Shown piece after piece: positions 1 through 64,000 of a stretch of 64,000 nt of DNA. A program made the translations under genes and the position numbers. The DNA lies in contig NZ_CP072600.1 in NCBI RefSeq assembly GCF_019891175.1, positions 310,001 through 374,000 of the forward strand, given 5' to 3'. Origin of the DNA: Leptothermofonsia sichuanensis E412. GTDB lineage: Bacteria; Cyanobacteriota; Cyanobacteriia; Leptolyngbyales; Leptolyngbyaceae. Numbering within the stretch: the stretch's first letter is position 1; each line of letters begins with the position of its first letter. The notes under the pieces were generated by a model. It ran no database searches. It saw nothing but the letters and a program-made list of their open reading frames with translations, and was not told the DNA's origin.

Positions 1-419
1 GTATCCGGTGTTAATCGCATCAGGCTGCGAATATTACGCTCGGTGCGATGCATGGCAATGTCTTCCAGGGCACCGCTGACGGCAAAGATCAAGATCAGCA
101 CCGCCCCATCCACCAGCAGGTGGTAATCCTGCTGCCACAGCCCCAGGACAGCCGCCCCCAGAGCCGCCACAATCATCAGCAGGTCCACATCCAGCTCGCG
201 CTCATGCCACAGGGTGGTCAAGCCCTCACGGGCGCTGGCATACCCGCCAATGACATAAGCGGCAAACAATACCCAGATCCCCACCCCCAGCCAATGTACC
301 TGGAGCGCCAGCCATCCCATCACTGTCAAGCCAGCGCAGAGTCCAGCGGCAAAGGCTTCTGGATAGGTCTGCACCCAGGGGGGCAGCCGTTTTTGCAAGG
401 GGATTGGCAGGTAAACCAT
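1..419 (-). CDS. coaT: CoaT-like cobalt/heavy-metal P1B-type ATPase, N-terminal part (runs off the left edge)
   Basis: This gene reads leftwards from ATG at 419 and is cut by the window edge, so about 139 residues are visible. They contain four hydrophobic segments followed by the conserved block ALEDIAMHRTERNIRSLM, which precedes the actuator domain in heavy-metal P-type ATPases (ZntA/CadA/CoaT type). No N-terminal CxxC metal-binding domain is present. The family exports metal ions from the cytoplasm using ATP. The catalytic DKTGT and the metal-site motif lie outside the window, so cobalt specificity is inferred from the divergent neighbour coaR, a CoaR-type regulator. The open frame has no stop to the edge. 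Confidence 0.85.
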   Translation of the reverse strand, partial: MVYLPIPLQKRLPPWVQTYPEAFAAGLCAGLTVMGWLALQVHWLGVGIWVLFAAYVIGGYASAREGLTTLWHERELDVDLLMIVAALGAAVLGLWQQDYHLLVDGAVLILIFAVSGALEDIAMHRTERNIRSLMRLTPD

Positions 420-448
420 AGGACACAACTCCGGCAAAGAATGCTCCC

Positions 449-483
449 AGGGTAAACCTTGACATCAATGTCAAAGTCAAGGG
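449..483 (-). promoter_or_regulatory. MerR-type coaT promoter and CoaR operator
   Basis: Read on the minus strand, a -35 TTGACT (480-475) and a -10 TACCCT (454-449) are separated by 20 bp, the lengthened spacing used by MerR-family activators. The spacer is flanked by the inverted repeat ACCTTGAC (456-463) and GTCAAGGG (476-483). This is the expected arrangement for metal-dependent activation of coaT by CoaR. The 97-bp gap between the two divergent genes leaves room for coaR's own promoter, which I cannot place. Confidence 0.75.
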
Positions 484-516
484 TAGGATACAAAGCATCA
501 AGACGGTGCTGCGATC

Positions 517-1644
517 GTGTCCTCTTCTCCATCCTCCCAAACTGCTCCGAAGTTCACCATCAAAGCCCTGACCCAGGCCGTGGGCCAGGGGGTTACCCCT
601 CGCATGGTGCGCCATTATCACCAGATTGGGCTACTGCCCCAGCCAGCCCGATCCGAGGGCAACTATCGGCTCTACAGTGAGGCCGATGTGCAGCGACGTC
701 AGCGCATAATGGCCCTGAAACAACAGGGGTTTCAGCTCGCCCACATCCAGCAAATGCTGGCCCCGGCCACCGACACCACTCAGGTTGAGCCACTGGTCAC
801 CCAGTTGCAGCAGCAGTATCAGGCATTGTTGCAGCAACTGGTGCGACTGCGGCAGACAGCAACAGCACTGGAGGGATTGCTGGGTCGCGATTTCGCCTGT
901 CAATCTCTCCAGGCAGAAGCCCTGGCCCAGTTGCGGTTGCTGGATGTGGAAACTCAGAGCGCCCAAACCCTGGCAGCAGACCTGTGGCAGCATCTGGATG
1001 GGGCGGTAACCGACCATCCTGAGGATTTTCAGGCGGCGCTGCGACGGCTCCTGCCCGATCTGTCGGAACGGCCCGAAATTGAGCTCGATGTGCTGTCCCA
1101 GATGATTTTGGCCTGTGGCGATGTGGGGCTATCAGCCTTTGTGCGCTTCAGCCCAGATGCGATCAAAGCGGCGCGGCAGGCATTGACCCAGGGCTGCACG
1201 GTGGTGGGGGATGTCCCGGCGGTAGTGGCCAGTTTAGATCAGCCGCGGCTGGTTCACCTGGGCTGCCGCTGGCAGGCTCTACTGGACGATGTCCATATCG
1301 ATGGCGTCGTCACTGCCGAGCAGTCTTTTTGGCAGACGAATAAGCACCAGCAGCAGTTGGAGGCCCTGGCGGAGGGCAATATCTGGGTCGTCGGCTATGC
1401 CCCGTCAGTGCTGATGGCGCTCTGCGAGGCGATCGCCAGTCAGAAACTACAACCCGCTCTGGTGATTGGGTTGCCCATTGGCTTTAGCCATGCCCCGGCA
1501 GCAAAGCGATGGTTGATGCAATTGGCGGTGCCCTATATCACCACCGAATGCGCCCTGGGCGGCGGCTTATTGGCAGCGGTAGCCCTGAATCGACTGTCCG
1601 CGTCTCTGATTGAAAAGCCTGACTGCCACTGTTACCTGGGCTGA
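517..1644 (+). CDS. coaR: CoaR-like cobalt-responsive MerR-family regulator with precorrin-isomerase-like domain
   Basis: The 375-residue protein begins at GTG. Residues about 13-80 form a MerR winged-helix DNA-binding domain (VTPRMVRHYHQIGLLPQP). A coiled dimerisation region follows, then residues about 165-365 resemble precorrin-8X methylmutase (CbiC/CobH). At the position of the isomerase catalytic histidine this protein reads MILACGD, so catalysis is probably lost. The extreme C-terminus carries Cys370-His371-Cys372, the cobalt-sensing motif described for Synechocystis CoaR. The family activates the divergent cobalt exporter coaT when cobalt is in excess. Divergent placement and the operator at 449-483 support this. 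Very likely a CoaR orthologue. Confidence 0.93.
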   Translation: MSSSPSSQTAPKFTIKALTQAVGQGVTPRMVRHYHQIGLLPQPARSEGNYRLYSEADVQRRQRIMALKQQGFQLAHIQQMLAPATDTTQVEPLVTQLQQQYQALLQQLVRLRQTATALEGLLGRDFACQSLQAEALAQLRLLDVETQSAQTLAADLWQHLDGAVTDHPEDFQAALRRLLPDLSERPEIELDVLSQMILACGDVGLSAFVRFSPDAIKAARQALTQGCTVVGDVPAVVASLDQPRLVHLGCRWQALLDDVHIDGVVTAEQSFWQTNKHQQQLEALAEGNIWVVGYAPSVLMALCEAIASQKLQPALVIGLPIGFSHAPAAKRWLMQLAVPYITTECALGGGLLAAVALNRLSASLIEKPDCHCYLG

Positions 1645-1687
1645 GAGCAAAACTCCTTGAATTTGACATCACACCCTCCTGACCGAT

Positions 1688-1960
1688 TCAGGTCTCCAGC
1701 ACTTCAGTATCGGGCTGCTGGAACTCCTGCCAGGTGTTAATCAAACCGGGTAGCCCGTGGCGGTAGAATTGAATCACCAAATATAGTGTTGTACATAGTG
1801 TTGTACAACCTACCACAAGGGGAGACAGGGCTTTAAGCCAGGGAACTTCGCAACCCAATCGAGAAAGCCCCACAATTAAAGTATCATCCAGTAAACTCAA
1901 CAACAGCGGCAGGCAAGGACGAAATAAACTCGGAAGAGGGTCTTCAGAATCAGAATCCAT
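1688..1960 (-). CDS. small hydrophobic protein of unknown function
   Basis: This 90-residue frame starts MDSDSEDPLP and has two hydrophobic stretches (about residues 17-36 and 48-66) followed by a short polar tail, so it may be a small inner- or thylakoid-membrane protein. No purine-rich ribosome-binding site is visible upstream of the ATG; the only AGGAGG nearby is on the other strand. I recognise no family. It stands alone on this strand between coaR and the structured RNA region. The call rests on length and hydrophobic pattern only. Confidence 0.4.
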   Translation of the reverse strand: MDSDSEDPLPSLFRPCLPLLLSLLDDTLIVGLSRLGCEVPWLKALSPLVVGCTTLCTTLYLVIQFYRHGLPGLINTWQEFQQPDTEVLET

Positions 1961-2179
1961 ACAGGAGGTTGCGTGTGCAACCTTCTAAACAACAAAGCTG
2001 CCAAAGATAACAAAGCCCAAAGTCGACTCTGCCTGACGAGGACAAAAAGCCCTGATTCTGTCAATGGCAACCTGGAAACGGCAACCTGAATGGGAGCCGG
2101 AGCGCAGTTGAAGTCTGCGTTTCCATGTTTTCAAGCATAGCACATCAGGGCGATCGCCTGGGTATGATGAGAATAACCG

Positions 2180-2341
2180 CCACCTGCACAATGAAGGAGG
2201 CTTGCCAGGTGTAGGGTATTGCGGATGCAAGTCTCTCCATAGGGTTCGATTCCCTCACTACCCAGGTGTAGTCCTCGGATGGTTTCCATAGGAAAGAACG
2301 GTGCAATCGCACAATCGGGCTGCGGCAGCAAACTGGAGGAT
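2180..2341 (+). ncRNA. candidate Band-7-associated tRNA-like structured RNA
   Basis: The core folds like a tRNA without an anticodon arm. An acceptor-like stem GGGTA (2214-2218)/TACCC (2259-2263) encloses a D-arm-like hairpin TTGC-GGAT-GCAA (2219-2230, with a GG in the loop) and a T-arm-like hairpin AGGG-TTCGATT-CCCT (2241-2255, with a canonical TTCRA loop). Directly 3', TCCTC (2272-2276) can pair with GAGGA (2336-2340), closing a junction of three perfect hairpins: TTTCC-ATA-GGAAA (2283-2295), GTGC-AATC-GCAC (2301-2312) and GCTG-CGG-CAGC (2319-2329). CCACCTG (2180-2186) could pair with CAGGTG before or after the core. The SPFH gene starts about 100 nt downstream. Strand and ends are inferred; no promoter was identified. 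Confidence 0.6.
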
Positions 2342-2438
2342 ACCGGGCTGACTTGCGAGTTGGTCCTCAATCGAGTTTCCCCACAGTCCGATGTTCTTTC
2401 CTTCACCGATCCTCCTTCAGGTTGATAGAGGTTACCGC

Positions 2439-3164
2439 ATGTTGTTTCGTAAGCAAATTTCCATCAAGCCTTATCAAGTAGGATATTTGTATGTCAAGAA
2501 TCGTTTCAGACGGCGGTTGGAACCAGGCATCTATTATTTTTGGGATTGGGTTAATGAAATCACGGTTGCGTATTTACCGGCGCAGAGACAGCTTTGTACT
2601 GTAACGAACCAGGAAGTCCTCACGAAGGATGCGATCGCCCTGCGGTTTTCCTATCTGATTGAGTATGTGATTGTTGATGGAGAGCGCTTTCTAGCTCACT
2701 TTGATGGGTTTTCACAAGGGCAAAATTTCTATCCTCACGAGGCCGAGCAGGTGATTAGCAACCTGTCACAGATTTACTGGCGTGATGCCATTGCTCAACT
2801 GGATAGTGAACACTTGAATGAACATCGGCAAACCCTTTTAGCCACTGTTCCGGATACACTCCAGCATCGTTTAGCTGAATACGGTATCTCGCTCCTATGC
2901 CTGACGCTGCGCGACATTACTTTCCCAAAAACAATTCAGGATTTGTTCGCGAAGCAACTGGAAGCCAAAATTCGTGCGAAGGCAGACCTGGAAAACGCTC
3001 GCACGACAGTTGCGGCAGCCCGTGCCCTGAAAAATGCAGCGGACTTAATCAAAGAAAATGAAAACATCCGGTTCTTCCAATTTCTGGAGACGATGACCAA
3101 AATTGCCGCCAGGGGTAACCACACCTTTGTGATTGGCGAATTGCCACAGAACGGTAAGCACTAG
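2439..3164 (+). CDS. SPFH/Band-7 (slipin-like) protein
   Basis: From ATG 2439 (GAGG just upstream) the protein has 241 residues; an in-frame ATG at 2391 is less likely because it adds a segment with no family similarity. The start MLFRKQISIKPYQVGYLY and the central block typical of stomatin/slipin Band-7 domains lead to a charged helix rich in Glu/Ala/Lys (about residues 165-215) that should form a coiled coil for oligomerisation. No clear transmembrane helix is seen, unlike classical slipins. Band-7 proteins act as ring-forming scaffolds. In RNA-repair operons, SPFH/Band-7 modules have been linked by comparative genomics to a tRNA-like non-coding RNA, which fits the element just upstream. 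No RNA ligase is adjacent. Confidence 0.85.
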   Translation: MLFRKQISIKPYQVGYLYVKNRFRRRLEPGIYYFWDWVNEITVAYLPAQRQLCTVTNQEVLTKDAIALRFSYLIEYVIVDGERFLAHFDGFSQGQNFYPHEAEQVISNLSQIYWRDAIAQLDSEHLNEHRQTLLATVPDTLQHRLAEYGISLLCLTLRDITFPKTIQDLFAKQLEAKIRAKADLENARTTVAAARALKNAADLIKENENIRFFQFLETMTKIAARGNHTFVIGELPQNGKH

Positions 3165-3203
3165 TGCAGGAAGGCAGAAATTGTTAGCCAGTTAATCAGG
3201 TTA

Positions 3204-3296
3204 TAGCCTTTTTCAAGGGTGTGAGGCACAGTGGGTTGCGGAGTACCCCACTGTGCCTCACACTTCTGTACTTTATTCAATTGAAAAACGCTATAG
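3204..3296. repeat. dispersed hairpin repeat, family D copy 1
   Basis: The segment runs from TAGCCTTTTTCAAGGGTGTG to TTCAATTGAAAAACGCTATAG and contains a long internal palindrome built on GTGAGGCACAGTGGG/CCCACTGTGCCTCAC. A related copy lies at 22874-22965, where the flanks are conserved but the palindrome has diverged. It may act as a transcription terminator for the Band-7 gene, whose stop codon is 40 bp upstream. Confidence 0.7.
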
Positions 3297-3365
3297 TGCT
3301 GAGGACTGAGTGCTGCGTGGTGCGTTGCAAGTGCCCAATTATTCCCGCCAATGTGCACTAGCCTG

Positions 3366-3661
3366 CATTATTCATGACTTTTCTGAAAAATGCTTAGATT
3401 CCTTACCTGGAAAAGCTTTGGGCGATTGCTCAGGTTCGACAGGGTGTGTTTGAAGACTCTTCTCGTTCCCATGCTCTGCGTGGGAATGCATTCTGGAGGC
3501 TCCGCCTCCCGTATCAGCGGCAGAGCCGCATTAAAGCCTATCTGAAAAGTCCCAATGGACAACGCTCAAATCCAGATTGAGGAAGTTTTCGGACAGGCTT
3601 TTAGAGCGGTGTCCAGGCAGAGCCTGGACACCAGGGCTATCCTTCTGATGAATTATTCAGG
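3366..3661. repeat. dispersed repeat family A, copy 1, with a nested hairpin element
   Basis: A copy with the same ends and order lies at 9537-9763: ATTATTCATGACTTTTCTG, a GTTCGACAGGGTGTG block, a CATGCTCTGCGTGGGAATG block, GGAGGCTCCGCCTCC, and a terminal 25-bp palindrome GGTGTCCAGGC-AGA-GCCTGGACACC (3608-3632). Copy 1 is longer because of an insertion at about 3533-3602 that belongs to the AAAGCCTATC hairpin family also seen at 48420-48490. No coding potential; probably a non-autonomous mobile repeat. Confidence 0.8.
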
Positions 3662-3706
3662 TTAGTCAGGCTTCTACAGTCTAAAATCCAAAATGGTTCA
3701 AGCCTC

Positions 3707-5911
3707 TTACCAGTCCCCAATCAATTTACGGAGTTCACCAAGATCCAGACAGTCGGTTGCAAAAGCTTTGCGTCGCAGGTCTGGGGGGATAAACTCATCG
3801 TACTTTTCCAGCTTTGGGGCTTCGTCTTCTGCCAGCAGAGTTTCAACCTGCAACGGGCGATCGGCCAGTGATTTAATTTCATAGTACAGACTTTCCACCT
3901 TGCATTTGCCCAGGTTGACCACCATAAAATAGGGAGATTTTCCAACAATTCCCTTGATTTTCAAGGTTTCACGACAGTGAAAGCGAAGAAAGCGATCCAG
4001 AGTGCGGTAGGCGATCGTCCCCATCCAGGGGAGAATACAGCAGTAGCTATCCTCCAGGGCAATCAGATAACGACTTTCCAGATTTTCTGTCTTTGCCAGT
4101 TGGCGAGCTTCTGCCAGCCGTTTTTTGGCCCCTTCCTGCAAGTAAGGATAAACGCTGTCTTCCAGTAATACCTGCCGCATCCGCTGGAGAACCCGGGTGT
4201 GAATTTCGCCACTGCTGCCATGCCAGGACACAGAAGATTCGCCGATCGCAGGACTTACTGAAATGGTTCTGGTGCGCTGGTCAATTTCGGTCACCTGCCA
4301 GGTGCGTCCGGCGAGGGAAATTTTATCTCCAACACTGGGTGGTTGCACAATGCTACCAATTTCCATGCCTCCATGCCAGACGGCGTAGTCTTCTGTATCG
4401 GGAAAGACGGCATAGAACTTGAAATTCCGCACAATTTTTTCAGCGCTCAGTCCGATGATCAGCCCGTTTTCTTTAGTGCGCTGAATATGGTCAATCTCGA
4501 TTAAATGCCGTAGCAACAGGCGAAAGTCTTCCTGGGAAAGGGCGCGGAATGGCGGCAACGTCAAAATCATTTGGGCCAGAGCGGCTGGAGATTGCTCGCC
4601 CAATGCCAGGAGCGTACTCATGGTTTGCTGATAGAGCAGACTGAGGGGATAGCGAGCAGGGGCGATCGGTTCTATCCATTTCTCCTCCAGGTAAAGCTGA
4701 ATGATCGCAATGCATTGCAACAACTGCCAGGGAATCTTTTCCTGGAGGGGGGTTTCACTGTAAATACTGCGATCAAGGGTGTCCTCTACACAGACAAACC
4801 GCATATCGGCTGGACTGCCCCGCCTGCCCGATCGCCCCAACCGCTGCAAAAAACTTGCCACAGAACCGGGAGCACCGAGCTGAATTACCCGATCCAGCTT
4901 TCCCAGATCGATTCCCATTTCAAAGGTGACGGTAGCAGCCGTGACGGTAGGACCACTGGCATCCCGCATGGCATTTTCGGCGGACTCTCGCAACTGGGCT
5001 GAAATACTGCCGTGATGGACGTGGTAGATATCGGGCATTCCCCTGGCGGCAGCGATTTCACGCATGGCAGCAATGACAGATTCTGTCTCGGTGCGTCCGT
5101 TAGCGAAAATCAGACATTTACGTGACTGGCTTTGATGAAACAGGTAAAGGTGGTGGGGTTTAAACCGTTTGTCGCCCTTTGCCCGCACCATCAATCCAGG
5201 ATCAAAAAAATGTTCCAGACTGAGCCGGATAGTTCGCTCTTCTGCCGGGAGTTGGGGTGTGATGACAGTTTCGTTTGTACCTGCCCGGAGCCAGGCTTCT
5301 GCCATTGAGTAATCTCCCAGGGTTGCCGATAGCCCAATCCGACGGGGATGGTTTTGGGTCAGGCGAGCAAGCCGGGCAAACTGGCAGAGAATCTGGCTGC
5401 CCCGATTGGAACCAATGAAGGCATGAATTTCGTCAATGATGATAAAGCGCAGATCGCCAAACAGTCGTTTCAGGTCCGTATTTTTGTTGACCAGCAAGCT
5501 CTCCAGAGATTCCGGCGTAATTTGCAAAATGCCTCTGGGATACTTCAGCAAGTTTTGCTTGCGGCTCTGCACAACATCGCCATGCCATGCCCAAACGGGA
5601 ATATCCGCATATTTGAGCAGGTCGGTCAGGCGATCGAACTGGTCGTTAATCAGGGCTTTGATCGGACCGACATACAAAGCTCCCACAGTAGCAGGTGGGT
5701 TGTCATGCAGCATCGTCAGTACGGGTAGAAATGCGGCTTCAGTTTTTCCAGATGCTGTTCCAGCCGCAATCAACAGATGAGCCTGGGTATCAAAGAGAAT
5801 ACGGCAGGCTTCCATCTGGATTGGACGCATGGCTGTCCAACCCTGAGCATAGATGTATTCCTTGATGAAGGGGGCAAGGCGATCGTAGGGAGAGGCGGTG
5901 CCTGTTTGCAT
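3707..5911 (-). CDS. Lhr-like DEAD/H-box helicase
   Basis: Taken from ATG 5911 (MQTGTASPYDRL) the protein has 734 residues; the open frame extends to 6004, but those 31 residues do not look helicase-like. Superfamily 2 motifs are all present: Walker A AAGTASGKTEA near residue 50, DEIH box (IIIDEIHAF), motif III LSATLGD, and motif VI QRLGRSGRRGSP. The region after about residue 400 matches the winged-helix and Lhr-core arrangement of Lhr-type helicases, which translocate 3'-5' on single-stranded nucleic acid and are tied to repair or RNA metabolism. It is shorter than full E. coli Lhr and corresponds to the core only. It is convergent with the Band-7 gene, from which it is separated by repeats. 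Confidence 0.88.
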   Translation of the reverse strand: MQTGTASPYDRLAPFIKEYIYAQGWTAMRPIQMEACRILFDTQAHLLIAAGTASGKTEAAFLPVLTMLHDNPPATVGALYVGPIKALINDQFDRLTDLLKYADIPVWAWHGDVVQSRKQNLLKYPRGILQITPESLESLLVNKNTDLKRLFGDLRFIIIDEIHAFIGSNRGSQILCQFARLARLTQNHPRRIGLSATLGDYSMAEAWLRAGTNETVITPQLPAEERTIRLSLEHFFDPGLMVRAKGDKRFKPHHLYLFHQSQSRKCLIFANGRTETESVIAAMREIAAARGMPDIYHVHHGSISAQLRESAENAMRDASGPTVTAATVTFEMGIDLGKLDRVIQLGAPGSVASFLQRLGRSGRRGSPADMRFVCVEDTLDRSIYSETPLQEKIPWQLLQCIAIIQLYLEEKWIEPIAPARYPLSLLYQQTMSTLLALGEQSPAALAQMILTLPPFRALSQEDFRLLLRHLIEIDHIQRTKENGLIIGLSAEKIVRNFKFYAVFPDTEDYAVWHGGMEIGSIVQPPSVGDKISLAGRTWQVTEIDQRTRTISVSPAIGESSVSWHGSSGEIHTRVLQRMRQVLLEDSVYPYLQEGAKKRLAEARQLAKTENLESRYLIALEDSYCCILPWMGTIAYRTLDRFLRFHCRETLKIKGIVGKSPYFMVVNLGKCKVESLYYEIKSLADRPLQVETLLAEDEAPKLEKYDEFIPPDLRRKAFATDCLDLGELRKLIGDW

Positions 5912-6084
5912 GGAAGCGGTCGCTGTAGGATGAATGAAACGCAGTTTAACCGAATCAATGGCTGCAAATGATTGCGGCCACAACCCTCTTCCATGATGGG
6001 ACAAAACCAGGCTACTTGCCGCGATCTCGGCTCACGTCGTTCCATCCAGTAACCCTTCAAGCCAGTGCCGCTAAATTCTGTCAC

Positions 6085-6247
6085 GGGATGGCGGCATTGC
6101 TGAATCTGGGTATGAATTAGAGCGTGTATGAATGAAATTCGTCCCAATTCATACTGCTATTCAGCAGCGCCCGGGATGGCTGATTCTGAGTATGAATTAA
6201 AGGTTGTATGAATTGAACGGCTTCAATTCATACGGCTATACAGCAAC
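6085..6247. repeat. two tandem copies of the TATGAATT hairpin repeat, family C
   Basis: Copy 1 (about 6085-6173) begins GGCATTGCTGAATCTGGG, passes through TATGAATTAGAGCGTGTATG and ends in AATTCATACTGCTATTCAGC. Copy 2 (about 6176-6247) is a diverged version with a TATGAATTGAACGG-CTTCAATTCATA stem. Related copies lie at 41332-41413, 41725-41805 and 53548-53630. They sit between the divergent helicase and membrane-protein regions and carry no gene. Confidence 0.8.
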
Positions 6248-6278
6248 ATCAAATTCAGTGACTGCCTTCCCTTCAACT

Positions 6279-6953
6279 TCAGGTCAAGAGATTGATCAGC
6301 GCATTCCAGACGCTGGTAAAGAAACTCCCCTCCCTGGGGCGAAACAATTCAAACTGCCCTGGCGAGCCAAAGAAGGGTCGAAGTGTCCAGCCGAGCTGGC
6401 TACCCACAAAACCATACAATACCAGCCAGAAACGCAGAATATTGGTGCGAACTTGAATACCCTGGCTGCTGTCACCTTCCCCAATGGGCTTCATGACCTG
6501 ATACAGAAACGAAACACCCAGCACTCCAGTTAATCCGAAGATAATGACATTTAACAGCACAAAAAAGTTGTAGTCATTCACAGTAATTAGAAAAAATAAT
6601 GTAACTGGGGCAAGACCACAGAGTAAGATTGAAATCACGGAAACTGCTGACAGCAGGTAGGTCAGGTGCTGACCGATGGTTTGTTTGGAGCCAAACAGAA
6701 CGTTAAAAATATAGAGAGCGGGTAGACAAATCAGCAATGTAATCAGGTATAGGGCGGGGAGTTTGATGGCTGAAGACACCACCTGAATCGGACTATGAAA
6801 GGCACCGACAATCGCCCCATATAGGGCAAAGAAACAACAACTGGAGATCAGAAGTGAAACTATTTTGCCTTTGAGTCCCACACCATGATGGATCTCTTCC
6901 AGAAACTCTTTGCGATCGCGCAGCAGAAAAATCACCGTCGAGAAGTAATTCAT
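6279..6953 (-). CDS. multi-spanning membrane protein (Yip1-like), function unknown
   Basis: The 224-residue protein has a cytoplasmic N-terminus (FLLRDRKEFLEEIHHGVGLK) followed by about six hydrophobic segments between residues 30 and 190, and a C-terminal LGWTLRPFFGSPGQFELF block. The pattern resembles cyanobacterial proteins often labelled as Yip1-domain or 'actin-binding WH2' proteins. The latter name is an automatic annotation and I do not endorse it. Role unknown; membrane location is well supported. It stands alone on this strand, with family C repeats at its 3' side. Confidence 0.75.
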   Translation of the reverse strand: MNYFSTVIFLLRDRKEFLEEIHHGVGLKGKIVSLLISSCCFFALYGAIVGAFHSPIQVVSSAIKLPALYLITLLICLPALYIFNVLFGSKQTIGQHLTYLLSAVSVISILLCGLAPVTLFFLITVNDYNFFVLLNVIIFGLTGVLGVSFLYQVMKPIGEGDSSQGIQVRTNILRFWLVLYGFVGSQLGWTLRPFFGSPGQFELFRPREGSFFTSVWNALINLLT

Positions 6954-7095
6954 AGCTGACTCTCTGGATTACATAGAAAATGAAAGCAGGTGCATCCTCA
7001 GATACACTTGCTTTCGGGAAATTACGGAAATCCTTCCCCCTTATTTTTGGAACGGTTCCCTGAACCAGTCAGCCTCTGACTTCTACATTCTGATA

Positions 7096-8240
7096 CCGAT
7101 TTAAATTGGATATAGGGCAAATAGAGTAGACTGAGAGGGTAGTTTAGATTCCCTCTGCAATGGCTGGAGTCACCTCGGTTAAAGTCAAAGAAAGTCTCGA
7201 TGAGCTAGTCCAACAATCGCAACAAGTGGAAACACCAAAGGACAAGGAACGCCTGCAAGTGCTGTACTGGCTCAAACAGGAAAAGCCACCCAGCATTGGT
7301 GCGATTGCCAAGGCGATCGGGAAACATCGCAATACAGTAGGGAGATGGTTATTGCAGTATCGGGAAGGTGGGGTGAGTGCCATGCTGGAACGTAAAGTGT
7401 CGTCTGGCGGTGTCCGCAAGATTCCACAATGGGCGGAAGAGGCACTGGCTAAGCGATTAAAGAACTCGGAACATGGATTTGCCAGTTATGGAGCTGTGCA
7501 ACAGTGGTTAGCGGAGGAGTTGGGTGTCGAAGCGGAGTATCATGCGGTATACCAAATGACGCGCTATCGCCTCCAAGCGAAGCTGAAAGTGGCTCGTCCG
7601 CAAAATATCAAGCAGGATTGTGAACGGCGCGAATCATTTAAAAAAACCTTGCAGATGACCTGGAGTTGTTGAGCCAGTATGCTCGGCAAGTCATCCAGGA
7701 GGAGCGTCCTATCCGTTATTTTGCTCAGGATGAAAGTCGCTTTGGACTCAAAACCCTGATTGGGCGCTTGATTACTGCTTGTGGTATCAAACCGATTGGG
7801 CAATGGCTATGGTTGTTCAAAGCGTTTTGGCTCTATGGGGCCGTCGAACCAGCAACCGGAGAGTCGTTTTTCTTGCAATTCTCCCATGTGGATACTGCTT
7901 GCTATCAAGCGTTCCTCGAGGAGTTCTCCAAAGCCTACCCCGATAGTCTCAACATTCTACAAGTGGATAACGGGCGTTTTCACAGCAGTAAAGATTTAGT
8001 GGTGCCAGAGAATGTGATTTTATTGTTTCAACCTGCTTACTGCCCAGAGTTAAATCCGATTGAAAGGTTGTGGGAATACCTCAAGGCAGATTTGAAGTGG
8101 GCTTCGTTCAAAACGCTAGAGCAACTCCAAGCGAAGGTCGATCAACTCCTGGCTCAATTGACTCCAGAAGTTATTGCTTCGATCACAGGATATTCCTTCA
8201 TCCTGAATGCCCTATCTGCCCTGAACCCCATTTAAATTGG
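7096..8240 (+). mobile_element. IS630-family insertion sequence, apparently intact
   Basis: Terminal inverted repeats of about 30 bp can be aligned. The left end reads ACCGATTTAAATTGG from the TA at 7094-7095. The right end, read inward from the TA at 8241-8242, gives ACCAATTTAAATGGG. The flanking TA dinucleotides are the target duplication expected for IS630/Tc1-mariner elements. The element is about 1.15 kb and holds one transposase in two frames. A 162-bp fragment that looks identical to 7890-8051 lies inverted at 28694-28855, so this family has been active recently. Confidence 0.88.
7160..8235 (+). CDS. IS630 transposase made by -1 frameshifting
   Basis: Frame A (7160-7672) encodes an N-terminal helix-turn-helix region (IGAIAKAIGKHRNTVGRWL). 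Frame B (open from 7642 to 8235) encodes the DDE catalytic domain with RYFAQDESRFGL, LQVDNGRFH and QPAYCPELNPIERLWEYLK. The frames overlap at a run of seven A (7640-7646) followed by C. A -1 shift there joins FKK to NLADDLELLSQYA and gives one protein of about 358 residues. IS630 elements commonly use this device, so I read it as programmed frameshifting and not as a broken gene. The protein should move the element into TA targets. Confidence 0.88.
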
Positions 8241-8328
8241 TATGACCGCAGCCTGATGACTCGTTACCAGGCTGGAGCCTGGTAACGGTCAGGCGTCTTT
8301 ACCCACAAATACAGGATTGACAGACTAC

Positions 8329-8400
8329 TAAAGCATCGGTTCAGATTTTCAAGAAGTCGGATTTCTTGTGAGAAATCCGGCTTCTGTACCGGCGTTCTAG
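8329..8400. repeat. dispersed repeat family B, copy 1
   Basis: The sequence runs AAGCATCGGTTCAGATTTTC ... TTTCTTGTGAGAAAT ... TTCTGTACCGGCGTTCTAG. The reverse complement occurs at 46163-46265 with an extra insertion of about 28 bp. The right end supplies the stop codon of the neighbouring minus-strand lipoprotein gene, as copy 2 lies directly at the 3' end of chlP; the family may favour 3' ends of genes. Confidence 0.75.
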
Positions 8401-9131
8401 CTGCGATCGCCCATAGCATTTGCTGCGTTCTGTGCCCGGTATTGGGCTTCATTGGCAGCTCGTCCAGCCGCCCTCTGGGCACTTTTAACTAAGTCTTCTG
8501 CACCTGATCGCACATCTTCAGTGGCATCCAACGCATTTTGTTTCACGTTTTCCATCACGCCGGGTGCTTCCTGCCGGGCGTTATCAATATTGGTTCTCAG
8601 ATTGCGGAAACCCTGCTGAGTTCCTTCAGTTAACTGTTCTCTTGCCTGTTCGGCTGAATCTTCAAACCTGCGTGAGATGTCCTTTGCTCCCTGACCAAAG
8701 GGATTATTTTCAAGGGCGTTTTCCAGTATCGCTTGAGGAGTCTCAGCTCGATTTTGCAGACGACTTTCCGCCTGCTCAATCAGTGCCTGGGCTTTGGCAT
8801 TGACATCCTTGCTATTGTTGTAAGCCGGGTCATCATTATAGTTGTTCATTCCGCCTTGTTGACGCTGGGTAGCTTTGTAAAGCTCGCGTTGAAGTCCACT
8901 CGTCTGATTATAAGGACTTGTAGTGGTAGAGGTGCGCTCATTCATACGCTGCTTGTCAGGAGCAGCATTGTAGTCGTAGGAACAGGGACTGGCAGCGTTA
9001 GAGGCGCTTCCACAGGCTGTACTTGCCAGTAGTAAGAAGCCTGCCAGAACAGTAATGACAGATTGTTTCAAGCGAAGTGATCTAAAAAAAGATGTAATGT
9101 CAGCGATCGCGCTGAAAATCAGGTTTTTCAT
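8397..9131 (-). CDS. secreted lipoprotein of low complexity, function unknown
   Basis: I start the gene at ATG 9131 because a ribosome-binding GGAG lies 9 nt upstream and because residues 1-42 then form a proper lipoprotein signal: basic N-region, hydrophobic VITVLAGFLLLA, lipobox STAC-G. The mature part is about 200 residues, hydrophilic and rich in Asn, Gln, Ala, Glu and Arg. Its C-terminal half is predicted helical with LEA-like spacing (repeated ENV/AED/DARQ patterns). It should be anchored to the outer face of a membrane. No enzymatic motif is visible. Confidence 0.7.
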   Translation of the reverse strand: MKNLIFSAIADITSFFRSLRLKQSVITVLAGFLLLASTACGSASNAASPCSYDYNAAPDKQRMNERTSTTTSPYNQTSGLQRELYKATQRQQGGMNNYNDDPAYNNSKDVNAKAQALIEQAESRLQNRAETPQAILENALENNPFGQGAKDISRRFEDSAEQAREQLTEGTQQGFRNLRTNIDNARQEAPGVMENVKQNALDATEDVRSGAEDLVKSAQRAAGRAANEAQYRAQNAANAMGDRS

Positions 9132-9930
9132 AGTAATGCTCCATTGTGCTGAAAACTGATTATGTTGCAGACTGATTAGCAGACTATCTGACTCAAGCAG
9201 AAGTGATTCATTCACTTTTGCCTGAACGCATAGCCGGTGAATCTTACAGCTCTCATCTGCTGGGTTTACCACACCGGATACCTGATACCCTTACCGAATA
9301 CCCGAAATTGTGGTTAACCGTTTGAAAATTGCTGTAAATTCAGCCTCATTCACAGGTTAATCAGCTATATAGAACGAATCATCTAACTAAGGTCAGAGAC
9401 AAATAATTAGTTAATGTTTTAATCAATTAAAAAAGATTAACCAGGTTCATCTACCTGAGTATTTTGCCGAGTTGTATTTGTAATAAATCAAACTCAAAGC
9501 CTATCCAAAAAGCCCCAACTGTCAAACTCTAACCTTCATTATTCATGACTTTTCTGAAAAATGCTTAGATTCTTTATCTGGAAAAGCTTTGAGCGATTGC
9601 TCAGGTTCGACAGGGTGTGTTTTGGAGGCGGTTCTCGTTCCCATGCTCTGCGTGGGAATGCATTCTGGAGGCTCCGCCTCCCGTATAAGCGGCAGAACCG
9701 CATTTGAGCGGTGTCCAGGCAGAGTCTGGACACCAGGGCTATCCTTCTGATGAATTATTCAGGCTAAACCCAGACTAAAGGAAATTTTCAGATAGACGTT
9801 TAATCTGACACACCGACTGATCAACACACTGAGGAATGCTATCAGACTTGTTTGATTGGTTGTAGAGATCTTTACGTGTCGTGTTTATTTTTGTGCTTTA
9901 CTTTAATCGGATCAGTTACCAGATCAATTA
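9132..9930. other. non-coding interval with repeat family A copy 2
   Basis: AT-rich upstream DNA of the lipoprotein gene (9132-9490) with no recognisable gene is followed by a partial AAAGCCTATCC hairpin element (about 9494-9530), then repeat family A copy 2 at 9537-9763. I see no gene between 9764 and the Uma2 gene end at 9931. Confidence 0.6.
9537..9763. repeat. dispersed repeat family A, copy 2
   Basis: Same ends and internal order as 3366-3661 but without the nested 64-78 bp insertion, so it shows the uninterrupted form of the element. It contains GGAGGCTCCGCCTCC and GGTGTCCAGGC-AGA-GTCTGGACACC, where one base change interrupts the palindrome that is perfect in copy 1. Confidence 0.8.
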
Positions 9931-10554
9931 CTATACTTCGGTCATTGCAACAATTTGGGCGACTGTCAGTTTTAACTGAGGAAAGGTGGGAGAAAGTATG
10001 CTCGTTTCTCCTTGATAACACTGTGCTTGATATTCGCCATCAATCAGCCGATTTATGGTCAGTGTGGGCTGCTTGGGTGACCCAATATACTGCACTCCTC
10101 CCAATCCTGCATAATCTGTAATCCAATACTCCATCACTCCTAGCGTTTCATAATCATTTAATTTGATGCGGTAATCATCTCGCCAGTTAGTACTGACAAC
10201 TTCAATGATTAAAGGTGGTGGAATATAAGCAGCCGCAGAGGCAGAACTTTGACGCATTCGTTCCCATTCGTCTTTAGCAAACACCACAATGTCAGCTTTG
10301 CGACTTGACTCATTTTCTCCAGGGGGGGAGTTCAGTCTGACTTGTTTACTTTGGCGAGGAACGTAGGGCAACTTCAGGGATTGGCAATGGTCAATCAGGA
10401 GACGGCATAGCCCTTCGACAACATCCTCATGTTTCGCTGTGGGTTCACTGAGGGGCATGGCAACTCCATTGACCAGTTCAAAGGATCTGCCGGAGCCATC
10501 ATCCCAATTGAGAAATTCCTCGAAGGTCAGTGGCTTTTTGACAATTGCAACCAT
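9931..10554 (-). CDS. Uma2-family (DUF820) restriction-endonuclease-like protein
   Basis: The 207-residue protein follows the DUF820/Uma2 pattern: an N-terminal TFEEFLNWDDGSGRSFELVNG segment, a central ADIVVF motif and PPLIIEVVS, matching the PD-(D/E)xK nuclease core (Glu, Asp, Glu-x-Val). Such genes are present in dozens of copies in many cyanobacteria and their substrate is unknown. The gene lies downstream of the giant glycosyltransferase gene on the same strand; a second Uma2 gene lies immediately upstream of it. Confidence 0.85.
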   Translation of the reverse strand: MVAIVKKPLTFEEFLNWDDGSGRSFELVNGVAMPLSEPTAKHEDVVEGLCRLLIDHCQSLKLPYVPRQSKQVRLNSPPGENESSRKADIVVFAKDEWERMRQSSASAAAYIPPPLIIEVVSTNWRDDYRIKLNDYETLGVMEYWITDYAGLGGVQYIGSPKQPTLTINRLIDGEYQAQCYQGETSILSPTFPQLKLTVAQIVAMTEV

Positions 10555-10768
10555 TGCTGTTGCCCCTTTAAACAGGTTGGCTCTCTGTTATCATCCCTCT
10601 ACTTTAAAGTAATTTATAAAGTAATTTACTCTGCCTCAGGTCTCTGGCTCGATCGCCATCGCCAAAGGTGTGAAATAAGGGATACATCCAGATTGGCACT
10701 GGTGCATTGGGGTAACTGGCAGGTTATAGCTACATGCATACTTCTTGGGGGGGGCGATCGCGCCGCCC

Positions 10769-13700
10769 TCAGTAGCTGTTAGCAACAGCCGCCATGAAAG
10801 ATAGAATTTGCTTTTCCCAGGTCCAATCTTTAATAAAATCGGCAGCGGCGGTGCCCCGGTGGCTGGCTTCCCGGTGATTGGTATAAATACGTTCCAGGGT
10901 TTCAACCACCTCTTCCACATCGGATTCGCCCCAGCCTTCGACGTTGACAGGCAGGTCAGTGGCTTTAACAGGGCGCTGAGACTGGAGGGGATAGCCAAGA
11001 TTATGGCGGATCAGATCCAGGTTACCAGTGTTGGCAGAGAGCAGGGTGGGAATCCCGCAGGCGAGGCTGGCGATTGCGTTCAGGTTAATGCCGACTTCGC
11101 AACGGCTGGGAAAGAGGGCAGCATCGGCTTCTCGGAGAACCTGGCCCAGTTGGGGATAGGGCACAGCCCCCAGCGTCAAAAAGGAGTCTGATGGTAATCC
11201 ATTGGCCAGTAGCCATTCCCTCACCCGTAGTTGCCCGGTCTGGGCACCAGCGGGCAAGTCTGGGACATTGCCAGATAGCTCTAATGCTTTTAAGCTGGCG
11301 CTGCCAACAGAATGCCATGCCGTTACCAGAAGTGCTTCTGGATGGCGACTGTAGAAGGCTTTGAACGCTGAGATGACGATATCCGCCCCCCGACTGTAGC
11401 TCAGTTCACCGCCAGAAAAGATGACAAAGCGATCGCCAAACAGGTTTGCGGTGGCTCCTGGGTAAACCAATGTTGGATCAACCCCTTGCATGGCAATCTG
11501 GATGGGGTTCAGTCCCCAACTTCTGAACCGTTCTGTCATCCAGGTGGAAGCTGTCAGGAGTCTGGAACAGTGACGGGCGCGGGCGATCGCGTCAGGGGTG
11601 AGGCTACTGACTGAACCAGCCAGCCCGATATGACAGGCATCTTTCAACTGCCCTGGAGCCTGGGGAAGCACAACGGATTCTCCCAATGAACTTACTATCC
11701 ATTGTTTACCAGGGACACTCTGAGCCTCAGGTGGAGCAAGCAAAGGTCGCAAAAGTGCCTGATACAGGGATGGTAGAGATTCATCGATGGAAGCAGTCAA
11801 AACTGGGCGCAACTGGGGGTTCTTCAACAGTGCCAGCGCCAGGTAAACTCCATAAATCCCCTGATCCGACACCAGATCAAGATTCCAGCAGATATTGACC
11901 TCGGTTCTCGGATGCCTTCCCGCACTCCCGCGTCTTCCCTTTTCTCCATCCCTAAGGTCTAAGGGCTGCTCCGTTCCTTTAATCCCTGGTTTTGCCGTCC
12001 CAACCTTCTGCCGCAACGCCACTTCTACCTGTTCAAATACACTCTGCCAGTCTCCCGGCTGGTTCTGGCGAAACAGGCGCATGGTGGGATACCAGGGGCT
12101 ATCCTGCCGCTCCAGCATCCAGCGCCAGTCGGGAGAATAGGACAGCAGCAGCCACACTGGTTTGCCCAGTGCCCCCGCCAGGTGCGCCACTGCCGTATCA
12201 ACGCTAATGATCAGATCAAACTGAGCGATCGCGGCTGCTGTATCAGCAAAATCTTCCAGCCTGCCACTCATATCTTCAATGGGGAGATTGGGATTAGCCT
12301 GTAATTCAGCCGCCCCATCCCCCTTCTGGAGACTGTAAAAGTGAACGCCTGGCAGATTGATGAGGGATTGGAAGTGCTCCAGCTTGCAGGAACGGTAACG
12401 ATTGTTTTTGTGGTCCGGGTTGCCTGCCCAGACGATGCCAATTTTGAGGGGGAGGGGTAAGGAGGGAGGAGTGAGAAGTGAGAAGTGAGAAGTGGGGGGA
12501 AAAGGGGGGGAGGCGAGATAGGGAATGGAAGCAGGAATGGTGTCCAGGGTGGTACCCAGGATGTGAGGCAGACTTAACAGAGGGGCATGGGTATCGAAGG
12601 GGGGCAGGGGAGAACCCTGGACAATCAGGTGATCAATACCGGGGGCGGTTTCCAGCAAGCGGCGCAGAAGCGGCTGGCATTCCACCAGGACGTTTCCACC
12701 ACGGGCTTTGACGAGGGGAGCATAGCGAATGAACTGGATGGTGTCGCCCATTCCCTGTTCAGCATGGAGGAGGATGGTTTTGCCCTCCAGGGAGGAGCCA
12801 TCCCACAGGGGTTGGGAAAAGGGGCGGGGTGCCCAGTTTTTTTGTCGCCAGCGCCATTCATATTCGGCAAAACCATTTTTCAGGTCGCCCTGGAGCAGCA
12901 GGGCGTGTCCCAGGTTCTTGTGGGCCTCCGGGTACCAGGGCGCAAGCTGAACGGCTCGCCGGTAGCTGGCGATCGCCGCCTCCAGGTGCGCCAACCGACG
13001 TTGCACAAATCCCAGGCTGTAGTAAGCATCGGCAAAGTCGGGCTTGAGGGCAACTGCCCGCTGGCAATGGATCAGGGCTTCCTCTAACTGGTCCTGTTCT
13101 TGTAGCACGGTGCCCAGGTTGTATTGGGCATCCGCATGGTCCGGGTTAAGCGTAATTGCCCGCCGGTAGTGGGCGATCGCCGCCTCTGGATTCCCCTGTT
13201 CCCGCAGGGCACTGCCCAGATTGCACCAGGCATCGGCAAAATTCGGCTCCTGCTGAAGTACCTGGCGAAATTGGGCGATCGCGGACTCAAGCTGTCCACT
13301 CCGACACAGGATAACCGCCAGCAAGTGGCGAGTTTCCACCTGCCCAGGTTGTACTGCCAGAATCTGGCGGCAGACCCGTTCTGCTTCCGCCAGATTCCCG
13401 TCGTTATAGTACTGGAGGACAGTTTCAAGCCCTTGAGAAGGAAGAACAGTTTCGGATTTTGGAGGTTGGGAGCCTGGGGAACCTGTCGGGATGGTTGGGG
13501 TTGGCGATTTTTTCCTGGCTTTCTGGGGGTGTTTTGCCTGTTTGTGTTGCGTTGCCGGATTCGGTTCCGGCTCACCAAACCCGGTTCCCTGAAACGATAG
13601 TCCCACCCCTGGCTGCTGGTAACCTTCAACCAGACTGCTGACGGCAGTGCTCACCGCCTTTCTGGTGGCGGGTTTCTCTCCCAGTGCCTGTCTGACCTGG

Positions 13701-16700
13701 GCAATCACCCCTGCCCAGTCTCCCGGAACTGCCTGGCGGAACACCTGCATAGTGGGATACCAGGGGCTATCCTGCCGCTCCAGCATCCAGCGCCAGTCGG
13801 GGGCATAGGGGAGCAGTAACCAGACTCGCTGACCCATCGCCCCTGCCAGATGGGTGACAGCTGTGTCCACTGAAATGACCAGGTCAAGTTGGTTAACCAG
13901 GGCAGCCGTATGAACAAAATCGGTCAGTTGCGCCCTCAGATCCCAGACCTCTGGATGGGCTGCCAGCAATTCCTGATCGGCAGGGGATACCTCCTTCTGC
14001 AAACTAAAGAGGTGAACATTGGGTATCTCTGCCAGGGAAAGCAATAACTCCAGCGGGATGGCACGGGTACGGTTGTAAGGGTTTTCGGGGTTGCCTGACC
14101 AGACGATGCCGATTTTAAGGCAGGGGGCAGGAGGGGAAGCGGCGGGGAGGAGGGGAAGATCGGCTCTGGCGGGCACGCGCAGGTAGGGAATAGGGGCGGG
14201 GACAGTTTCCAGAGTGGTACCCAGAATATGGGCCAGACTCAGCAGCGGGGCATGGACATCAAAGGCAGGGGGTGGGCTGCCGTAGGGAATCACCTGCTGG
14301 ATATGGGGAATGCCTTTCAGCAGTTCAACTAAGGGGGGATGGCATTCCAGCAGGATGCGTCCGCCCCTTTCAGCTACCAGAGAGGAGTAGCGGACAAACT
14401 GGATGATGTCGCCCATACCCTGCTCTGCATGGAGGAAGATGGTTTTCCCGTTCAGCGGCGAGCCATCCCACAGGGGGGCAGGTAGGGGACGCATGGGATG
14501 AAAAGAGGGCAGGTTTACCTTCCAGCGCCACTCGTATTCGGCAAAGCCCGCCTGGAAGTCTCCCCCAATGAGCAGGGTGAGTGCTTTATTCCAGTGGGCT
14601 TCGGCAAAGTCTGCTTCGATCGCGATCGCCTGGTCGTAGTACTGGATTGCCGTTTGCAGGTCACCCTGATCCCGAAAAATATTGCCCCAATTGTTGTAGG
14701 CTTTGGCGTAGTCAGGTTTGAGGGCGATCGCCTGCTGATAATGTTCAGCCGCCTGGGTAAAGTCACCCAGTTCCTTCAGAGCATTACCCAGATGGTTATG
14801 GGCCTGGGCAAAGTCGGGGCGGAGGGCAACCGCCTGCCGGTAGCAATCTGCTGCCTGGGCAAACGCTTCCTGGGCATAGAAGGCAAGCCCCAGATTGTTG
14901 TAAGCATCGGCGTATTGGGGATTGTAGGCGATCGCCATGCGGTAGTGGTGAATCGCTTCCTCCACCTGGCCCTTCGCTCTTAACGCATTGGCATAGTTGT
15001 TGTGGGCATCGGCATAGTTCGGCTTCAGCCGGAGAGCCTGCTGGTAGTAAGCGATCGCCTCCTCCAGCCTGCCCTGCTCGTGTAACGCCACTGCCAGGTT
15101 ATTGCACACGTCCTGGTGATTTGGGTCAGCCGCCAGGACTTTACGGTAATGGGCGATCGCCGCTTCGTACTTGCGTTCCCGGTGAGCAATCAACCCCAGC
15201 AAATGCCAGACCTCCGGGTGTTCCTGCTGCTGAAGAATCTGATGGCAAACCTGCTCTGCTTCGCGCAATCGTCCCGCCTGCTGGTGCTGGATGGCAGTTT
15301 TGAGGTCTTCGGGAAGGGGGGGACGGGGGGCGGGGGGCACGTATGGGGTATCGGGGAGCGGGGGGTGGGGGTTGAGTGCCGCCGAGATTGTATCTACCAG
15401 CGCAGAAAATGCCCCCAGTGAAGCGTGGGGTAATCCTTCTCCACCGCTCTGTCCTTCTGTCACCTTCACACCCGGCAGCCTGTACCCCGTACCTTGCCGT
15501 CTCCCATCCCCTACCTCCTTCTCCAGTTCTTCCCTTACCCGGACCAGCACACTCTCCCAAGCCCCAAAGGAGGGCTGGCGAAACAGGCGCATGGTGGGAT
15601 ACCAGGGGCTATCTTCCCGCTCCAGCATCCAGCGCCAATCAGGGGCAAAGGGAAGCAGCAACCAGACGGGTTTCCCCAGCGCCCCTGCCAGGTGAGTCAC
15701 GGCAGTATCGACTGAAAGGATCAGGTCAAGCTGGCGGATGATGGAAGCCGTGGTCACAAAACTGGTCAGTAAACCCCGCAAATCCTGAATTTCAGGGTGG
15801 CGCTGGAGGCACTGGATATCCTCCGTGGACGGTTCTTTTTGCAGGCTGTAAAGCTGAATGCCGGGAAGCTCTGCCAGGGGTAGCAGATACTTCAGAGAGA
15901 CAGTGCGGGCGCGGTTATAGGGATTTTCGGGGTTACCTGACCAGACGATACCGATTTTGAGGCAGGGGGAGGAGGAGCGCGAAAAGAGGGATTGAGGGAG
16001 GATGGCAGGATCTTGATCGGGGGCGTTGATGTAGGGCACATGGGCGGGGATGGTGTCCAGGGTGGTACCCAGGATGTGGGGCAGGCTCATGAGCGAGGCG
16101 TGGATATCGAAGGGGGGGACGGGGCTGCCATAAGGAATGATCTGGGTAATACCGGCGACGGTTCTGAGCAGGTCTACCAGGGGAGGGTGGCACTCAACAA
16201 TGACCTGTCCTCCCTGCCGGGCAACTAAGGGCACGTAGCGAATGAACTGGATGGTGTCGCCCATTCCCTGTTCGGCATAGAGGAAAATGGTTTTCCCTTC
16301 CAGGGGAGAGCCGTCCCAGCGGGGTTGGGGATAGGGGCGAGGTGGAGACTGTTGCTGGAAACGGCTCCACCGAAACCGCCATTCATAACCGGCAAAGCCT
16401 GGCTGAAATTCGCCGATGAGAAGGTGGTTGAGGGCTTTGTTCCAGTGGGCTTCGACAAAATTGGGGTCGGCTGCGATCGCCTTCTCATAGGCCTCAAACG
16501 CCGCCTGAACCTGCCCAGTATTTCTGAGGGCAATCCCCAGGTTATTGTAGGCACCAGCGTAGTTGGGTTGAAGCTCAATCGCTCGATGGAAGTGCTGAAA
16601 AGCCTCTTCAAACTGCCCTTCCTGTTGCAGGATATTTCCCAGGTTGCTGTGGATTTCAGCAAAGTCTGGCTTGATTTCCAGGGCCGTTCGATAGCTGGCG

Positions 16701-17791
16701 ATCGCCTCCGCCACTCTGCCCTGTTCCTGATATAGATTGCCCAGGTTGTTGTGAACTTCCGGGTAGTCCGGGCGGAGGGCGATCGCTTCCTGAAAGTGGG
16801 CTATCGCTTCTTCAATTTTCCGCTGCTCCTTGAGGGCGGCTCCTAAATTGCTATGAGCTTCAGCAAAATCAGGACGCAGTTCCAGTGCCCGCCGGTATTG
16901 GGCGATCGCCTGATCCACCTTGCCCTGTTCCTGGAAGGCATTACCCAGGTTACTACATGCCTCTGGATAGTCGGGTCGCAGCGCCAGTGCCTGCTCATAC
17001 TGGGCAATGGCTTCCTCCAGCCTGCCCTGCTGCTGGAAGGCATTTGCCAGACTGTGGTGAGCCTCCGGGTAGTTGGGTCTGAGGGTGATTGCCTGCTGGT
17101 GCTGCACCACAGCTTCCTCAAACCTGCCCTGCTGCTGAAGCAGATTCCCCAGACTGTTGCAGGCCTCCGGATAGTCTGGCTTCAGTGCCAGTGCCTGTTG
17201 GAACGCCTGAGCCGCTTCTTCCAGCCTGCCCAGGCGTTGTAGGGCAGAACCCAGCCCCTGGTATGCCTCTGGATAGTTGGGTTTGAGGGCGATCGCCGTT
17301 TGCAGATGGGAAAGGGCATCCTCCAGCCTGCCCTGGTCCTTCAGGGCAACTCCCAGATTATTGTGTGCCTCTGGATAATTGGGTCTCAGAGCAAGTGCCT
17401 GTTCGTAGGCTGCGATCGCCTCCTCCAGTCCCCCCACCTGACGCAGGGCATTACCCAAATTGTTGTGGACTTCGGGATGCTCAGGCCGCAATTCCAGTGC
17501 CTGTCGGTAGTAGCTGACGGCTTCCTCCGCCCTGCCCTGTCCCTTCAGCACCACCCCCATGCTGTTGTAAGAGTCGGGATTATCCGGTTGCAGGATCAAA
17601 ACCTGTTCAAAACAGGCTACGGCTTCCTGAAACCTGCCCTGCTGGTAAACCAGTGCGCCTAACAGGTTCAGGGCATCAACCGAGTCCGGTTGGTGTTCAA
17701 GGATCTGGCGATAGACCTGTTCAGCCTCGCAGGTGCGACCTTCTCGCTGATGTTGCAAGGCAAGTTGCAGGTTATCAGAAGGGGCAATCAT
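10769..17791 (-). CDS. giant TPR-glycosyltransferase protein: three TPR+GT9-like modules and a C-terminal GT4-like domain
   Basis: One 2340-residue frame holds three repeated modules. Module 1: TPRs at about 5-455, then a GT9/heptosyltransferase-like domain at 456-755. Module 2: TPRs 826-1070, GT 1070-1372. Module 3: TPRs 1453-1630, GT 1640-1930. Each GT repeats the signatures HAEQGMGDTIQFIRY, LKIGIVWSGNP, SVDTAVTHLAGALG and PDWRWMLERQDSPWYPT. Linkers at 756-825 and 1373-1452 are Pro/Gly/Ser rich. Residues 1965-2340 form a GT4-like glycosyltransferase (FSGGELSYSRGADIVI; SRCEVGINLNAIASLACGIP). TPR-linked GTs glycosylate proteins or build surface polysaccharide; the acceptor is unknown. No signal peptide, so probably cytoplasmic. 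The stop of the upstream Uma2 gene is 9 bp away, suggesting co-transcription. Confidence 0.85.
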   Translation of the reverse strand: MIAPSDNLQLALQHQREGRTCEAEQVYRQILEHQPDSVDALNLLGALVYQQGRFQEAVACFEQVLILQPDNPDSYNSMGVVLKGQGRAEEAVSYYRQALELRPEHPEVHNNLGNALRQVGGLEEAIAAYEQALALRPNYPEAHNNLGVALKDQGRLEDALSHLQTAIALKPNYPEAYQGLGSALQRLGRLEEAAQAFQQALALKPDYPEACNSLGNLLQQQGRFEEAVVQHQQAITLRPNYPEAHHSLANAFQQQGRLEEAIAQYEQALALRPDYPEACSNLGNAFQEQGKVDQAIAQYRRALELRPDFAEAHSNLGAALKEQRKIEEAIAHFQEAIALRPDYPEVHNNLGNLYQEQGRVAEAIASYRTALEIKPDFAEIHSNLGNILQQEGQFEEAFQHFHRAIELQPNYAGAYNNLGIALRNTGQVQAAFEAYEKAIAADPNFVEAHWNKALNHLLIGEFQPGFAGYEWRFRWSRFQQQSPPRPYPQPRWDGSPLEGKTIFLYAEQGMGDTIQFIRYVPLVARQGGQVIVECHPPLVDLLRTVAGITQIIPYGSPVPPFDIHASLMSLPHILGTTLDTIPAHVPYINAPDQDPAILPQSLFSRSSSPCLKIGIVWSGNPENPYNRARTVSLKYLLPLAELPGIQLYSLQKEPSTEDIQCLQRHPEIQDLRGLLTSFVTTASIIRQLDLILSVDTAVTHLAGALGKPVWLLLPFAPDWRWMLEREDSPWYPTMRLFRQPSFGAWESVLVRVREELEKEVGDGRRQGTGYRLPGVKVTEGQSGGEGLPHASLGAFSALVDTISAALNPHPPLPDTPYVPPAPRPPLPEDLKTAIQHQQAGRLREAEQVCHQILQQQEHPEVWHLLGLIAHRERKYEAAIAHYRKVLAADPNHQDVCNNLAVALHEQGRLEEAIAYYQQALRLKPNYADAHNNYANALRAKGQVEEAIHHYRMAIAYNPQYADAYNNLGLAFYAQEAFAQAADCYRQAVALRPDFAQAHNHLGNALKELGDFTQAAEHYQQAIALKPDYAKAYNNWGNIFRDQGDLQTAIQYYDQAIAIEADFAEAHWNKALTLLIGGDFQAGFAEYEWRWKVNLPSFHPMRPLPAPLWDGSPLNGKTIFLHAEQGMGDIIQFVRYSSLVAERGGRILLECHPPLVELLKGIPHIQQVIPYGSPPPAFDVHAPLLSLAHILGTTLETVPAPIPYLRVPARADLPLLPAASPPAPCLKIGIVWSGNPENPYNRTRAIPLELLLSLAEIPNVHLFSLQKEVSPADQELLAAHPEVWDLRAQLTDFVHTAALVNQLDLVISVDTAVTHLAGAMGQRVWLLLPYAPDWRWMLERQDSPWYPTMQVFRQAVPGDWAGVIAQVRQALGEKPATRKAVSTAVSSLVEGYQQPGVGLSFQGTGFGEPEPNPATQHKQAKHPQKARKKSPTPTIPTGSPGSQPPKSETVLPSQGLETVLQYYNDGNLAEAERVCRQILAVQPGQVETRHLLAVILCRSGQLESAIAQFRQVLQQEPNFADAWCNLGSALREQGNPEAAIAHYRRAITLNPDHADAQYNLGTVLQEQDQLEEALIHCQRAVALKPDFADAYYSLGFVQRRLAHLEAAIASYRRAVQLAPWYPEAHKNLGHALLLQGDLKNGFAEYEWRWRQKNWAPRPFSQPLWDGSSLEGKTILLHAEQGMGDTIQFIRYAPLVKARGGNVLVECQPLLRRLLETAPGIDHLIVQGSPLPPFDTHAPLLSLPHILGTTLDTIPASIPYLASPPFPPTSHFSLLTPPSLPLPLKIGIVWAGNPDHKNNRYRSCKLEHFQSLINLPGVHFYSLQKGDGAAELQANPNLPIEDMSGRLEDFADTAAAIAQFDLIISVDTAVAHLAGALGKPVWLLLSYSPDWRWMLERQDSPWYPTMRLFRQNQPGDWQSVFEQVEVALRQKVGTAKPGIKGTEQPLDLRDGEKGRRGSAGRHPRTEVNICWNLDLVSDQGIYGVYLALALLKNPQLRPVLTASIDESLPSLYQALLRPLLAPPEAQSVPGKQWIVSSLGESVVLPQAPGQLKDACHIGLAGSVSSLTPDAIARARHCSRLLTASTWMTERFRSWGLNPIQIAMQGVDPTLVYPGATANLFGDRFVIFSGGELSYSRGADIVISAFKAFYSRHPEALLVTAWHSVGSASLKALELSGNVPDLPAGAQTGQLRVREWLLANGLPSDSFLTLGAVPYPQLGQVLREADAALFPSRCEVGINLNAIASLACGIPTLLSANTGNLDLIRHNLGYPLQSQRPVKATDLPVNVEGWGESDVEEVVETLERIYTNHREASHRGTAAADFIKDWTWEKQILSFMAAVANSY

Positions 17792-17800
17792 CGGTATAAA

Positions 17801-18391
17801 CTATTGCAGGGCATCTCGGAAGGCAACGACTGCATCATGTTGATCGGGCATAGAAGCACATCGCATCAGCAAGTCCAGGTCCAGGTCAGGTAAAAATTCA
17901 CTGCGGGTAGCAGGTTCATAGTTTTCCTGACTTAGATGGTAAATTACCAGTTGCCCCTGCTGCCAGATCCAAACCTCCGGCACCCCTAATCCCCGGTAAA
18001 CCTCTAGCTTGTCCAGCAAACCCCTGGTGACAATGACTTCGATCGCAATATCAGGAAACTCTTTTTTCGTATTCAGGTAGTAGCATTCATCCGGCTCTAA
18101 CCCACGCTCTTTAGCCTTTTTCCGATAGGTGGCAGAGCCATAACCATACAACCGCACATTCTTCTCAATTGCGTATAGTTCCAGCAGACGAGCGATCGTA
18201 GTTTTAATGTCTTCATGTTCTTCGGATGGCATGAACAGTTCCAGCATCCCCTCCAGATAGGTCATCCGTAACCCCGGAAAGTCATCTAGTGTGGCACGCA
18301 GGGTTTCGTACTGTTCCCAGGTCACCCCAGACAGAAGAAACCGTTGTTCCTCAACCTGCTGCTGTACAGCATTCTCTAGCTTCAGGTTCAT
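17801..18391 (-). CDS. Uma2-family (DUF820) endonuclease-like protein
   Basis: The 196-residue protein has the Uma2 layout: LSGVTWEQYETLRATL, then YLEGMLELFMPS, a Tyr-rich central segment, FPDIAIEVIVT (the acidic active-site strand) and YRGLGVPEVWIWQQGQLVIYHL. It differs from the 9931-10554 paralogue in sequence and belongs to the branch with an extended N-terminus. It ends 9 bp before the giant TPR-glycosyltransferase start and so may lead that operon. Family function unresolved. Confidence 0.85.
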   Translation of the reverse strand: MNLKLENAVQQQVEEQRFLLSGVTWEQYETLRATLDDFPGLRMTYLEGMLELFMPSEEHEDIKTTIARLLELYAIEKNVRLYGYGSATYRKKAKERGLEPDECYYLNTKKEFPDIAIEVIVTRGLLDKLEVYRGLGVPEVWIWQQGQLVIYHLSQENYEPATRSEFLPDLDLDLLMRCASMPDQHDAVVAFRDALQ

Positions 18392-18835
18392 AGTAGTCCC
18401 TTTCAGCGTTGACTGCCTCCCATTTTACTGAGAGGGCAGACGGCGTGCAGGTAGAGTTCTATAGCAGAGGACAGGAGGCAAGGGACGTTGATGACAATGC
18501 AAACTCCTGCCGTGAAGCACCAGCCCTGATAAATATTTCTATTCAATGTCGTTGCAAACCTCGGTTTGATTCAGGAATGGGGATTTTTAATACTTAATAC
18601 ACTGAAATTTCACCACAGAGACACAGAGAACACAGAGCAATTCCTCTATGCACTCTGTGTCTTTAGTAGTCTGTCAAATTAAATTTGACAGGTAACTGAA
18701 TACTGAAAGGCTGATTGGAGTTAAATTTTGAGGGTCTGCGACCCGTCAAAATTTTCCTGGCGGAACACTAGGGTGAAAACCAGGGTTTCTGTTTATTGAT
18801 TCCAGGATCCTGAGTTCCTATTCCTGAGAGCGGCT
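18392..18835. other. intergenic region with hairpins and a family E repeat
   Basis: No gene is seen. The region holds a CCACAGAGACACAGAGAACA repeat (about 18610-18665; second copy at 54851-54914), a 21-bp palindrome CTGTCAAATT-A-AATTTGACAG (18671-18691), and an imperfect hairpin AAATTTTGAGGGTC/GACCCGTCAAAATTT (18722-18755). The hairpins lie 3' of the radical SAM gene, which ends at 18836, and could help terminate it. Confidence 0.6.
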
Positions 18836-20449
18836 TCATTTCAGAGCAGCTTCAGGTGACCGGGCAAGTTCCGCCGCGATTGAATCCCGGTCGTTGGCAA
18901 CTTCCTTTCCCAGTTCCTCTAACTGAGCCTGTTTGAGTAATTCCAGTTGATGCCGGAGTTGCTTTCTGACAATGTAGCGGTAACTGAAGAAATGTTCACC
19001 AATCGCCAGAGTGGCCAGGTATTCCTCCACCAGTCTGGGCTTGAACAGGACAATCATCAACAAATTCCACCAGAACCGGAATCGGGTGGGGCGCTTCACA
19101 CCCTGTCGCCACATAATCGCCTTAAATGCCTGCCATTGCTCGCGATCAAGCTTACGGGACGATTTCCCACGCCAGCCATTCATCATCATAAAGTGGCGAA
19201 AAGTGCGATCCAGGTAAGGCACCGGGTCGTAAATTTCCCAGAAGGCATCAATATATTCCTGGGTAATTTCTTCCACTGGGCGGGTGGGCACAAAGTTCAT
19301 CAGTGCCCCCTGATGAAAGGTTCCCAACCCTTCTATGAGCCGTCCTTCCTGCTTCAGGCGGTTCCACATGGCAGTATTTTGCAATGCATGCAACATGCTG
19401 AATTGCCCCTGAGGAATCCCCGTTTCCATAATGAAATCTCGAATCCGCTTACCAGCACCAGGACGCTCATTGTCAAAGCCCATAATGAAGCCTGACATGA
19501 TTTGTAACCCTTTGCGGGTAATCAGATGACAGGAATCGATCAACGACTGGCGTGTGTTTTGCACCTTGTTGATCCCCATTAAACTGTCTGTGTCTGGGGT
19601 TTCAATGCCCATAAAGACCAGAACAAACCCCGCTTTTACCATCAGTTCAATCAGTTCCTCATCCTCTGCCAGGTTGAGGGAAGCTTCTGTAATCAGTTTG
19701 AACGGATACTGGTGCTGTTCCATCCAGGGGATCAATTCCCGCAAAAAAACTTTCGCATTTCGTTTGTTGCCAATGAAGTTGTCATCCACAACGAAAATGT
19801 AGCGTCGCCAGCCCAGATTATAGAGGGTTTCAAACTCCCTCAGCATTTGCTCTGGAGTTTTGGTGCGGGGCTTGCGACCGTAGAGGTTGATGATATCACA
19901 GAACTCACACTGGAAGGGACAACCCCGCGAAAACTGGACAGTGACTGCCAGGTAAGCATTCAGATCCAGCAGATCATAACGGGCGATCGGCGTCTGGGTG
20001 ACATCTGGTTTTTCAGGCGAGCGGAAAGTGCCCCCTGGCTCACCCCGCTCCAATGCTTCCAGAAACATGGGAATGGTACATTCCCCTTCATCCAGAATCA
20101 GGTAATGCGCCCCTGCCTCCATCGCTGCTTCTGGATAGGAGGTCGGATAGGGACCCCCCACAGCCACTTTTTTACCCAGAGACAGCCCTTTGTGGATCAG
20201 GTCACGAAAATCGATTTTCTGGATAATCATCGAAGAGATGATGACCAGATCACACCATGCCCAGTCCTCATCAGTTTCCAGGCGCACGTTGCGATCGACC
20301 AGGCGCAGTTCCCAGTCAGAGGGCAACATCGCTGCGACTGTAATCAGTCCCAGTGGCGGATTGGTAGACCGTAAACCCGCCAGATCCAATGTCTCCTGGT
20401 ATGACCAAAAGGAGTTGGGCATCAGGGGCCAGAGCAGCAAAGCTTTCAT
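18836..20449 (-). CDS. B12-binding radical SAM protein
   Basis: The 537-residue protein has an N-terminal cobalamin-binding-like Rossmann domain (about residues 1-140, with PPLGLITVAAML and AVGGPYPTSYPEAA), the radical SAM motif CPFQCEFC (CxxxCxxC, about residue 180), the SAM-binding barrel, and a C-terminal DUF4070-like helical region. It is therefore a class B radical SAM enzyme holding a 4Fe-4S cluster and cobalamin, probably a methylase acting on an unactivated carbon. Some relatives (HpnP) methylate hopanoids, but many cyanobacterial paralogues have no known substrate and nothing here points to hopanoids. A GGAG sits 8 nt before the ATG. Single gene. Confidence 0.88.
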   Translation of the reverse strand: MKALLLWPLMPNSFWSYQETLDLAGLRSTNPPLGLITVAAMLPSDWELRLVDRNVRLETDEDWAWCDLVIISSMIIQKIDFRDLIHKGLSLGKKVAVGGPYPTSYPEAAMEAGAHYLILDEGECTIPMFLEALERGEPGGTFRSPEKPDVTQTPIARYDLLDLNAYLAVTVQFSRGCPFQCEFCDIINLYGRKPRTKTPEQMLREFETLYNLGWRRYIFVVDDNFIGNKRNAKVFLRELIPWMEQHQYPFKLITEASLNLAEDEELIELMVKAGFVLVFMGIETPDTDSLMGINKVQNTRQSLIDSCHLITRKGLQIMSGFIMGFDNERPGAGKRIRDFIMETGIPQGQFSMLHALQNTAMWNRLKQEGRLIEGLGTFHQGALMNFVPTRPVEEITQEYIDAFWEIYDPVPYLDRTFRHFMMMNGWRGKSSRKLDREQWQAFKAIMWRQGVKRPTRFRFWWNLLMIVLFKPRLVEEYLATLAIGEHFFSYRYIVRKQLRHQLELLKQAQLEELGKEVANDRDSIAAELARSPEAALK

Positions 20450-20681
20450 AGGAGACTCCTCAATTCGTTGAGATTTGGATGAAGCCAGGTGAGACGAGGT
20501 CAGGTGAAATGAACTACATCTAACGCGCCCGATTGGGTTTCACATTGCTTTTAAGGAGTAGAAGGGTCGGCTTGAATACCTTTTCTGCCAGACCGTGTAA
20601 ATTTCTCTAAATGAAGTTCATTGCAGTCTACACATTTAGAGGGTACGACAGGAACAGAAGTTAACGTTTTGTAAGCTTGGC

Positions 20682-20870
20682 TCAATATGTCGGACATACC
20701 TGAACATCTTCCCCTAACTGCCGGAGGCGTTCTGCCAGACGTTCTGCCTGCTGGCGTTCTGTTTCTGCCTCACTCAGGTAGCGAATCCCTTTGTTGTCAA
20801 CCAACTCAACACCTCCCGCCGCAAGGGATTATTCGCCAATCGACTGCGCCCGATTCCCAATAGTCAACCC
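20682..20870 (-). pseudogene. Uma2-family 3' remnant
   Basis: On the minus strand the end of a Uma2-like reading frame can be read: VDNKGIRYLSEAETERQ followed by a Gln/Glu/Arg coiled tail and a stop at 20684-20682. This tail is characteristic of one Uma2 subgroup. Upstream, fragments such as LGVDYWE appear in another frame, and there is no start or complete domain, so the gene is broken by at least one frameshift and has lost its 5' part. Confidence 0.6.
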
Positions 20871-20975
20871 CTAAATTCACCTCTGATGCCCGGCACCAGG
20901 GGGTCTGCATGTCTGTAGAAGTGGTTCTTGTCTTTTTAGAATAAAGGAGTTGCCTGTCTCACACCGTTAACTCCA

Positions 20976-21827
20976 TTGCTTACCAAATCTTCGCTGATCT
21001 TAAAGGTCAGTCTCCCTTCCCAACCTCCAGTTCCCCTCTCTGCGGCCTATCTGGAAGCGGGTTCCGGCCATCCATTGCTAATGCTGCATGGTTTTTTAGG
21101 TAGTAGCCACTGTTGGAGGTCACTCACTGAACAATTACAATCGGATTTTCGCTGTATCAGTCTGGATTTACTGGGGTTTGGAGACTCCGCTAAACCAGTG
21201 CTCCGTTATGATGTGGCGACCGAAGTGGCTTTCGTGCGTGCCTTTGTTGAAGCGTTGGAATTGTCTCCCTGTGCTGTTGTGGGGCACTCCTTTGGCGGTT
21301 GGGTTGCCTCTGCCTATGCGCTGGCTTATCCTGAAGCGGTCAGCAAACTGATCCTGGTGGCTCCAGCCGGTATTCGAGATGATAGCTTTTGTGGGCGATA
21401 TGACCATCTGCGCCCACTATTGTGGGATACACCAGTTGTCGATTGGGCACTGGGTCTGGCGCGACCTGTGGCAGCAATTCTGGGACAAACTCCTACCCTG
21501 AGAACCATTACTGGATTTCGTCAATCGCTGATGGCAAACCCGGCAGCCTGTTCTTTCCTGCGCGATCGCAGCCGTCCTGAAGATGCGATCGATACGGTTG
21601 AGCAGGACATCCATCGCCTGCGGGTTCCAACCCTGGTGATTACGGGCGATCGGGATGACACCATCCCCCGCTGGCACTCAGAAACCTATGCCCAGGAAAT
21701 TCCTGATGCCAGACTGGAAGTCATCCCCAACGCCGATCATTCCCTGCCCCAAAACTACTCCACTGAGCTGGCATTGGTTATTGCCCCATTTCTTCACACC
21801 CATCTTCAACCTGATGCAGTATTCTGA
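20976..21827 (+). CDS. alpha/beta hydrolase
   Basis: The 283-residue protein has the alpha/beta-hydrolase fold: an oxyanion-hole segment LLMLHGFLGSSHCW, the nucleophile elbow GHSFGG, the acid strand VITGDRDDTIP and the catalytic histidine in NADHSLP. It begins at TTG; no closer ATG preserves the first strand, and a GGAG at 20945-20948 is rather far upstream, so the start is uncertain. Related proteins hydrolyse esters or small C-C bonds; the substrate cannot be read from sequence. It is followed at 27 bp by the coiled-coil gene. Confidence 0.85.
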   Translation: MLTKSSLILKVSLPSQPPVPLSAAYLEAGSGHPLLMLHGFLGSSHCWRSLTEQLQSDFRCISLDLLGFGDSAKPVLRYDVATEVAFVRAFVEALELSPCAVVGHSFGGWVASAYALAYPEAVSKLILVAPAGIRDDSFCGRYDHLRPLLWDTPVVDWALGLARPVAAILGQTPTLRTITGFRQSLMANPAACSFLRDRSRPEDAIDTVEQDIHRLRVPTLVITGDRDDTIPRWHSETYAQEIPDARLEVIPNADHSLPQNYSTELALVIAPFLHTHLQPDAVF

Positions 21828-21854
21828 TTAGAAACTATTGCAGAGTGACGACCT

Positions 21855-22229
21855 GTGGCGACCAACAACGGGCAACCGCAAGAAAAAATTGATTTATTGA
21901 TTGACCAGGTTGGTATCTTAACCGAAACGGTTACCTTCGGCTTTGTTGAAATCAAAGAGGGGCTTGCTGAACTGCGGCAGGGCTTTGCTGAACTGCGGCA
22001 GGGCTTTGCTGAACTGCGGCAGGGCTTTGCTGAACTGCGGCAGGGCTTTGCTGAACTCCGGGGAGAACTGGTAGAAATCAAAGAAATTGCCCGTCAACAG
22101 ACTGAAAGTATTAAGCAGATGGCAAGTAGCCGGGATGCTCAAATTGATAAATTGGTGGGGGTTGTGGAGCGACAGGCAGAAATGATGGATCGGCTATTAA
22201 AAGATCGCCATGAAAGTCCTCAGCATTAA
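21855..22229 (+). CDS. coiled-coil protein with in-frame heptad repeats
   Basis: The 124-residue protein starts at GTG. Residues about 33-67 are five near-identical heptads of the form GFAELRQ, encoded by a 21-bp tandem DNA repeat. The rest is also heptad-like and rich in Glu, Gln and Lys, so the whole chain should form a long coiled coil. No catalytic motif. It overlaps the DUF167 gene by 20 bp, suggesting translational coupling. It resembles the coiled-coil proteins often found next to Uma2 or toxin-like genes, but no partner is apparent here. Confidence 0.65.
21960..22062 (+). repeat. 21-bp tandem repeat inside the coiled-coil gene
   Basis: The unit GGCTTTGCTGAACTGCGGCA(G) occurs at 21981, 22002 and 22023 without change, with a slightly altered first unit (21960) and a last unit that diverges at its end (22044). 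The exact identity indicates recent expansion by slippage, adding one seven-residue heptad at a time without breaking the frame. Confidence 0.9.
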
Positions 22230-22437
22230 AGTCAAACCCAATTCTAAGCAGCAGGCAATTCACCAGGAGGGCGATGGGAGCCTCACAATCCGACTCAAGT
22301 CCCCTCCTGTGGACGGAAAAGCCAATCAAGAATTGATTCAACTGCTGGCAAAAGAATTGAATGTGCCAAAATCCTCTATTCGGATCAAATCGGGGGCATC
22401 CTCAAAAAGTAAGCTGGTTGAGATAGACAGCCTATGA
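22210..22437 (+). CDS. DUF167 (YggU-like) family protein
   Basis: The 75-residue protein matches DUF167/YggU in length and motifs: [12 protein letters not shown] at the N-terminus, [19 protein letters not shown] in the centre, and [18 protein letters not shown] at the end. Members are small alpha/beta proteins of unknown role, widely conserved. The start lies inside the 3' end of the coiled-coil gene and the stop overlaps the next ATG by 4 bp, so the three genes probably form one operon. Confidence 0.88.
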
Positions 22438-22877
22438 AAATCGATGCTTCCATGCTGCCGGCAGGGTACCGGACAGACTGTAAAACAGGTCTATATGCTG
22501 AATTTTCTAGCGATGGTCATCTGACCCATTTAGGCTACTACGTGGACGGGCTACCTCAGGGCTGGGCACTTTACCTGGAACCCGGTCAGTGCCGGGGATG
22601 GGCAGAAAAAACTGAACGAGATGAGTATCCAGAGAATGGAGGGAATACCCGACTTGACCTGATAGAAGAAATCGAGATAGAGGAAGCACAATTTCGAGTA
22701 TGGGTAGAGCGATGGATTGAGGAAATTCACAACCGGGCAGATTATGTTCTGCGCTGCTCGTTCTGCCAGAAAACCCAGGCAGAGGTGAAAAAACTGATTG
22801 CCGGACCAGAAGCCTACATTTGCAATGAATGTATTTGCCTTTGCAATGAAATATTGATGGAGGAATCGTCTATGTAG
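22434..22877 (+). CDS. protein with a C-terminal ClpX-type zinc finger but no AAA+ domain
   Basis: The 147-residue protein has an N-terminal region (about 1-60) with MORN-like [21 protein letters not shown] segments, a middle acidic helix, and a C-terminal four-cysteine finger: CSFC at about residue 111, then [14 protein letters not shown]. Spacing Cys-x2-Cys-x19-Cys-x2-Cys and the surrounding residues are those of the ClpX zinc-binding domain, which in ClpX mediates dimerisation and binds adaptors and substrates. Here the ATPase is absent, so it could act as an adaptor or decoy for ClpX. This role is inference. Its ATG overlaps the DUF167 stop. Confidence 0.75.
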
Positions 22878-22965
22878 CCCTTTTCAAGGGTGTGAGGTTA
22901 AGTGAGGAGGTGGAGCATCCCATTTGCCTCACGCTCTGTATCTCACTCAATTGAGAAACGCGAGC
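22874..22965. repeat. dispersed hairpin repeat, family D copy 2
   Basis: The flanks AGCCCTTTTCAAGGGTGTGAGG and CTCAATTGAGAAACGC match copy 1 at 3204-3296. The central stem differs (AAGTGAGGAGGTGGAGCATC). It begins within the stop codon of the zinc-finger gene. Confidence 0.65.
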
Positions 22966-22988
22966 GAATGAGGTGAGCGATCGCTAAA

Positions 22989-23798
22989 ATGGAATTTTGT
23001 CCGCGCATTACTGAATTCATGCTGCCACGAGATGAATTACTGAAAACGGCTGAAAACCGGGAAGCGATGGCACGGGTGATTGACCGGGCCGACCAGGCAA
23101 TCAAAACCTGGGAAGTTGTGCAAACCGACTTTCTTTCGCCCCCCGAATATCTGGAAGTGCAGCAGGCTTTTGGGCGGCTGACCGAAATTCACCTGGTAAT
23201 GTCCGGGGGATACCCCCAGGCAGAGCGGCAACGGATTGCGATCGCCCGCGCTGAACTTCCCCTCGATCCCGATCAGGTGGAAGTGGCGGCTCTGGAAATT
23301 GCTGGCAACTTTCTGTTTGACCTGGCAACCCATCGAGATTTTTTAGGCGCATTGCTGGGAACGGGAATTGTGCGGGATAAGGTGGGGGATATCATTGTCC
23401 TGGGTGAACGGGGTGCCCAGGCAATTGTCGTTCCCGACCTGGTGGATTTTTTGGAAATGAATCTGAAACAGGTGCGTTCGGTACCTGTAAAAACTCAGCG
23501 CATTGAGCTGAGTGAACTCAAAATCCGGGAACCAAAGAAAAAAGAATTGACGACGGTAGAAGCGTCGTTACGGCTAGACGCGATCGCCTCCGCCGGGTTT
23601 GGCATGTCCCGCAACAAAATGACTGAGATGATCTCTGGCGGTGATGTGCGGGTTAACTGGAAAGATATTACTAATCCCAGCCATCAGGTCAAGGCAGGCG
23701 ATCTGATCGCTATTCGGGGCAAAGGACGGGTAGAAGTTGGCGAAGTTGCGATAACGAAGAAAGATCGTTATCGGGTACAGTTGACCCGGTTTGTTTAG
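22989..23798 (+). CDS. photosystem II S4 domain protein
   Basis: The 269-residue protein has a YlmH-like N-terminal region (about 1-180) and a C-terminal S4 RNA-binding domain (about 190-250: LRLDAIASAGFGMSRNKM ... GDVRVNWKD). This combination and length match the cyanobacterial/plastid 'photosystem II S4 domain protein' family, which is conserved in oxygenic phototrophs. The S4 domain predicts RNA binding; the molecular role in photosystem II is not established. AGGTGAG lies about 10 nt before the ATG. An HIP1-like site sits in the leader. Confidence 0.88.
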   Translation: MEFCPRITEFMLPRDELLKTAENREAMARVIDRADQAIKTWEVVQTDFLSPPEYLEVQQAFGRLTEIHLVMSGGYPQAERQRIAIARAELPLDPDQVEVAALEIAGNFLFDLATHRDFLGALLGTGIVRDKVGDIIVLGERGAQAIVVPDLVDFLEMNLKQVRSVPVKTQRIELSELKIREPKKKELTTVEASLRLDAIASAGFGMSRNKMTEMISGGDVRVNWKDITNPSHQVKAGDLIAIRGKGRVEVGEVAITKKDRYRVQLTRFV

Positions 23799-24132
23799 AA
23801 GGTCTACAGCAATGGGACAGGGGACAGGGAACCGGGTAGAAAAGACCGGATGCCCGACGGTTGGTGTTTAGTAATTTATCCTGCCCTCATCGCTATTCAG
23901 CACCACGTATAATCAAACTCCAGACCTCGAAGGTTTTCAACCTCGGAGATCTGGAGCTATGGAAGAAACCTGACAACTTGCCGGGTCTCCAATCACACTC
24001 ATAGGGTTTGTCTTTAGTCTTTACTTTGGCACAGGATCAGACCTGTTCAGGAAATGGAAAAGAAAATCATGCTCGCGATCGCGCCAGCATCTGTTTAGCA
24101 TTGGAAGCACCACTTTGATCAGGTAGAGAGTC
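23799..24132. other. intergenic region, no gene seen
   Basis: It contains a GGGACAGGGGACAGGGAA tract (23816-23832) of the kind also present at 30931-30947, 38158-38171 and 46340-46374, and an imperfect inverted repeat CCAGACCTCGAAGGTT/AACCTCGGAGATCTGG (23918-23954). Nothing else is recognised. Confidence 0.5.
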
Positions 24133-24318
24133 TTAGCGCAATTCAATATAGTCAATACCGCGATATCTCATGGTGACAACGGACTGGGGGACAGGCACTT
24201 TTTTACGCGAACTGAGGGCGGCTGCGACACCGCGATACTGTCCAGTTGCAGGACTTTCCACGGTTTCAATCGCCCTTGGAGCGTATTCATAATCATTGCC
24301 GCGATACTTCAGTCTCAT
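24133..24318 (-). CDS. small DUF4278 protein
   Basis: Starting at ATG 24318 (GAGG 11 nt upstream) gives 61 residues with two YRG motifs: MRLKYRGNDYEYAP at the N-terminus and TMRYRGIDYIEL at the C-terminus, the pattern of cyanobacterial DUF4278 proteins, which are short, basic and of unknown role. The longer open frame to 24507 adds residues unlike the family and is not used. Family identity is secure enough, function is not. Confidence 0.75.
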   Translation of the reverse strand: MRLKYRGNDYEYAPRAIETVESPATGQYRGVAAALSSRKKVPVPQSVVTMRYRGIDYIELR

Positions 24319-24554
24319 GGTTGTATTCCTCAATGGGGGCTTACAGTTTCTATCATGCAAGTCTTTTTTCTTTTGCAACGTGATAGAGATCCCCTTCAGA
24401 CTGTGAGTTTCGGCAACTCCAGGTATGGACCCAGATCCCGGATAAGCGTGATTTGGGCAGGGCTGAGTCCGTGGTTTGTGTGGTTGCCCCCGGGTGACTG
24501 GCATCACGCACTCAGCCCGAACCCAAACTGATAACGCGGTGTATTGCTATAAAG

Positions 24555-25652
24555 CTAGCCACGAACAGCGATCGCTGGAGCTAAACCACTCACAGTGACA
24601 GCCTCACCACTGGCTAATACCTCTGGAAAATGGTGCGTGTTAGGAGCGTGCATCCCCTGAATACCCAGGGTGGCTCGATTGAGAATATCGGCATTAGTGG
24701 GAATCACCTTTCCCTGACTATCCAAAATGGATTGGTTAAAGTTAAACCCATTCAGATTGAACGCCATCACACTCACACCCAGAGCCGCAGACCAGATCCC
24801 AATAGTGGGTAGAGCAACCAGTAAAAAATGCACAGCCCGACTGTTCCGAAATGCCAGAGAGGGCACCAGTAACCGCCCTAAATAACCAGCGTGACCCGCC
24901 ATCAGGTTGTAAGTGGTTTCCTGTTGCCCGAAATGATATCCTGCATTCGCTGATTCTAGTTCGGAGGTTTCCCGGATCAGGCTTGCTGTCACCAGGGAAC
25001 CGTGAGTTGCGCTCAACAAGGCACCGCCAAATACCCCGGCAACACCAATCATATGCAAAGGATGCATCATGATATTGTGATCAGCCTGGAAGGCAAACAT
25101 AAAGTGGAAAGTGCCTGCGATGCCTAAGGGCAAGCCTTCAGAGAAGCTACCCTGTCCAATCGGGTAAACCAGGAGGACGGCAGTTGCAGCGGCAACGGGA
25201 GCGGAAAAAGCAACGGCAATCCAGGGGCGCATTCCCAGACGATAGCTCAACTCCCACTGGCGACCCATATAGGCAAAAATGCCAATCAGAAAGTGCAGCA
25301 CAATTAATTGATAGGGACCACCGTTGTAAAGCCATTCATCAATGGATGCAGCTTCCCAAATCGGATAGAAGTGTAATCCGATCGCCGCCGAGGTTGGAAT
25401 TACTGCCGCTGTAATCAAATTATTGCCATCCAGGAGAGAACCCAGCATTGGCTCACGAATGCCTTCCATATCTACAGGTGGAGCGGCAATAAACGCCAGG
25501 GTGAAAACCGTTATGGCGACCAGCAAGGTTGGAATCATCAGTACACCAAACCAGCCAATGTATAATCGATTTTCGGTACTGGTAATCCAATCACAGAACC
25601 AGTCCCAGGTTCTGATATCCAATGACGGTCGCTTCTTAATTGCAATAGTCAT
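24555..25652 (-). CDS. psbA: atypical (rogue/sentinel-type) photosystem II D1 protein
   Basis: The 365-residue protein is D1 along its whole length; AGGAGG lies before ATG 25652. Compared with canonical numbering it keeps Tyr161 (YZ), His190, His198, His215, His272, His332, His337 and the C-terminal Ala344 followed by an 18-residue tail. It changes five residues at or near the Mn4CaO5 cluster: Asp61Glu, Asp170Glu, Glu189Asp, Glu333Ala, Asp342Val (own numbers 63, 172, 191, 336, 345). Ser264 of the QB pocket becomes Ala, and one residue is inserted near His252. Such changes define rogue (sentinel) D1 proteins, which assemble photosystem II unable to oxidise water. No Gln-Asp dipeptide occurs anywhere, which argues against chlorophyll f synthase. 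It is monocistronic. Confidence 0.88.
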
Positions 25653-26324
25653 AATGAAGCCTCCTTGAGTGCGGAGAAACACCTGGATTTGTTAAGTCGA
25701 AGCGATGAAGGTTGATGATGCTTACCAACCAACGGTTTAAGGTGCGATCGCTAAATTGGGCCTCTACGAATCATTTGACAAACCCAATGCTCTGAGAATG
25801 AGGATGTAGCGCCCTCTGATAGCCAGGCTTACCGAATAGAACCTACTTCTACTTCTAGCATAGTCTACGGGCAACCTGTGGTTTCAGTTCAGCAATCCTT
25901 CTGAGAGCGCCAGAATCCAGGAAACAGAAGTGGTTAGCTGGATTTATACCGAACTCAGCCCCATCGTTTCACAAAGCAATGGAACGTTAGAAACAAGTCC
26001 CAAAATAAAAATAAAATACAAATTATATAATCAGACAGTTATTTAACTATCTTTTAAGAGTGTCGAATGTGAAGTTATTACATCCACAATCCGAAGCAGA
26101 TCGCAAAGTTGGAGCAGGTTGTGAAGGTGAGGGTACTGAAGCTGAACAAAGCCCTCAAGCGGATCAGTCTTTCCATGGGAACGGGCGATCGCGCCACCGA
26201 CCTGCTAAATCGAAACTCAAAGGACAGACCTGGTAACGCGATGTGCAACTAATCGCAAAGAAAAGGTTTTTATCTCCAGGCACTAGAGCTATCAAGGATT
26301 CTAGTGTTTTAGGAGGATGAAACC
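25653..26324. other. psbA upstream region and decayed DNA
   Basis: The first 250 bp should hold the promoter of the atypical psbA on the minus strand; TATGCT (25863-25858 on the minus strand) is a possible -10 but no good -35 is placed. From about 26060 to 26300 the DNA has codon-like fragments (for example LEQVVKVRVLKLNKALKR in one plus frame) that may be transposase remains, but no intact gene. Confidence 0.4.
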
Positions 26325-26442
26325 ATGTTTGACATCGAAGAGTTTATCATTGCCGTCTATCGACCCCGTTCACCCGCCGCTAATAACCTCTCGAACTCAA
26401 CAAACAGACTCTGTACGGTCGGTGTGCAACGGGATTGTTAGG
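26325..26442 (+). pseudogene. transposase 5' remnant
   Basis: AGGAGGATGAAACC precedes an ATG that opens MFDIEEFIIAVY, a start I associate with cyanobacterial transposases. After 12 residues the similarity ends and the frame closes at 26442, so only the leader and first codons of an insertion-sequence gene remain. Confidence 0.45.
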
Positions 26443-26505
26443 TAGCGGATTTTGCATAATTACTCGGTAAGATAGAGATAACCAAAGCAAATTGCAGGCA
26501 CTTCA

Positions 26506-26748
26506 ATGAATTCAGCGACTGGCTTGTTAACTCGCATTACTCAAACTCCTGGTCAGTGCGGTGGTCGTCCCTGCATTAGAGGGATGCGAATTCGAGTTAC
26601 CGATATCTTGGAAATGCTGGCTGAAAACGTGAGTGTTAATGAAATTTTAGAAGATTTTCCCGACTTAGAACTAGCAGATATTCAGGCTTGCTTGCTATTT
26701 GCAGCACGACGTACTGATTTTCCTAGACTATACCTTGTCAGGGTATAG
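26506..26748 (+). CDS. DUF433 antitoxin-like protein, last residues altered by an IS
   Basis: The 80-residue protein matches DUF433: TRITQTPGQCGGRPCIRGMRIRVTDILEMLAENVSVNEIL and ADIQACLLFAARR. DUF433 proteins are usually VapB-like antitoxins encoded just before a PIN-like DUF5615 toxin. Here an IS630 element begins at 26731, so the final five residues (YLVRV) and the stop come from its inverted repeat. If the IS is removed, the sequence rejoins at the TA and would read L then stop, so little of the protein is lost. No toxin gene follows; it was either lost or never present. Confidence 0.75.
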   Translation: MNSATGLLTRITQTPGQCGGRPCIRGMRIRVTDILEMLAENVSVNEILEDFPDLELADIQACLLFAARRTDFPRLYLVRV

Positions 26749-27859
26749 TTTTTACTTGTTTAAAGGACTGAAAACGCAAGGTTAACAGTGAATCTAACTC
26801 AGGTTTATACGTCGTATGACACTGGTTGAGACAAGCAGTAATCGCCTCCTTAAATGCAGAGAAGTCAGCATAATAAATCGAATATAAGCATTGCTTCTTG
26901 ACAAACTTCCACAAGCGCTCAATCAAGTTGAGATTGGGAGAATAGACCGTTAGATACAACAACTCAATGTTCAATGATTGAGCCAACTCCATCACAACCG
27001 CACACTTCTGATACCGAGCGTTATCCAACACAAGCGTAATCGGAATGTCTAATCCCAGAGCTGCCAGTTTGTGCAGTAATTCACAGACACTTTGAGCGTT
27101 GATATAAGTCTCATTGGTGACGGTGATTAACGCATGAGTCACGGCGTTGAGGGCCCCTAAGACATTGAACCGTTGCCTTCCTGCCCCCGACTTGATAAAC
27201 AAGCGTTCAAAGCACCACAAAAACCCTAAGTAGGCCCCCAGAACAAAATGGGCAGCATCGACAAAGAAGACGGCTCTCTGACCTGCTTTTGCCTCTTGCA
27301 GTCGTGGGTCTAGTTTTTTTTGACGAACTCCTCCTGCGCTTCTACATCAGCTTTGGCGGGCAACATCCCCACTCGCCGACAACGCATCCCCATCGATTTG
27401 AGAAACACCCTCACTTGCTCCCGACTACGGACAATACCAGTCAGTTCTTCGATCTTGGCGCAAGCCTGCGCTAGGGTCTTTGGAGGATTTGCCCGGAAGT
27501 ATGCTTCCAAAGTCTGTTGATGTTGTTTCAGTTCACTCTGGGGTCGATAAAAGGTCAATTCTTTGAGATTGCCGATCCCCCCAGTTTCATAATCTCGCAG
27601 ATAGCTCAACAACGTTGGTTTTGTCACCCGAAGCAACCGGGTAATTTCCTGATGCGAGTATCCTTGACTTTTGAGATACAACGCTTCCATTTTTTGTTGC
27701 ACACGCGGATGTGGATGGTGAAAGCGTTCGTAATGTAGTTGCTCAATCTCTTCGGCACTAAAGCTCAGTTGGATCATTGGGAGGCACCGTGCTCAACACT
27801 CAACGGTCTACCTCATTTCTACTTTATCTAGAGGGTAAAATCTATACCCCGGCAAAGTA
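26731..27859 (-). mobile_element. second IS630-family element, complete
   Basis: Inverted ends TATACCTTGTCAGGGTATAG (left, from 26729) and, read inward from 27861, TATACTTTGCCGGGGTATAG, are bounded by TA on both sides (26729-26730 and 27860-27861). The element is about 1.13 kb and differs from the one at 7096-8240. It separates the DUF433 gene from a truncated third IS630. Confidence 0.85.
26738..27777 (-). CDS. IS630 transposase (second type), two frames joined by -1 frameshifting
   Basis: Frame A (27777-27310) has an N-terminal helix-turn-helix region (YSHQEITRLLRVTKPTLLSYL) and ends EEFVKKN. Frame B (open from about 27320 to 26738) continues KKLDPRLQEAKAGQ and holds the DDE residues in AVFFVDAAHF, TLVLDNARYQ and YSPNLNLIERLWKFVKK. 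The frames overlap at eight A residues (27321-27314, minus strand) followed by C, allowing a -1 shift. All catalytic residues are present, so the element is probably functional. Confidence 0.85.
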
Positions 27860-27860
27860 T

Positions 27861-28683
27861 ATTGTGAGACAGGCACCGTGGAGCCTAAAGCGCACGGAGG
27901 AGGAGCCATTGCCAAGTTGGGCAAAGAGCAGTTGCCCATCGTTGAAGCCCTAGTCACGGCTCAACCGGATGCCCTACTCAAGGAGTTGTGTGAACGCTTT
28001 GCCCAACAAAGTGGAGTGGAGGTGAGTATATCAACCATGCAACAGGCTGTGTCTAAGCTCAAGCTCAGCGTCAAAAAAAAACACTGATTGCCTCCCAGCA
28101 AGATACTCAAAGGGTGAAGGATTTGCGGTTTGCTTATCGCCTGTGGAGTTTTACAATCGACCCGCGCAACTTGGTTTTCATTGATGAAACGGGCATCCAT
28201 CTGGCAATGACTCGTTTGTCTGGTCGTGCCCCCATCGGTGAACGCTTGTATGACACTGAGGCTCCTGGCGATGGGGGCAAGAATATCTCGTTGATTGGTG
28301 GCATGAGTATTGATGGGTTGATTGCTAGCATGAGTATTGTTGGCAGTGTCAATACTGACGTGTTCTTGTTCTACATCCAGGAGATTCTGATTCCGCAATT
28401 GTGGGTAGGGGCGATCGTGCTGATGGATAATCTACCCGTGCATCATGCTTCAGTCGTGCAAGCGGCAATTGAATCGGTTGGAGCCAAGGTTGTGTTTCTG
28501 CCGCCTTATTCCCCAGACCTTTCACCGATTGAACTATGTTGGTCAAAACTCAAGCAGCTCCTGCGTTCAGCCAAGGCTCGAACGCAGGAAGCGCTCGACC
28601 AAGCTTTAACCAGGATTATCAACGAGTGTATTTCTGCTGACGATGCCCTTGGCTGGTTCAATCACTGTGGCTTATTCATCTGA
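27861..28683 (+). pseudogene. 5'-truncated IS630 transposase (third type)
   Basis: The frame begins abruptly at YCETGTVEPKAHGGG, a segment normally about 50 residues into this transposase type, so the helix-turn-helix start is missing. It continues to SVKKKH with a stop at 28087 and, after a -1 shift at nine A residues (28073-28081), to the DDE region: VFIDETGIHLAM, VLMDNLPVHHA and PYSPDLSPIELCWSKLKQ, ending at 28683. The break at 27861 coincides with the end of the second IS630 element. The right inverted repeat is not evident because another IS fragment abuts at 28694. Confidence 0.8.
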
Positions 28684-28693
28684 GAACCGCTGT

Positions 28694-28855
28694 AACTCTG
28701 GGCAGTAAGCAGGTTGAAACAATAAAATCACATTCTCTGGCACCACTAAATCTTTACTGCTGTGAAAACGCCCGTTATCCACTTGTAGAATGTTGAGACT
28801 ATCGGGGTAGGCTTTGGAGAACTCCTCGAGGAACGCTTGATAGCAAGCAGTATCC
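28694..28855 (-). pseudogene. 162-bp fragment of the 7-kb IS630 element
   Basis: The reverse complement reads the same as 7890-8051 at every base I compared and encodes the catalytic segment LQVDNGRFHSSKDLVV of that transposase. Both ends are internal to the IS, so it is a captured fragment left between a truncated IS630 and an IS4 element. Confidence 0.85.
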
Positions 28856-29920
28856 CTAAGTACAGGACAAAAGTTTGAGATTGTCCAAGAACTCATCTAA
28901 TTTATGGTCAAGATTAACGAGTAGGTTGTGCAAGTAATCTAAGCCATATCGGAATAGACTCTGGGCTTTGCGCCCATGGGACTTGAGTTGAATCGTTTTG
29001 TGCGCCTGCCGCCACACCCCCGTTCGCATCACCCAACATAACGCCAATGTGAGGAGCGCAAAGAGCTTGCGGACTCGGTAGTCATCAATAAAATGGGTCG
29101 CTTCGAGGCAGAAGCCCCGAGTTTTGAACGCACCGAACAGGGTTTCTAAATTCCACCGCAGGGCGTAATCTTTGAGGGCTGAATGGGGTGAATGGTTGGT
29201 GACCAAAATCAGTAATTCCTGGGTGTCAAGCCGCAGACCAACGACATACACCCAATGTCCCCACACTTGACGGCGTTTGCGTAAAATCTTGGTTTCACCC
29301 GCTTTGAGATCGGCAAAGAGGACGCGGCCATTCAGGGCTTTGCTGCCATCACTGAGCGTTTCAGTTTCGCGAATCCGCCCCCGAAACGGGATTGGCTCAT
29401 CTTCGAGCAAATAGCCAATCCACTCCCGCCCAACAAATTCGCGGTCGCTCGTCAGGCACCGCAGGCGGACATCCTCGCCAAAAATCGTGAAGAATTCGTT
29501 GAGCAAATCGATGCGCTCTTGGGTGTTGGAATTGCCGCGGTTGTCCAGCATCAGAAACACCACCGGAAAGGAAATACCCTGATGGCAAATGCCCAGGGTG
29601 AGAATGTTGAAAACGCTACCGCCAAAGCTCCATTCGGTGCGGTCTATGGCGAGCACCCAAGGCTGCGGGATCCCCATCAGGCAGACCACGGCACGGGCAA
29701 TCGCCGCATAATCGAGATCAAAGTCGCTAAAGAAGCGCTGGAGACGCTTGTAGTTCGACGGAATTTGGGCGGAACCACAAAAGCTAGCAGCCAATTCGCT
29801 CAGATTCACCGTACGGGTTCGTAGCAGGGCGATCAGAAATTGAGCCACAAATGCCAGCCGCGCACCATGCCAACCGAGGAGGGGCTGCAAAACTTGGCGA
29901 AATTCGGTAATCTGTTGCAT
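28856..29920 (-). CDS. IS4-family DDE transposase
   Basis: The 354-residue protein shows the IS4 signatures: WVLAIDRTEW (first Asp), SDREFVGREWIGYLL (second Asp region) and YALRWNLETLFGAFKTRGFCLE (the Y-x2-R-W-x2-E-x6-K box). The length is normal for this branch of IS4. The stop codon lies within the left terminal repeat. No frameshift or internal stop, so the enzyme looks intact. Confidence 0.88.
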   Translation of the reverse strand: MQQITEFRQVLQPLLGWHGARLAFVAQFLIALLRTRTVNLSELAASFCGSAQIPSNYKRLQRFFSDFDLDYAAIARAVVCLMGIPQPWVLAIDRTEWSFGGSVFNILTLGICHQGISFPVVFLMLDNRGNSNTQERIDLLNEFFTIFGEDVRLRCLTSDREFVGREWIGYLLEDEPIPFRGRIRETETLSDGSKALNGRVLFADLKAGETKILRKRRQVWGHWVYVVGLRLDTQELLILVTNHSPHSALKDYALRWNLETLFGAFKTRGFCLEATHFIDDYRVRKLFALLTLALCWVMRTGVWRQAHKTIQLKSHGRKAQSLFRYGLDYLHNLLVNLDHKLDEFLDNLKLLSCT

Positions 29921-30020
29921 GGGGGTCTCGTTGGTTTGTTGTTATTCCTAGGAAACCCCTTCCCGCCTAAGTTTTCAACCCTCTGTGTGCCTCAATTGAC
30001 AAGTTTTGTCCTGTACTGAG
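28856..30020 (-). mobile_element. IS4-family insertion sequence
   Basis: The ends CTAAGTACAGGACAAAA (left, from 28856) and, read inward from 30020, CTCAGTACAGGACAAAA are inverted repeats. The element is about 1.16 kb and holds one DDE transposase. I find no matching target duplication: the left flank is the IS630 fragment and the right flank is the ParA-like gene, so a deletion or a rearrangement followed insertion. Confidence 0.8.
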
Positions 30021-30726
30021 GTTCCGAGTAGTTCACGCAAAATACCCCTTCACTGGCAAGCTGCACGACATCTTCTGACAGGGGAAACACACCGGCAACG
30101 GTTTCCGCATAGGTTTCTTCAACTTTTTGTTTGAGAGCATCGAGATTCAATTTGCTGTGCGCCTTATTGATGGTCAGCAGTGTCTTACGCACCTTCAGTT
30201 GACGGGCGACATCCAGCGTCACCGCCGTACCCTGATAATCTTGCTTGTCGGGGCGTAAAATCAGAATCAGAATATGGGAGATGGCGATCGATAGAAAGGT
30301 TTCCTTGGATAAACCCGGATGGGTATCAATGAACAGATAGTCTAACTGAAGGGTCTTAACCAGGTTGCGAAATCCATCATTCATTAGCTTGACATCGTAA
30401 CCATCCTTCAAAATCCTGGCAATATCATCGGCTTTGACACTGGATGGCACTAGGAACAGCATTCCTGACCCATCTATACCAACATTAGCACCAACATCAT
30501 AGGCGACCTCTTCAATCGAACGTTCACCCCACAAATAATTATTCAAGGTTTTGTCCATCTGCTCTGGCTCCAGGCCAAACAGGTTATGGATACCTGGAGA
30601 GGGGACATCTGTATCCACCACGCCAACTCGATTGCCCAATGCAGCCACGGTGGTTGCCAGATTGGCAGTAAAGTTAGACTTACCCGTTCCCCCTCGGTAG
30701 GAGTGAATAGAAACAACTTTAGGCAT
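29992..30726 (-). CDS. ParA/MinD-like P-loop ATPase with 3' end replaced by IS4 sequence
   Basis: From ATG 30726 the protein has 244 residues (a TTG at 30765 would add 13). Deviant Walker A: IHSYRGGTGKSNFTANLA; switch region VDTDVPSPGIHNLFGL; Walker B-like YLFIDTHPGLSKE; and DKQDYQGTAVTLDVA. This is the SIMIBI ParA/MinD group that uses ATP-driven dimerisation for positioning or maturation roles. The last residues QYRTKLVN and the stop are encoded by the IS4 end, so I estimate 15-30 native C-terminal residues are missing, including the usual membrane- or partner-binding helix. Function may be impaired. Confidence 0.8.
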   Translation of the reverse strand: MPKVVSIHSYRGGTGKSNFTANLATTVAALGNRVGVVDTDVPSPGIHNLFGLEPEQMDKTLNNYLWGERSIEEVAYDVGANVGIDGSGMLFLVPSSVKADDIARILKDGYDVKLMNDGFRNLVKTLQLDYLFIDTHPGLSKETFLSIAISHILILILRPDKQDYQGTAVTLDVARQLKVRKTLLTINKAHSKLNLDALKQKVEETYAETVAGVFPLSEDVVQLASEGVFCVNYSEPQYRTKLVN

Positions 30727-31059
30727 TTGCGTAATTTGTTGTGTAACAAAAATAGAGGCTGACAAAAGTTAAAGTCAGTTTACTATCTGGAGCCGCAAAT
30801 TAATTTTGTTAAGACCGCATTTTTTTATTCTTCACTTCCAGGATAGTGACATCCTGGAAGATCTCAAACTGTGACTTTCGATACAGAAAAGACCTGATTT
30901 TTCTCTGTTTCTGTCTCTTTTGACCTGTAGCAGGGGACAGGGAACAGGGTATGGTTTTTATGCGCACACGCCAATCGCATAACGTTTTCAATTCATGCAA
31001 CGCTCAATCCATACCCAAAATCAACAACGTCCCTGGCAGATGGAATGACAGCCATTGGA
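30727..31059. other. intergenic region with a perfect 10-bp stem
   Basis: CTTCCAGGAT-AGTGAC-ATCCTGGAAG (30835-30860) forms a perfect hairpin. On neither strand is it followed by a T run, so it is not a standard intrinsic terminator. A GGGGACAGGGAACAGGG tract follows at 30931-30947. No gene. Confidence 0.6.
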
Positions 31060-31788
31060 CTATCGCCGCTCCCGGTTGGCTACCCAGGTCTGTCCCATGC
31101 GTTCCAGGAGTGTGAGCATTTCTTCTCGAATTGAGGGATCCTGGGGATTGGCATCCTGTGCCGCCGCGATCGCAGCCAGCGCATCATACCAGAACCCCTG
31201 TCTGGCATAGATCTGGGCACGCTGGCGGTCGGAGGTGGCGGTTGCCAGTTGCCGGGCTAGATCGGATGGGACGGGAACCCGTTGAATTTGTCCCTGAGCT
31301 ACCAGGTTTTGAGAAGGCCGTGTCGAATTGCAAACCAGTGTAATCGACCAGAGATATTTGCGTCCTGGAAGCAATTCTACATTCTCAGGCAGGGTGGTTC
31401 GGAGGAAGCCAGCCTTCGGAGCTTCGATCAGTTGTTCAACCACGGTCCTGGAGTCCTGTAAATCCACCAGCATAAATCGGGCTGGTGTCGTTGTGCTGGC
31501 AGACATATACCAGAAAAACGGAGGCTGACCAGAGATGACCTGCCCTTCTTGCCGTTGAAATAGCAAAACCTGGAATGCAGCGGGAGACGCCGGACAGCCT
31601 CCCCGTGTGCCGCCTGGACGACTTCCCCGTGGAAAATCGCCGAAATCTGGGTACTCCTGATTCACCTGCCCGGCGTGAGCGGGGAGTAACGGATAGGCAG
31701 AAGGGGTGAAATGATTGCCCAGGGGGGCGATCGCAACTACCAGAGACCATAAAATTCCCCGCACGATCCCTGTCGGAAGAGTAGCCAT
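31060..31788 (-). CDS. secreted DUF928 protein
   Basis: AGGAGG lies before the ATG. Residues 1-38 look like a signal sequence (hydrophobic GILWSLVVAIAPLG ... AHAGQ). The mature part has the DUF928 features: a Gly/Arg-rich lead (GSRPGGTRGGC), PPFFWYM with a beta-sandwich-like centre, LLPGRKYLWSITLVC, and a C-terminal helical region. DUF928 proteins in cyanobacteria recur next to CHASE2, CHAT and haemagglutinin-type exoprotein genes, as here. They should act in the periplasm; biochemical role unknown. It is the promoter-distal gene of the minus-strand block 31.1-43.5 kb. Confidence 0.82.
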   Translation of the reverse strand: MATLPTGIVRGILWSLVVAIAPLGNHFTPSAYPLLPAHAGQVNQEYPDFGDFPRGSRPGGTRGGCPASPAAFQVLLFQRQEGQVISGQPPFFWYMSASTTTPARFMLVDLQDSRTVVEQLIEAPKAGFLRTTLPENVELLPGRKYLWSITLVCNSTRPSQNLVAQGQIQRVPVPSDLARQLATATSDRQRAQIYARQGFWYDALAAIAAAQDANPQDPSIREEMLTLLERMGQTWVANRERR

Positions 31789-31915
31789 ACTTCACCTCCT
31801 GATAAGCTGATGGGCGTTTAACTGGGATAACCTGGGCTGGAAGCCTGGTTTTGTTGTCAAATCTATAGCAATTCCATGAATACTTTCCATTCGTAATTAG
31901 CGGACTATTTCCAAT

Positions 31916-34006
31916 TCAGGGTGGCAGAACCTGATAAATCCTGGTCAATTGATCCCGCCCTTTTAAGGTTTCGCTGGCGACAAAGCAGGTTACAAAATGC
32001 CCCTGAATGTATTGATAGGTTTCCTGGCTGACCAGAATGCGGCATACGCCACTCTCCACTGATTTTTCAAAGGACTTGTCGTACCCCTCCAGCCGGGCAG
32101 CAACGTTGACGTTATCACCAATCGTGGTGTAGTCCAGCTTCTGGAAACCGCCCAGACTGCCAGCAACCACTTTCCCGGTGGAAATCCCTACCCGCATGGC
32201 TACGGTTGGCAGCCCTCTGGTCTGCCATTGCTGGTTTAGCTGTTCCAGGGTTTGCCCCATTGCCAGGGCACACTGTACGGCGTGGCAGGCGTCCTGGGCG
32301 ATCGCGGCTGTTGTTGTCCGTGGGATGGGCACCCCAAATACAGCCATAATCGAGTCGCCAATGAACTTATCGACGACACCACCATGAGCCACCACTACCT
32401 GTGCCATAGCTTCTAAATACTCATTCAGCCATTTCATCAGAATTTCCGGGTCGCTATGCTGAGCGATGGGTGTGAAATTTCGCAGGTCAGCAAACAATAC
32501 GGTTGCCGTCAGCTTGCGTCCGGGCAGTTGTCCCTGGTTCAACAACTGGGCGCGATCGCGCCATATGGCTTCGGCAATTTCTGGGGTGACGTGACGTTCA
32601 AATAGATTCATCACCAGTTGGCGATCAATATGTTCCAGGTTAGCGATGTAGGCAGTCAGCACGATCGCCGAACCTGTCAACGCCAGCAGTGCTGGAACAA
32701 GTGGCAACCACCAGTTGCCCAGAAATGCCATGTAGCAAATCCCGATCAGGCATCCGCCGGCCAGAAACAACCAACTGGCAGACAGTAGCAAAGTCTGGGT
32801 CGGTGTACCAGCCCCAGAGCGGAGTCGCCAGCTATAGGCTGCTCCTACACCAGACCAGAAGAATACCCATAGCCATTCCAGCGGTTCTGCCCAGACCAGG
32901 ATGGGAGAACGCCCATACAGCGCTGCACTCAGCAGTTGACTGGTAATGTTGGCATGAACTTCGACCCCGGTTGTCTGGGTGGGACCCGTGATCCGGTCGC
33001 GCTGGTTGAGATGAAAGAGTGTACCGCTGTAAGGAGTTGAGAAGAAGTCTTTGCCACTGCTGGCAGTGGTGCCAATTAAGACGATGCGATCGCGGGCCCA
33101 ATCCTGAGGCAGCCGGTCCTGTAAGACATCCTGCAAAGAAACAGAATCAAAGTGACCAGCCGGTCCCCGGAAGTTCAGCAAAATCTGGAAGCCCGTATCA
33201 TCCGTATGAACGTAGCCCCCATCATTTGACCGAAACCGTCTCAGGGGCGTCTGTCCGATCAGAAAAGACGGGACATGACTGGCAGGAACCGAGAGCGTTA
33301 TTCCCTCTGCCTGGAGGTAGAACATCGCCAGTTTCATCCCCAGACTCACCACCTGGGTTCCTGCCCCATCATCCGCAAACAGAATGGCACGCCGAACCTT
33401 TTCATCGGCATCGGGCAGCAAATTAATGAAACCGACCAGTCCCCGACGCTGGAGGGCTGGTGGGGGAGCAATGGCCTCCTGTTCGCCGTCCCCCACGGTA
33501 TAAACCCCAACCAGGTTGGGCATGGTTTCAAATACCCGTTTCAGGTCGGTATGTCCGGGTTCTACTGGCATGTCTCGCAGAATGTCCAGCCCGATCGCCC
33601 GGGGTTGCTGCCGGTGTATTTTTTCCAGTGCCTGTGCCAGGAACTGATCCGGGACTGGAAAGCCCAGGGTTTGCAGGTCAGATTCACGAATGCCAACGAT
33701 GACAATGCGCGGGTCAGGCGGCTCCAACGGACGCCAGCGAAAGAATTGGTCCAAAACTGCCCATTCCACCGCCTGTAACCCCCCAGTTAACCGCAATGCC
33801 ATCACACAGACTGCCAGGATCGGGCTGGCAAGCCAGACAACACGGCAGGTCCAGAGCTGCTGACGGATCGTTTTCCAGCGGAAGGGTTGGTGACGATCTT
33901 CACTCACATTGAGATATCCTGATAACGGGGCACAGAAGCAGAGCAGACAGGCGACAGCAGGTGGCTTTCTATACCCTATATTGTGGCTCAGTAATTGATT
34001 CGTCAT
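31916..34006 (-). CDS. CHASE2-domain class III adenylate cyclase
   Basis: The 696-residue protein has an N-terminal transmembrane helix (about 55-75), an extracytoplasmic CHASE2 sensor domain (about 80-370), a cluster of transmembrane helices (about 375-465) and a C-terminal cyclase domain (about 490-690). Catalytic residues are in place: metal ligands in FADLRNFT (Asp about 507) and GDSIMAVFG (Asp about 551), adenine-selecting Lys547 (VDKFIGD) and Asp625 (LDYTTIGD), and transition-state Asn634/Arg638 (NVNVAARLE). The product should therefore be cAMP. CHASE2 senses an unknown periplasmic signal. It sits between the DUF928 and exoprotein genes on the same strand. Confidence 0.9.
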   Translation of the reverse strand: MTNQLLSHNIGYRKPPAVACLLCFCAPLSGYLNVSEDRHQPFRWKTIRQQLWTCRVVWLASPILAVCVMALRLTGGLQAVEWAVLDQFFRWRPLEPPDPRIVIVGIRESDLQTLGFPVPDQFLAQALEKIHRQQPRAIGLDILRDMPVEPGHTDLKRVFETMPNLVGVYTVGDGEQEAIAPPPALQRRGLVGFINLLPDADEKVRRAILFADDGAGTQVVSLGMKLAMFYLQAEGITLSVPASHVPSFLIGQTPLRRFRSNDGGYVHTDDTGFQILLNFRGPAGHFDSVSLQDVLQDRLPQDWARDRIVLIGTTASSGKDFFSTPYSGTLFHLNQRDRITGPTQTTGVEVHANITSQLLSAALYGRSPILVWAEPLEWLWVFFWSGVGAAYSWRLRSGAGTPTQTLLLSASWLFLAGGCLIGICYMAFLGNWWLPLVPALLALTGSAIVLTAYIANLEHIDRQLVMNLFERHVTPEIAEAIWRDRAQLLNQGQLPGRKLTATVLFADLRNFTPIAQHSDPEILMKWLNEYLEAMAQVVVAHGGVVDKFIGDSIMAVFGVPIPRTTTAAIAQDACHAVQCALAMGQTLEQLNQQWQTRGLPTVAMRVGISTGKVVAGSLGGFQKLDYTTIGDNVNVAARLEGYDKSFEKSVESGVCRILVSQETYQYIQGHFVTCFVASETLKGRDQLTRIYQVLPP

Positions 34007-34070
34007 CTCAACTACTTCGTTAAGTCTTCACAGCGAATCGAATCTTCCATCAGGAATATCTTCCAGCCCC

Positions 34071-37000
34071 CTAATCAGGTGGGCAAAGAAAGTCTGGTGA
34101 GGTGGTTGGGGAAATGAGGTGATCGCTGACTGCCAGCAGTTGGGTGCTGGTGCCCAGGACAATCCGCCCATCGGGCAGGGTTATCATTCCTTCGGCTTCC
34201 TGAATCGGGTCGCCCGGTTGCCAGGGAGCGATCGCAACTCGGCGGGTAGCCGGAACGGCGGCGGATGGGTGAGTTTGAACCGGGCGATCGCGGCGACTGG
34301 CGGTGGTGGTGGCATCAGGCATCTCGTACCAGCCACTCATACTGCCAGAGGGGGTGGCGGGCAATCCCCCGGTGCCGGTCACGACAAAACTGCCCTGAGT
34401 CCGATTGCGACGGGCAATACAACTGCTGGCAATGATTCGATCCGGGCTGACAAACGCTGTTGCCAACTGGGTCAGGGCATTCTGCACATTCACATCCGGT
34501 GTGTTCAGTTGCACCACCCCTGCCAGCCCAAATTCTGAACTGGCGGTGATGTCACTCAGGGGTGTCAGCCGTTCTCGAAACTCCAGCCCAAAGATCCCCT
34601 GGGCGGTAATGTTCACGTTCCCCCCCCGTCCCGTGAAGGCATTGGCCATGATGTCGCTGTTTTCCTCCGGGATGGCAATGATGAATCCTCCTGGGGCGTT
34701 GATGGTGATGTTGCCACCATTGCCGCCTTGCTGAGCCGTCCCAGCGGTGGCAGAGATCAGACTACCCTGGCGCAACAGCAAGGTGTCTCGCAGATTAAGG
34801 CGGATATTGCCGCCATCCACCGTGGCCGATTCCGCACTGAGAATGCCCTGCGTAAGCCGAAAATCGGTGGCATTCACTGTGATATCTCCTGCCCCACCAG
34901 TTGCCTGGGAGCGGACATAGATGCCGCTGTTGGGACTGAGGGGGGCAACGTTGTTACCAAATTGACCCACCCGCTCGCCGAAGGTCGGGTCCGTACCAGC
35001 GATTGTGACTCGTCCTCTGGTGTTGAGGGTGATACTGCCAGCTCGTCCACGGCCTTCGGTAATGGCGAGAAGCTGTCCCCCGCGAAGGATATCAACGGTG
35101 CTGGCATCGAGGGTGATGTTGCCACTGTTGCCATCGGCAAAGGTGCGGGCATCCAGGACGGCTCCATCGGTCAGGCGAAATGCATTCGTGCGCACGATAA
35201 TATTTCCCCCTGAACCGGGAGAGGCTGTGGAGGTAAAGAAGGCACTGGAACGCCCGGTGAACGGGTTGGTTCCCCCAATCCGGACGGTTTGCATCCCATC
35301 CACCACAATATTGCCTGCATCTCCGCTTCCTCCAGTACTGGTGACCAGTTGTGAGCCGTCCAGCAACTCCAGGGACTCTGACACCAGCCTGACATCGCCG
35401 CCCCTGCCCTCTGCGCCAACGAGCACATTACTGAATATGCCACTGGAGGACTGCCCATCCCCACTGATGCCTGCCAGGAGAATGCGATCGCGGGCGACAA
35501 CCTGCACATTGCCAGCATTCCCTTTGCTCTGCGTACTGGTCACCAGTTGGCCTCCATTCAAGAATTCCAGGGTTCCGGTCCTGATCTGGACATGCCCGCC
35601 ATCTCCTTCTGCGCCAGAGACCACATTGCTGAACACGGCACTGGTGAACCAGCCGTTGGCACTGGTGCCCGAAAGTGTGGTGCGATCGCCCACGTCAATC
35701 AGGACGTTGCCGGCATTGCCTTTGCCTCCGGTGTTAGCGATCAGTTGTGCCCCCTGCAACACGTCCAGAGTTCTGGTCCTGATCTGGATATTGCCGCCAT
35801 TTCCTTCCGCTCCCAGGATGACATTGCTGAACACCGCACTGGGGAACCAGCCATTGGCACTGGTGCCCGAAAGCATCGCCCGATCGCCCACGTCAATCAG
35901 GACATTGCCCGCATTGCCTTTGCCCTGGGTATTGGCCACGATCTGCCCCCCCTGCAACACCTCCAGGGTTCCGGTTCTGATCTGGATATTGCCGCCATTC
36001 CCCTCCGCCCCCAGGATGACATTGCTGAACACCGCACTGGGGAACCAGCCGTTGGCACTGGTGCCCCCAAATGTCGTGCGATCGCCCACCTCAATCAGCA
36101 CATTTCCGGCATCTCCGCTGCCCCGGGTACTGGCAAGCAATTGCCCCCCGGCAGACAACACCAGCGTTCCTGTGGTGACCCGGACATCACCGCCCCTGCC
36201 CGTTGCCCCCGACTCTACCGTACTGAACGCTGCACTGGGGTATAGCCCATCCCCACTGGTGCCGGTGAAGTGGGTGCGATCGTGGACCTGAATCACAATA
36301 TTGCCAGCGTCGCCAGTACCAAACGTACTGGCACTCAATTGGGCACCGCTTGACACATCCAGCGTCCTGGCTGTGATTTGAACATCGCCGCCCCGTCCTC
36401 TTGCCCCCACCTGCACCCGGCTGAAAGCCCCCCCCGGCAGGCGTCCGTCATTCTGAAAACTGCCGGTCAGGGTCACCTGATTCGGTGACTCAATCCGGAT
36501 GTTTCCCGCATTGCCAATCCCAAAGGTTTCACTACTCAGTTGGGCACCGTTCGCTACGGTCAGGTTGCCAGCGAAGAGGTCAATCTGACCCGCATTGCCA
36601 ATTCCATAGGTTGCCGCCTGAATGGAAGCACCATCGCTGACCAGCAACCCCTGGGAGGCTTCTAACCGGATGTTCCCTGCATTGCCCTCAGCAAAAAGAT
36701 TGGTGGTTCCAACCACCGCATTCCCAATCAGGGAAATCGTCGGTGCCTGCAAGAGGACATTTCCCCCATCTCCTATGCCTGAAAAACCGGATAGAGAAGC
36801 AACCGTACTGGAGATTCCGCTCACCTGTGCAGATTGACTGACCAGGGAAATGGACTCAGTGGCGTGAATGACCACGTTCCCCGCGTTGCCCTGTCCCACG
36901 CTAAACGATGAGATGCCAGTGCCATTTTCAATTTCAATGGTGCGTCCCGTAATCTGAAGGTTGCCACTACTGCCAATACCGCCCAGAAGACCACTACCAA

Positions 37001-38054
37001 TTGCACTGCCATTGGCGATACGCACAGTTCCCGTAGCATCGATGCGAATATCCCCTGCTCGACTATCGATAGCTCCTGAACCAGTTCCAATGCCTGTAAA
37101 AATGCCACTGCCGTTGGCCAGGGTGAGATCGTGAGTCTGAATGGCAAGACTTCCCCCTGCTGCAAACGCAGTGATTTCAGCCTGCTCCGCCAGAACAATG
37201 CTGCCCCTGGGCAGGCTGCTGGGAAACCCTAACTGCCAGAGAGGACCATTGCCGATCAACCCCACAGTTCCCTCGCCTGCAACACTGCCCAGCTCGATGC
37301 GCCCCCCCGGTGCTGTGAGTTTTCCGCCGTTTTGTCCCACTTCCACGGGGATCAGATTGAGATTGCCACCTACCAGCAACAGGCTTTGACCATCCAGAAC
37401 CTGAAGCCCGTTGATGGGGCGATCGCTCGCTCCATTCAGGGCAAATCCCAGAGCTGTGCTGGTGGCAGTGGAATGGTTGGTGATGGTTGCCTGGGGAGTG
37501 AGGGCGTTAAAAAACAGGGCTGAAGGATCCACAGTGAGCAGATTGCTGCTACCAGGGTTGGAGGCACTGAAACTGCCAGACTCGCCCAACAGAACAGCAC
37601 TGGCGGTGGTGGCAAGGAAAGAACCCCCGACATCCAGACTGGCATTGGGACCAAAAATGATGCCATTCGGGTTGATCAGAAACAGATTGGGCCGGGAACC
37701 GCCAAAGGTGCCGAGCGTCCCGTCGATCAGGGATTGGTTGGCTCCCGTGACCCGCGCCAGAATATTCTGAATGCCTGCTGGACTATCAAAATAAGCGCTC
37801 CATCCGGCAGCCACGTTGAATTCCTGGAAACTGTGGAACAGATTTCTTTCCCGGATAGCTCCGCCAACAATGAAATCAGTTCTAAAGTCAGAAAGTCGCA
37901 GGTAATCGGAGCTTTCGGCTCCCAGGGTGTTGTCGGGCACAATCACGCTCTGAGCAAAGGCTGGTTGACCGGAGAGGGCGATCGCCCCGCCCATCAGCAA
38001 CCACCCCATCCATTCAAACGTCCAGAAACAGCACTGCTGAAAATGTGGTTTCAT
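34071..38054 (-). CDS. TpsA-like filamentous-haemagglutinin exoprotein
   Basis: I start at ATG 38054 (GGAG 8 nt upstream) because residues 1-35 then form a signal peptide ending PAFAQ-S; upstream codons to 38174 are dispensable. The mature protein begins with the TPS secretion domain (NTLGAESS; LFLINPNGIIFGPNASLDVGGSFLATTA), followed by about 1000 residues of right-handed beta-helix with repeated GNAGNVLIDVGDR and GGNIQIRTGTLEV motifs, and a C-terminal segment with Cys (IIASSCIARRNRTQGSF) seen in cyanobacterial members. The family is exported by a TpsB/FhaC outer-membrane porin and works as an adhesin or surface protein. No TpsB gene is in the window. Confidence 0.88.
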   Translation of the reverse strand: MKPHFQQCCFWTFEWMGWLLMGGAIALSGQPAFAQSVIVPDNTLGAESSDYLRLSDFRTDFIVGGAIRERNLFHSFQEFNVAAGWSAYFDSPAGIQNILARVTGANQSLIDGTLGTFGGSRPNLFLINPNGIIFGPNASLDVGGSFLATTASAVLLGESGSFSASNPGSSNLLTVDPSALFFNALTPQATITNHSTATSTALGFALNGASDRPINGLQVLDGQSLLLVGGNLNLIPVEVGQNGGKLTAPGGRIELGSVAGEGTVGLIGNGPLWQLGFPSSLPRGSIVLAEQAEITAFAAGGSLAIQTHDLTLANGSGIFTGIGTGSGAIDSRAGDIRIDATGTVRIANGSAIGSGLLGGIGSSGNLQITGRTIEIENGTGISSFSVGQGNAGNVVIHATESISLVSQSAQVSGISSTVASLSGFSGIGDGGNVLLQAPTISLIGNAVVGTTNLFAEGNAGNIRLEASQGLLVSDGASIQAATYGIGNAGQIDLFAGNLTVANGAQLSSETFGIGNAGNIRIESPNQVTLTGSFQNDGRLPGGAFSRVQVGARGRGGDVQITARTLDVSSGAQLSASTFGTGDAGNIVIQVHDRTHFTGTSGDGLYPSAAFSTVESGATGRGGDVRVTTGTLVLSAGGQLLASTRGSGDAGNVLIEVGDRTTFGGTSANGWFPSAVFSNVILGAEGNGGNIQIRTGTLEVLQGGQIVANTQGKGNAGNVLIDVGDRAMLSGTSANGWFPSAVFSNVILGAEGNGGNIQIRTRTLDVLQGAQLIANTGGKGNAGNVLIDVGDRTTLSGTSANGWFTSAVFSNVVSGAEGDGGHVQIRTGTLEFLNGGQLVTSTQSKGNAGNVQVVARDRILLAGISGDGQSSSGIFSNVLVGAEGRGGDVRLVSESLELLDGSQLVTSTGGSGDAGNIVVDGMQTVRIGGTNPFTGRSSAFFTSTASPGSGGNIIVRTNAFRLTDGAVLDARTFADGNSGNITLDASTVDILRGGQLLAITEGRGRAGSITLNTRGRVTIAGTDPTFGERVGQFGNNVAPLSPNSGIYVRSQATGGAGDITVNATDFRLTQGILSAESATVDGGNIRLNLRDTLLLRQGSLISATAGTAQQGGNGGNITINAPGGFIIAIPEENSDIMANAFTGRGGNVNITAQGIFGLEFRERLTPLSDITASSEFGLAGVVQLNTPDVNVQNALTQLATAFVSPDRIIASSCIARRNRTQGSFVVTGTGGLPATPSGSMSGWYEMPDATTTASRRDRPVQTHPSAAVPATRRVAIAPWQPGDPIQEAEGMITLPDGRIVLGTSTQLLAVSDHLISPTTSPDFLCPPD
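35560..36110. repeat. long internal repeats in the exoprotein gene
   Basis: Units of roughly 200 bp encoding a motif with GTSANGW(F)PSAVFSNV(I)LGAEG are nearly identical in DNA at about 35560-35750, 35760-35930 and 35940-36110. They would favour unequal recombination and length variation of the exoprotein. Confidence 0.8.
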
Positions 38055-38182
38055 ACATGATCTCCACCTGAGTCCCCGCCCATGCTCGATATAGTGATCG
38101 CCATGCGGGTCAGGACAAATTAGCCAATGCAAACCCTGCTCATCCGGTCTTTTTCCCCCTGTCCCCTGTGCCAAATCGTCTC

Positions 38183-41023
38183 CTATAGCCAGTTGCCAAT
38201 CAACACAAACGGTGACCAGACAGCGGGGTGGGTGTGTTCAAACTGAGAACTGCGCAACATGGTGAGTTGCGCCTGTCTTAAGGCTTCGGCTTTGGTCACC
38301 TGGGGCTGGCGCAACTGCCGGTAAAACTCCGTGATCAGCGGTACGGTGGCGGCATCGTTAATCGTCCACAGAGTTGCCACAGCACTCTTGACCCCTGCCC
38401 GCACAGCCACTCCAGCAATTCCCAGAGCCGCCCGATTATCCCCTGTAGCTGTTTCACAGGCACTCAGGGTCAGCAGTTCCACCGGTTGCAGACTGGGACG
38501 CAGTCGCAGCAGATTATCCAGCTCATTCAGGCGCAGCTTGCCATCAAACCCCAGCAGGTAGGTGCTGTCGGCATCGGGACCAAACTTACCGTGGGTGGCA
38601 ATGTGGACAATGGGGTAGCTGCTTTTTTGCAGGTGTGCCTGAAGCTCAGAGACATTAAATTGACCATCCAGCAACCGGGTGCCTCCCAGAATTTGCTTGA
38701 CTTCTTTCGTTTCTTCACTGACAAACGCGAGTGGGGCAAACTGTTCTCGTTGCACGGTCAAACCCAGGATCAATGCTTGCAGATTGGAGCGATCGCCCGA
38801 TTGCCGCACCGTCAAACGCAGTCCCGGTGTGGTGGCAACAGCATACTTCTCAATCAGAAATTGCTGGCCATCATAGAGTGCCGCCATTGGCACATTCCGC
38901 AAGGCTCCATCGTTGACAAACACCAGGGTATGGGGCTGCGCGGCGGCCAGTTCCGCTTCCAGGGGACGGATCAGTAAATCGTAGAGCTTCTCTGCCTGGG
39001 CACGGTACTCCAGGGTTGCCCGGTCTTCCAGGTGTCGGCGTAGCTGATCAATTTCCAGTTGCATCTGGTGCCCACCCAGGGGCACCGAATAGGCAATCAG
39101 CCGACCGTCCGCAGGTGGGGTTGCCGCTGCTGGCACAGCCTTACCTGCTGCCACCGGGGAATTTGCTTCTGTAGAAGCTCCTGGCAGTCGCAGGATCATG
39201 TCAGTCCGGTCGTTGAGAATGACCGAGTACAGAACGGCAGTTCGATCCTGCCCGGTGGGGCTGCGATCGCCAGCGAATTGGGCAACTTCTACACAATCAT
39301 CCCCAAAAAAGTTTTGCAACTCCGCCAGTTTGAGGGACTCCAGAACATCCAGCACCTCTTCCAGAAAGGGAGACGAGTAAAACCTGCCTGCCATCCTGTT
39401 TTCTGCCTTCTGCCTTTTGCCTTCTGCCTTCTGTCTCCTCTCCCCTCTCGCCTCTCCCCTCTCTTCCGCCTTCTGTTTTCCCTCTCCAGTTTCCTGCTCC
39501 AGCAACAGTTCAATCAACTCCCGGTAAACAGGTTCTACCGCGTCCCGGAAATCAAACTGCAAATCCCGACTGGCAGCGACGATATCACTGCGAATGGTTT
39601 TCAGGGTGGCGATCGCCTGGCGGTAGGAGGCGATCGCGGGCAGCCCTTCTCCCCGGTCGCGGCGGAGTTGCCCTGCCTGCCATTGCCAGCGATACAGGCT
39701 ATCCCCCGCGTTAGCATTCTGGGCGACCAGTTGTGCCTGGATCGTCAGTTGCAGCGCCTGATCGGGCTGGCTGTAGCGATACAGGCGTCCCAGATTCCCC
39801 AGGGCATAGGACTCCGTCCGTCCATCCCCCAGGTGGCGGGTGACCGTGAGTGCCCGGTTTAAGATCGCTTCAATTTGAGCGAACTCTGCTCCCTGGTCGC
39901 CGAGAGTGGGTACCGGAGATTGGGCGGGTGCCTCATTGACCAGGCGATCGCAGAGATGAACCGGCGAGGAAATCAGCGGTTGCAATGCCAGACCACTTGC
40001 CAGAGTTGCTGCCCTATCGGTTGCTGGAGTGGAATCCGGCTCTGCCATCTGTAACCAGCTTTCTGCCAGATTAATCAGCAGGAATGCCTTTTCTCGGGAG
40101 TCTGGTTGGGCGTCCAGCAGGGTAAGGAGCCGCTGGAGATCGCGGCGGATGGCCGCCAGGTCTGGAGCGGGCAACTGTGCCCGCAGTCGGTTCAGATTCA
40201 GGAGCGCCCTGGCTTCGGTCAGTCCATTCTCCAGCGTTTGACTGATTGCCACACTGTCATGGAAACTACTCTGAGCGGCAGCCACATCCTGTCCCAGACT
40301 GGTGATTAATTCAGCGGCGGTCTGGTTGTTGCCCCCCAGGCAGGCAGTATGTGCCCGATAGAGGGACCGCTCAGCCCGACTGACATACCCATTGCCCAGA
40401 TTATTCAGAAGTGTGGCGAGGGTATCAGAATGCCCCAGCGTTCTGGCAAGGGACTGAGCTTTATTGTGGGCAGCAATCGCCCCGTCGTAATCCCCAGCCC
40501 CCCAGTAGGCTCTGCCCAGAGCACCCTGGGCGATCGCCTGGGTCTCCGGATCGCCTGTGATGGTTGCCAGATCCATAGCCGTCTGGAGCCGTGCAATGGC
40601 CTGCTGATGTTGCCCCAGTTCGCTGTATGCCTGCGCCTGCTGGGTCAGAACCTGTGCCAGGGAGCGACGACCTGTCCTCTCTGGCTGTGACTGGTAGATC
40701 TGAATGGCCTGCTGCCAGTGGGCGATCGCCTGGTTTAACTGCCCAATCTGACGGTAAGCTCGTCCCAGGCTGGTATGGATGGTTGCCTGCTCCTGCCTGG
40801 CAGAGGTTTGTTGAAGGGCCTGTTCCCAGCGGGCGATCGCGGCTTTGAAATCGCCTGCCGTGTAATTCTGGTTCCCCTGCTGGGTGAGTGAACCAGCACC
40901 AGACAGTTGGGCAACTACGGATGCGGTCAGCGATCGCCCTGGCACAAGACCGAATAAACCGGAAACAACCAGACTTGCCAGAAACCGTCTCAAATAACCT
41001 GAAGGCTGAAAGAATCGGGGCAT
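38183..41023 (-). CDS. secreted TPR-CHAT protease-like protein
   Basis: The 946-residue protein has an N-terminal hydrophobic signal (FLASLVVSGLFGLVPG), about nine TPRs (residues about 45-480) and a C-terminal CHAT domain (about 640-946). The caspase-like dyad is intact: His811 in HIATHGKFG and Cys856 in LLTLSACETATG. CHAT proteases cleave proteins and are often paired with TPR sensors. Between TPRs and CHAT (about 515-545) is a Lys/Gln/Glu-rich stretch with repeated RRQKAEGKRQKAEN, encoded by a low-complexity repeat. The gene begins 143 bp before the exoprotein coding region on the same strand, suggesting it acts on, or with, that exoprotein. Confidence 0.88.
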   Translation of the reverse strand: MPRFFQPSGYLRRFLASLVVSGLFGLVPGRSLTASVVAQLSGAGSLTQQGNQNYTAGDFKAAIARWEQALQQTSARQEQATIHTSLGRAYRQIGQLNQAIAHWQQAIQIYQSQPERTGRRSLAQVLTQQAQAYSELGQHQQAIARLQTAMDLATITGDPETQAIAQGALGRAYWGAGDYDGAIAAHNKAQSLARTLGHSDTLATLLNNLGNGYVSRAERSLYRAHTACLGGNNQTAAELITSLGQDVAAAQSSFHDSVAISQTLENGLTEARALLNLNRLRAQLPAPDLAAIRRDLQRLLTLLDAQPDSREKAFLLINLAESWLQMAEPDSTPATDRAATLASGLALQPLISSPVHLCDRLVNEAPAQSPVPTLGDQGAEFAQIEAILNRALTVTRHLGDGRTESYALGNLGRLYRYSQPDQALQLTIQAQLVAQNANAGDSLYRWQWQAGQLRRDRGEGLPAIASYRQAIATLKTIRSDIVAASRDLQFDFRDAVEPVYRELIELLLEQETGEGKQKAEERGEARGERRQKAEGKRQKAENRMAGRFYSSPFLEEVLDVLESLKLAELQNFFGDDCVEVAQFAGDRSPTGQDRTAVLYSVILNDRTDMILRLPGASTEANSPVAAGKAVPAAATPPADGRLIAYSVPLGGHQMQLEIDQLRRHLEDRATLEYRAQAEKLYDLLIRPLEAELAAAQPHTLVFVNDGALRNVPMAALYDGQQFLIEKYAVATTPGLRLTVRQSGDRSNLQALILGLTVQREQFAPLAFVSEETKEVKQILGGTRLLDGQFNVSELQAHLQKSSYPIVHIATHGKFGPDADSTYLLGFDGKLRLNELDNLLRLRPSLQPVELLTLSACETATGDNRAALGIAGVAVRAGVKSAVATLWTINDAATVPLITEFYRQLRQPQVTKAEALRQAQLTMLRSSQFEHTHPAVWSPFVLIGNWL

Positions 41024-41331
41024 GATCGTTCCCTCCCTTCATTTCACTTTCAGCGGCGTTGCTGACCCTGGGTGTGCCTCAGAAAGTTGGATCAATCAAA
41101 ACCAGGCTTCTGTCTATCCTGCGATGCCGCACCCTACTTTCAGTCATATCTTGAGCCATATCTCCAGGATAAACTGACTACTTAATTAACATGCAGTTCG
41201 CACAAAAATCGTAGTATAGCGGGGAACAGGCAGGGAAAAGGGAAAGATGATGGGATCAGGTGCTGAGCCTTCAATTTGTCCTGACCTGAGTGGCTACCGC
41301 TAATAACGCCAGAGTGGGAGTGTTCTGGATG

Positions 41332-41413
41332 GCGCTGCTGAATAGCAGTATGAATTGGAACGAAGTTTCAATTCATACACGCTCTAATTCATACCCAGAT
41401 TCAGCAATGCCGT
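41332..41413. repeat. family C hairpin repeat, copy 3
   Basis: GCTGCTGAATAGCAGTATG opens the copy, the centre is TTGGAACGAAGTTTCAATTC and the end is CCCAGATTCAGCAATGCC, which is the reverse complement of the copy 1 layout. Confidence 0.8.
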
Positions 41414-41724
41414 TCTGGATAGATGAATGGGATCTCGCAGGAACGTTTCTACTACAACAAGTCGGAAGTCTACATACCTTCCCTCCCGCCCACCCTGCGG
41501 GAAGCAGGCTACATCTCCCAGCCCATTCTTCCAAACAGGGAGAAGGAGAGCCAGATCAAAGTCCCGCTCTCCATTTGGGAGGGGATTCAGGGTGAGGGCA
41601 TATCAGTTCAGTCGTTGCAGCTTTGGTTCCTGAGTGGAAAACCGGCACTTGAATGGGGGTTTACCGCCATCAGCCGCCATCATCGTTGAAGAGCGTGTGC
41701 TCATAATCTCGTTTACTAAGCGTG

Positions 41725-41805
41725 GCTGAAAAGCTGGATGAATTGAAACGAAGTTTCAATTCATCCAGCACCTTTTTCGTGCCTAGATTTAGCAATGCCC
41801 GTTTA
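41725..41805. repeat. family C hairpin repeat, copy 4
   Basis: The stem AGCTGGATGAATTGAAAC/GTTTCAATTCATCCAGC is perfect here around GAA(A), and the right end GATTTAGCAATGCC matches copy 3. Confidence 0.8.
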
Positions 41806-41832
41806 CTGGAATCGGGCGGCTGTGTCAGGCGG

Positions 41833-43479
41833 CTATAGCTGTTGACAGATTTTATTTGCCTGTCGTCGCAGAGAGCGATTTCTAATCGGCTGATTCACCA
41901 GGGTCAGGCACCAGCGGTCGATTGCCTGTTCAGCTTTGGCAAAAATGGGCTGATCGTTGGGAACCAGCCTGGCTGCCATGATTGCTGGTTCAAACTTCCT
42001 CTGGGCAGCACGGCGATTGGCAATCGCAAAAATGCTCTGACTCCATTCAGCGATCGCCGCCTGCGCCTGGGAGTAGTCCGGGTCCTCTGGACCAATCTTG
42101 CGGACTTCCTGGATGGCATACCAGTAGGGCGAAGCCTGGTCGCTGTTAATGGCTTTGCTCACCCGTGCCCTGGCAGTCTCCAGGGAAGACCGGGAAGAAC
42201 CCGCGGGTTGAACTGGGGTTCCCGTTTCCGAACCTGCACTGCCGGATGTCCCGGTTCCTGGAGTGGAAGCGCCACCTGCTGGTGCAGTGATTGCATTCGT
42301 GGTTAAAGGGGGAGCACTGGCAACGATGGTGGGTGGTGGTGTTGAAGCGCGCAAACTGGCTGCCGCTGGCTGCTGCTGAGAATCTTTCTGAGTTGCAGCG
42401 GTTCCATTAGAGGGAATACCAGAACCAGTGGCAATTGCGACCGACGATCGCTGGGCAACCCCCTGGGTCATCGACACCCAATGTCGGGAGCAGACCCCTG
42501 CAATCAGCAACAGCGAAGCAGCCGTTACCCCGCCCCAAAACAGCCGCGATCGACCGGGTGCAATGTCTATTTCTGCGGCTCCATCCTCTGACTCTGAAGT
42601 TGTTTCAGGAACTGGCTGGCTGGCAACAGGTTCCTCAGTCGCTTGAGCAATGGGGTAGGGCGTTGTCATCGTTCCCTCTGGAGCCTGTGACTGAAAGCTA
42701 TGCTCTGGCGAGTCAGTAAAGCTCCAGCCAATGGTTGGCGCGCCCAGAGGGGGCAGCACCACCTGATGCAAGGTTTGGGTGGGACTGATCAGCAGTGCTC
42801 GCTGGACGGGTCGCCAGTTGTGATGGCTCAGTTCCATCAGGCGATCGCCCAGGAACTGTTCCAGCCCTGCCAGGGTGATGAATGGATGGGTACGAAAACC
42901 TTCCAGCAGGGCGGCCGTAAAAAATCCCTGCTTTAGGGTCAAGGATTCATGGGAGAACTGTCCCGGCAGGCAGGACAGAATCGTGGGAATCTCAAGGTAT
43001 TTTGCCAGTTCAGCCGTCTGACCACCCACAGATTCATTGGATAGACTCCCCTGGCTGCGGCTCATATCCAGTAGCACCAGTATCGACTCTGCCTGAACAG
43101 CTTTCAGCCGGTTGAAAATGACTTCTACTGGAATTGCCGTTGCCTGAAGATTGGCAGGGTTGGCATCAACTGGTACCAAATAGTCTCGCCCTTGAAGGGT
43201 TACCCCATACCCACTGAAAAACACCCAGAGCGAGTCACCTGGCTGAATATAATGCTGGCAAAGTAAATCTAGCCAGCCCTGAATGACTTCGCGCCTGGGG
43301 TAGGTTGGTTTTCCCCAGACGGGTGGAGAACTATCACTCAGCAACAGGCACTGGTCAGGTGGAAACCCGGCTTCATTGACCCAAAAATCCCGGATCGCCT
43401 GAGCATCTTCCTGGGCAAAGCTCAAGGGCTGAAGGAGATGATACTGATTAATGCCGATCGCAACTGCCCATCGTTTCAT
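41833..43479 (-). CDS. caspase-fold protein with Tyr/Ser in place of the His/Cys dyad (pseudo-orthocaspase)
   Basis: From ATG 43479 (MKRWAVAIGINQY) the protein has 548 residues. The peptidase C14 fold is clear in residues 1-220, but the catalytic histidine block reads FFSGYG (Tyr91) and the cysteine block reads LLDMSRSQG (Ser140, where active members have DCCHSG). This Tyr/Ser pairing is a recognised variant among cyanobacterial caspase homologues and should not cleave. A single transmembrane helix follows at about 312-331, then a Pro/Ala/Ser-rich region and a C-terminal helical domain (about 430-548). The caspase fold would be cytoplasmic and the tail periplasmic. It opens the minus-strand block with CHAT and exoprotein genes. 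Confidence 0.85.
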   Translation of the reverse strand: MKRWAVAIGINQYHLLQPLSFAQEDAQAIRDFWVNEAGFPPDQCLLLSDSSPPVWGKPTYPRREVIQGWLDLLCQHYIQPGDSLWVFFSGYGVTLQGRDYLVPVDANPANLQATAIPVEVIFNRLKAVQAESILVLLDMSRSQGSLSNESVGGQTAELAKYLEIPTILSCLPGQFSHESLTLKQGFFTAALLEGFRTHPFITLAGLEQFLGDRLMELSHHNWRPVQRALLISPTQTLHQVVLPPLGAPTIGWSFTDSPEHSFQSQAPEGTMTTPYPIAQATEEPVASQPVPETTSESEDGAAEIDIAPGRSRLFWGGVTAASLLLIAGVCSRHWVSMTQGVAQRSSVAIATGSGIPSNGTAATQKDSQQQPAAASLRASTPPPTIVASAPPLTTNAITAPAGGASTPGTGTSGSAGSETGTPVQPAGSSRSSLETARARVSKAINSDQASPYWYAIQEVRKIGPEDPDYSQAQAAIAEWSQSIFAIANRRAAQRKFEPAIMAARLVPNDQPIFAKAEQAIDRWCLTLVNQPIRNRSLRRQANKICQQL

Positions 43480-44062
43480 CACAGATGCCCCAATTTCTTG
43501 CAGTGGTTTCAAAAGCGCTGCTTGTCACTGTCTCAATACTGTCTCAGTCCTCAACGGCCTCAGGTTTTGAACGGCCTCAGGTTTTGCCGAAATTCAGCCT
43601 GCTCAAATTCTTGAATCGCTGATTTCGGTCTCGCATCGCTCTCTGTAGACAAAGTGCCCCAACCACTCCATCATGGCAACAAATTCAGCATAAGAAAAGA
43701 TGGGAGGTAGAGGGTATGAGAAAGAGGGCTATGGGGCTATTCAGCAGCATCCCAATTCCTGCTCCTCCTTCTTACCCTTTTTCTCTCTTCCAGAAGTGCG
43801 CCAAATTTGTGAGTTGGAGGCAAGATAAAAACACCCTTACTTTCATCGTTGCTTTGATTCACAGGAAGGAGGGCATTGCCAGTTTCAACCATGAATGTCA
43901 GGACTAAATATAGCGATCCTGTTTTACAGTGGTGTGCAACGTTAAGGAATGGGTCCCCCTCCATTGACCAATCAAGCATTAATTAAGTCATTTCCCAAAG
44001 ACTGGTTTTGCAAATGTGCTCCCAAGCTTGTGCCAACTCATTTTCGGAAAGGAGCTAGAAAT
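43480..44062. other. intergenic region between divergent genes, no gene seen
   Basis: Should contain the promoters of the pseudo-caspase (minus) and of the secreted protein (plus). A direct repeat, CAGTCCTCAACGGCCTCAGG then GAACGGCCTCAGGTTTTG, occurs at 43545-43580. Open frames here lack ribosome-binding sites and family features. Confidence 0.5.
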
Positions 44063-44728
44063 ATGCGTCTATCCAATCCCTTGCAGAGCGTGATTCGAAT
44101 GGCTGGAAACCGCTGGCTGAGCAGGAAGATGACTCCTGTTGGTGTGGCGGCGTTGTTAAGCCTGACGGGTGGTTGGTTGGGGATGGGGGCGATCGCCCCT
44201 GCTCCTGTGCAGGCATACACTGGACGGCTGACCATTACCCTCAGCACCCAGCCAGGAGAGTCCTTTGAAGCCTTGCTACGTCGGGCAGAAGCGGTTGCCA
44301 GAGCCGGTGCTCAACGTAGTTTTGACCGCGATATTCTGGTCACTGATGTCCTCATCGTTGTCTCTGCCGAACACCTGTCCAGAATTTCTCCGATTCTGGC
44401 CCTGGAAGCCACCCGCACCCAGTGGAGTCGGTTCCCCGATACCCGGCGTTGGGCTACCTACTTCAAAAATGCCAAAACGCTGCTTGGCTTTACTCCCAGC
44501 CCCTCAACCACAGCGACTTCCCCTGCTCCTGCTCCGCCTGCCGCCACTCCTCCCCAGCCTGCTCCTGGAACTCCAGATGGCGGACCTGCGCAACCCCTTA
44601 CCCCGACTCAACCGGCAATCGACGAAACAGGCGGTTCCACTGAACTTCCCTTGGATAACCCACCGGAAACCATTCCCACAGGTAGACCTCAAATCCTCCC
44701 GGATCGAATTCCTTCACCTGTCAGGTGA
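44063..44728 (+). CDS. secreted Pro-rich protein of unknown function
   Basis: ATG 44063 follows AGGAG by 9 nt and gives 221 residues. A long basic N-terminus and hydrophobic segment (VGVAALLSLTGGWLGMGAIA) ending near PVQAY form a signal peptide. A folded region of about 90 residues (RLTITLSTQPGESFEALLRR ... LLGFT) precedes a Pro/Ala/Thr-rich tail (residues about 135-221). I recognise no catalytic motif. Similar short secreted proteins occur across cyanobacteria without known role. It is a single gene transcribed towards chlP, with about 210 bp between them. Confidence 0.75.
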   Translation: MRLSNPLQSVIRMAGNRWLSRKMTPVGVAALLSLTGGWLGMGAIAPAPVQAYTGRLTITLSTQPGESFEALLRRAEAVARAGAQRSFDRDILVTDVLIVVSAEHLSRISPILALEATRTQWSRFPDTRRWATYFKNAKTLLGFTPSPSTTATSPAPAPPAATPPQPAPGTPDGGPAQPLTPTQPAIDETGGSTELPLDNPPETIPTGRPQILPDRIPSPVR

Positions 44729-44939
44729 GGGAGAGGAAAGGGGGAAGGAGGGAGGAGAGTGGGGTAGCTTGCTTGACCCCTTCATCCCTTTACGGGCTGT
44801 TCCTGTTTGTTAAGCTCTGTAATCTGAATTGTTAAACTCTATTTCAAGTTGCCAGGATCCAGGCAAGTCAGGCATCGGTCTGCAAAACGTCCATGATAGG
44901 ATGCTTTCTCGTAGCGTCTGAAAGATCAGGAGAAAACCT

Positions 44940-46163
44940 TTGGCACTACGGGTTGCTGTTGTAGGTGGAGGTCCAGCCGGTTCCTCTACGGCTGAAGTTC
45001 TGGCAAAAGCTGGTATTGAAACCTTTTTATTTGAGCGCAAATTAGACAACGTTAAGCCCTGCGGTGGTGCCATTCCGCTTTGCATGGTGAGTGAATTTGA
45101 TTTGCCTCCCGAAATCATCGACCGGCGAGTCCGCAAGATGAAAATGATCTCGCCGTCTAATGTCGAGGTCGATATCGGTAGTACGCTCAGGGATGATGAA
45201 TATATTGGCATGTGCCGCCGGGAAGTCCTAGATGGCTTTCTGCGCGATCGCGCCGCTGCCTTTGGTGCAAAGGTAATTAATGGCACCATGCATAAGCTTG
45301 AGATCCCTGGCAACGATAAAGACCCCTACACCCTCCACTATGCGGATCACTCGAATGGCTCCCTGGAAGGGGAAAACAAGACTCTGCAAGTGGATGTTGT
45401 GATTGGGGCGGATGGAGCAAATTCGCGGGTTGCGAAAGCAATTGATGCAGGGGACTATAACTATGCGATCGCCTTCCAGGAACGCATTCGCCTCCCGGAA
45501 GACAAAATGGCGTATTACGAAGAACTGGCAGAGATGTACGTTGGGGATGATGTTTCCCCTGACTTTTACGCCTGGGTGTTCCCGAAATACGACCATGTGG
45601 CAGTCGGTACCGGCACCATGAAGCCGAATCAGGCCCGCATCAAGGAACTGCAAGCGGGGATTCGTGCCCGTGCAGCGGCAAAACTGAGAGGTGGCAAAAT
45701 TATTCGAGTAGAAGCCCATCCCATTCCCGAACATCCCAGACCCCGGCGGGTTGTGGGACGGGTTGCCCTGGTGGGGGATGCCGCCGGAACGGTGACCAAA
45801 TCTTCCGGTGAAGGCATTTACTTTGCGGCTAAGTCTGGTCGGATGTGTGCTGAAACCATTGTGGAACTGACCCACGGTGGGGAGCGCATTCCAACAGAAC
45901 AGGACCTCAAAACCTACATTAAACGCTGGGATAGGAAGTATGGTGCGACCTATCTGGTGCTTGACCTGTTGCAGCGGGTTTTCTATCGCTCAGATGCCAC
46001 CCGTGAGGCATTTGTCGAAATGTGTGCAGACATGGATGTACAGAAGCTCACTTTCGACAGCTACCTCTACAAGACTGTGGTTCCTGCCAACCCTCTGATT
46101 CAGCTCAAAATTACGGCAAAGACCATTGGCAGTCTTTTGCGGGGTAATGCGCTGGCTCCCTAG
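44940..46163 (+). CDS. chlP: geranylgeranyl diphosphate/chlorophyll reductase
   Basis: The 407-residue flavoprotein starts at TTG with AGGAG 9 nt upstream. It has the N-terminal dinucleotide-binding motif VVGGGPAGSSTAEVL, the KPCGGAIP block, VVIGADGANSRVAKAI, and the second FAD contact RVALVGDAAGTVTKSSGEGI, all typical of ChlP/BchP. The enzyme reduces the geranylgeranyl chain to phytyl using NADPH, for chlorophyll a, phylloquinone and tocopherol. It acts at the thylakoid membrane. The length is normal and no residue looks out of place. A family B repeat starts at the stop codon. Confidence 0.96.
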   Translation: MALRVAVVGGGPAGSSTAEVLAKAGIETFLFERKLDNVKPCGGAIPLCMVSEFDLPPEIIDRRVRKMKMISPSNVEVDIGSTLRDDEYIGMCRREVLDGFLRDRAAAFGAKVINGTMHKLEIPGNDKDPYTLHYADHSNGSLEGENKTLQVDVVIGADGANSRVAKAIDAGDYNYAIAFQERIRLPEDKMAYYEELAEMYVGDDVSPDFYAWVFPKYDHVAVGTGTMKPNQARIKELQAGIRARAAAKLRGGKIIRVEAHPIPEHPRPRRVVGRVALVGDAAGTVTKSSGEGIYFAAKSGRMCAETIVELTHGGERIPTEQDLKTYIKRWDRKYGATYLVLDLLQRVFYRSDATREAFVEMCADMDVQKLTFDSYLYKTVVPANPLIQLKITAKTIGSLLRGNALAP

Positions 46164-46265
46164 AACGCCGGTACAGAAATCGGCTTTCTTCTACCGGATA
46201 CCCAGGTTTCGTTGAATTTCTCACAAGAAATTCGATTTCTTGGAATCCTGAACCGATGCTCTAGA
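46163..46265. repeat. dispersed repeat family B, copy 2
   Basis: Starts AGAACGCCGGTACAGAAATC at the 3' end of chlP, includes TTTCTCACAAGAAAT and ends CTGAACCGATGCTCTAG. It is inverted relative to 8329-8400 and contains an additional segment TCTACCGGATACCCAGG. Confidence 0.75.
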
Positions 46266-46358
46266 GGGCTGTTGCAACAATGAATCCGATTTCCCTCCGA
46301 ATTCTCCTTCTCTGGAAAGTTCGGAGGGTTAATATATTTTGACCCTGTTCCCTGTCTC

Positions 46359-48386
46359 CTATCCCCTGTCCCTTGCTATAGAGCCTGACGGATTCCCCAA
46401 ACTGCCCGTGGCAGCCTCGTGAACTTCAGCTAAATCAGGAGCCGGGGGGGGGTCTGATTCATGACTGGGATGGAAATAGTCGTAGATCTGGTGTGCCAAT
46501 CGGGGACCGATGCCGGGAACCTGGGCGATTTGCTGGGGGCTGGCTTCACGCAGATAGTCAATCGACCGGAAAGTTGCCAGAAGCTGTTTCTGCCGATGCT
46601 GTCCCAGTCCGGGGATCTCATCCAGACGCGATCGCCGCATCCGGTCAGACCGCTGCTGACGGTGGAAACTGACGGCAAACCGATGGGCTTCATCCCGCAG
46701 ACGGCGAAGAAGTTGCACTCCCGGTTGCTCTGCATCGGTATTCAGGGGCAGGGACTCTCCTGGCAAAAAAATCTCCTCCCGCTGTTTAGCCAGACTGACT
46801 ACCCGCACATCCTCCAACAAATTCATGGTTCGCAAGGCATTGACCACAGCAGAAAGCTGCCCCTTGCCACCGTCAATCATAATCAGGTCTGGGAAGTCTG
46901 AAGTTGCTGTGACGTACCGATCCAGGACAGAGCTTTCCTCACTCCGTACCGGCTCTCCTCGCTCTTTCATGGCAGCGTATTTGCGGAAACGACGGGTGAT
47001 GACCTCTGCCATTGAGGCAAAGTCATCTGAGTGTCCGGCAGTGACCGTGGGGTTTTTAATTTTGTAATGACGGTAGTGTTGCTTGGCTGGCAAGCCATCA
47101 ATAAAGACAACCTGGGAAGCAACAGCGTCCGATCCCTGAACATGGGAAATGTCATAGCCCTCAATCCGGCGGGGCAGGTCAGGCAGATCGAGCAGTTCTG
47201 CCAGGTCTTGCATGGCCTGGGTGTTGCGATCAGCAAAGCGCTGGGTGCGAGCCAGTTCATACTCCGCATTGCGCTCCACCATTTCAATCAGTTCTGCTTT
47301 AGTCTGCCGTTGGGGGGCAAGGATGGAAACTTTGCGCCCTTTCACCTGACTGAGGAACTCGGCCAGCATATCGGCCTCTGGCAATTCGTGCTGGACCAGA
47401 ATTTCTGCCGGAATTTCCACGGCATCGACCGTCTGAAAGTGTTCTTCCAGCACCCGTTGCAAAATGGCTCCAGGGGTGCCAGACTGCGCATCGGCAACAA
47501 ACCCCAGTCGTCCAACCAGCCGCCCGGCTCGAATCTGAAATAACTGGACACAGGCATGATGTTCATCGGCAGCCAGGGCGATCGCATCCCGCGAGATGGT
47601 ATCGTCTGCCAGAGAAACCTTCTGGTCAGCCGCGATGGTTTTGATGCCGCTGATCTGGTCACGGATGCGAGCCGCTGCTTCAAAGTTGAGGGATTCTGCG
47701 GCCTGCTCCATCTGCTGCGTCAGAATATCCTCCAGTTCCCGGGTTCGTCCCTGGAACACCATAGCCACCTTTTGCACAGTTTTGTGATACTCTTCCGGGC
47801 TGATCAGCTTCTGACATACCCCGGGGCAGCGTCCAATATCGTAATTAAGGCAGGGACGGTCCTTAAATAACGGTTGTGGACGCTGGCGCAGGGGAAAAAT
47901 GCGCTTGACCAGATGCAACGTGCGGCGCAGCAGTCCCACATCCACATAGGGACCATAGAAGCGGTCTTTGCCCTTACCCTGATGGCGTCTGCGGGTGATG
48001 AAGATACGGGGATAGTCCTCCGACCAGGTAATACAGAGCCAGGGATATTTCTTGTCATCCTTCAACAGCACATTGAAGTGGGGCTGGTGCTGCTTGACCA
48101 GGTTAGCTTCCAGGGCCAGGGCTTCTGCTTCCGTGTCCGTGACAATGAATTCAACTTCGACCACCTGGCGCACCATCAGGCTGATGCGGGGGGTGTGATG
48201 GGGACCACTTTGAAAGTAAGACCGGACTCGCGATCGCAACTTCTTGGACTTACCAATGTAGAGGATCTGGTCAGTGCTATCCCGCATTAGGTAAACCCCC
48301 GGTTCAGGCGGAATCTCTTTGAGACGGATTTCCAGACGTTCAGGGTCTTTAACCAGCGGCAGCGTTTTTGCAGAGGTCACGAGCAA
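46359..48386 (-). CDS. uvrC: excinuclease ABC subunit C
   Basis: The 675-residue protein has all UvrC parts in order: GIY-YIG nuclease at the N-terminus ([21 protein letters not shown], residues about 30-110), a Cys-containing segment ([13 protein letters not shown]), the UVR motif that binds UvrB (about 215-250), the RNase H-like 5' nuclease ([28 protein letters not shown]) and a C-terminal HhH pair (about 590-640, [16 protein letters not shown]). It makes the dual incisions in nucleotide excision repair. TTG 48386 and GTG 48380 are both possible starts. Single gene. Confidence 0.96.
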
Positions 48387-48419
48387 CTGTAAGAAAACTA
48401 AGGGGCACTGATTCAGTCT

Positions 48420-48490
48420 ACAAGCCTATCCAAAAAGCCCAAACGGACAAAGCCCAAACTCAGACCGAAGAAGTTTTCAGATAGGCTTTA
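48420..48490. repeat. AAAGCCTATC hairpin element
   Basis: CAAGCCTATCCAAAAAGCCC ... AAGTTTTCAGATAGGCTTTA. The ends are inverted (AAGCCTATC/GATAGGCTT). The same element is nested in repeat family A at 3533-3602 and a partial copy is at 9494-9530. Confidence 0.75.
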
Positions 48491-48589
48491 AGGAGCTTTA
48501 TGAGGCTCCCATCAATTCTAGATGAATCTACAAAGGACTTTGATGGACGAACGTGATCCTGTCATCCGTAATGGGGAATATAGAAGATG

Positions 48590-48595
48590 TATAAT
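48590..48595 (+). promoter_or_regulatory. possible -10 element of the 70-residue gene
   Basis: A perfect TATAAT lies 30 bp upstream of the ATG at 48625. No convincing -35 is seen at the usual distance. Confidence 0.4.
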
Positions 48596-48624
48596 ATAGA
48601 ACATTAATTCTGTGGTTTTCCCCT

Positions 48625-48837
48625 ATGAACGTGGAAGAGTTTGAACTCCAGGCTCGTGATGTAATTGAACAGACCCTCAATCATCTTCAGACGGCTACGC
48701 TGCTGGCTACAGAACTGGAAACCAGAATTGCAGAGGCGGGACAATCGGTTCAGGCACTTGGACAATTGATTGAAAGGTTTGTTGCAGATCAAAAAAATCA
48801 GCAAAATCAGCAAAATCAGCCCAGTTCAGATGAGTAG
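48625..48837 (+). CDS. small coiled-coil protein of unknown function
   Basis: The 70-residue protein (MNVEEFELQARDVIEQTLNH...) is acidic and helical with hydrophobic spacing typical of a short coiled coil (residues 5-57). It ends in a Gln/Asn-rich tail (KNQQNQQNQ) encoded by repeats of CAGCAAAAT. No clear ribosome-binding site, but a TATAAT is well placed. The overlapping minus-strand frame has no supporting features. No family recognised. Confidence 0.6.
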   Translation: MNVEEFELQARDVIEQTLNHLQTATLLATELETRIAEAGQSVQALGQLIERFVADQKNQQNQQNQPSSDE

Positions 48838-48982
48838 CAGACAGACTGGACGCATCCAGTTTAGAAGTCAGTTAAATTTTTAACTTTGTAATCATTCCTG
48901 AGGAACATAAATTCAAGAGCACCTCGTCCTCGCTCCAGCCTGGTAACGGGGCTATGAACACACGCTAATCACATACGCTATA

Positions 48983-49083
48983 GTCGAATGGCACTGACAT
49001 AAGAGGTTAAAGATCTCCAACTTCTTGAAGAAGTTGGAGATCTAAGTGAACGCATTTGGCTTAATTCAGTGACATTCCGCTAT
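48983..49083. repeat. family F hairpin repeat, copy 1
   Basis: GGCACTGACATAAGAGGTTA leads into AGATCTCCAACTTCTTGAAG and the matching AAGTTGGAGATCT, then GGCTTAATTCAGTGACATTCC. An inverted copy lies on the other side of the methyltransferase gene at 50157-50251. Confidence 0.85.
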
Positions 49084-49180
49084 AGTCAGTAGGCAAGTTG
49101 ACCGGAGATTTGCTGCCTGAGCGTGGTGCTGATGACAACCAGCCCACTCCAGACATGGCTCTTAATATTCCTCAGATACT

Positions 49181-50044
49181 ATGGATGAAGCGCAACTCAA
49201 GGATGTCCTCCAGAAATACAAGTTCTACCATGTCATTCAGCTAACAGAGACATTATTCACCCCAGGTTGGGATCATCTTCTGGACTTACAGAAGCCAATT
49301 CACCGATTTCTGCGTGGCATTGAGCTGAAAGATAAACGATTTCTGGATATTGGTTGCCGGGATGGGTTGTTTTCCTTTGAGGCAGAAAAGTTGGGGGCTA
49401 AAGAGGTCATTGGTATAGACAATGACCTCTCGCCAGCGGCTATTGAGTTTCTCATTCCTTACTTCAACTCAAAGGTTCAATTCCATGAATTGAACCTGTT
49501 GCATCTGACGCCTGAAAAATTTGGGCTATTCGATGTGGTGCTCTTTGCTGGAGTCCTGTACCATCTCCGCTACCCTTTCTGGGCTTTAAAGATGATTAGA
49601 GATGTCTTGAATGAGGATGGGTTGCTTATCATTGAAACCGGGATTTGGGTTGACAGTAACCAGCGTTCTCTTCTGTTTTGCCCCATTGGCAATGAAAGCC
49701 CTTATGAACCAACCAGTTGTACGTTTTTCAACATTAAAGGGTTGATTGATACCCTGTTTAGCCTGGGGTTAGTGGTCGAGCAAATTGAACTTCTGAATGT
49801 TCAGGGTTCTCTGGAACTCCTGCCTCCAAAATTGCAGACTATTGAAATCGCCATTACGAATGAGAAAGTTGAGCGGTTGAGTTCTCCTCAAGTCCGGTTA
49901 AACCCTGCTCCGGAGTCTGAAGTGTTTGACCGGGTGACCCTGGTGTGTAGAAAGCGTTCAGACATCATCGATTGGAACGTGATGCAATATTGGGATGGCA
50001 CTCACAAAGTCCACGACACCAACAAGCTTTTTGCCAGTGATTAG
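49181..50044 (+). CDS. CmoB-like (DUF1698) class I methyltransferase
   Basis: The 287-residue protein has an N-terminal helical segment typical of the CmoB/DUF1698 group (FYHVIQLTETLFTPGWDHL) and a Rossmann methyltransferase core: motif I FLDIGCRDGLFSFEAEKLGA, the acidic loop VIGIDND, and VVLFAGVLYHLRYPFWAL. CmoB modifies U34 of tRNA with a carboxy-SAM group, but many relatives in cyanobacteria have other unknown substrates. The C-terminal 80 residues do not match CmoB. Two inverted family F repeats enclose the gene. Confidence 0.8.
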   Translation: MDEAQLKDVLQKYKFYHVIQLTETLFTPGWDHLLDLQKPIHRFLRGIELKDKRFLDIGCRDGLFSFEAEKLGAKEVIGIDNDLSPAAIEFLIPYFNSKVQFHELNLLHLTPEKFGLFDVVLFAGVLYHLRYPFWALKMIRDVLNEDGLLIIETGIWVDSNQRSLLFCPIGNESPYEPTSCTFFNIKGLIDTLFSLGLVVEQIELLNVQGSLELLPPKLQTIEIAITNEKVERLSSPQVRLNPAPESEVFDRVTLVCRKRSDIIDWNVMQYWDGTHKVHDTNKLFASD

Positions 50045-50084
50045 TGGTCTGTATACAGAATTGACAAACCATCAGGATGCCCTA

Positions 50085-50118
50085 AAAAAAGCCCTGGCGG
50101 TCTCTTCGACGGGGCTTT
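50085..50118 (+). terminator. hairpin 3' of the methyltransferase gene
   Basis: AAAAGCCC (50088-50095) pairs with GGGCTTTT (50112-50119) around CTTCGA, and the stem ends in TTTT. It lies 40 bp after the stop and could terminate transcription on both strands. Confidence 0.5.
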
Positions 50119-50156
50119 TGAGGAATGTTTCCCCGCTGTCTGAAAGGACCGCCAGA

Positions 50157-50251
50157 GGAATGTCACTGAAATTAAGCCGGATGCACTCGCTCAGATCTCC
50201 AACTTCTCCGAGAAGTTGGAGATCTTTAACCTTTTATGTCAGTGCCATTGG
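50157..50251. repeat. family F hairpin repeat, copy 2 (inverted)
   Basis: Reads GGAATGTCACTGAAATTAAG, then AGATCTCCAACTTCTCCGAG and AAGTTGGAGATCTTTAACC, ending TATGTCAGTGCC, which is the reverse complement of 48983-49083 with a few changes. Confidence 0.85.
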
Positions 50252-50427
50252 ACCGCCAGAGGCTTTGGATTTTGGTATTTCCCCTGGTTGCAAAGTTGAA
50301 GTTTCGTAACCCTCCTCAGGAGAATTTCCAGCTTCCCAGAACAGCCAGGAGAGTTAGAAGCTCTCCGAGAGCATAACAAAGTGGGAGCTTCGTCACAGGG
50401 AAGTGGGAAGTTATTTCTTAACAACCT

Positions 50428-51129
50428 CTAAGCGGCTGCCTGTACCTTCAGGTCGCCGCAATAGGTGTCATAAACCCCATCCAGAAATTGCCACAGAGCT
50501 GTTGCAGCCTGGTCAGCTACTTCCAGGACCTGTGCTTGCCTGGCAGGAGTGTCCGCGTGTTGCTCAATTAACTTCAGTTCAGCTTCGGTGTGCCACACAT
50601 CTGCCTGTTCATGAACCGTGAAGAATTGATAGTCTTCAGGATTGGTCATGCCATAGAACTGCTTCAAGCCATCGACTTTGACGGAAGCCACTGCCGGAAT
50701 TTGGGATTCATAGGCATACAGTGCCGCCAGACCCACATAGAACGGAGAGTGGAGACACAGGTTGCGGAAAGTTTCGACCAGATTGAGCGTGGCGGGCAGG
50801 GGAACCGCCTCCACCAATTCTGCTTCGGTAGCACCCAGGGAGAGGGCAAATCGTTTCCACAGGGCCGGGTGGTTGTTTTCACCCCGCTCTTCCTCAATCA
50901 GGTTTTCCAGAATCTCTTGGCGGGCTGAGATGGAGCCGTCAAGGGCAGGGGTGTTGAAATGAACTGCGCTCAGGTAGGTGGGGAACGCCAGCACATTCTG
51001 AAAATACTGAATGGCGTAGTGCTTCAAATGTTCACGGGTCAATTTGCCTTCAGTCCAGGCAACATAAAAGGGATGGGTCAGCAGATGTTTTTGATCAACG
51101 GTTGCTTTTAACTGTTCACGAATTGCCAT
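50428..51129 (-). CDS. CADD-like / TenA-superfamily protein, putative folate (pABA) route
   Basis: GGAGG lies 6 nt before ATG 51129, which therefore is preferred to the upstream ATG 51168. The 233-residue protein is all-helical with the iron-ligand pattern of the CADD family: a Glu/His-rich segment LIEEERGENNHPALW and VHEQADVWHTEAEL. CADD proteins are TenA/PqqC-fold di-metal oxygenases; in Chlamydia CADD supplies para-aminobenzoate for folate using one of its own tyrosines. Tyr residues near the active site are present here but I cannot tell which would be used. The gene follows the Ap4A phosphorylase-like gene with 31 bp between them, probably one operon. Confidence 0.8.
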   Translation of the reverse strand: MAIREQLKATVDQKHLLTHPFYVAWTEGKLTREHLKHYAIQYFQNVLAFPTYLSAVHFNTPALDGSISARQEILENLIEEERGENNHPALWKRFALSLGATEAELVEAVPLPATLNLVETFRNLCLHSPFYVGLAALYAYESQIPAVASVKVDGLKQFYGMTNPEDYQFFTVHEQADVWHTEAELKLIEQHADTPARQAQVLEVADQAATALWQFLDGVYDTYCGDLKVQAAA

Positions 51130-51160
51130 GCGTCCTCCGCCGGGTATGTAAGCAGGAATC

Positions 51161-52096
51161 TTATTCACTATAAGGAGTCTCTAACGGCAGGGCAACACCC
51201 TGTAAAACTGCCATGGGACCGATTTCTTTCAAGAACTGCATTTGTGGTTGGTTGCGAACCAGCAAAGCCCCTGAAAATCCGAGGGAGTTGACTGCGATCG
51301 CGGCAAATTTTTCCTGCGATCGCGGCACCAGTAACATCCATTTTCGTGTGATGAGCAGGTTATAGGGACCTGCCTGCCAGTCACTGGCGGTATTATCCCG
51401 CGCCAAACCGACCGCTGCCAACAAATGGTTATAGTAATCCAGGGTAATTTCTGCCCGGTTCAGGAGAGAGTCCGACCGTTGGAAGGCAAACTGGGCGATC
51501 CCATGCCGAAACGGAAGCCGAGGCGTGGTGCCAATGGGATGGGGCACGTCTGCCAACTTCAACGCGGCTTCAATCGGCACGGCTGGACCCTCTGGCAGCA
51601 TCGGTAAGGGAATCAGTTGTAGATGTTTGTGACGCTGGCTGGCACCAGCTTTCTGCCCACCGTTGTAAAATACCAGACCATCGATTTCATCCAGACAGAC
51701 CCAGGTGGCTACAAAATCCTGGAGAGTGAGTAGCTTTTCCTGATCTTCAAACGCACGGGTAATCATCAACAGATGATAGTCCACTGCATTGAATTTGTTC
51801 AGCAAGCAGAGATGGGTATCTGACAGATCCGCAACAAACAAATCTTCCTCATAGGGCAGAAACGGATTGACCGGTTGCTGCGATTGAACAGATACCTGTT
51901 CCTGCTGTCGTTTGGCTTCTTCTTTGTGGGCAAGATTCGCCAACATGCGGACGATAAACGGAATGCCATGCTGCTCAACCAGTTCACAGGTGGTTGGTAT
52001 GGATTGCAACGCACCGCACTTGAGTGCATGGTCTGTTCGCTCAACAACTTTGCTCCATAATGTTCCCGGCGACAAAAGAATGTTTGGCACAGACAT
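51161..52096 (-). CDS. ATP adenylyltransferase / Ap4A phosphorylase-like protein
   Basis: The 311-residue protein has the Apa2-type layout: an N-terminal helical segment, NPFLPYEEDLFVADLS, LLNKFNAVDYHLLMITR, and the HIT-like active-site motif QRHKHLQLIPLP (His-x-His-x-Gln). A C-terminal DUF4922-like domain follows (YNLLITRKWMLLVPRSQE). Such enzymes split Ap4A with phosphate into ATP and ADP, or act in reverse, and have been reported in cyanobacteria. Start at ATG 52096 fits the family. Cytoplasmic. Confidence 0.88.
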   Translation of the reverse strand: MSVPNILLSPGTLWSKVVERTDHALKCGALQSIPTTCELVEQHGIPFIVRMLANLAHKEEAKRQQEQVSVQSQQPVNPFLPYEEDLFVADLSDTHLCLLNKFNAVDYHLLMITRAFEDQEKLLTLQDFVATWVCLDEIDGLVFYNGGQKAGASQRHKHLQLIPLPMLPEGPAVPIEAALKLADVPHPIGTTPRLPFRHGIAQFAFQRSDSLLNRAEITLDYYNHLLAAVGLARDNTASDWQAGPYNLLITRKWMLLVPRSQEKFAAIAVNSLGFSGALLVRNQPQMQFLKEIGPMAVLQGVALPLETPYSE

Positions 52097-52343
52097 GGGC
52101 TGTTGGTTGATAGTGGATGGTTGTTTGGGATTGGCCGTTAGTTTTTCAACCTACCATCTCCCGCCTTCTGTCGCCTACTCCCTGCTGGCGATCGCCTCCT
52201 TCCCAGGAGTATGATTAACTCACAGTAAAGCCCTGGAACCGTTATGAGTTCCTCATTTCTGGATACTGCCTGCCCATCAGGTAAAAATAGCCCCCTCTTT
52301 TCTCTTTTCTCTTTTCTTTTTTCTCTTTTTTTCTCCTCTCTCC

Positions 52344-52958
52344 GTGACTGATACTGTTATTGATCGCAAACAGAAAATTTTCGACCGCTGGGCACCCAGC
52401 TACGATTGGCTGTTTCCATCGGTGGTCTATCAGGCGATCCATCAACGCCTGTTGGAATTCGTCCATCTACCGGCACAGCAGTCTGTGCTGGATCTGGGGT
52501 GTGGTACTGGCCGCCTGCTGAACCGATTAGCCACTCAATTTGCTGACCTGGAAGGTACTGGACTGGATCTATCTGCTGAAATGCTGCACCAGGCAGAGCA
52601 GCAGAACCGTTACCCTTCCCGCCTTCATTTTGTTCAGGGTAGAGCACAGAACCTGCCCTTTGCCAGTGAGCAATTCGATGCGGTGTTCAGCACTCTCAGC
52701 TTTTTGCACTATCCTGATCCAGAAAGGGTGTTTTTGGAGGTAGGCAGGGTTCTGCGATCAGCGGGCAGTTTTTATCTGGTGGATCCCCTGCTGCGATGGC
52801 AACCTGCTCTACAGGTTCTGCCCATGCCTGCGGGGGAAATCCGGTTTTATGGGTTTGAGGCACGGGCACAGTTGGGGGAACAGGCTGGCTTCCGTTGTCA
52901 GGGTCACTATTTTCTACTGGGACCCGTCGTACTCACCCAATTTTCTAAACTGGGGTAG
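52344..52958 (+). CDS. class I SAM-dependent methyltransferase
   Basis: The 204-residue protein starts at GTG. Motif I VLDLGCGTGRLLNRLA, motif II-like GLDLSAEMLHQA, and FDAVFSTLSFLHYPDPERVF identify a Methyltransf_11 enzyme of the UbiE-like group. The short C-terminal region lacks features that name a substrate. The region upstream contains a long TTTTCTCTTTTCTC tract, so the start is uncertain. Divergent from the Ap4A phosphorylase-like gene. Confidence 0.85.
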   Translation: MTDTVIDRKQKIFDRWAPSYDWLFPSVVYQAIHQRLLEFVHLPAQQSVLDLGCGTGRLLNRLATQFADLEGTGLDLSAEMLHQAEQQNRYPSRLHFVQGRAQNLPFASEQFDAVFSTLSFLHYPDPERVFLEVGRVLRSAGSFYLVDPLLRWQPALQVLPMPAGEIRFYGFEARAQLGEQAGFRCQGHYFLLGPVVLTQFSKLG

Positions 52959-54013
52959 CCCGGATACCGGAATCGCTTCTCATAATTCGTCCTGTATCTC
53001 AGCCAGTTTAATGGCGAAAATCTTTAGAACGCCCATGATGGCGGAATTGGAGCGGATCACGTATTCCCACGGAATTCTGAGAAGTCTGTATCGAAATGTT
53101 AAGTTTCGGCTTTTTCGTTAAGAAACGTTGCACTTACTTGATCCCGTTGCTAGGGTGTGCTTATGCAGGTTTTTCCCTGGCTCTTTCGTGAAGAGGTGTG
53201 CCCCGATGTATGTACTGCGATTTATTTCATGAGCGATCGCTGAACTGGCTCGATTTCTGTCCTCGATTTCTACGATGGTTACGGGTCAGGCTTTTCAGCA
53301 AAATCTGGACAATTTAGTTTGGAGAAATCACCCGTCTGGATAGTTCTACTCACGATTCTTTGCCTTAAGATCCGTTTTAGATTGTTAAGGAACGTTTCTC
53401 TGGTGCCCTTGCTAACGCACTGCTTGTGCATACAATGGTTCGCTCTCCATTGGGTTCACCTGTCATCCAGTTCAATTGGACAATTTCTTTGACCGTGCCA
53501 GGAGTGGTTATGCGACAAGCAACTATGCGACAGGCTTTTTCACTCATTCGGCGTTGCTGATTCCGGGTATGGATTAGAAGCTGGATGAATTGAAGACGTT
53601 CAATTCATCTGCCTATTCAGCACTGCCCCCATTTCACTGCACTCATTACGAACTTGACGGTTGTGATTGTTGTCATGCAAACGAAATTGCTCCATTACGA
53701 TCCCCTATCGCAACTCAGGATGGCTTGAATCAGGATTGATTCAGTCTATAAATCATCATCACTGAAACCTGAGCATCTGAGTATTGCGGACAATCAACTT
53801 TTGGTTTGATTGCGAGTTGACTTGCGTCTCATTTTGCAATGCCTGAACTGTGAACCCGTTATAGCGATCGTTGTAGAGAATTGAGACCGGTTAGCGATCG
53901 CTAACCCCTGGGATGCTGTTCTTCTGACGCTGTTCCCGGTCCCTTATTCTCTGTTTTCTGCGGTAGCTGGCTTCCGTTCAGGATGGGATGAGACCTCTAC
54001 CCTGGAGGTATTT
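52959..54013. other. 1-kb non-coding interval with a family C repeat
   Basis: No gene is supported. A family C repeat (copy 5) lies at 53548-53630 (GGCGTTGCTGATTCCGGGTA ... AATTCATCTGCCTATTCAGC). AACGTT-containing motifs GTTAAGTTTCGG and GTTAAGAAACG recur at 53098-53125, and GTTAAGGAACG at 53377-53387. The leader of the SDR gene occupies the right end, with HIP1-like sites at 53865 and 53893. Confidence 0.5.
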
Positions 54014-54817
54014 ATGGATATTCGAGGAAAGACTGCTTTAATTACCGGAGCTTCTCGCGGCATTGGACGTGCGATCGCCCTGGAATTTGCAGCCCAGGGA
54101 GTAAACCGTTTGTTACTGGTTGCCCGCGATCGCCAACGGCTTGCTGAAGTCGCTGCTGAAATCTCAGCCCTGGGAGTTGATGTCATCACCCTAGCGGTGG
54201 ATTTAAGTCAACCGATTGAGGTCAATATTGCAGTTGCCCGTGCCTGGCGAGATCATGGTCCAATTCACATCCTGGTCAACTGTGCCGGGGTTGCGCATCA
54301 GGTACCCTTCTTGCAAACGCGCCTGCCCCAGGTCCAGGAAGAAATTTCTACCAACCTGATTGGTATGTATACCATCACTCGCCTGGTTGCTCGCCGGATG
54401 GTTGCCCAGCGAGAAGGGGTAATTGTCAATGTCTCCAGTTTGATGGGGAAGCTGGCAGCCCCCACAATGGCAACCTATTCAGCGACTAAGTTCGCTATTC
54501 TTGGCTTCAGTCAGGCTTTGCGGGGTGAGCTGGCATCCCACAATGTCAGGGTGATTGCACTGCTGCCGTCCCTAACGGACACGGACATGGTGCGCCATAT
54601 CAAATGGTTCCGCTGGGTTGTTCCAATGACCCCACAACAGGTTGCCCGGGCACTGGTCTCAGGCCTGGCAAAAGGGTCTAATGAAATCCTGGTGGGATGG
54701 CAGAGTCACCTTGCCGTCTGGGGCAACCGGCTTGCCCCCTGGTTTATGGAAAAAGTGCTGTCCGCTGCCGCCCCCCTGCCCAAAAATCAACCCGGTCTGT
54801 ATCCCGATCTCAGGTAA
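54014..54817 (+). CDS. short-chain dehydrogenase/reductase
   Basis: The 267-residue protein has TALITGASRGIGRAIALEFA (NAD(P) binding), the NCAG motif (VNCAGVA), catalytic Ser in VSSLMGKLA and the YSATK motif. An Arg at ARDRQRL favours NADPH. Classical SDR. GGAGG is placed 9 nt before ATG. The C-terminal 50 residues are extended and amphipathic (WGNRLAPWFMEKVL), as in SDRs that act on membrane lipids. The substrate is not determined. Confidence 0.9.
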   Translation: MDIRGKTALITGASRGIGRAIALEFAAQGVNRLLLVARDRQRLAEVAAEISALGVDVITLAVDLSQPIEVNIAVARAWRDHGPIHILVNCAGVAHQVPFLQTRLPQVQEEISTNLIGMYTITRLVARRMVAQREGVIVNVSSLMGKLAAPTMATYSATKFAILGFSQALRGELASHNVRVIALLPSLTDTDMVRHIKWFRWVVPMTPQQVARALVSGLAKGSNEILVGWQSHLAVWGNRLAPWFMEKVLSAAAPLPKNQPGLYPDLR

Positions 54818-54850
54818 GGATCGTGGATTCCAATGGAAAACCTCAGAAAT

Positions 54851-54914
54851 TAACCACAGAGGCACAGAGAACACAGAGCCATGTTTTTGTGTCCTTCGTG
54901 CCTTCGTGGTTAAC
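54851..54914. repeat. family E hairpin repeat, copy 2
   Basis: TTAACCACAGAGGCACAGAG ... CCTTCGTGGTTAA. The ends are complementary. The first half matches 18610-18665. This CCACAGAGRCACAGAG type of repeat is widespread in bacterial intergenic DNA. Confidence 0.75.
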
Positions 54915-55048
54915 TCCTGTGCCTCACGTGAACTCTACAGATGACTAAATCCATGATCCCTGTCCATTCAAATTCATCCCCACAATTGCCAATGCCCAAC
55001 CGATAATGGAAATAGGGATTGTTGAATGCGGAATGACGGTTTTGGGCT

Positions 55049-55942
55049 ATGGAAGTCATTACCAGTAATGCAACAACATCGACGAATGGTTTGAAACTTT
55101 CCAATGATCAAATCTCTGATGTATTAGACCAGGTTGCAGACCTTTTAGAGTTCCAGGAAGCCAGTCGTTATCGGGTGCAGGCATACCGGAATGCCGCGCA
55201 TCGAGTGCGATCGCTCAATCCTCCACTTTCAGACCTTTACAGCCGGGAAGGCAAAGCGGGGTTGGAGAAACTACCTGGCATTGGTAAAAGTCTCTCGGCG
55301 GCGTTAGAAGAATTGTTCCAAACAGGACAACTGCAACTGCTCAACAGCTTGCAGGCAGAAGTCCCCCCTGAAGCACTGTTCACAACTATTCCGGGGATTG
55401 GAGAAAAGCTGGCTCACCAGTTACATCAGGAACTTGGGATTGCAACCCTGGAAGAATTGGAACTGGCAGCCCATGATGGCCGGTTGGAACATCTGAAGGG
55501 GTTTGGCGATCGTCGAGTGCGTCTGATCCGTCAAACACTGGCAACCATCCTGAACCGGGCTTCCCGCCGCCATGCCCAGACAAGGCACTGGCAGGAGGAG
55601 CAGAATTCCCCAGTGCTCCCAAACCCACCGATTGAACTCCTGCTGGAAGTTGATGCCCGCTACCGTAACCTTGCGGAAACCGGACAGCTACGCACCATCG
55701 CGCCCCGCCGGTTTAATCCAGACAACAAGCGCTGGCTGCCCATTATGAACTGGCAGCACGACGGCTGGTCCTTCACCGCCATGTATTCCAACACTGCCCT
55801 GGCACATGAGCTGGGTAAAACCCATGACTGGGTGGTGATCTTTTATGAGAAGAATGGCTATGAGTCTCAATGTACAGTGGTCACAGAAACCCGTGGTCGG
55901 ATGATGGGCAAACGGGTTGTGCGGGGGCAGATACATTCGTGA
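55049..55942 (+). CDS. helix-hairpin-helix protein resembling the PolX N-terminal region
   Basis: The 297-residue protein has an N-terminal 8-kDa-like domain (ISDVLDQVADLLEFQEASRY RVQAYR..., residues about 20-75) followed by two HhH motifs (LEKLPGIGKSLSAALEEL; FTTIPGIGEKLAHQLHQELG), as in the DNA-binding part of DNA polymerase X. The polymerase palm and PHP domains are absent. The C-terminal third (about 185-297) is a separate beta-rich domain (WLPIMNWQHDGWSFTAMYSN; DWVVIFYEKNGYESQCTVV) found in several cyanobacterial proteins. It probably binds DNA; catalytic activity is not evident. Confidence 0.82.
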   Translation: MEVITSNATTSTNGLKLSNDQISDVLDQVADLLEFQEASRYRVQAYRNAAHRVRSLNPPLSDLYSREGKAGLEKLPGIGKSLSAALEELFQTGQLQLLNSLQAEVPPEALFTTIPGIGEKLAHQLHQELGIATLEELELAAHDGRLEHLKGFGDRRVRLIRQTLATILNRASRRHAQTRHWQEEQNSPVLPNPPIELLLEVDARYRNLAETGQLRTIAPRRFNPDNKRWLPIMNWQHDGWSFTAMYSNTALAHELGKTHDWVVIFYEKNGYESQCTVVTETRGRMMGKRVVRGQIHS

Positions 55943-55959
55943 TACGCAGGAGTTGAACA

Positions 55960-56565
55960 GTGACAGCATTGCAGCCATCAGACTCGTTGGAACGTCGTGC
56001 TTACTGTGAAGCAGGGCATGCGGTAATGGCATTCTTGATTCTCAAAGCCGGTATAGCAGACAGTTTGTTTCTTTTGCCTGTTTCCGCAGTTGAGCGTCCC
56101 TATTTCGTGGCGCAGTTTGAGCAAATATCCATAAAGCATACATGCTCAAATTGGGGTGCTATTACCTATAGTCTTGCAAGTCTGACTACAACTCCAATGG
56201 TTCTCCTTGCTGGTTACGCAGCTGAAAGAATTAAGTACAACATCAACGAAGATGTTACGCCTCACTGTTCTGACCTGACAGCAAGGGCTTGGCATTTGTC
56301 AGCGTGTTACTTTGTCGAATACGACAGGGATGATTCCAGGACTGATTGCTCAGAGAGGGACAGATGGGCAACTGAGATATTAGTAGAACGATACAACCTG
56401 GTCGAGAAAGAGTTGCGTTTTCATTGGGCTTCGGTTGAAGTGTTAGCGAGTGTCCTGCTGTCACAAGAGGTTCTTTCAAGAGACAGCGCCTTTGAAATTA
56501 TAGAGAACAATCTTCCCGAAGAAACAAAAGCAAGAGTGTTGGTTATCGCCAATCAGACAGGTTAA
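55960..56565 (+). CDS. stand-alone M41 (FtsH-protease-like) domain with altered zinc motif
   Basis: The 201-residue protein starts at GTG with AGGAG 10 nt upstream. The first helix reads RRAYCEAGHAVMAFLI, aligned with the FtsH peptidase motif YHEAGHA: the first zinc-binding His is Cys here. A second block, MVLLAGYAAERIKYNINED, and the helix with DLTARAWHLSACYF match the rest of the M41 domain. No AAA+ ATPase or transmembrane helix is present. It may be an inactive relative or use a different metal set. It follows the HhH gene with an 18-bp gap, suggesting co-transcription. Confidence 0.75.
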   Translation: MTALQPSDSLERRAYCEAGHAVMAFLILKAGIADSLFLLPVSAVERPYFVAQFEQISIKHTCSNWGAITYSLASLTTTPMVLLAGYAAERIKYNINEDVTPHCSDLTARAWHLSACYFVEYDRDDSRTDCSERDRWATEILVERYNLVEKELRFHWASVEVLASVLLSQEVLSRDSAFEIIENNLPEETKARVLVIANQTG

Positions 56566-56730
56566 GGCTGAAGAACACTGGTGGTCTGTCAAGAATTATT
56601 TTGTGGGTTGAAAACCCAACATAATTTCATTTTTCAGGTGTTCCCTTCAGGTCTGGCAAATGCCTTAAACTTTTATGGGTTAAATAATGTGTATTAAATG
56701 ACGGTGCATTAAATGCCGTGTATCAACTAA

Positions 56731-56812
56731 TGGGCGGAGCGAGACTCGAACTCGCAAGACCGAAGTCGCCGCATTTTGAGTGCGGTACGTCTACCAATTC
56801 CGCCATCCGCCC
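56731..56812 (-). tRNA. tRNA-Leu(CAA)
   Basis: Acceptor stem GGGCGGA (5' end at 56812) pairs with TCCGCCC, followed by discriminator A at 56731; CCA is not encoded. The anticodon arm is CCGCA-CTCAAAA-TGCGG, giving anticodon CAA for UUG codons. A long variable arm (CGACTTCGGTC) fits a class II tRNA. The T arm is GCGAG-TTCGAGT-CTCGC. Confidence 0.97.
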
Positions 56813-56981
56813 GGAACAGGTCAAACAACCATCAACGGGTTATTTGGGCTTACTCAGTGTAACAGCAGAGAAGCGATCGCGACAAGCGTTATGTTAGAAA
56901 AATGGTAAAAAGCCTGGGGGATTGATCGAAAATTGATCGAAATCGTTGGATGGTTGGTAGGGATATTGCGGCTTTTTCAGC

Positions 56982-57008
56982 CTTGCGAGTTCGAGTCTCG
57001 CTCCGCCC
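56982..57008 (+). repeat. 27-bp inverted copy of the tRNA-Leu 3' end (candidate attachment site)
   Basis: The 27 bases are identical to the T arm and 3' acceptor strand of the tRNA-Leu gene, but are read on the plus strand, while the gene is on the minus strand. It lies 47 bp before the integrase ATG. Such a copy is the expected core of an integrase attachment site. Confidence 0.85.
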
Positions 57009-57054
57009 CATAAGCTTTTCAAGGCTTTGCCTAGAACACTAGAACTAGGTAGCC

Positions 57055-58185
57055 ATGAAATTCAATTTAGGGATCGATAAAGGAAATTACCGGATCAGTT
57101 TCACCTTAGAGGGAAAGCGTAAGCTTTTCTTTCCTGGTACGACAGATGAGCTAACCGCTAAAAAACTTCTCAGAAGGATGGAGTTTGACTGGGATCAAGG
57201 TCAGTTTGACCTTACTCTACAGTCCTACAAGCTGAAAAACCGGGTTCAGGTTACTGTTAAAATCTCCCCAGACCAAAAAGAGGATAAGGCAAAGCTGATA
57301 ACGATATGGGACAAATGGGTAAAAACACTCAATCTACCTCTAAGAACCCTGAATGATCATTACCACTGTTGCAGAGTCATGATTTCTAAGGCTGAACCTG
57401 GTTGGGATGATGTTACCTGGTTTGTTCAATCTGACCTAAGCGCTTCTACATGGAACACTCGCAGAAGGTTTATCAATTCCTGCGTTACATGGGCACTCAC
57501 AGAAGGACTGATAGAGGGTAAGAATCCCTGGTTAGCTTTGAAGGCAAGACGTAGCACCAAAACATCTGCTAACCCGTTCACTAAGGCAGAGACTCAACAG
57601 ATCATCGAAGCTTTTCAGGATAACCGCTTCTGTTCTCTTAACTCCCCCTGTAAACATTCATACTATGTTCCCTATCTGAAGTTTCTCTTTCTCACAGGTG
57701 TAAGACCGGGTGAGGCGATCGCGCTTCAGTGGAAGCATATTGATTTTGAGAACAACCTAATTGAGATTTCAGAAGCAATGGGTAAGGATCTAGAATCATC
57801 TCCCTATGCAACCAGGAGAATTAGGAAAGAGACAAAAACAGGCGAGATAAGGTATCTCCCACTTAGTCCTATCCTGGAAGAATTATTGCTGTTGTATAAG
57901 CCCATAGATGCTAAACCAGACTCATTAGTTTTCATTGGAGCGAGAGGTAAAGGAGTTCTGGACATCAGAGCATTCAGAGAGACATGGAAAAAGGTTTTGA
58001 ATGGTTTAGGTCTGGAGTACAGAAAACCATATCAGACCAGACACACAGCTTTAAGCAACATAGCTCAAAATCATGGGTTATTAGCTGCTGCAAAAGTAGC
58101 TGGTCACAAGTCTCTGGATATGGTTAGCCGTCACTATGCAAAATTCACTGGGGATCTAAAAGGTGTGATGCCTGATCTACTCTGA
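57055..58185 (+). CDS. tyrosine-type site-specific recombinase (integrase)
   Basis: The 376-residue protein has an N-terminal arm-binding-like domain (residues about 1-60), a core-binding SAM-like domain (about 80-170) and the catalytic domain (about 185-376). Catalytic residues are visible: Arg in TGVRPGEAIALQW, the TRHTALSNIA box (Arg-His; the usual box-II His is Tyr in PYQTRH), GHKSLDMVSRHYAKF with the His and the nucleophilic Tyr. It should recombine the att site 47 bp upstream. The codons are AT-rich, unlike those left of 56.7 kb. Confidence 0.92.
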   Translation: MKFNLGIDKGNYRISFTLEGKRKLFFPGTTDELTAKKLLRRMEFDWDQGQFDLTLQSYKLKNRVQVTVKISPDQKEDKAKLITIWDKWVKTLNLPLRTLNDHYHCCRVMISKAEPGWDDVTWFVQSDLSASTWNTRRRFINSCVTWALTEGLIEGKNPWLALKARRSTKTSANPFTKAETQQIIEAFQDNRFCSLNSPCKHSYYVPYLKFLFLTGVRPGEAIALQWKHIDFENNLIEISEAMGKDLESSPYATRRIRKETKTGEIRYLPLSPILEELLLLYKPIDAKPDSLVFIGARGKGVLDIRAFRETWKKVLNGLGLEYRKPYQTRHTALSNIAQNHGLLAAAKVAGHKSLDMVSRHYAKFTGDLKGVMPDLL

Positions 58186-58189
58186 TACT

Positions 58190-58202
58190 TAAAATGATTT
58201 TA
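58190..58202. promoter_or_regulatory. TAAAATGATTTTA palindrome, site 1
   Basis: Perfect 13-bp palindrome around a central G, 5 bp after the integrase stop codon. Confidence 0.7.
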
Positions 58203-58208
58203 GAAAAT

Positions 58209-58260
58209 GGAACCCCTTATACGGCTAAACCATATAAAGGGGTTCCATTTTTACTTTTTT
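58209..58260. terminator. strong hairpin terminator between convergent genes
   Basis: GGAACCCCTTATACGG pairs with CCATATAAAGGGGTTCC around CTAAA (58209-58246), followed by ATTTTTACTTTTTTT. It should end integrase transcripts; the stop of the converging 77-residue gene lies at its right edge. Confidence 0.88.
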
Positions 58261-58484
58261 TCCTCTATCGATTGTCGTTCAAAAAAGTAGATACCCTTTT
58301 CCCTGAGAAGCTTGTGGAAAGTCTCTTTATCGTAACCGTGGTAGAAGCAAGCGTAATCGTTATAACCGTGGTATCTAAGGTTATATACCTTCGATAAAAC
58401 TGATCTAGCACGACCTAAATCTTGAGGATAGATACAAGTTAAATCGTTAGTTTGCAGAGCGATCGCGAGTAAATTTGCCAGCAT
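58251..58484 (-). CDS. small protein of unknown function (77 residues)
   Basis: The protein starts MLANLLAIALQTNDLTC and ends with a Lys/Glu-rich tail (ERQSIEEKK). The centre is unusually rich in Tyr and aromatic residues (VYNLRYHGYNDYACFYHGYD). The TATAGGG upstream is only a weak ribosome-binding site. A palindrome site lies 25 bp before the start, in its probable promoter. No family recognised. Confidence 0.55.
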   Translation of the reverse strand: MLANLLAIALQTNDLTCIYPQDLGRARSVLSKVYNLRYHGYNDYACFYHGYDKETFHKLLREKGIYFFERQSIEEKK

Positions 58485-58508
58485 AATTAGACCCTATAAT
58501 TTGATACC

Positions 58509-58521
58509 TAAAATCATTTTA
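58509..58521. promoter_or_regulatory. TAAAATCATTTTA palindrome, site 2
   Basis: Lies in the 34-bp gap between two minus-strand genes, just after the 100-residue gene's 3' end and before the 77-residue gene's start. Confidence 0.7.
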
Positions 58522-58821
58522 GAGGTTTTGAAATTGCCTCAAAGTAATCTCAAATAGTTTTTCAATTTCTGGCGGATCATCTCCCTGGTTATAGAACATA
58601 CTTTCTACAAATGGGAAAATAAAAGTCATAGCCAGAATTTTAAGTGATTCTTTAGATAAATCCTCATAGCTCTCTGAATCCTCAAATTCTTCTTTGAATA
58701 ATTCTATGTCGTATTCTTCTTTTTCCTTTTCTAAATATGACAATAACGAAGAGTCTAAAACATTCTGCTTTGCTAACTCTAATTCTTCTGTCTCGTACAA
58801 AGCGATTATTGGTGGTATCAT
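58519..58821 (-). CDS. acidic protein of unknown function (100 residues)
   Basis: An excellent AGGAGGAGG lies 9 nt before ATG. The protein is strongly acidic (YLEKEKEEYDIELFKEEF) with a hydrophobic segment ILAMTFIFPFVESMF (residues about 62-76). It could be a small soluble regulator or an acidic anti-restriction-like mimic; nothing in the sequence settles this. Its stop codon overlaps palindrome site 2. Confidence 0.65.
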   Translation of the reverse strand: MIPPIIALYETEELELAKQNVLDSSLLSYLEKEKEEYDIELFKEEFEDSESYEDLSKESLKILAMTFIFPFVESMFYNQGDDPPEIEKLFEITLRQFQNL

Positions 58822-58882
58822 TAGATATTTCCTCCTCCTAATTGAACTATATTTTCATCGGCAGATATAATACCTTGTTGAG

Positions 58883-58895
58883 TAAAATGATTTTA
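58883..58895. promoter_or_regulatory. TAAAATGATTTTA palindrome, site 3
   Basis: Lies 62 bp upstream of the 100-residue gene's start, a likely promoter position, and 30 bp beyond the 3' end of the next gene. Confidence 0.7.
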
Positions 58896-58928
58896 TCCCT
58901 AGTGCGAATCGAGAAAGTTTCTTAAGAC

Positions 58929-59858
58929 TTATTCTATCCAATCCATAATTATTAAAGTAGCTGATGCCATTCCACTCACACTTTGATTTGCATAAATTTG
59001 TTTATTCCGAATAGGATCAGGATTTTCTTTCATGGCATCATCTAGTTCATCTAGAAGAATTTTGGCAAGTTCTTCTATGTCATCCATAGACCGAATTCGA
59101 TTTTGAATTGACGGCTTAAACAGTTTTTCATTCCACAAAGCCGATATAATATCAACACAAGTAGAATATTTATTTTCATAGGTCGCTTTCTGCCATTCAA
59201 GGGCACTAGCCTTAGTAAGGCTTTTATCTGGATAACTTTTTACAGGTTCAGAGGGTTTCTGATCTGATGAACTAGCAGAGGGTTTCTGATCTGATGAACT
59301 AGCAGAGGGTTTCTGATTCGATGAACTAGCAGAGGGGGCAGTTGTGACATCAGTATTTTGAAAACTTCCAGATGTCAAACTAGATATATACATCAAACCT
59401 GCCATTATTACCAGTATCAAAACAGATGCACCAACATTAAAATAAGGATTGCTAGTAAAGAAGGTTAAAGTTTCAGGCTTTTTATCAGCAGTTTCAGGCT
59501 CTTTATCTGCAACTTTTGGATCTGGAATAGGGGTTACTTCTTCCAATACGTCTGGTTTGGGTTCATCCTTCAATTCAAATTCTTGAGTCCATGTGGGTGT
59601 AGTTTCACCCTGCTTTCTGCCATAGATAATCAATTTCTGAATGGGTTCGATCCCTAATCCTCTTACTCCCTTCAAAACATACGGAGCTAGAATCTGTTGA
59701 TCTGGTACCTCAACCGCTTCTAACAGAACTTGTAGGCAATCACCCTTAACATTAACCTTAGCCGTGATACCTTTAGGCTGTAGGGAACGATTGATCAGGA
59801 AGGCGATCGCTTTAGGATTCCCTTGTCTTGCCAATTCTAATGGGTTTAGGTGAGTCAT
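58929..59858 (-). CDS. single-pass membrane protein of unknown function
   Basis: The 309-residue protein has a soluble N-terminal region (residues about 1-105: LELARQGNPKAIAFLINRSL, a segment found at the start of many cyanobacterial proteins), an acidic linker (LEEVTPIPDPKVADKEPETA), one transmembrane helix (about 143-162, VGASVLILVIMAGLMYISSL), a repeated Ser/Lys spacer (SSSDQKPSA three times) and a C-terminal domain with conserved aromatic residues. The orientation is probably N-in. No ribosome-binding site is seen. The N-terminal block is shared with chromosomal cyanobacterial proteins, so the element may have acquired it from a host. Confidence 0.7.
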   Translation of the reverse strand: MTHLNPLELARQGNPKAIAFLINRSLQPKGITAKVNVKGDCLQVLLEAVEVPDQQILAPYVLKGVRGLGIEPIQKLIIYGRKQGETTPTWTQEFELKDEPKPDVLEEVTPIPDPKVADKEPETADKKPETLTFFTSNPYFNVGASVLILVIMAGLMYISSLTSGSFQNTDVTTAPSASSSNQKPSASSSDQKPSASSSDQKPSEPVKSYPDKSLTKASALEWQKATYENKYSTCVDIISALWNEKLFKPSIQNRIRSMDDIEELAKILLDELDDAMKENPDPIRNKQIYANQSVSGMASATLIIMDWIE

Positions 59859-59925
59859 TGGAGGGATAGCAGGTAGGGGATTATCATCCTATTCATCCCA
59901 AAAAATGCCTAACGGGAAACATTAC

Positions 59926-59938
59926 TAAAATCATTTTA
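59926..59938. promoter_or_regulatory. TAAAATCATTTTA palindrome, site 4
   Basis: Embedded in ACTAAAATCATTTTAGT, giving a 17-bp palindrome; 67 bp upstream of the 309-residue gene's start. Confidence 0.75.
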
Positions 59939-59946
59939 GTAAACTA

Positions 59947-59977
59947 AGCCCTAATGTGATCCAGATCACATAGGGCT
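59947..59977. promoter_or_regulatory. CRP-like palindrome within a perfect hairpin
   Basis: TGTGATCCAGATCACA (59955-59970) matches the cAMP receptor protein consensus (TGTGA-N6-TCACA), with AGCCCTA and TAGGGCT extending the palindrome on both sides. It lies about 97 bp upstream of the 309-residue gene, next to palindrome site 4. Confidence 0.6.
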
Positions 59978-60316
59978 GCACTTCTGCCTAAACCAATCGC
60001 TGAAACCCTTTCTGATCGCTTGTTTCAGTTTGCACTTCTGCCTACTAAGCAATAGTGCAAACTTGTAGAACTCAGTGATAGAAAGCTCTTCCAGGATCAG
60101 TTAGTCCACTCTGGACTAGATTTGGACTAAATTTTTAGTCCAGAGATCAGGTATCGGGATACTGACATAGGGCAGAAGGGAAAGGGATGGGACTGAATTA
60201 TGAGTAGTACAATTGACCTATTCAGATACTACGGTAAGTTTATCGGATTAATGATGTATGCAAAGAAAGTTAGTAAGTATTTATGCTTATATAAGAAATT
60301 CAAATCAATCGTCAGC

Positions 60317-60571
60317 GGTAACGGTTGCAAGGGAGAGCGGTAACGGTCGCTAGGGTTCCCTGGTAACGGTTGCTAGGGGAACATGGCAACGGTCGCTAGG
60401 AGAGAGCGGTAACGGTTGCAAGGGAGAGCGTAGGGGAACCTGGTAACGGTCGCTAGGGTTCCCTGGAAGGAGAGCGTAGGGGAACCTGGTAACGGTCGCT
60501 AGGGAAGGCTGTAGGGGAGAGCGGTAGGGGAACCTGAAAGGAGAGCGGTAACGGAGAGCGGCAACGGTCGC
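60317..60571 (+). repeat. iteron-like direct repeats GGYAACGGTYGC
   Basis: Eight direct copies start at 60317, 60339, 60362, 60385, 60409, 60442, 60488 and 60560; the first five are spaced 22-24 bp apart, about two helical turns. A shorter GGTAACGG lies at 60547. Interspersed are GAGAGCGGTA and GGGGAACCTGG boxes. The block is GC-rich within AT-rich DNA. Confidence 0.8.
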
Positions 60572-60716
60572 TAGGGGAGAGCGGTAGGGGAACCGGGGAA
60601 AGATGCCTTACTGTCCATCCTGAATGGGCTGATGAGATGTAAAACCGTTGCCAGTAAAGGGAATCAGGATAGGGAGGGAACCTGGCAGGAGAGCGGTAGG
60701 GATTAGTGCCGTTGTT

Positions 60717-60912
60717 GCTTCTCAACACAATATTTTGGGTGGAAGGATGGAAGCAAACACCCCCATTTTCTAGTTACATATAAAAACTCTCACTATATGA
60801 ATGAGTTATTAGTCTATTAATAACTAGTGCATACCCCCTTAAAGTTTTTCTTGTGATTTCAAACCCCCCCCTCTGCTTCCACCCTTCCACCCAAAATATT
60901 GTGTTGAGAAGC
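60717..60912. repeat. 38-bp near-perfect inverted repeat around an AT-rich core
   Basis: Left arm 60717-60754 (GCTTCTCAACACAATATTTT then GGGTGGAAGGATGGAAGC) and right arm 60875-60912 are complementary at 37 of 38 positions. The 120-bp core is AT-rich, with C tracts near both arms (60758-60763 and 60864-60870). Confidence 0.9.
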
Positions 60913-61027
60913 TTTCTAAAAATAAAATTTCGGACTATACCATGCTTTTAGAGGTTTGAGAAAATATTTTGTAACTTTATGTTAACTATTTTCAAGGGTA
61001 TATAAGCTAAGCTTATCAATCAAGCCG

Positions 61028-61040
61028 TAAAATCATTTTA
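61028..61040. promoter_or_regulatory. TAAAATCATTTTA palindrome, site 5
   Basis: In non-coding DNA, 272 bp before the ribbon-helix-helix gene and 116 bp after the 38-bp inverted repeat. Confidence 0.7.
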
Positions 61041-61273
61041 TGACTGCTGGCGACAACCACAGCACTAATTTTCACGCTCTCCTTACCAAATCATCTAGCG
61101 ATTGTTGCCAGGTAAGTGATAGCTTGCCATGCTGTTACTACAGCTTATTGCTGCTTTCTTTGATGCTTAGTTACACCTGCAAAAACCAATTAAGAATCAA
61201 CTAGGAATCAGTTTTGTTAACCCTAAATATACTAAAAATAATCACTTAATATATTAATAAGCATTTCCTATGT

Positions 61274-61279
61274 TATACT
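61274..61279 (+). promoter_or_regulatory. possible -10 element
   Basis: TATACT lies 33 bp before ATG 61312, in strongly AT-rich DNA. No clear -35. Confidence 0.4.
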
Positions 61280-61311
61280 ATAGGTATGCAAAGTTGATAG
61301 GAGTTCTAGCT

Positions 61312-61500
61312 ATGTCCAGACCTTTTAAGGCATCTTCCCAAAAACGTGAGAATACCATCGTTGGCTATCTCACAGATGAAGAAAAGGCAAAGCTTGATTT
61401 GCTGTGTGAGCATTACGATTTGCCTGTCTCAAACACGCTCCGATACCTGATCAAAATGGAAGTCAAGCGGTTAAACCTTACCGCTTCTAAATCTGCCTAA
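61312..61500 (+). CDS. small ribbon-helix-helix-like DNA-binding protein
   Basis: ATG 61312 follows AGGAG by 8 nt and gives 62 residues. A short strand (ENTIVGYLTDEEKAKLDLLC) followed by two helices (HYDLPVSNTLRYLIKMEVKRL) has the pattern of ribbon-helix-helix regulators that control plasmid copy number or recombination. The stop codon is part of palindrome site 6, so it may be autoregulated through that site or its relatives. This is inference. Confidence 0.65.
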   Translation: MSRPFKASSQKRENTIVGYLTDEEKAKLDLLCEHYDLPVSNTLRYLIKMEVKRLNLTASKSA

Positions 61501-61510
61501 AATGATTTTC
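61498..61510. promoter_or_regulatory. TAAAATGATTTTC near-palindrome, site 6
   Basis: One base short of the full palindrome; its TAA is the stop codon of the ribbon-helix-helix-like gene, 52 bp upstream of the next ATG. Confidence 0.6.
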
Positions 61511-61561
61511 ACTTTTCGCGATCGCTCAAATTGTTGTCTATCAATCAAGAGGGTTCTAAAA

Positions 61562-61831
61562 ATGGCAAAATCTGTAAAAAAGGAATCATCCAAAGTTGCA
61601 ACAAAAGTTGTCGTTAAGATTCTTCCACAGATGCCAGAAGGAATTGAAATAGATGATGATGGGTATCTACCTGTAGGTGTTTTCTATGATAATGATTCCG
61701 ATCAATGGGTTGATTTAAGAATTGATCATCCTCCCATTAACGATGAGGATAATTATAAATATCAGAATCGTTTGGAAAAAATTGCAAGAAATCGGGGATT
61801 AGTAGCAATACATTTTACACAAGTGTCTTGA
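61562..61831 (+). CDS. small acidic protein of unknown function (89 residues)
   Basis: ATG 61562 (MAKSVKKESSKVATKVVVKI) is preceded by GAGGG. A Lys-rich N-terminus leads into an acidic, beta-like region with EIDDDGYLPVGVFYDNDSDQW and ends ARNRGLVAIHFTQVS. The open frame extends upstream to 61502, but those codons overlap palindrome site 6. It is between two small DNA-binding-like genes in the same orientation. No family recognised. Confidence 0.6.
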   Translation: MAKSVKKESSKVATKVVVKILPQMPEGIEIDDDGYLPVGVFYDNDSDQWVDLRIDHPPINDEDNYKYQNRLEKIARNRGLVAIHFTQVS

Positions 61832-61962
61832 TTACTAAGAACTGAGTCAAGCATCAATTAAGAACAACAATTGACTCAGTTTTGCTAACATTTTTGAAAC
61901 TAGTTAGGTAAAGACAAAGGTTATAATGTAGGTAACAAAGAAAAAAACAGGAGGTAGAAGCA

Positions 61963-62145
61963 ATGGGAGTTTTCAAGACTAGCGCGATCGATGATCGGAC
62001 GGAAAAGATAGTGGTTTTCAATAAAGGTTTGTACGAAAAAACTAGGGAAGCTGTAGGCAAAAGAGGCTTCAGTTTTCTAATGAACCAATTACTTTTGGAA
62101 TGGCATGAGAAAAGGGAGGTAGAAGCGGTATCGACAAAAAAATAA
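61963..62145 (+). CDS. small putative DNA-binding protein (60 residues)
   Basis: AGGAGG lies 9 nt before the ATG and a TATAAT is at 61922-61927. The short strand EKIVVFNKGLYEKTREAVGK followed by a helix (RGFSFLMNQLLLEWHEKR) again suggests a ribbon-helix-helix fold, but the family is not certain. Such proteins commonly regulate plasmid partition or copy number. Confidence 0.65.
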   Translation: MGVFKTSAIDDRTEKIVVFNKGLYEKTREAVGKRGFSFLMNQLLLEWHEKREVEAVSTKK

Positions 62146-62172
62146 ACCCTGATGTTAGCAGCATCAAGGTTC

Positions 62173-62185
62173 TAAAATGATTTTA
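62173..62185. promoter_or_regulatory. TAAAATGATTTTA palindrome, site 7
   Basis: Located 27 bp after the 60-residue gene, at the start of the repeat-bearing region before the replication gene. Confidence 0.75.
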
Positions 62186-62260
62186 ATTTTTCAGTTGAGT
62201 GATTTCAAACCAATTCCATCTTCTAACCTAATTTCATCTCTGACTCACCTTCTGACTCAA

Positions 62261-62419
62261 CCTAGTTTCAACACGGTTTCAAACTAAATTCTAAACTCAA
62301 TTCAAAACGGTTTCAACTTAGTTTCATCTTCTGATTTATCTCTGATTCATCCTAGTTTCAACACGGTTTCAAACTGGATTCTAAACTCAATTCAAAACGG
62401 TTTCAACTTAGTTTTCATC
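62261..62419 (+). repeat. 90-bp-spaced direct repeat with CGGTTTCAA motifs upstream of the replication gene
   Basis: The block CCTAGTTTCAACACGG ... AACGGTTTCAACTTAGTTT occurs at 62261-62329 and 62351-62419 with few differences. Each block contains two CGGTTTCAA boxes, four in all. The region 62200-62430 holds no gene and lies just before the primase-like gene, a usual place for an origin. Confidence 0.8.
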
Positions 62420-62489
62420 ATCGATTCCTAAATTTGTGATAGGTTCACTAGCCTTTTCAGGCACTTAGAAAAATTAGGAGGAAAGAGAA

Positions 62490-64000
62490 ATGTTTGAGGA
62501 AAATGGAAGAAACAACGGGGAAGATGTTCCTAACCAACCTAATTCTTATTATAACACAAAAATGAGTGGTGAAGAAATTGTTAACAGTTTTGGGATTGAA
62601 TTTAACCCAGAAATGAATTCGCAGTTAGCAGCAACTAAGCACCCGGTTAATCCTGATATGAGTGCTGAGGTTAGGCAAGAAATTAACCGTAAGGCTAAAC
62701 AGGAAAGTGCAAAGAAAAACCGTCCAAACAATTGGAAACCGGGTTCTTACAGTCAGGCTGAAGCCCCCCAAGCATTAATAAAATTCAGGGAAAAAGGTAT
62801 AGGTGTTCGTTATCCCGATACCGATACCGATAGTTCAGACCTATGGTTTATCATCTTGGATTTTGACTCAGAAGACGCTACACCCTTCTCTGAGATTGTC
62901 CAGGATAAATTCATTCAGAATCACGCGCTATTCGCTGAGAAGTCTTACAGCAACGATGGCTTAGTCGATTACAAATATCACATCTTTTTTGCCGCTAACC
63001 GTTTATTCAGCTACAGCGAGTTAGAAGGCAAAATCAAACTTTGGGCAAAGTCAAAATTCCCTGGTTTAGGCAAGCAAAACGAATCTTTCAAGTTTAAGCA
63101 GGTTTGGTTTGCTCCTAAATCCTCTGACGATGTTTTTGTGTTTTCTCCTGAGAACAGATTGAACATCGATGAGTTAGAAGTTCCAGAAGTTCAGCCTAAA
63201 ATCATTTTAGGCACTTCTAAGGTTAGCACTAGCAAGTTTATTGATGTCTCTACCCTTACGGGCACTGAAGCCTTCTTAGAGTATGTTCATCAGACCCTAA
63301 AACAACGATCAGCCAATGGTGAGTTAGATGTACCATCCATCCTCAGTAAGTTAGGTATCGAGGTTACTAAGGCAAAAGAATACGATGGGGTTCAAGAATT
63401 CGATTGTGATAATCCCTGGAGTGAATCAAATAATTCGGGAACTAGTCTCTTTGTTAAGTACGATGGCGATCGCTTGTTTCATGGCGTGGATCGTACTGCT
63501 GCTCACCTAAATCGTAATTCTCGCAATCACTACACCTTTCTTGATCTGTTTCACCAATCCCGCCTAGTAATTTCTGAGTCATACCGGGAAAAGTTTGGAG
63601 AAGCCAGAAGCACTAATGGACAATTCAAAGCAGAATTCTTTCTGTCAATCTGCAATCAACTCACTAGCTTTTTTGACATTGAACCTTACAGGTTTAAGAG
63701 CCAACTAAACCATGTAATCGATACCGTTTTAGAATCGTTCAAAGATCAAGTAGTGATTGTTCAGAACAGTTGGAGTAAATCAGTCTGTGATTTGTTTGTT
63801 TTCAGTGATGAGTTACGTTGCTGGGAACAAAAGGATAGCGTAACTTTTGGTGACTTTAATCTTCCTGCGAGAGCCTACAAACTTTTCCCTAATCTCGATG
63901 ATCTGCTTGCATTAGATAACCAGATCAAGCACGAACAGGAAGGGGAACGCAAGACTCAGAGAAACACTGATCTTAAGAAAGTGTGGAGAAACTTAGTTAA
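62490..64000 (+). CDS. primase-polymerase-like replication protein (runs off the right edge)
   Basis: AGGAGG lies 7 nt before ATG 62490; the frame stays open to the edge (503 codons). A charged N-terminus is followed by an AEP-like core: LWFIILDFDSED (hhhDhDh, about residues 118-129), KYHIFFAANRLF (the x-His motif, about 167) and FKQVWFAPKSSDDVFVF. This order fits archaeo-eukaryotic primase-polymerases found on plasmids and integrated elements. The later part is not recognised, and a helicase domain may lie outside the window. It carries palindrome site 8 within its coding region. AT-rich codons match the rest of the element. Confidence 0.6.
   Translation, partial: MFEENGRNNGEDVPNQPNSYYNTKMSGEEIVNSFGIEFNPEMNSQLAATKHPVNPDMSAEVRQEINRKAKQESAKKNRPNNWKPGSYSQAEAPQALIKFREKGIGVRYPDTDTDSSDLWFIILDFDSEDATPFSEIVQDKFIQNHALFAEKSYSNDGLVDYKYHIFFAANRLFSYSELEGKIKLWAKSKFPGLGKQNESFKFKQVWFAPKSSDDVFVFSPENRLNIDELEVPEVQPKIILGTSKVSTSKFIDVSTLTGTEAFLEYVHQTLKQRSANGELDVPSILSKLGIEVTKAKEYDGVQEFDCDNPWSESNNSGTSLFVKYDGDRLFHGVDRTAAHLNRNSRNHYTFLDLFHQSRLVISESYREKFGEARSTNGQFKAEFFLSICNQLTSFFDIEPYRFKSQLNHVIDTVLESFKDQVVIVQNSWSKSVCDLFVFSDELRCWEQKDSVTFGDFNLPARAYKLFPNLDDLLALDNQIKHEQEGERKTQRNTDLKKVWRNLV
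63197..63209. promoter_or_regulatory. TAAAATCATTTTA palindrome, site 8 (inside the coding region)
   Basis: Found within CCTAAAATCATTTTAGG (17-bp palindrome), encoding Pro-Lys-Ile-Ile-Leu-Gly in the primase-like gene. This and site 6, which overlaps a stop codon, are the coding-region copies. Confidence 0.75.

Follow-up and report, generated by a model that had tools for sequence, protein, structure and literature searches.

In the cyanobacterium Leptothermofonsia sichuanensis E412, a structured RNA lies immediately 5' of a stomatin-like Band-7/SPFH gene, and the same pair recurs across bacterial phyla. The stretch of DNA analyzed (64,000 nucleotides, hereafter the window) covers positions 310001–374000 of the single-contig 6.43-Mb genome (NZ_CP072600.1), and coordinates are given within it. 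On comparative grounds, the RNA is built of a 5' pseudoknot domain (D1), a central tRNA mimic and a 3' rod-like domain 2 (D2), and this architecture co-occurs with the SPFH gene. We consider it likely that the two form a two-part ribonucleoprotein module, consisting of a stable noncoding RNA with its own promoter and a soluble SPFH protein encoded just downstream. The features of the locus are given in Table 1.

Table 1. Features of the RNA–SPFH locus in the window.
Feature	Position	Strand	Basis or remark
-10-like box TATGAT	2163–2168	+	places transcription start near the RNA 5' end
Whole structured RNA, ~228 nt	~2175–2402 (ends approximate)	+	conserved across phyla
Helix a, 5' strand CCGC	2177–2180	+	pairs with 2221–2224
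Helix b, 5' strand CCTGCAC	2183–2189	+	pairs with 2209–2215
Pseudoknot helix c, 5' strand, inside the loop of b	2196–2205	+	pairs with 2227–2236
Helix b, 3' strand	2209–2215	+	pairs with 2183–2189
Helix a, 3' strand GCGG	2221–2224	+	pairs with 2177–2180
Pseudoknot helix c, 3' strand	2227–2236	+	pairs with 2196–2205
T-arm hairpin AGGG-TTCGATT-CCCT	2241–2255	+	T-type hairpin in 27 of 43 loci
Closed acceptor-like hairpin ACTAC-CCAGGT-GTAGT	2257–2272	+	5 of 5 pairs; equivalents in relatives judged by eye
D2 closing helix S1, 5' strand	2291–2299	+	pairs with 2393–2401; 9 of 9 pairs
Hairpin H1, GTGC/GCAC	2301–2312	+	read from the sequence; counterparts by eye
D2 helix S2, 5' strand	2314–2325	+	pairs with about 2381–2392
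D2 helix S3, 5' strand	2330–2337	+	pairs with 2371–2378; 7 of 8 paired in the window
GGATACC motif, near-invariant	2338–2344	+	columns invariant or nearly so in alignments A3 and A4
D2 hairpin S4	2345–2366	+	9 of 9 pairs in the window
3' strands of S3, S2 and S1	2371–2401	+	covariation and pairing scores
Band-7/SPFH protein, 241 aa	2439–3164	+	PF01145, E = 1.2e-23; no membrane segment by hydropathy

At positions 2160–2440, ARAGORN and Rfam 15 marked nothing, and neither recognized a native-order tRNA cloverleaf there. At the gathering score, Rfam 15 gave no match for the window RNA or for seven related loci, and at E values up to 5 it gave none for positions 2100–2450, so that annotation based on Rfam would miss the RNA. 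Single-sequence folding was equal to chance for positions 2205–2275 (z = 0.03) and mildly better than chance for positions 2160–2420 (z = −1.81, with 7 of 200 shuffles as good); the structural evidence is comparative.

By the comparative standard, the structured RNA upstream of the Band-7 gene is real. The closest relatives at the locus are cyanobacteria, and in one of them (L002; L denotes a locus and G a genome) identity to the window is 59 of 64 positions in D1 and 103 of 111 in D2, as against only 207 of 524 in the DNA upstream of the promoter. We counted 43 loci after dropping the copies L003–L006, L045, L046, L051 and L042, which duplicate L008, L009, L010, L011, L024, L035, L020 and L015, respectively. 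All helices of D1 (a, b and c) and of D2 are present in the window, S3 with one mismatch.

In D1, helices a and b show compensatory changes at 9 of 11 pairs (alignment A2, 39 rows, with L031, L034, L039 and L043 left out and the anchors of L010, L016 and L026 set by hand). The changes cover all seven pairs of helix b, which is paired in 96.7% of cells; helix a is paired in 99.4% of cells, and at two of its pairs CG is replaced by UA in two sequences each. Over the whole domain, 97.7% of cells are paired, compared with 84.3% in shuffles and 32–58% when the partners are slid. Helix c joins the loop of b to the DNA after the 3' strand of a in an H-type pseudoknot, for which the window forms 10 of 10 pairs, two of them G-U. 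Its score is at least 16 in 41 of 42 loci (L039, in which the 5' domain has diverged, was left out) versus 15% of shuffles, and its mean of 23.4 compares with 14.0 when the two strands come from different loci. The partner strand appears by eye to be displaced in the sole exception, L037.

The three helices of D2 carry compensatory changes at 25 of 27 pairs, namely at 10 of the 10 modelled pairs of S2, 8 of 9 in S3 and 7 of 8 in S4, and 88.9% of D2 cells are paired versus 62.9% in shuffles and 37–52% when slid. For the closing helix S1, the mean pairing score across the 43 loci is 26.5, compared with 18.2 for mismatched partners, and 31 of the 43 lie more than 1 sd above. Alignment A4 has 33 rows; the ten loci left out (L007, L025, L026, L039, L041, L043, L044, L047, L048 and L050) include the most divergent ones, and for L025 and L026 the D2 anchors were placed manually. 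The GGATACC motif is altered in these last two loci, both of which stand outside A3 and A4.

Between the pseudoknot and D2, T-type hairpins have the frequency given in Table 1, whereas shuffled sequences average 0.05 and flanking DNA 0.07. The T arm with a TTCGATT loop that the preliminary description had placed here is present. In many relatives it is followed, as judged by eye, by a short closed hairpin at the acceptor position (often carrying GG in its loop), a D-like hairpin and a hairpin with a 7-nt loop. The order T–acceptor–D–anticodon is that of a circularly permuted tRNA, and the central mimic of many relatives is, going by these hairpins, laid out in this way. The mimic of the window is reduced as far as its sequence can be read: the T arm and the closed hairpin are clear, with no clear D arm or anticodon arm, the lack of the latter having been pointed out before.

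Other parts of the compact tRNA-like fold first proposed did not survive the comparison. Its acceptor stem (GGGTA/TACCC, 2214–2218/2259–2263) lacks the TACCC side in all four of the closest relatives checked (L002, L007, L008 and L041), and its D-arm hairpin (2219–2230) takes in bases of helix a (3' strand) and runs into the beginning of the 3' strand of helix c. Both stems were rejected because none of these relatives keeps TACCC and the bases pair elsewhere with covariation; these bases form the pseudoknot domain instead. The real element is also larger than the fold proposed, and has a second domain that was not described.

Rotation of the loci gives a divided picture of the permuted tRNA. 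When L023 was rotated and cut around its acceptor loop, 14 of the 94 cut points gave an ARAGORN call of tRNA-Asn(att), and Rfam called no tRNA in the same locus in its native order. The same treatment gave no tRNA at the window locus or in the other 41 of the 43 loci, and none in 10 shuffled sets of these 43. Wider backing for a permuted tRNA comes from the sequence of arms as seen by eye and from the signature of the anticodon loops. That ARAGORN accepts just 1 of 43 rotated loci, yet makes a call in L017 as it stands, counts against the permuted reading. The call in L017 is tRNA-Cys(aca), spans the pseudoknot and the T arm and may be due to chance.

The hairpins with 7-nt loops 3' of the T arm number 33 in 52 loci; 16 of them are anticodon-like, versus 1.5 per shuffled set, and 24 carry U33. 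We selected 19 loops for C or U at position 32, U33 and no GG, leaving position 38 unselected, and A37 and A38 each occur in 15 of these, a few of which may not be the true arm (e.g., one of two in L017). Positions 34–36 vary, with GAA in six of the selected loops, GTA and CAA in two each and nine other triplets once each. Different triplets are found on the same stem: ACGA/TCGT is kept with TAG in L013, GTT in L017 and GAA in L030, and CAGC/GCTG is kept in L036 and L038 with CAA and GAA. Change in the triplet, with the stem constant, is an argument for the anticodon as the business end of the RNA in the lineages that keep it. A strict anticodon arm, assigned by eye, is present in 13 of the 43 loci and in 3 of 9 further loci, and the arm is missing or irregular in most loci, the window included. 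The figure of 13 is used in place of a raw 18 of 43, which includes hairpins outside the anticodon position (L012, L016, L024, L028 and L044). The anticodon-like hairpin of L011/L006 was dropped, its loop being of 6 or 8 nt.

Relatives of the protein were found at 33 named loci, in Cyanobacteria, Acidobacteria, Bacteroidetes, Ignavibacteria, Chlorobiales, a Treponema MAG and a Doudnabacteria MAG. A single match to R1, the domain-2 model, was obtained directly 5' of the gene in 32 of these loci, most of which belong to the seed of the model; L026 scores 26.6 bits. L025 gave no R1 match, though its protein frame is open, and it retains the 5' domain and the T arm. Among cyanobacterial genomes, R1 detects the RNA in 5 of 386, the same five that carry the protein. 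In Bacteroidota it is detected in 8 of 395 genomes, seven with the protein and one with a weak match (G718). Of the genomes bearing both, three of the five in Cyanobacteria and three of the seven in Bacteroidota contribute no sequence to the R1 seed. It should be noted that these scans score 11 candidates per genome after a first look with strict filters, so that weak copies may be missed. Among 20 further loci, we examined the 10 from genomes not yet used; 9 of them, none in the seed, carry the RNA, and L070, where the protein match covers residues 167–238 only, gave no RNA match.

Several loci bear on how tightly RNA and protein are linked. The match in G718, an RNA without the protein, would speak against a ribonucleoprotein; it scores 27.4 bits and overlaps a 640-aa ORF on the opposite strand, and as a solitary RNA it was set aside as a probable false positive. 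L008 (8001–8723, in the same genome as L003) and L049 also count against the module, as both keep the RNA despite stops in the protein frame: one TAA in L008, where the RNA still scores well, and one TAG and one TAA in L049, where it still matches the model. The failure of R1 in L025 and L070 counts on the same side. L007 (G012) speaks for the pair: the match to the protein ends at residue 78, and the core of the RNA likewise carries mutations. The protein of G325, a cyanobacterium of another family, is 91% identical to that of the window; the neighboring helicase, taken as a yardstick for horizontal transfer, gives only weak partial matches in G325 and G016. The Band-7 protein had no match in phages (E 1e-10), plasmids (E 1e-20) or viral contigs, and a mobile or viral origin was rejected on this basis.

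The Band-7 gene reported downstream of the RNA is there, beginning with the ATG at 2439. Its product is 45–64% identical to 29 homologues from several phyla (alignment A1, from which L008 was left out because its frame holds a stop). The SPFH fold begins directly at the protein start, and none of 30 sequences has a 19-residue stretch with hydropathy of at least 1.6; lacking such a stretch, the protein is probably soluble, unlike stomatin. A structure search with the AlphaFold model (pLDDT 80, pTM 0.63) gave stomatin, HflK/C and prohibitin as best matches. These proteins form rings or cages, as the titles of several matched structure entries also state, and we infer that the protein of the window could form a ring. 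The major protein of the eukaryotic vault, MVP, is also matched weakly, at ranks 45, 46, 49 and 50 among the best 50 (TM by query 0.47–0.48); its SPFH relation is distant, and the matches to stomatin, HflK and prohibitin are better. The RNAs of the vault contain tRNA-like promoter boxes.

In 22 of 36 loci, the ACCGCC motif is preceded by a TAnnnT box at a distance of 10–17 nt (13–14 nt in 19 of the 22), whereas random positions show such a box in 12% of cases; related loci are not independent. Seven of the 43 loci, in which none of a short list of 5' motifs was found, were set aside for this count. With this spacing, transcription would start at the RNA 5' end, and a single promoter there would serve both the RNA and the gene. 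Since the RNA lies 5' of the gene, in the same direction and behind one promoter, a leader role is possible, and a cis-acting leader is the main rival to the module: the RNA would be a structured 5' UTR controlling the Band-7 gene, either through autoregulation by the SPFH protein or through a tRNA-binding protein that recognizes the mimic. The thrS mRNA operator, which is bound by its synthetase, is a model for such a tRNA-mimic operator. PMC8394870 mentions this operator. The constant position and orientation of the RNA just 5' of the start codon fit a leader, as does the result of 781 genome searches, which gave no convincing free-standing copy of the RNA. However, the distance from the RNA to the start codon is 426 nt in L041, compared with 37 nt in the window and L002, which indicates that RNA and gene are separable. 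A pseudoknot with tRNA arms and a second domain goes beyond a simple operator, and one and the same downstream gene goes with differing triplets. On balance, we regard the leader as a serious but rather unlikely explanation. The extra DNA between RNA and gene in L041 looks repeat-like by eye.

The neighboring genes say little in favor of a fixed partner. RtcB is the next gene in 3 of the 33 named loci (L018, L022 and L026); the other 30 have a different neighbor and, by eye, no constant partner, Acidobacteria excepted. RtcB was matched in 19 of 34 genomes searched and unmatched in 15, several of which are draft MAGs, so that it does not seem to be a required partner. The statement that no RtcB lies within reach of the window locus holds, the sole match in the genome being 3.1 Mb away; that this is unusual does not, as it is the usual state of the family. 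The proposal of an SPFH protein paired with a tRNA-like RNA for RNA repair is borne out in the linkage across phyla and in the three loci with RtcB and WYL, and mostly fails in its stems. Binding of the RNA by the protein, or action in RNA repair, would follow from this linkage by inference. The small number of RtcB-adjacent loci and the genomes without an RtcB match are points against the module.

The three loci with RtcB, all from Bacteroidetes, have a WYL-domain regulator upstream on the other strand, then the RNA, SPFH and RtcB, in a compact arrangement like that of an RNA-repair locus. The exception among Acidobacteria concerns the family of G429, of which two named members are Pyrinomonadaceae: 9 of 119 genomes carry the protein, and by motif search a bacterial microcompartment (BMC) shell gene follows in all nine, two of these genes being confirmed by Pfam. 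A class II aldolase-like gene, named by eye, usually precedes the pair. The loci with the pair beside BMC-H are L013, L017, L019, L025, L030, L078, L081, L082 and L084. Elsewhere in the window, positions 517–1644 (+) encode a MerR-family regulator fused to a precorrin-8X methylmutase (CbiC) domain, which we take to resemble the cobalt regulator CoaR of Synechocystis, and positions 7160–8235 (+) hold two overlapping ORFs in different frames that by eye are like a frameshifted IS630-type transposase.

The anticodon arms invite a further explanation, in which the permuted tRNA mimic is a decoy that absorbs anticodon nucleases of toxins or phages, its triplet being swapped with the threat, and the SPFH protein merely stabilizes the RNA. 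In its favor are triplets that vary while the stems are conserved, along with U33 and predominantly A37 and A38. Many loci, however, including the window, are without a clear anticodon arm, no linked nuclease gene was recognized by eye among the neighbors, and the protein is unmatched in the phage, plasmid and viral collections; we hold a pure decoy to be improbable. The RNA could also be what is left of a decayed tRNA or tmRNA gene that happens to adjoin a gene unrelated to it; the tRNA-like T arm, at a place where neither ARAGORN nor Rfam calls a tRNA, would fit this. Such a relic is scarcely credible, however, since the D2 pairs covary as do those of D1 with its pseudoknot, and the non-tRNA domains are conserved across phyla.

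If the ribonucleoprotein module is taken as the basis, its operation could be as follows. The transcript would yield a stable RNA, and the SPFH protein would assemble into a ring or cage that may grip the RNA by those motifs of the pseudoknot and of domain 2 that hardly vary. The mimic would then be offered as a bait or gauge to enzymes acting on tRNA, above all anticodon nucleases or enzymes of tRNA ends. At the few RtcB-linked loci, the module would unite the damaged tRNA and the ligase; elsewhere, as in the window, it may act by itself or together with a ligase from a distant gene.

Burroughs and Aravind (Nucleic Acids Res 2016) reportedly included, among RNA-repair systems, SPFH/Band-7 modules with a novel tRNA-like RNA, and the RNA–SPFH pairing seen here was probably already described there. 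The likeness lies in an SPFH protein with an adjacent tRNA-like RNA and, in three loci, RtcB next door. The window differs from these modules in having no RtcB nearby and in its reduced tRNA mimic. A literature search of titles and abstract openings gave no description of the RNA among the matches listed, which is weak evidence. Permuted tmRNA and tRNA genes, in which the T arm and the acceptor 3' strand precede the acceptor 5' strand and the D and anticodon parts, have the same order of parts; the RNA described here differs in adding a pseudoknot and D2, and in its short, closed acceptor hairpin.

A close parallel among noncoding RNAs is YrlA, which, according to PMC8394870 and PMC7790460, comprises a tRNA-like module (resembling D, T and acceptor arms) and a separate long stem that tethers the Ro60-like ring protein Rsr, and is found in some bacteria with RtcBA. 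Both RNAs are thus modular, with a tRNA-like module and linkage to RtcB in some genomes; the present RNA is unlike YrlA in that SPFH replaces Rsr, a pseudoknot domain is present, and the order is T–acceptor–D–anticodon, some members of the family having an anticodon arm that varies. Another SPFH gene in an RtcB locus is that of PaFlo8 (PA14_60630), in the rtc locus of Pseudomonas aeruginosa, for which the passage of PMC13086221 consulted mentions no RNA; PA4582, in the RtcB operon, is called a protein of unknown function in PMC8619066.

Taken together, our results may, in a tentative reading, be extended to a distinct class of bacterial noncoding RNA: a permuted tRNA with a swappable anticodon, held in a soluble SPFH ring or cage and serving, in a vault-like manner and without a dedicated ligase, as a bait or gauge for anticodon nucleases, found also in a microcompartment operon of one acidobacterial family. 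SPFH proteins such as stomatins, prohibitins and flotillins are usually seen as membrane scaffolds, and a soluble branch tied to a single large structured RNA would put the fold to another use. If this extended reading is true, the swappable anticodon arm on a permuted tRNA would mean that bacteria show fake tRNAs to the enzymes that cut tRNA.
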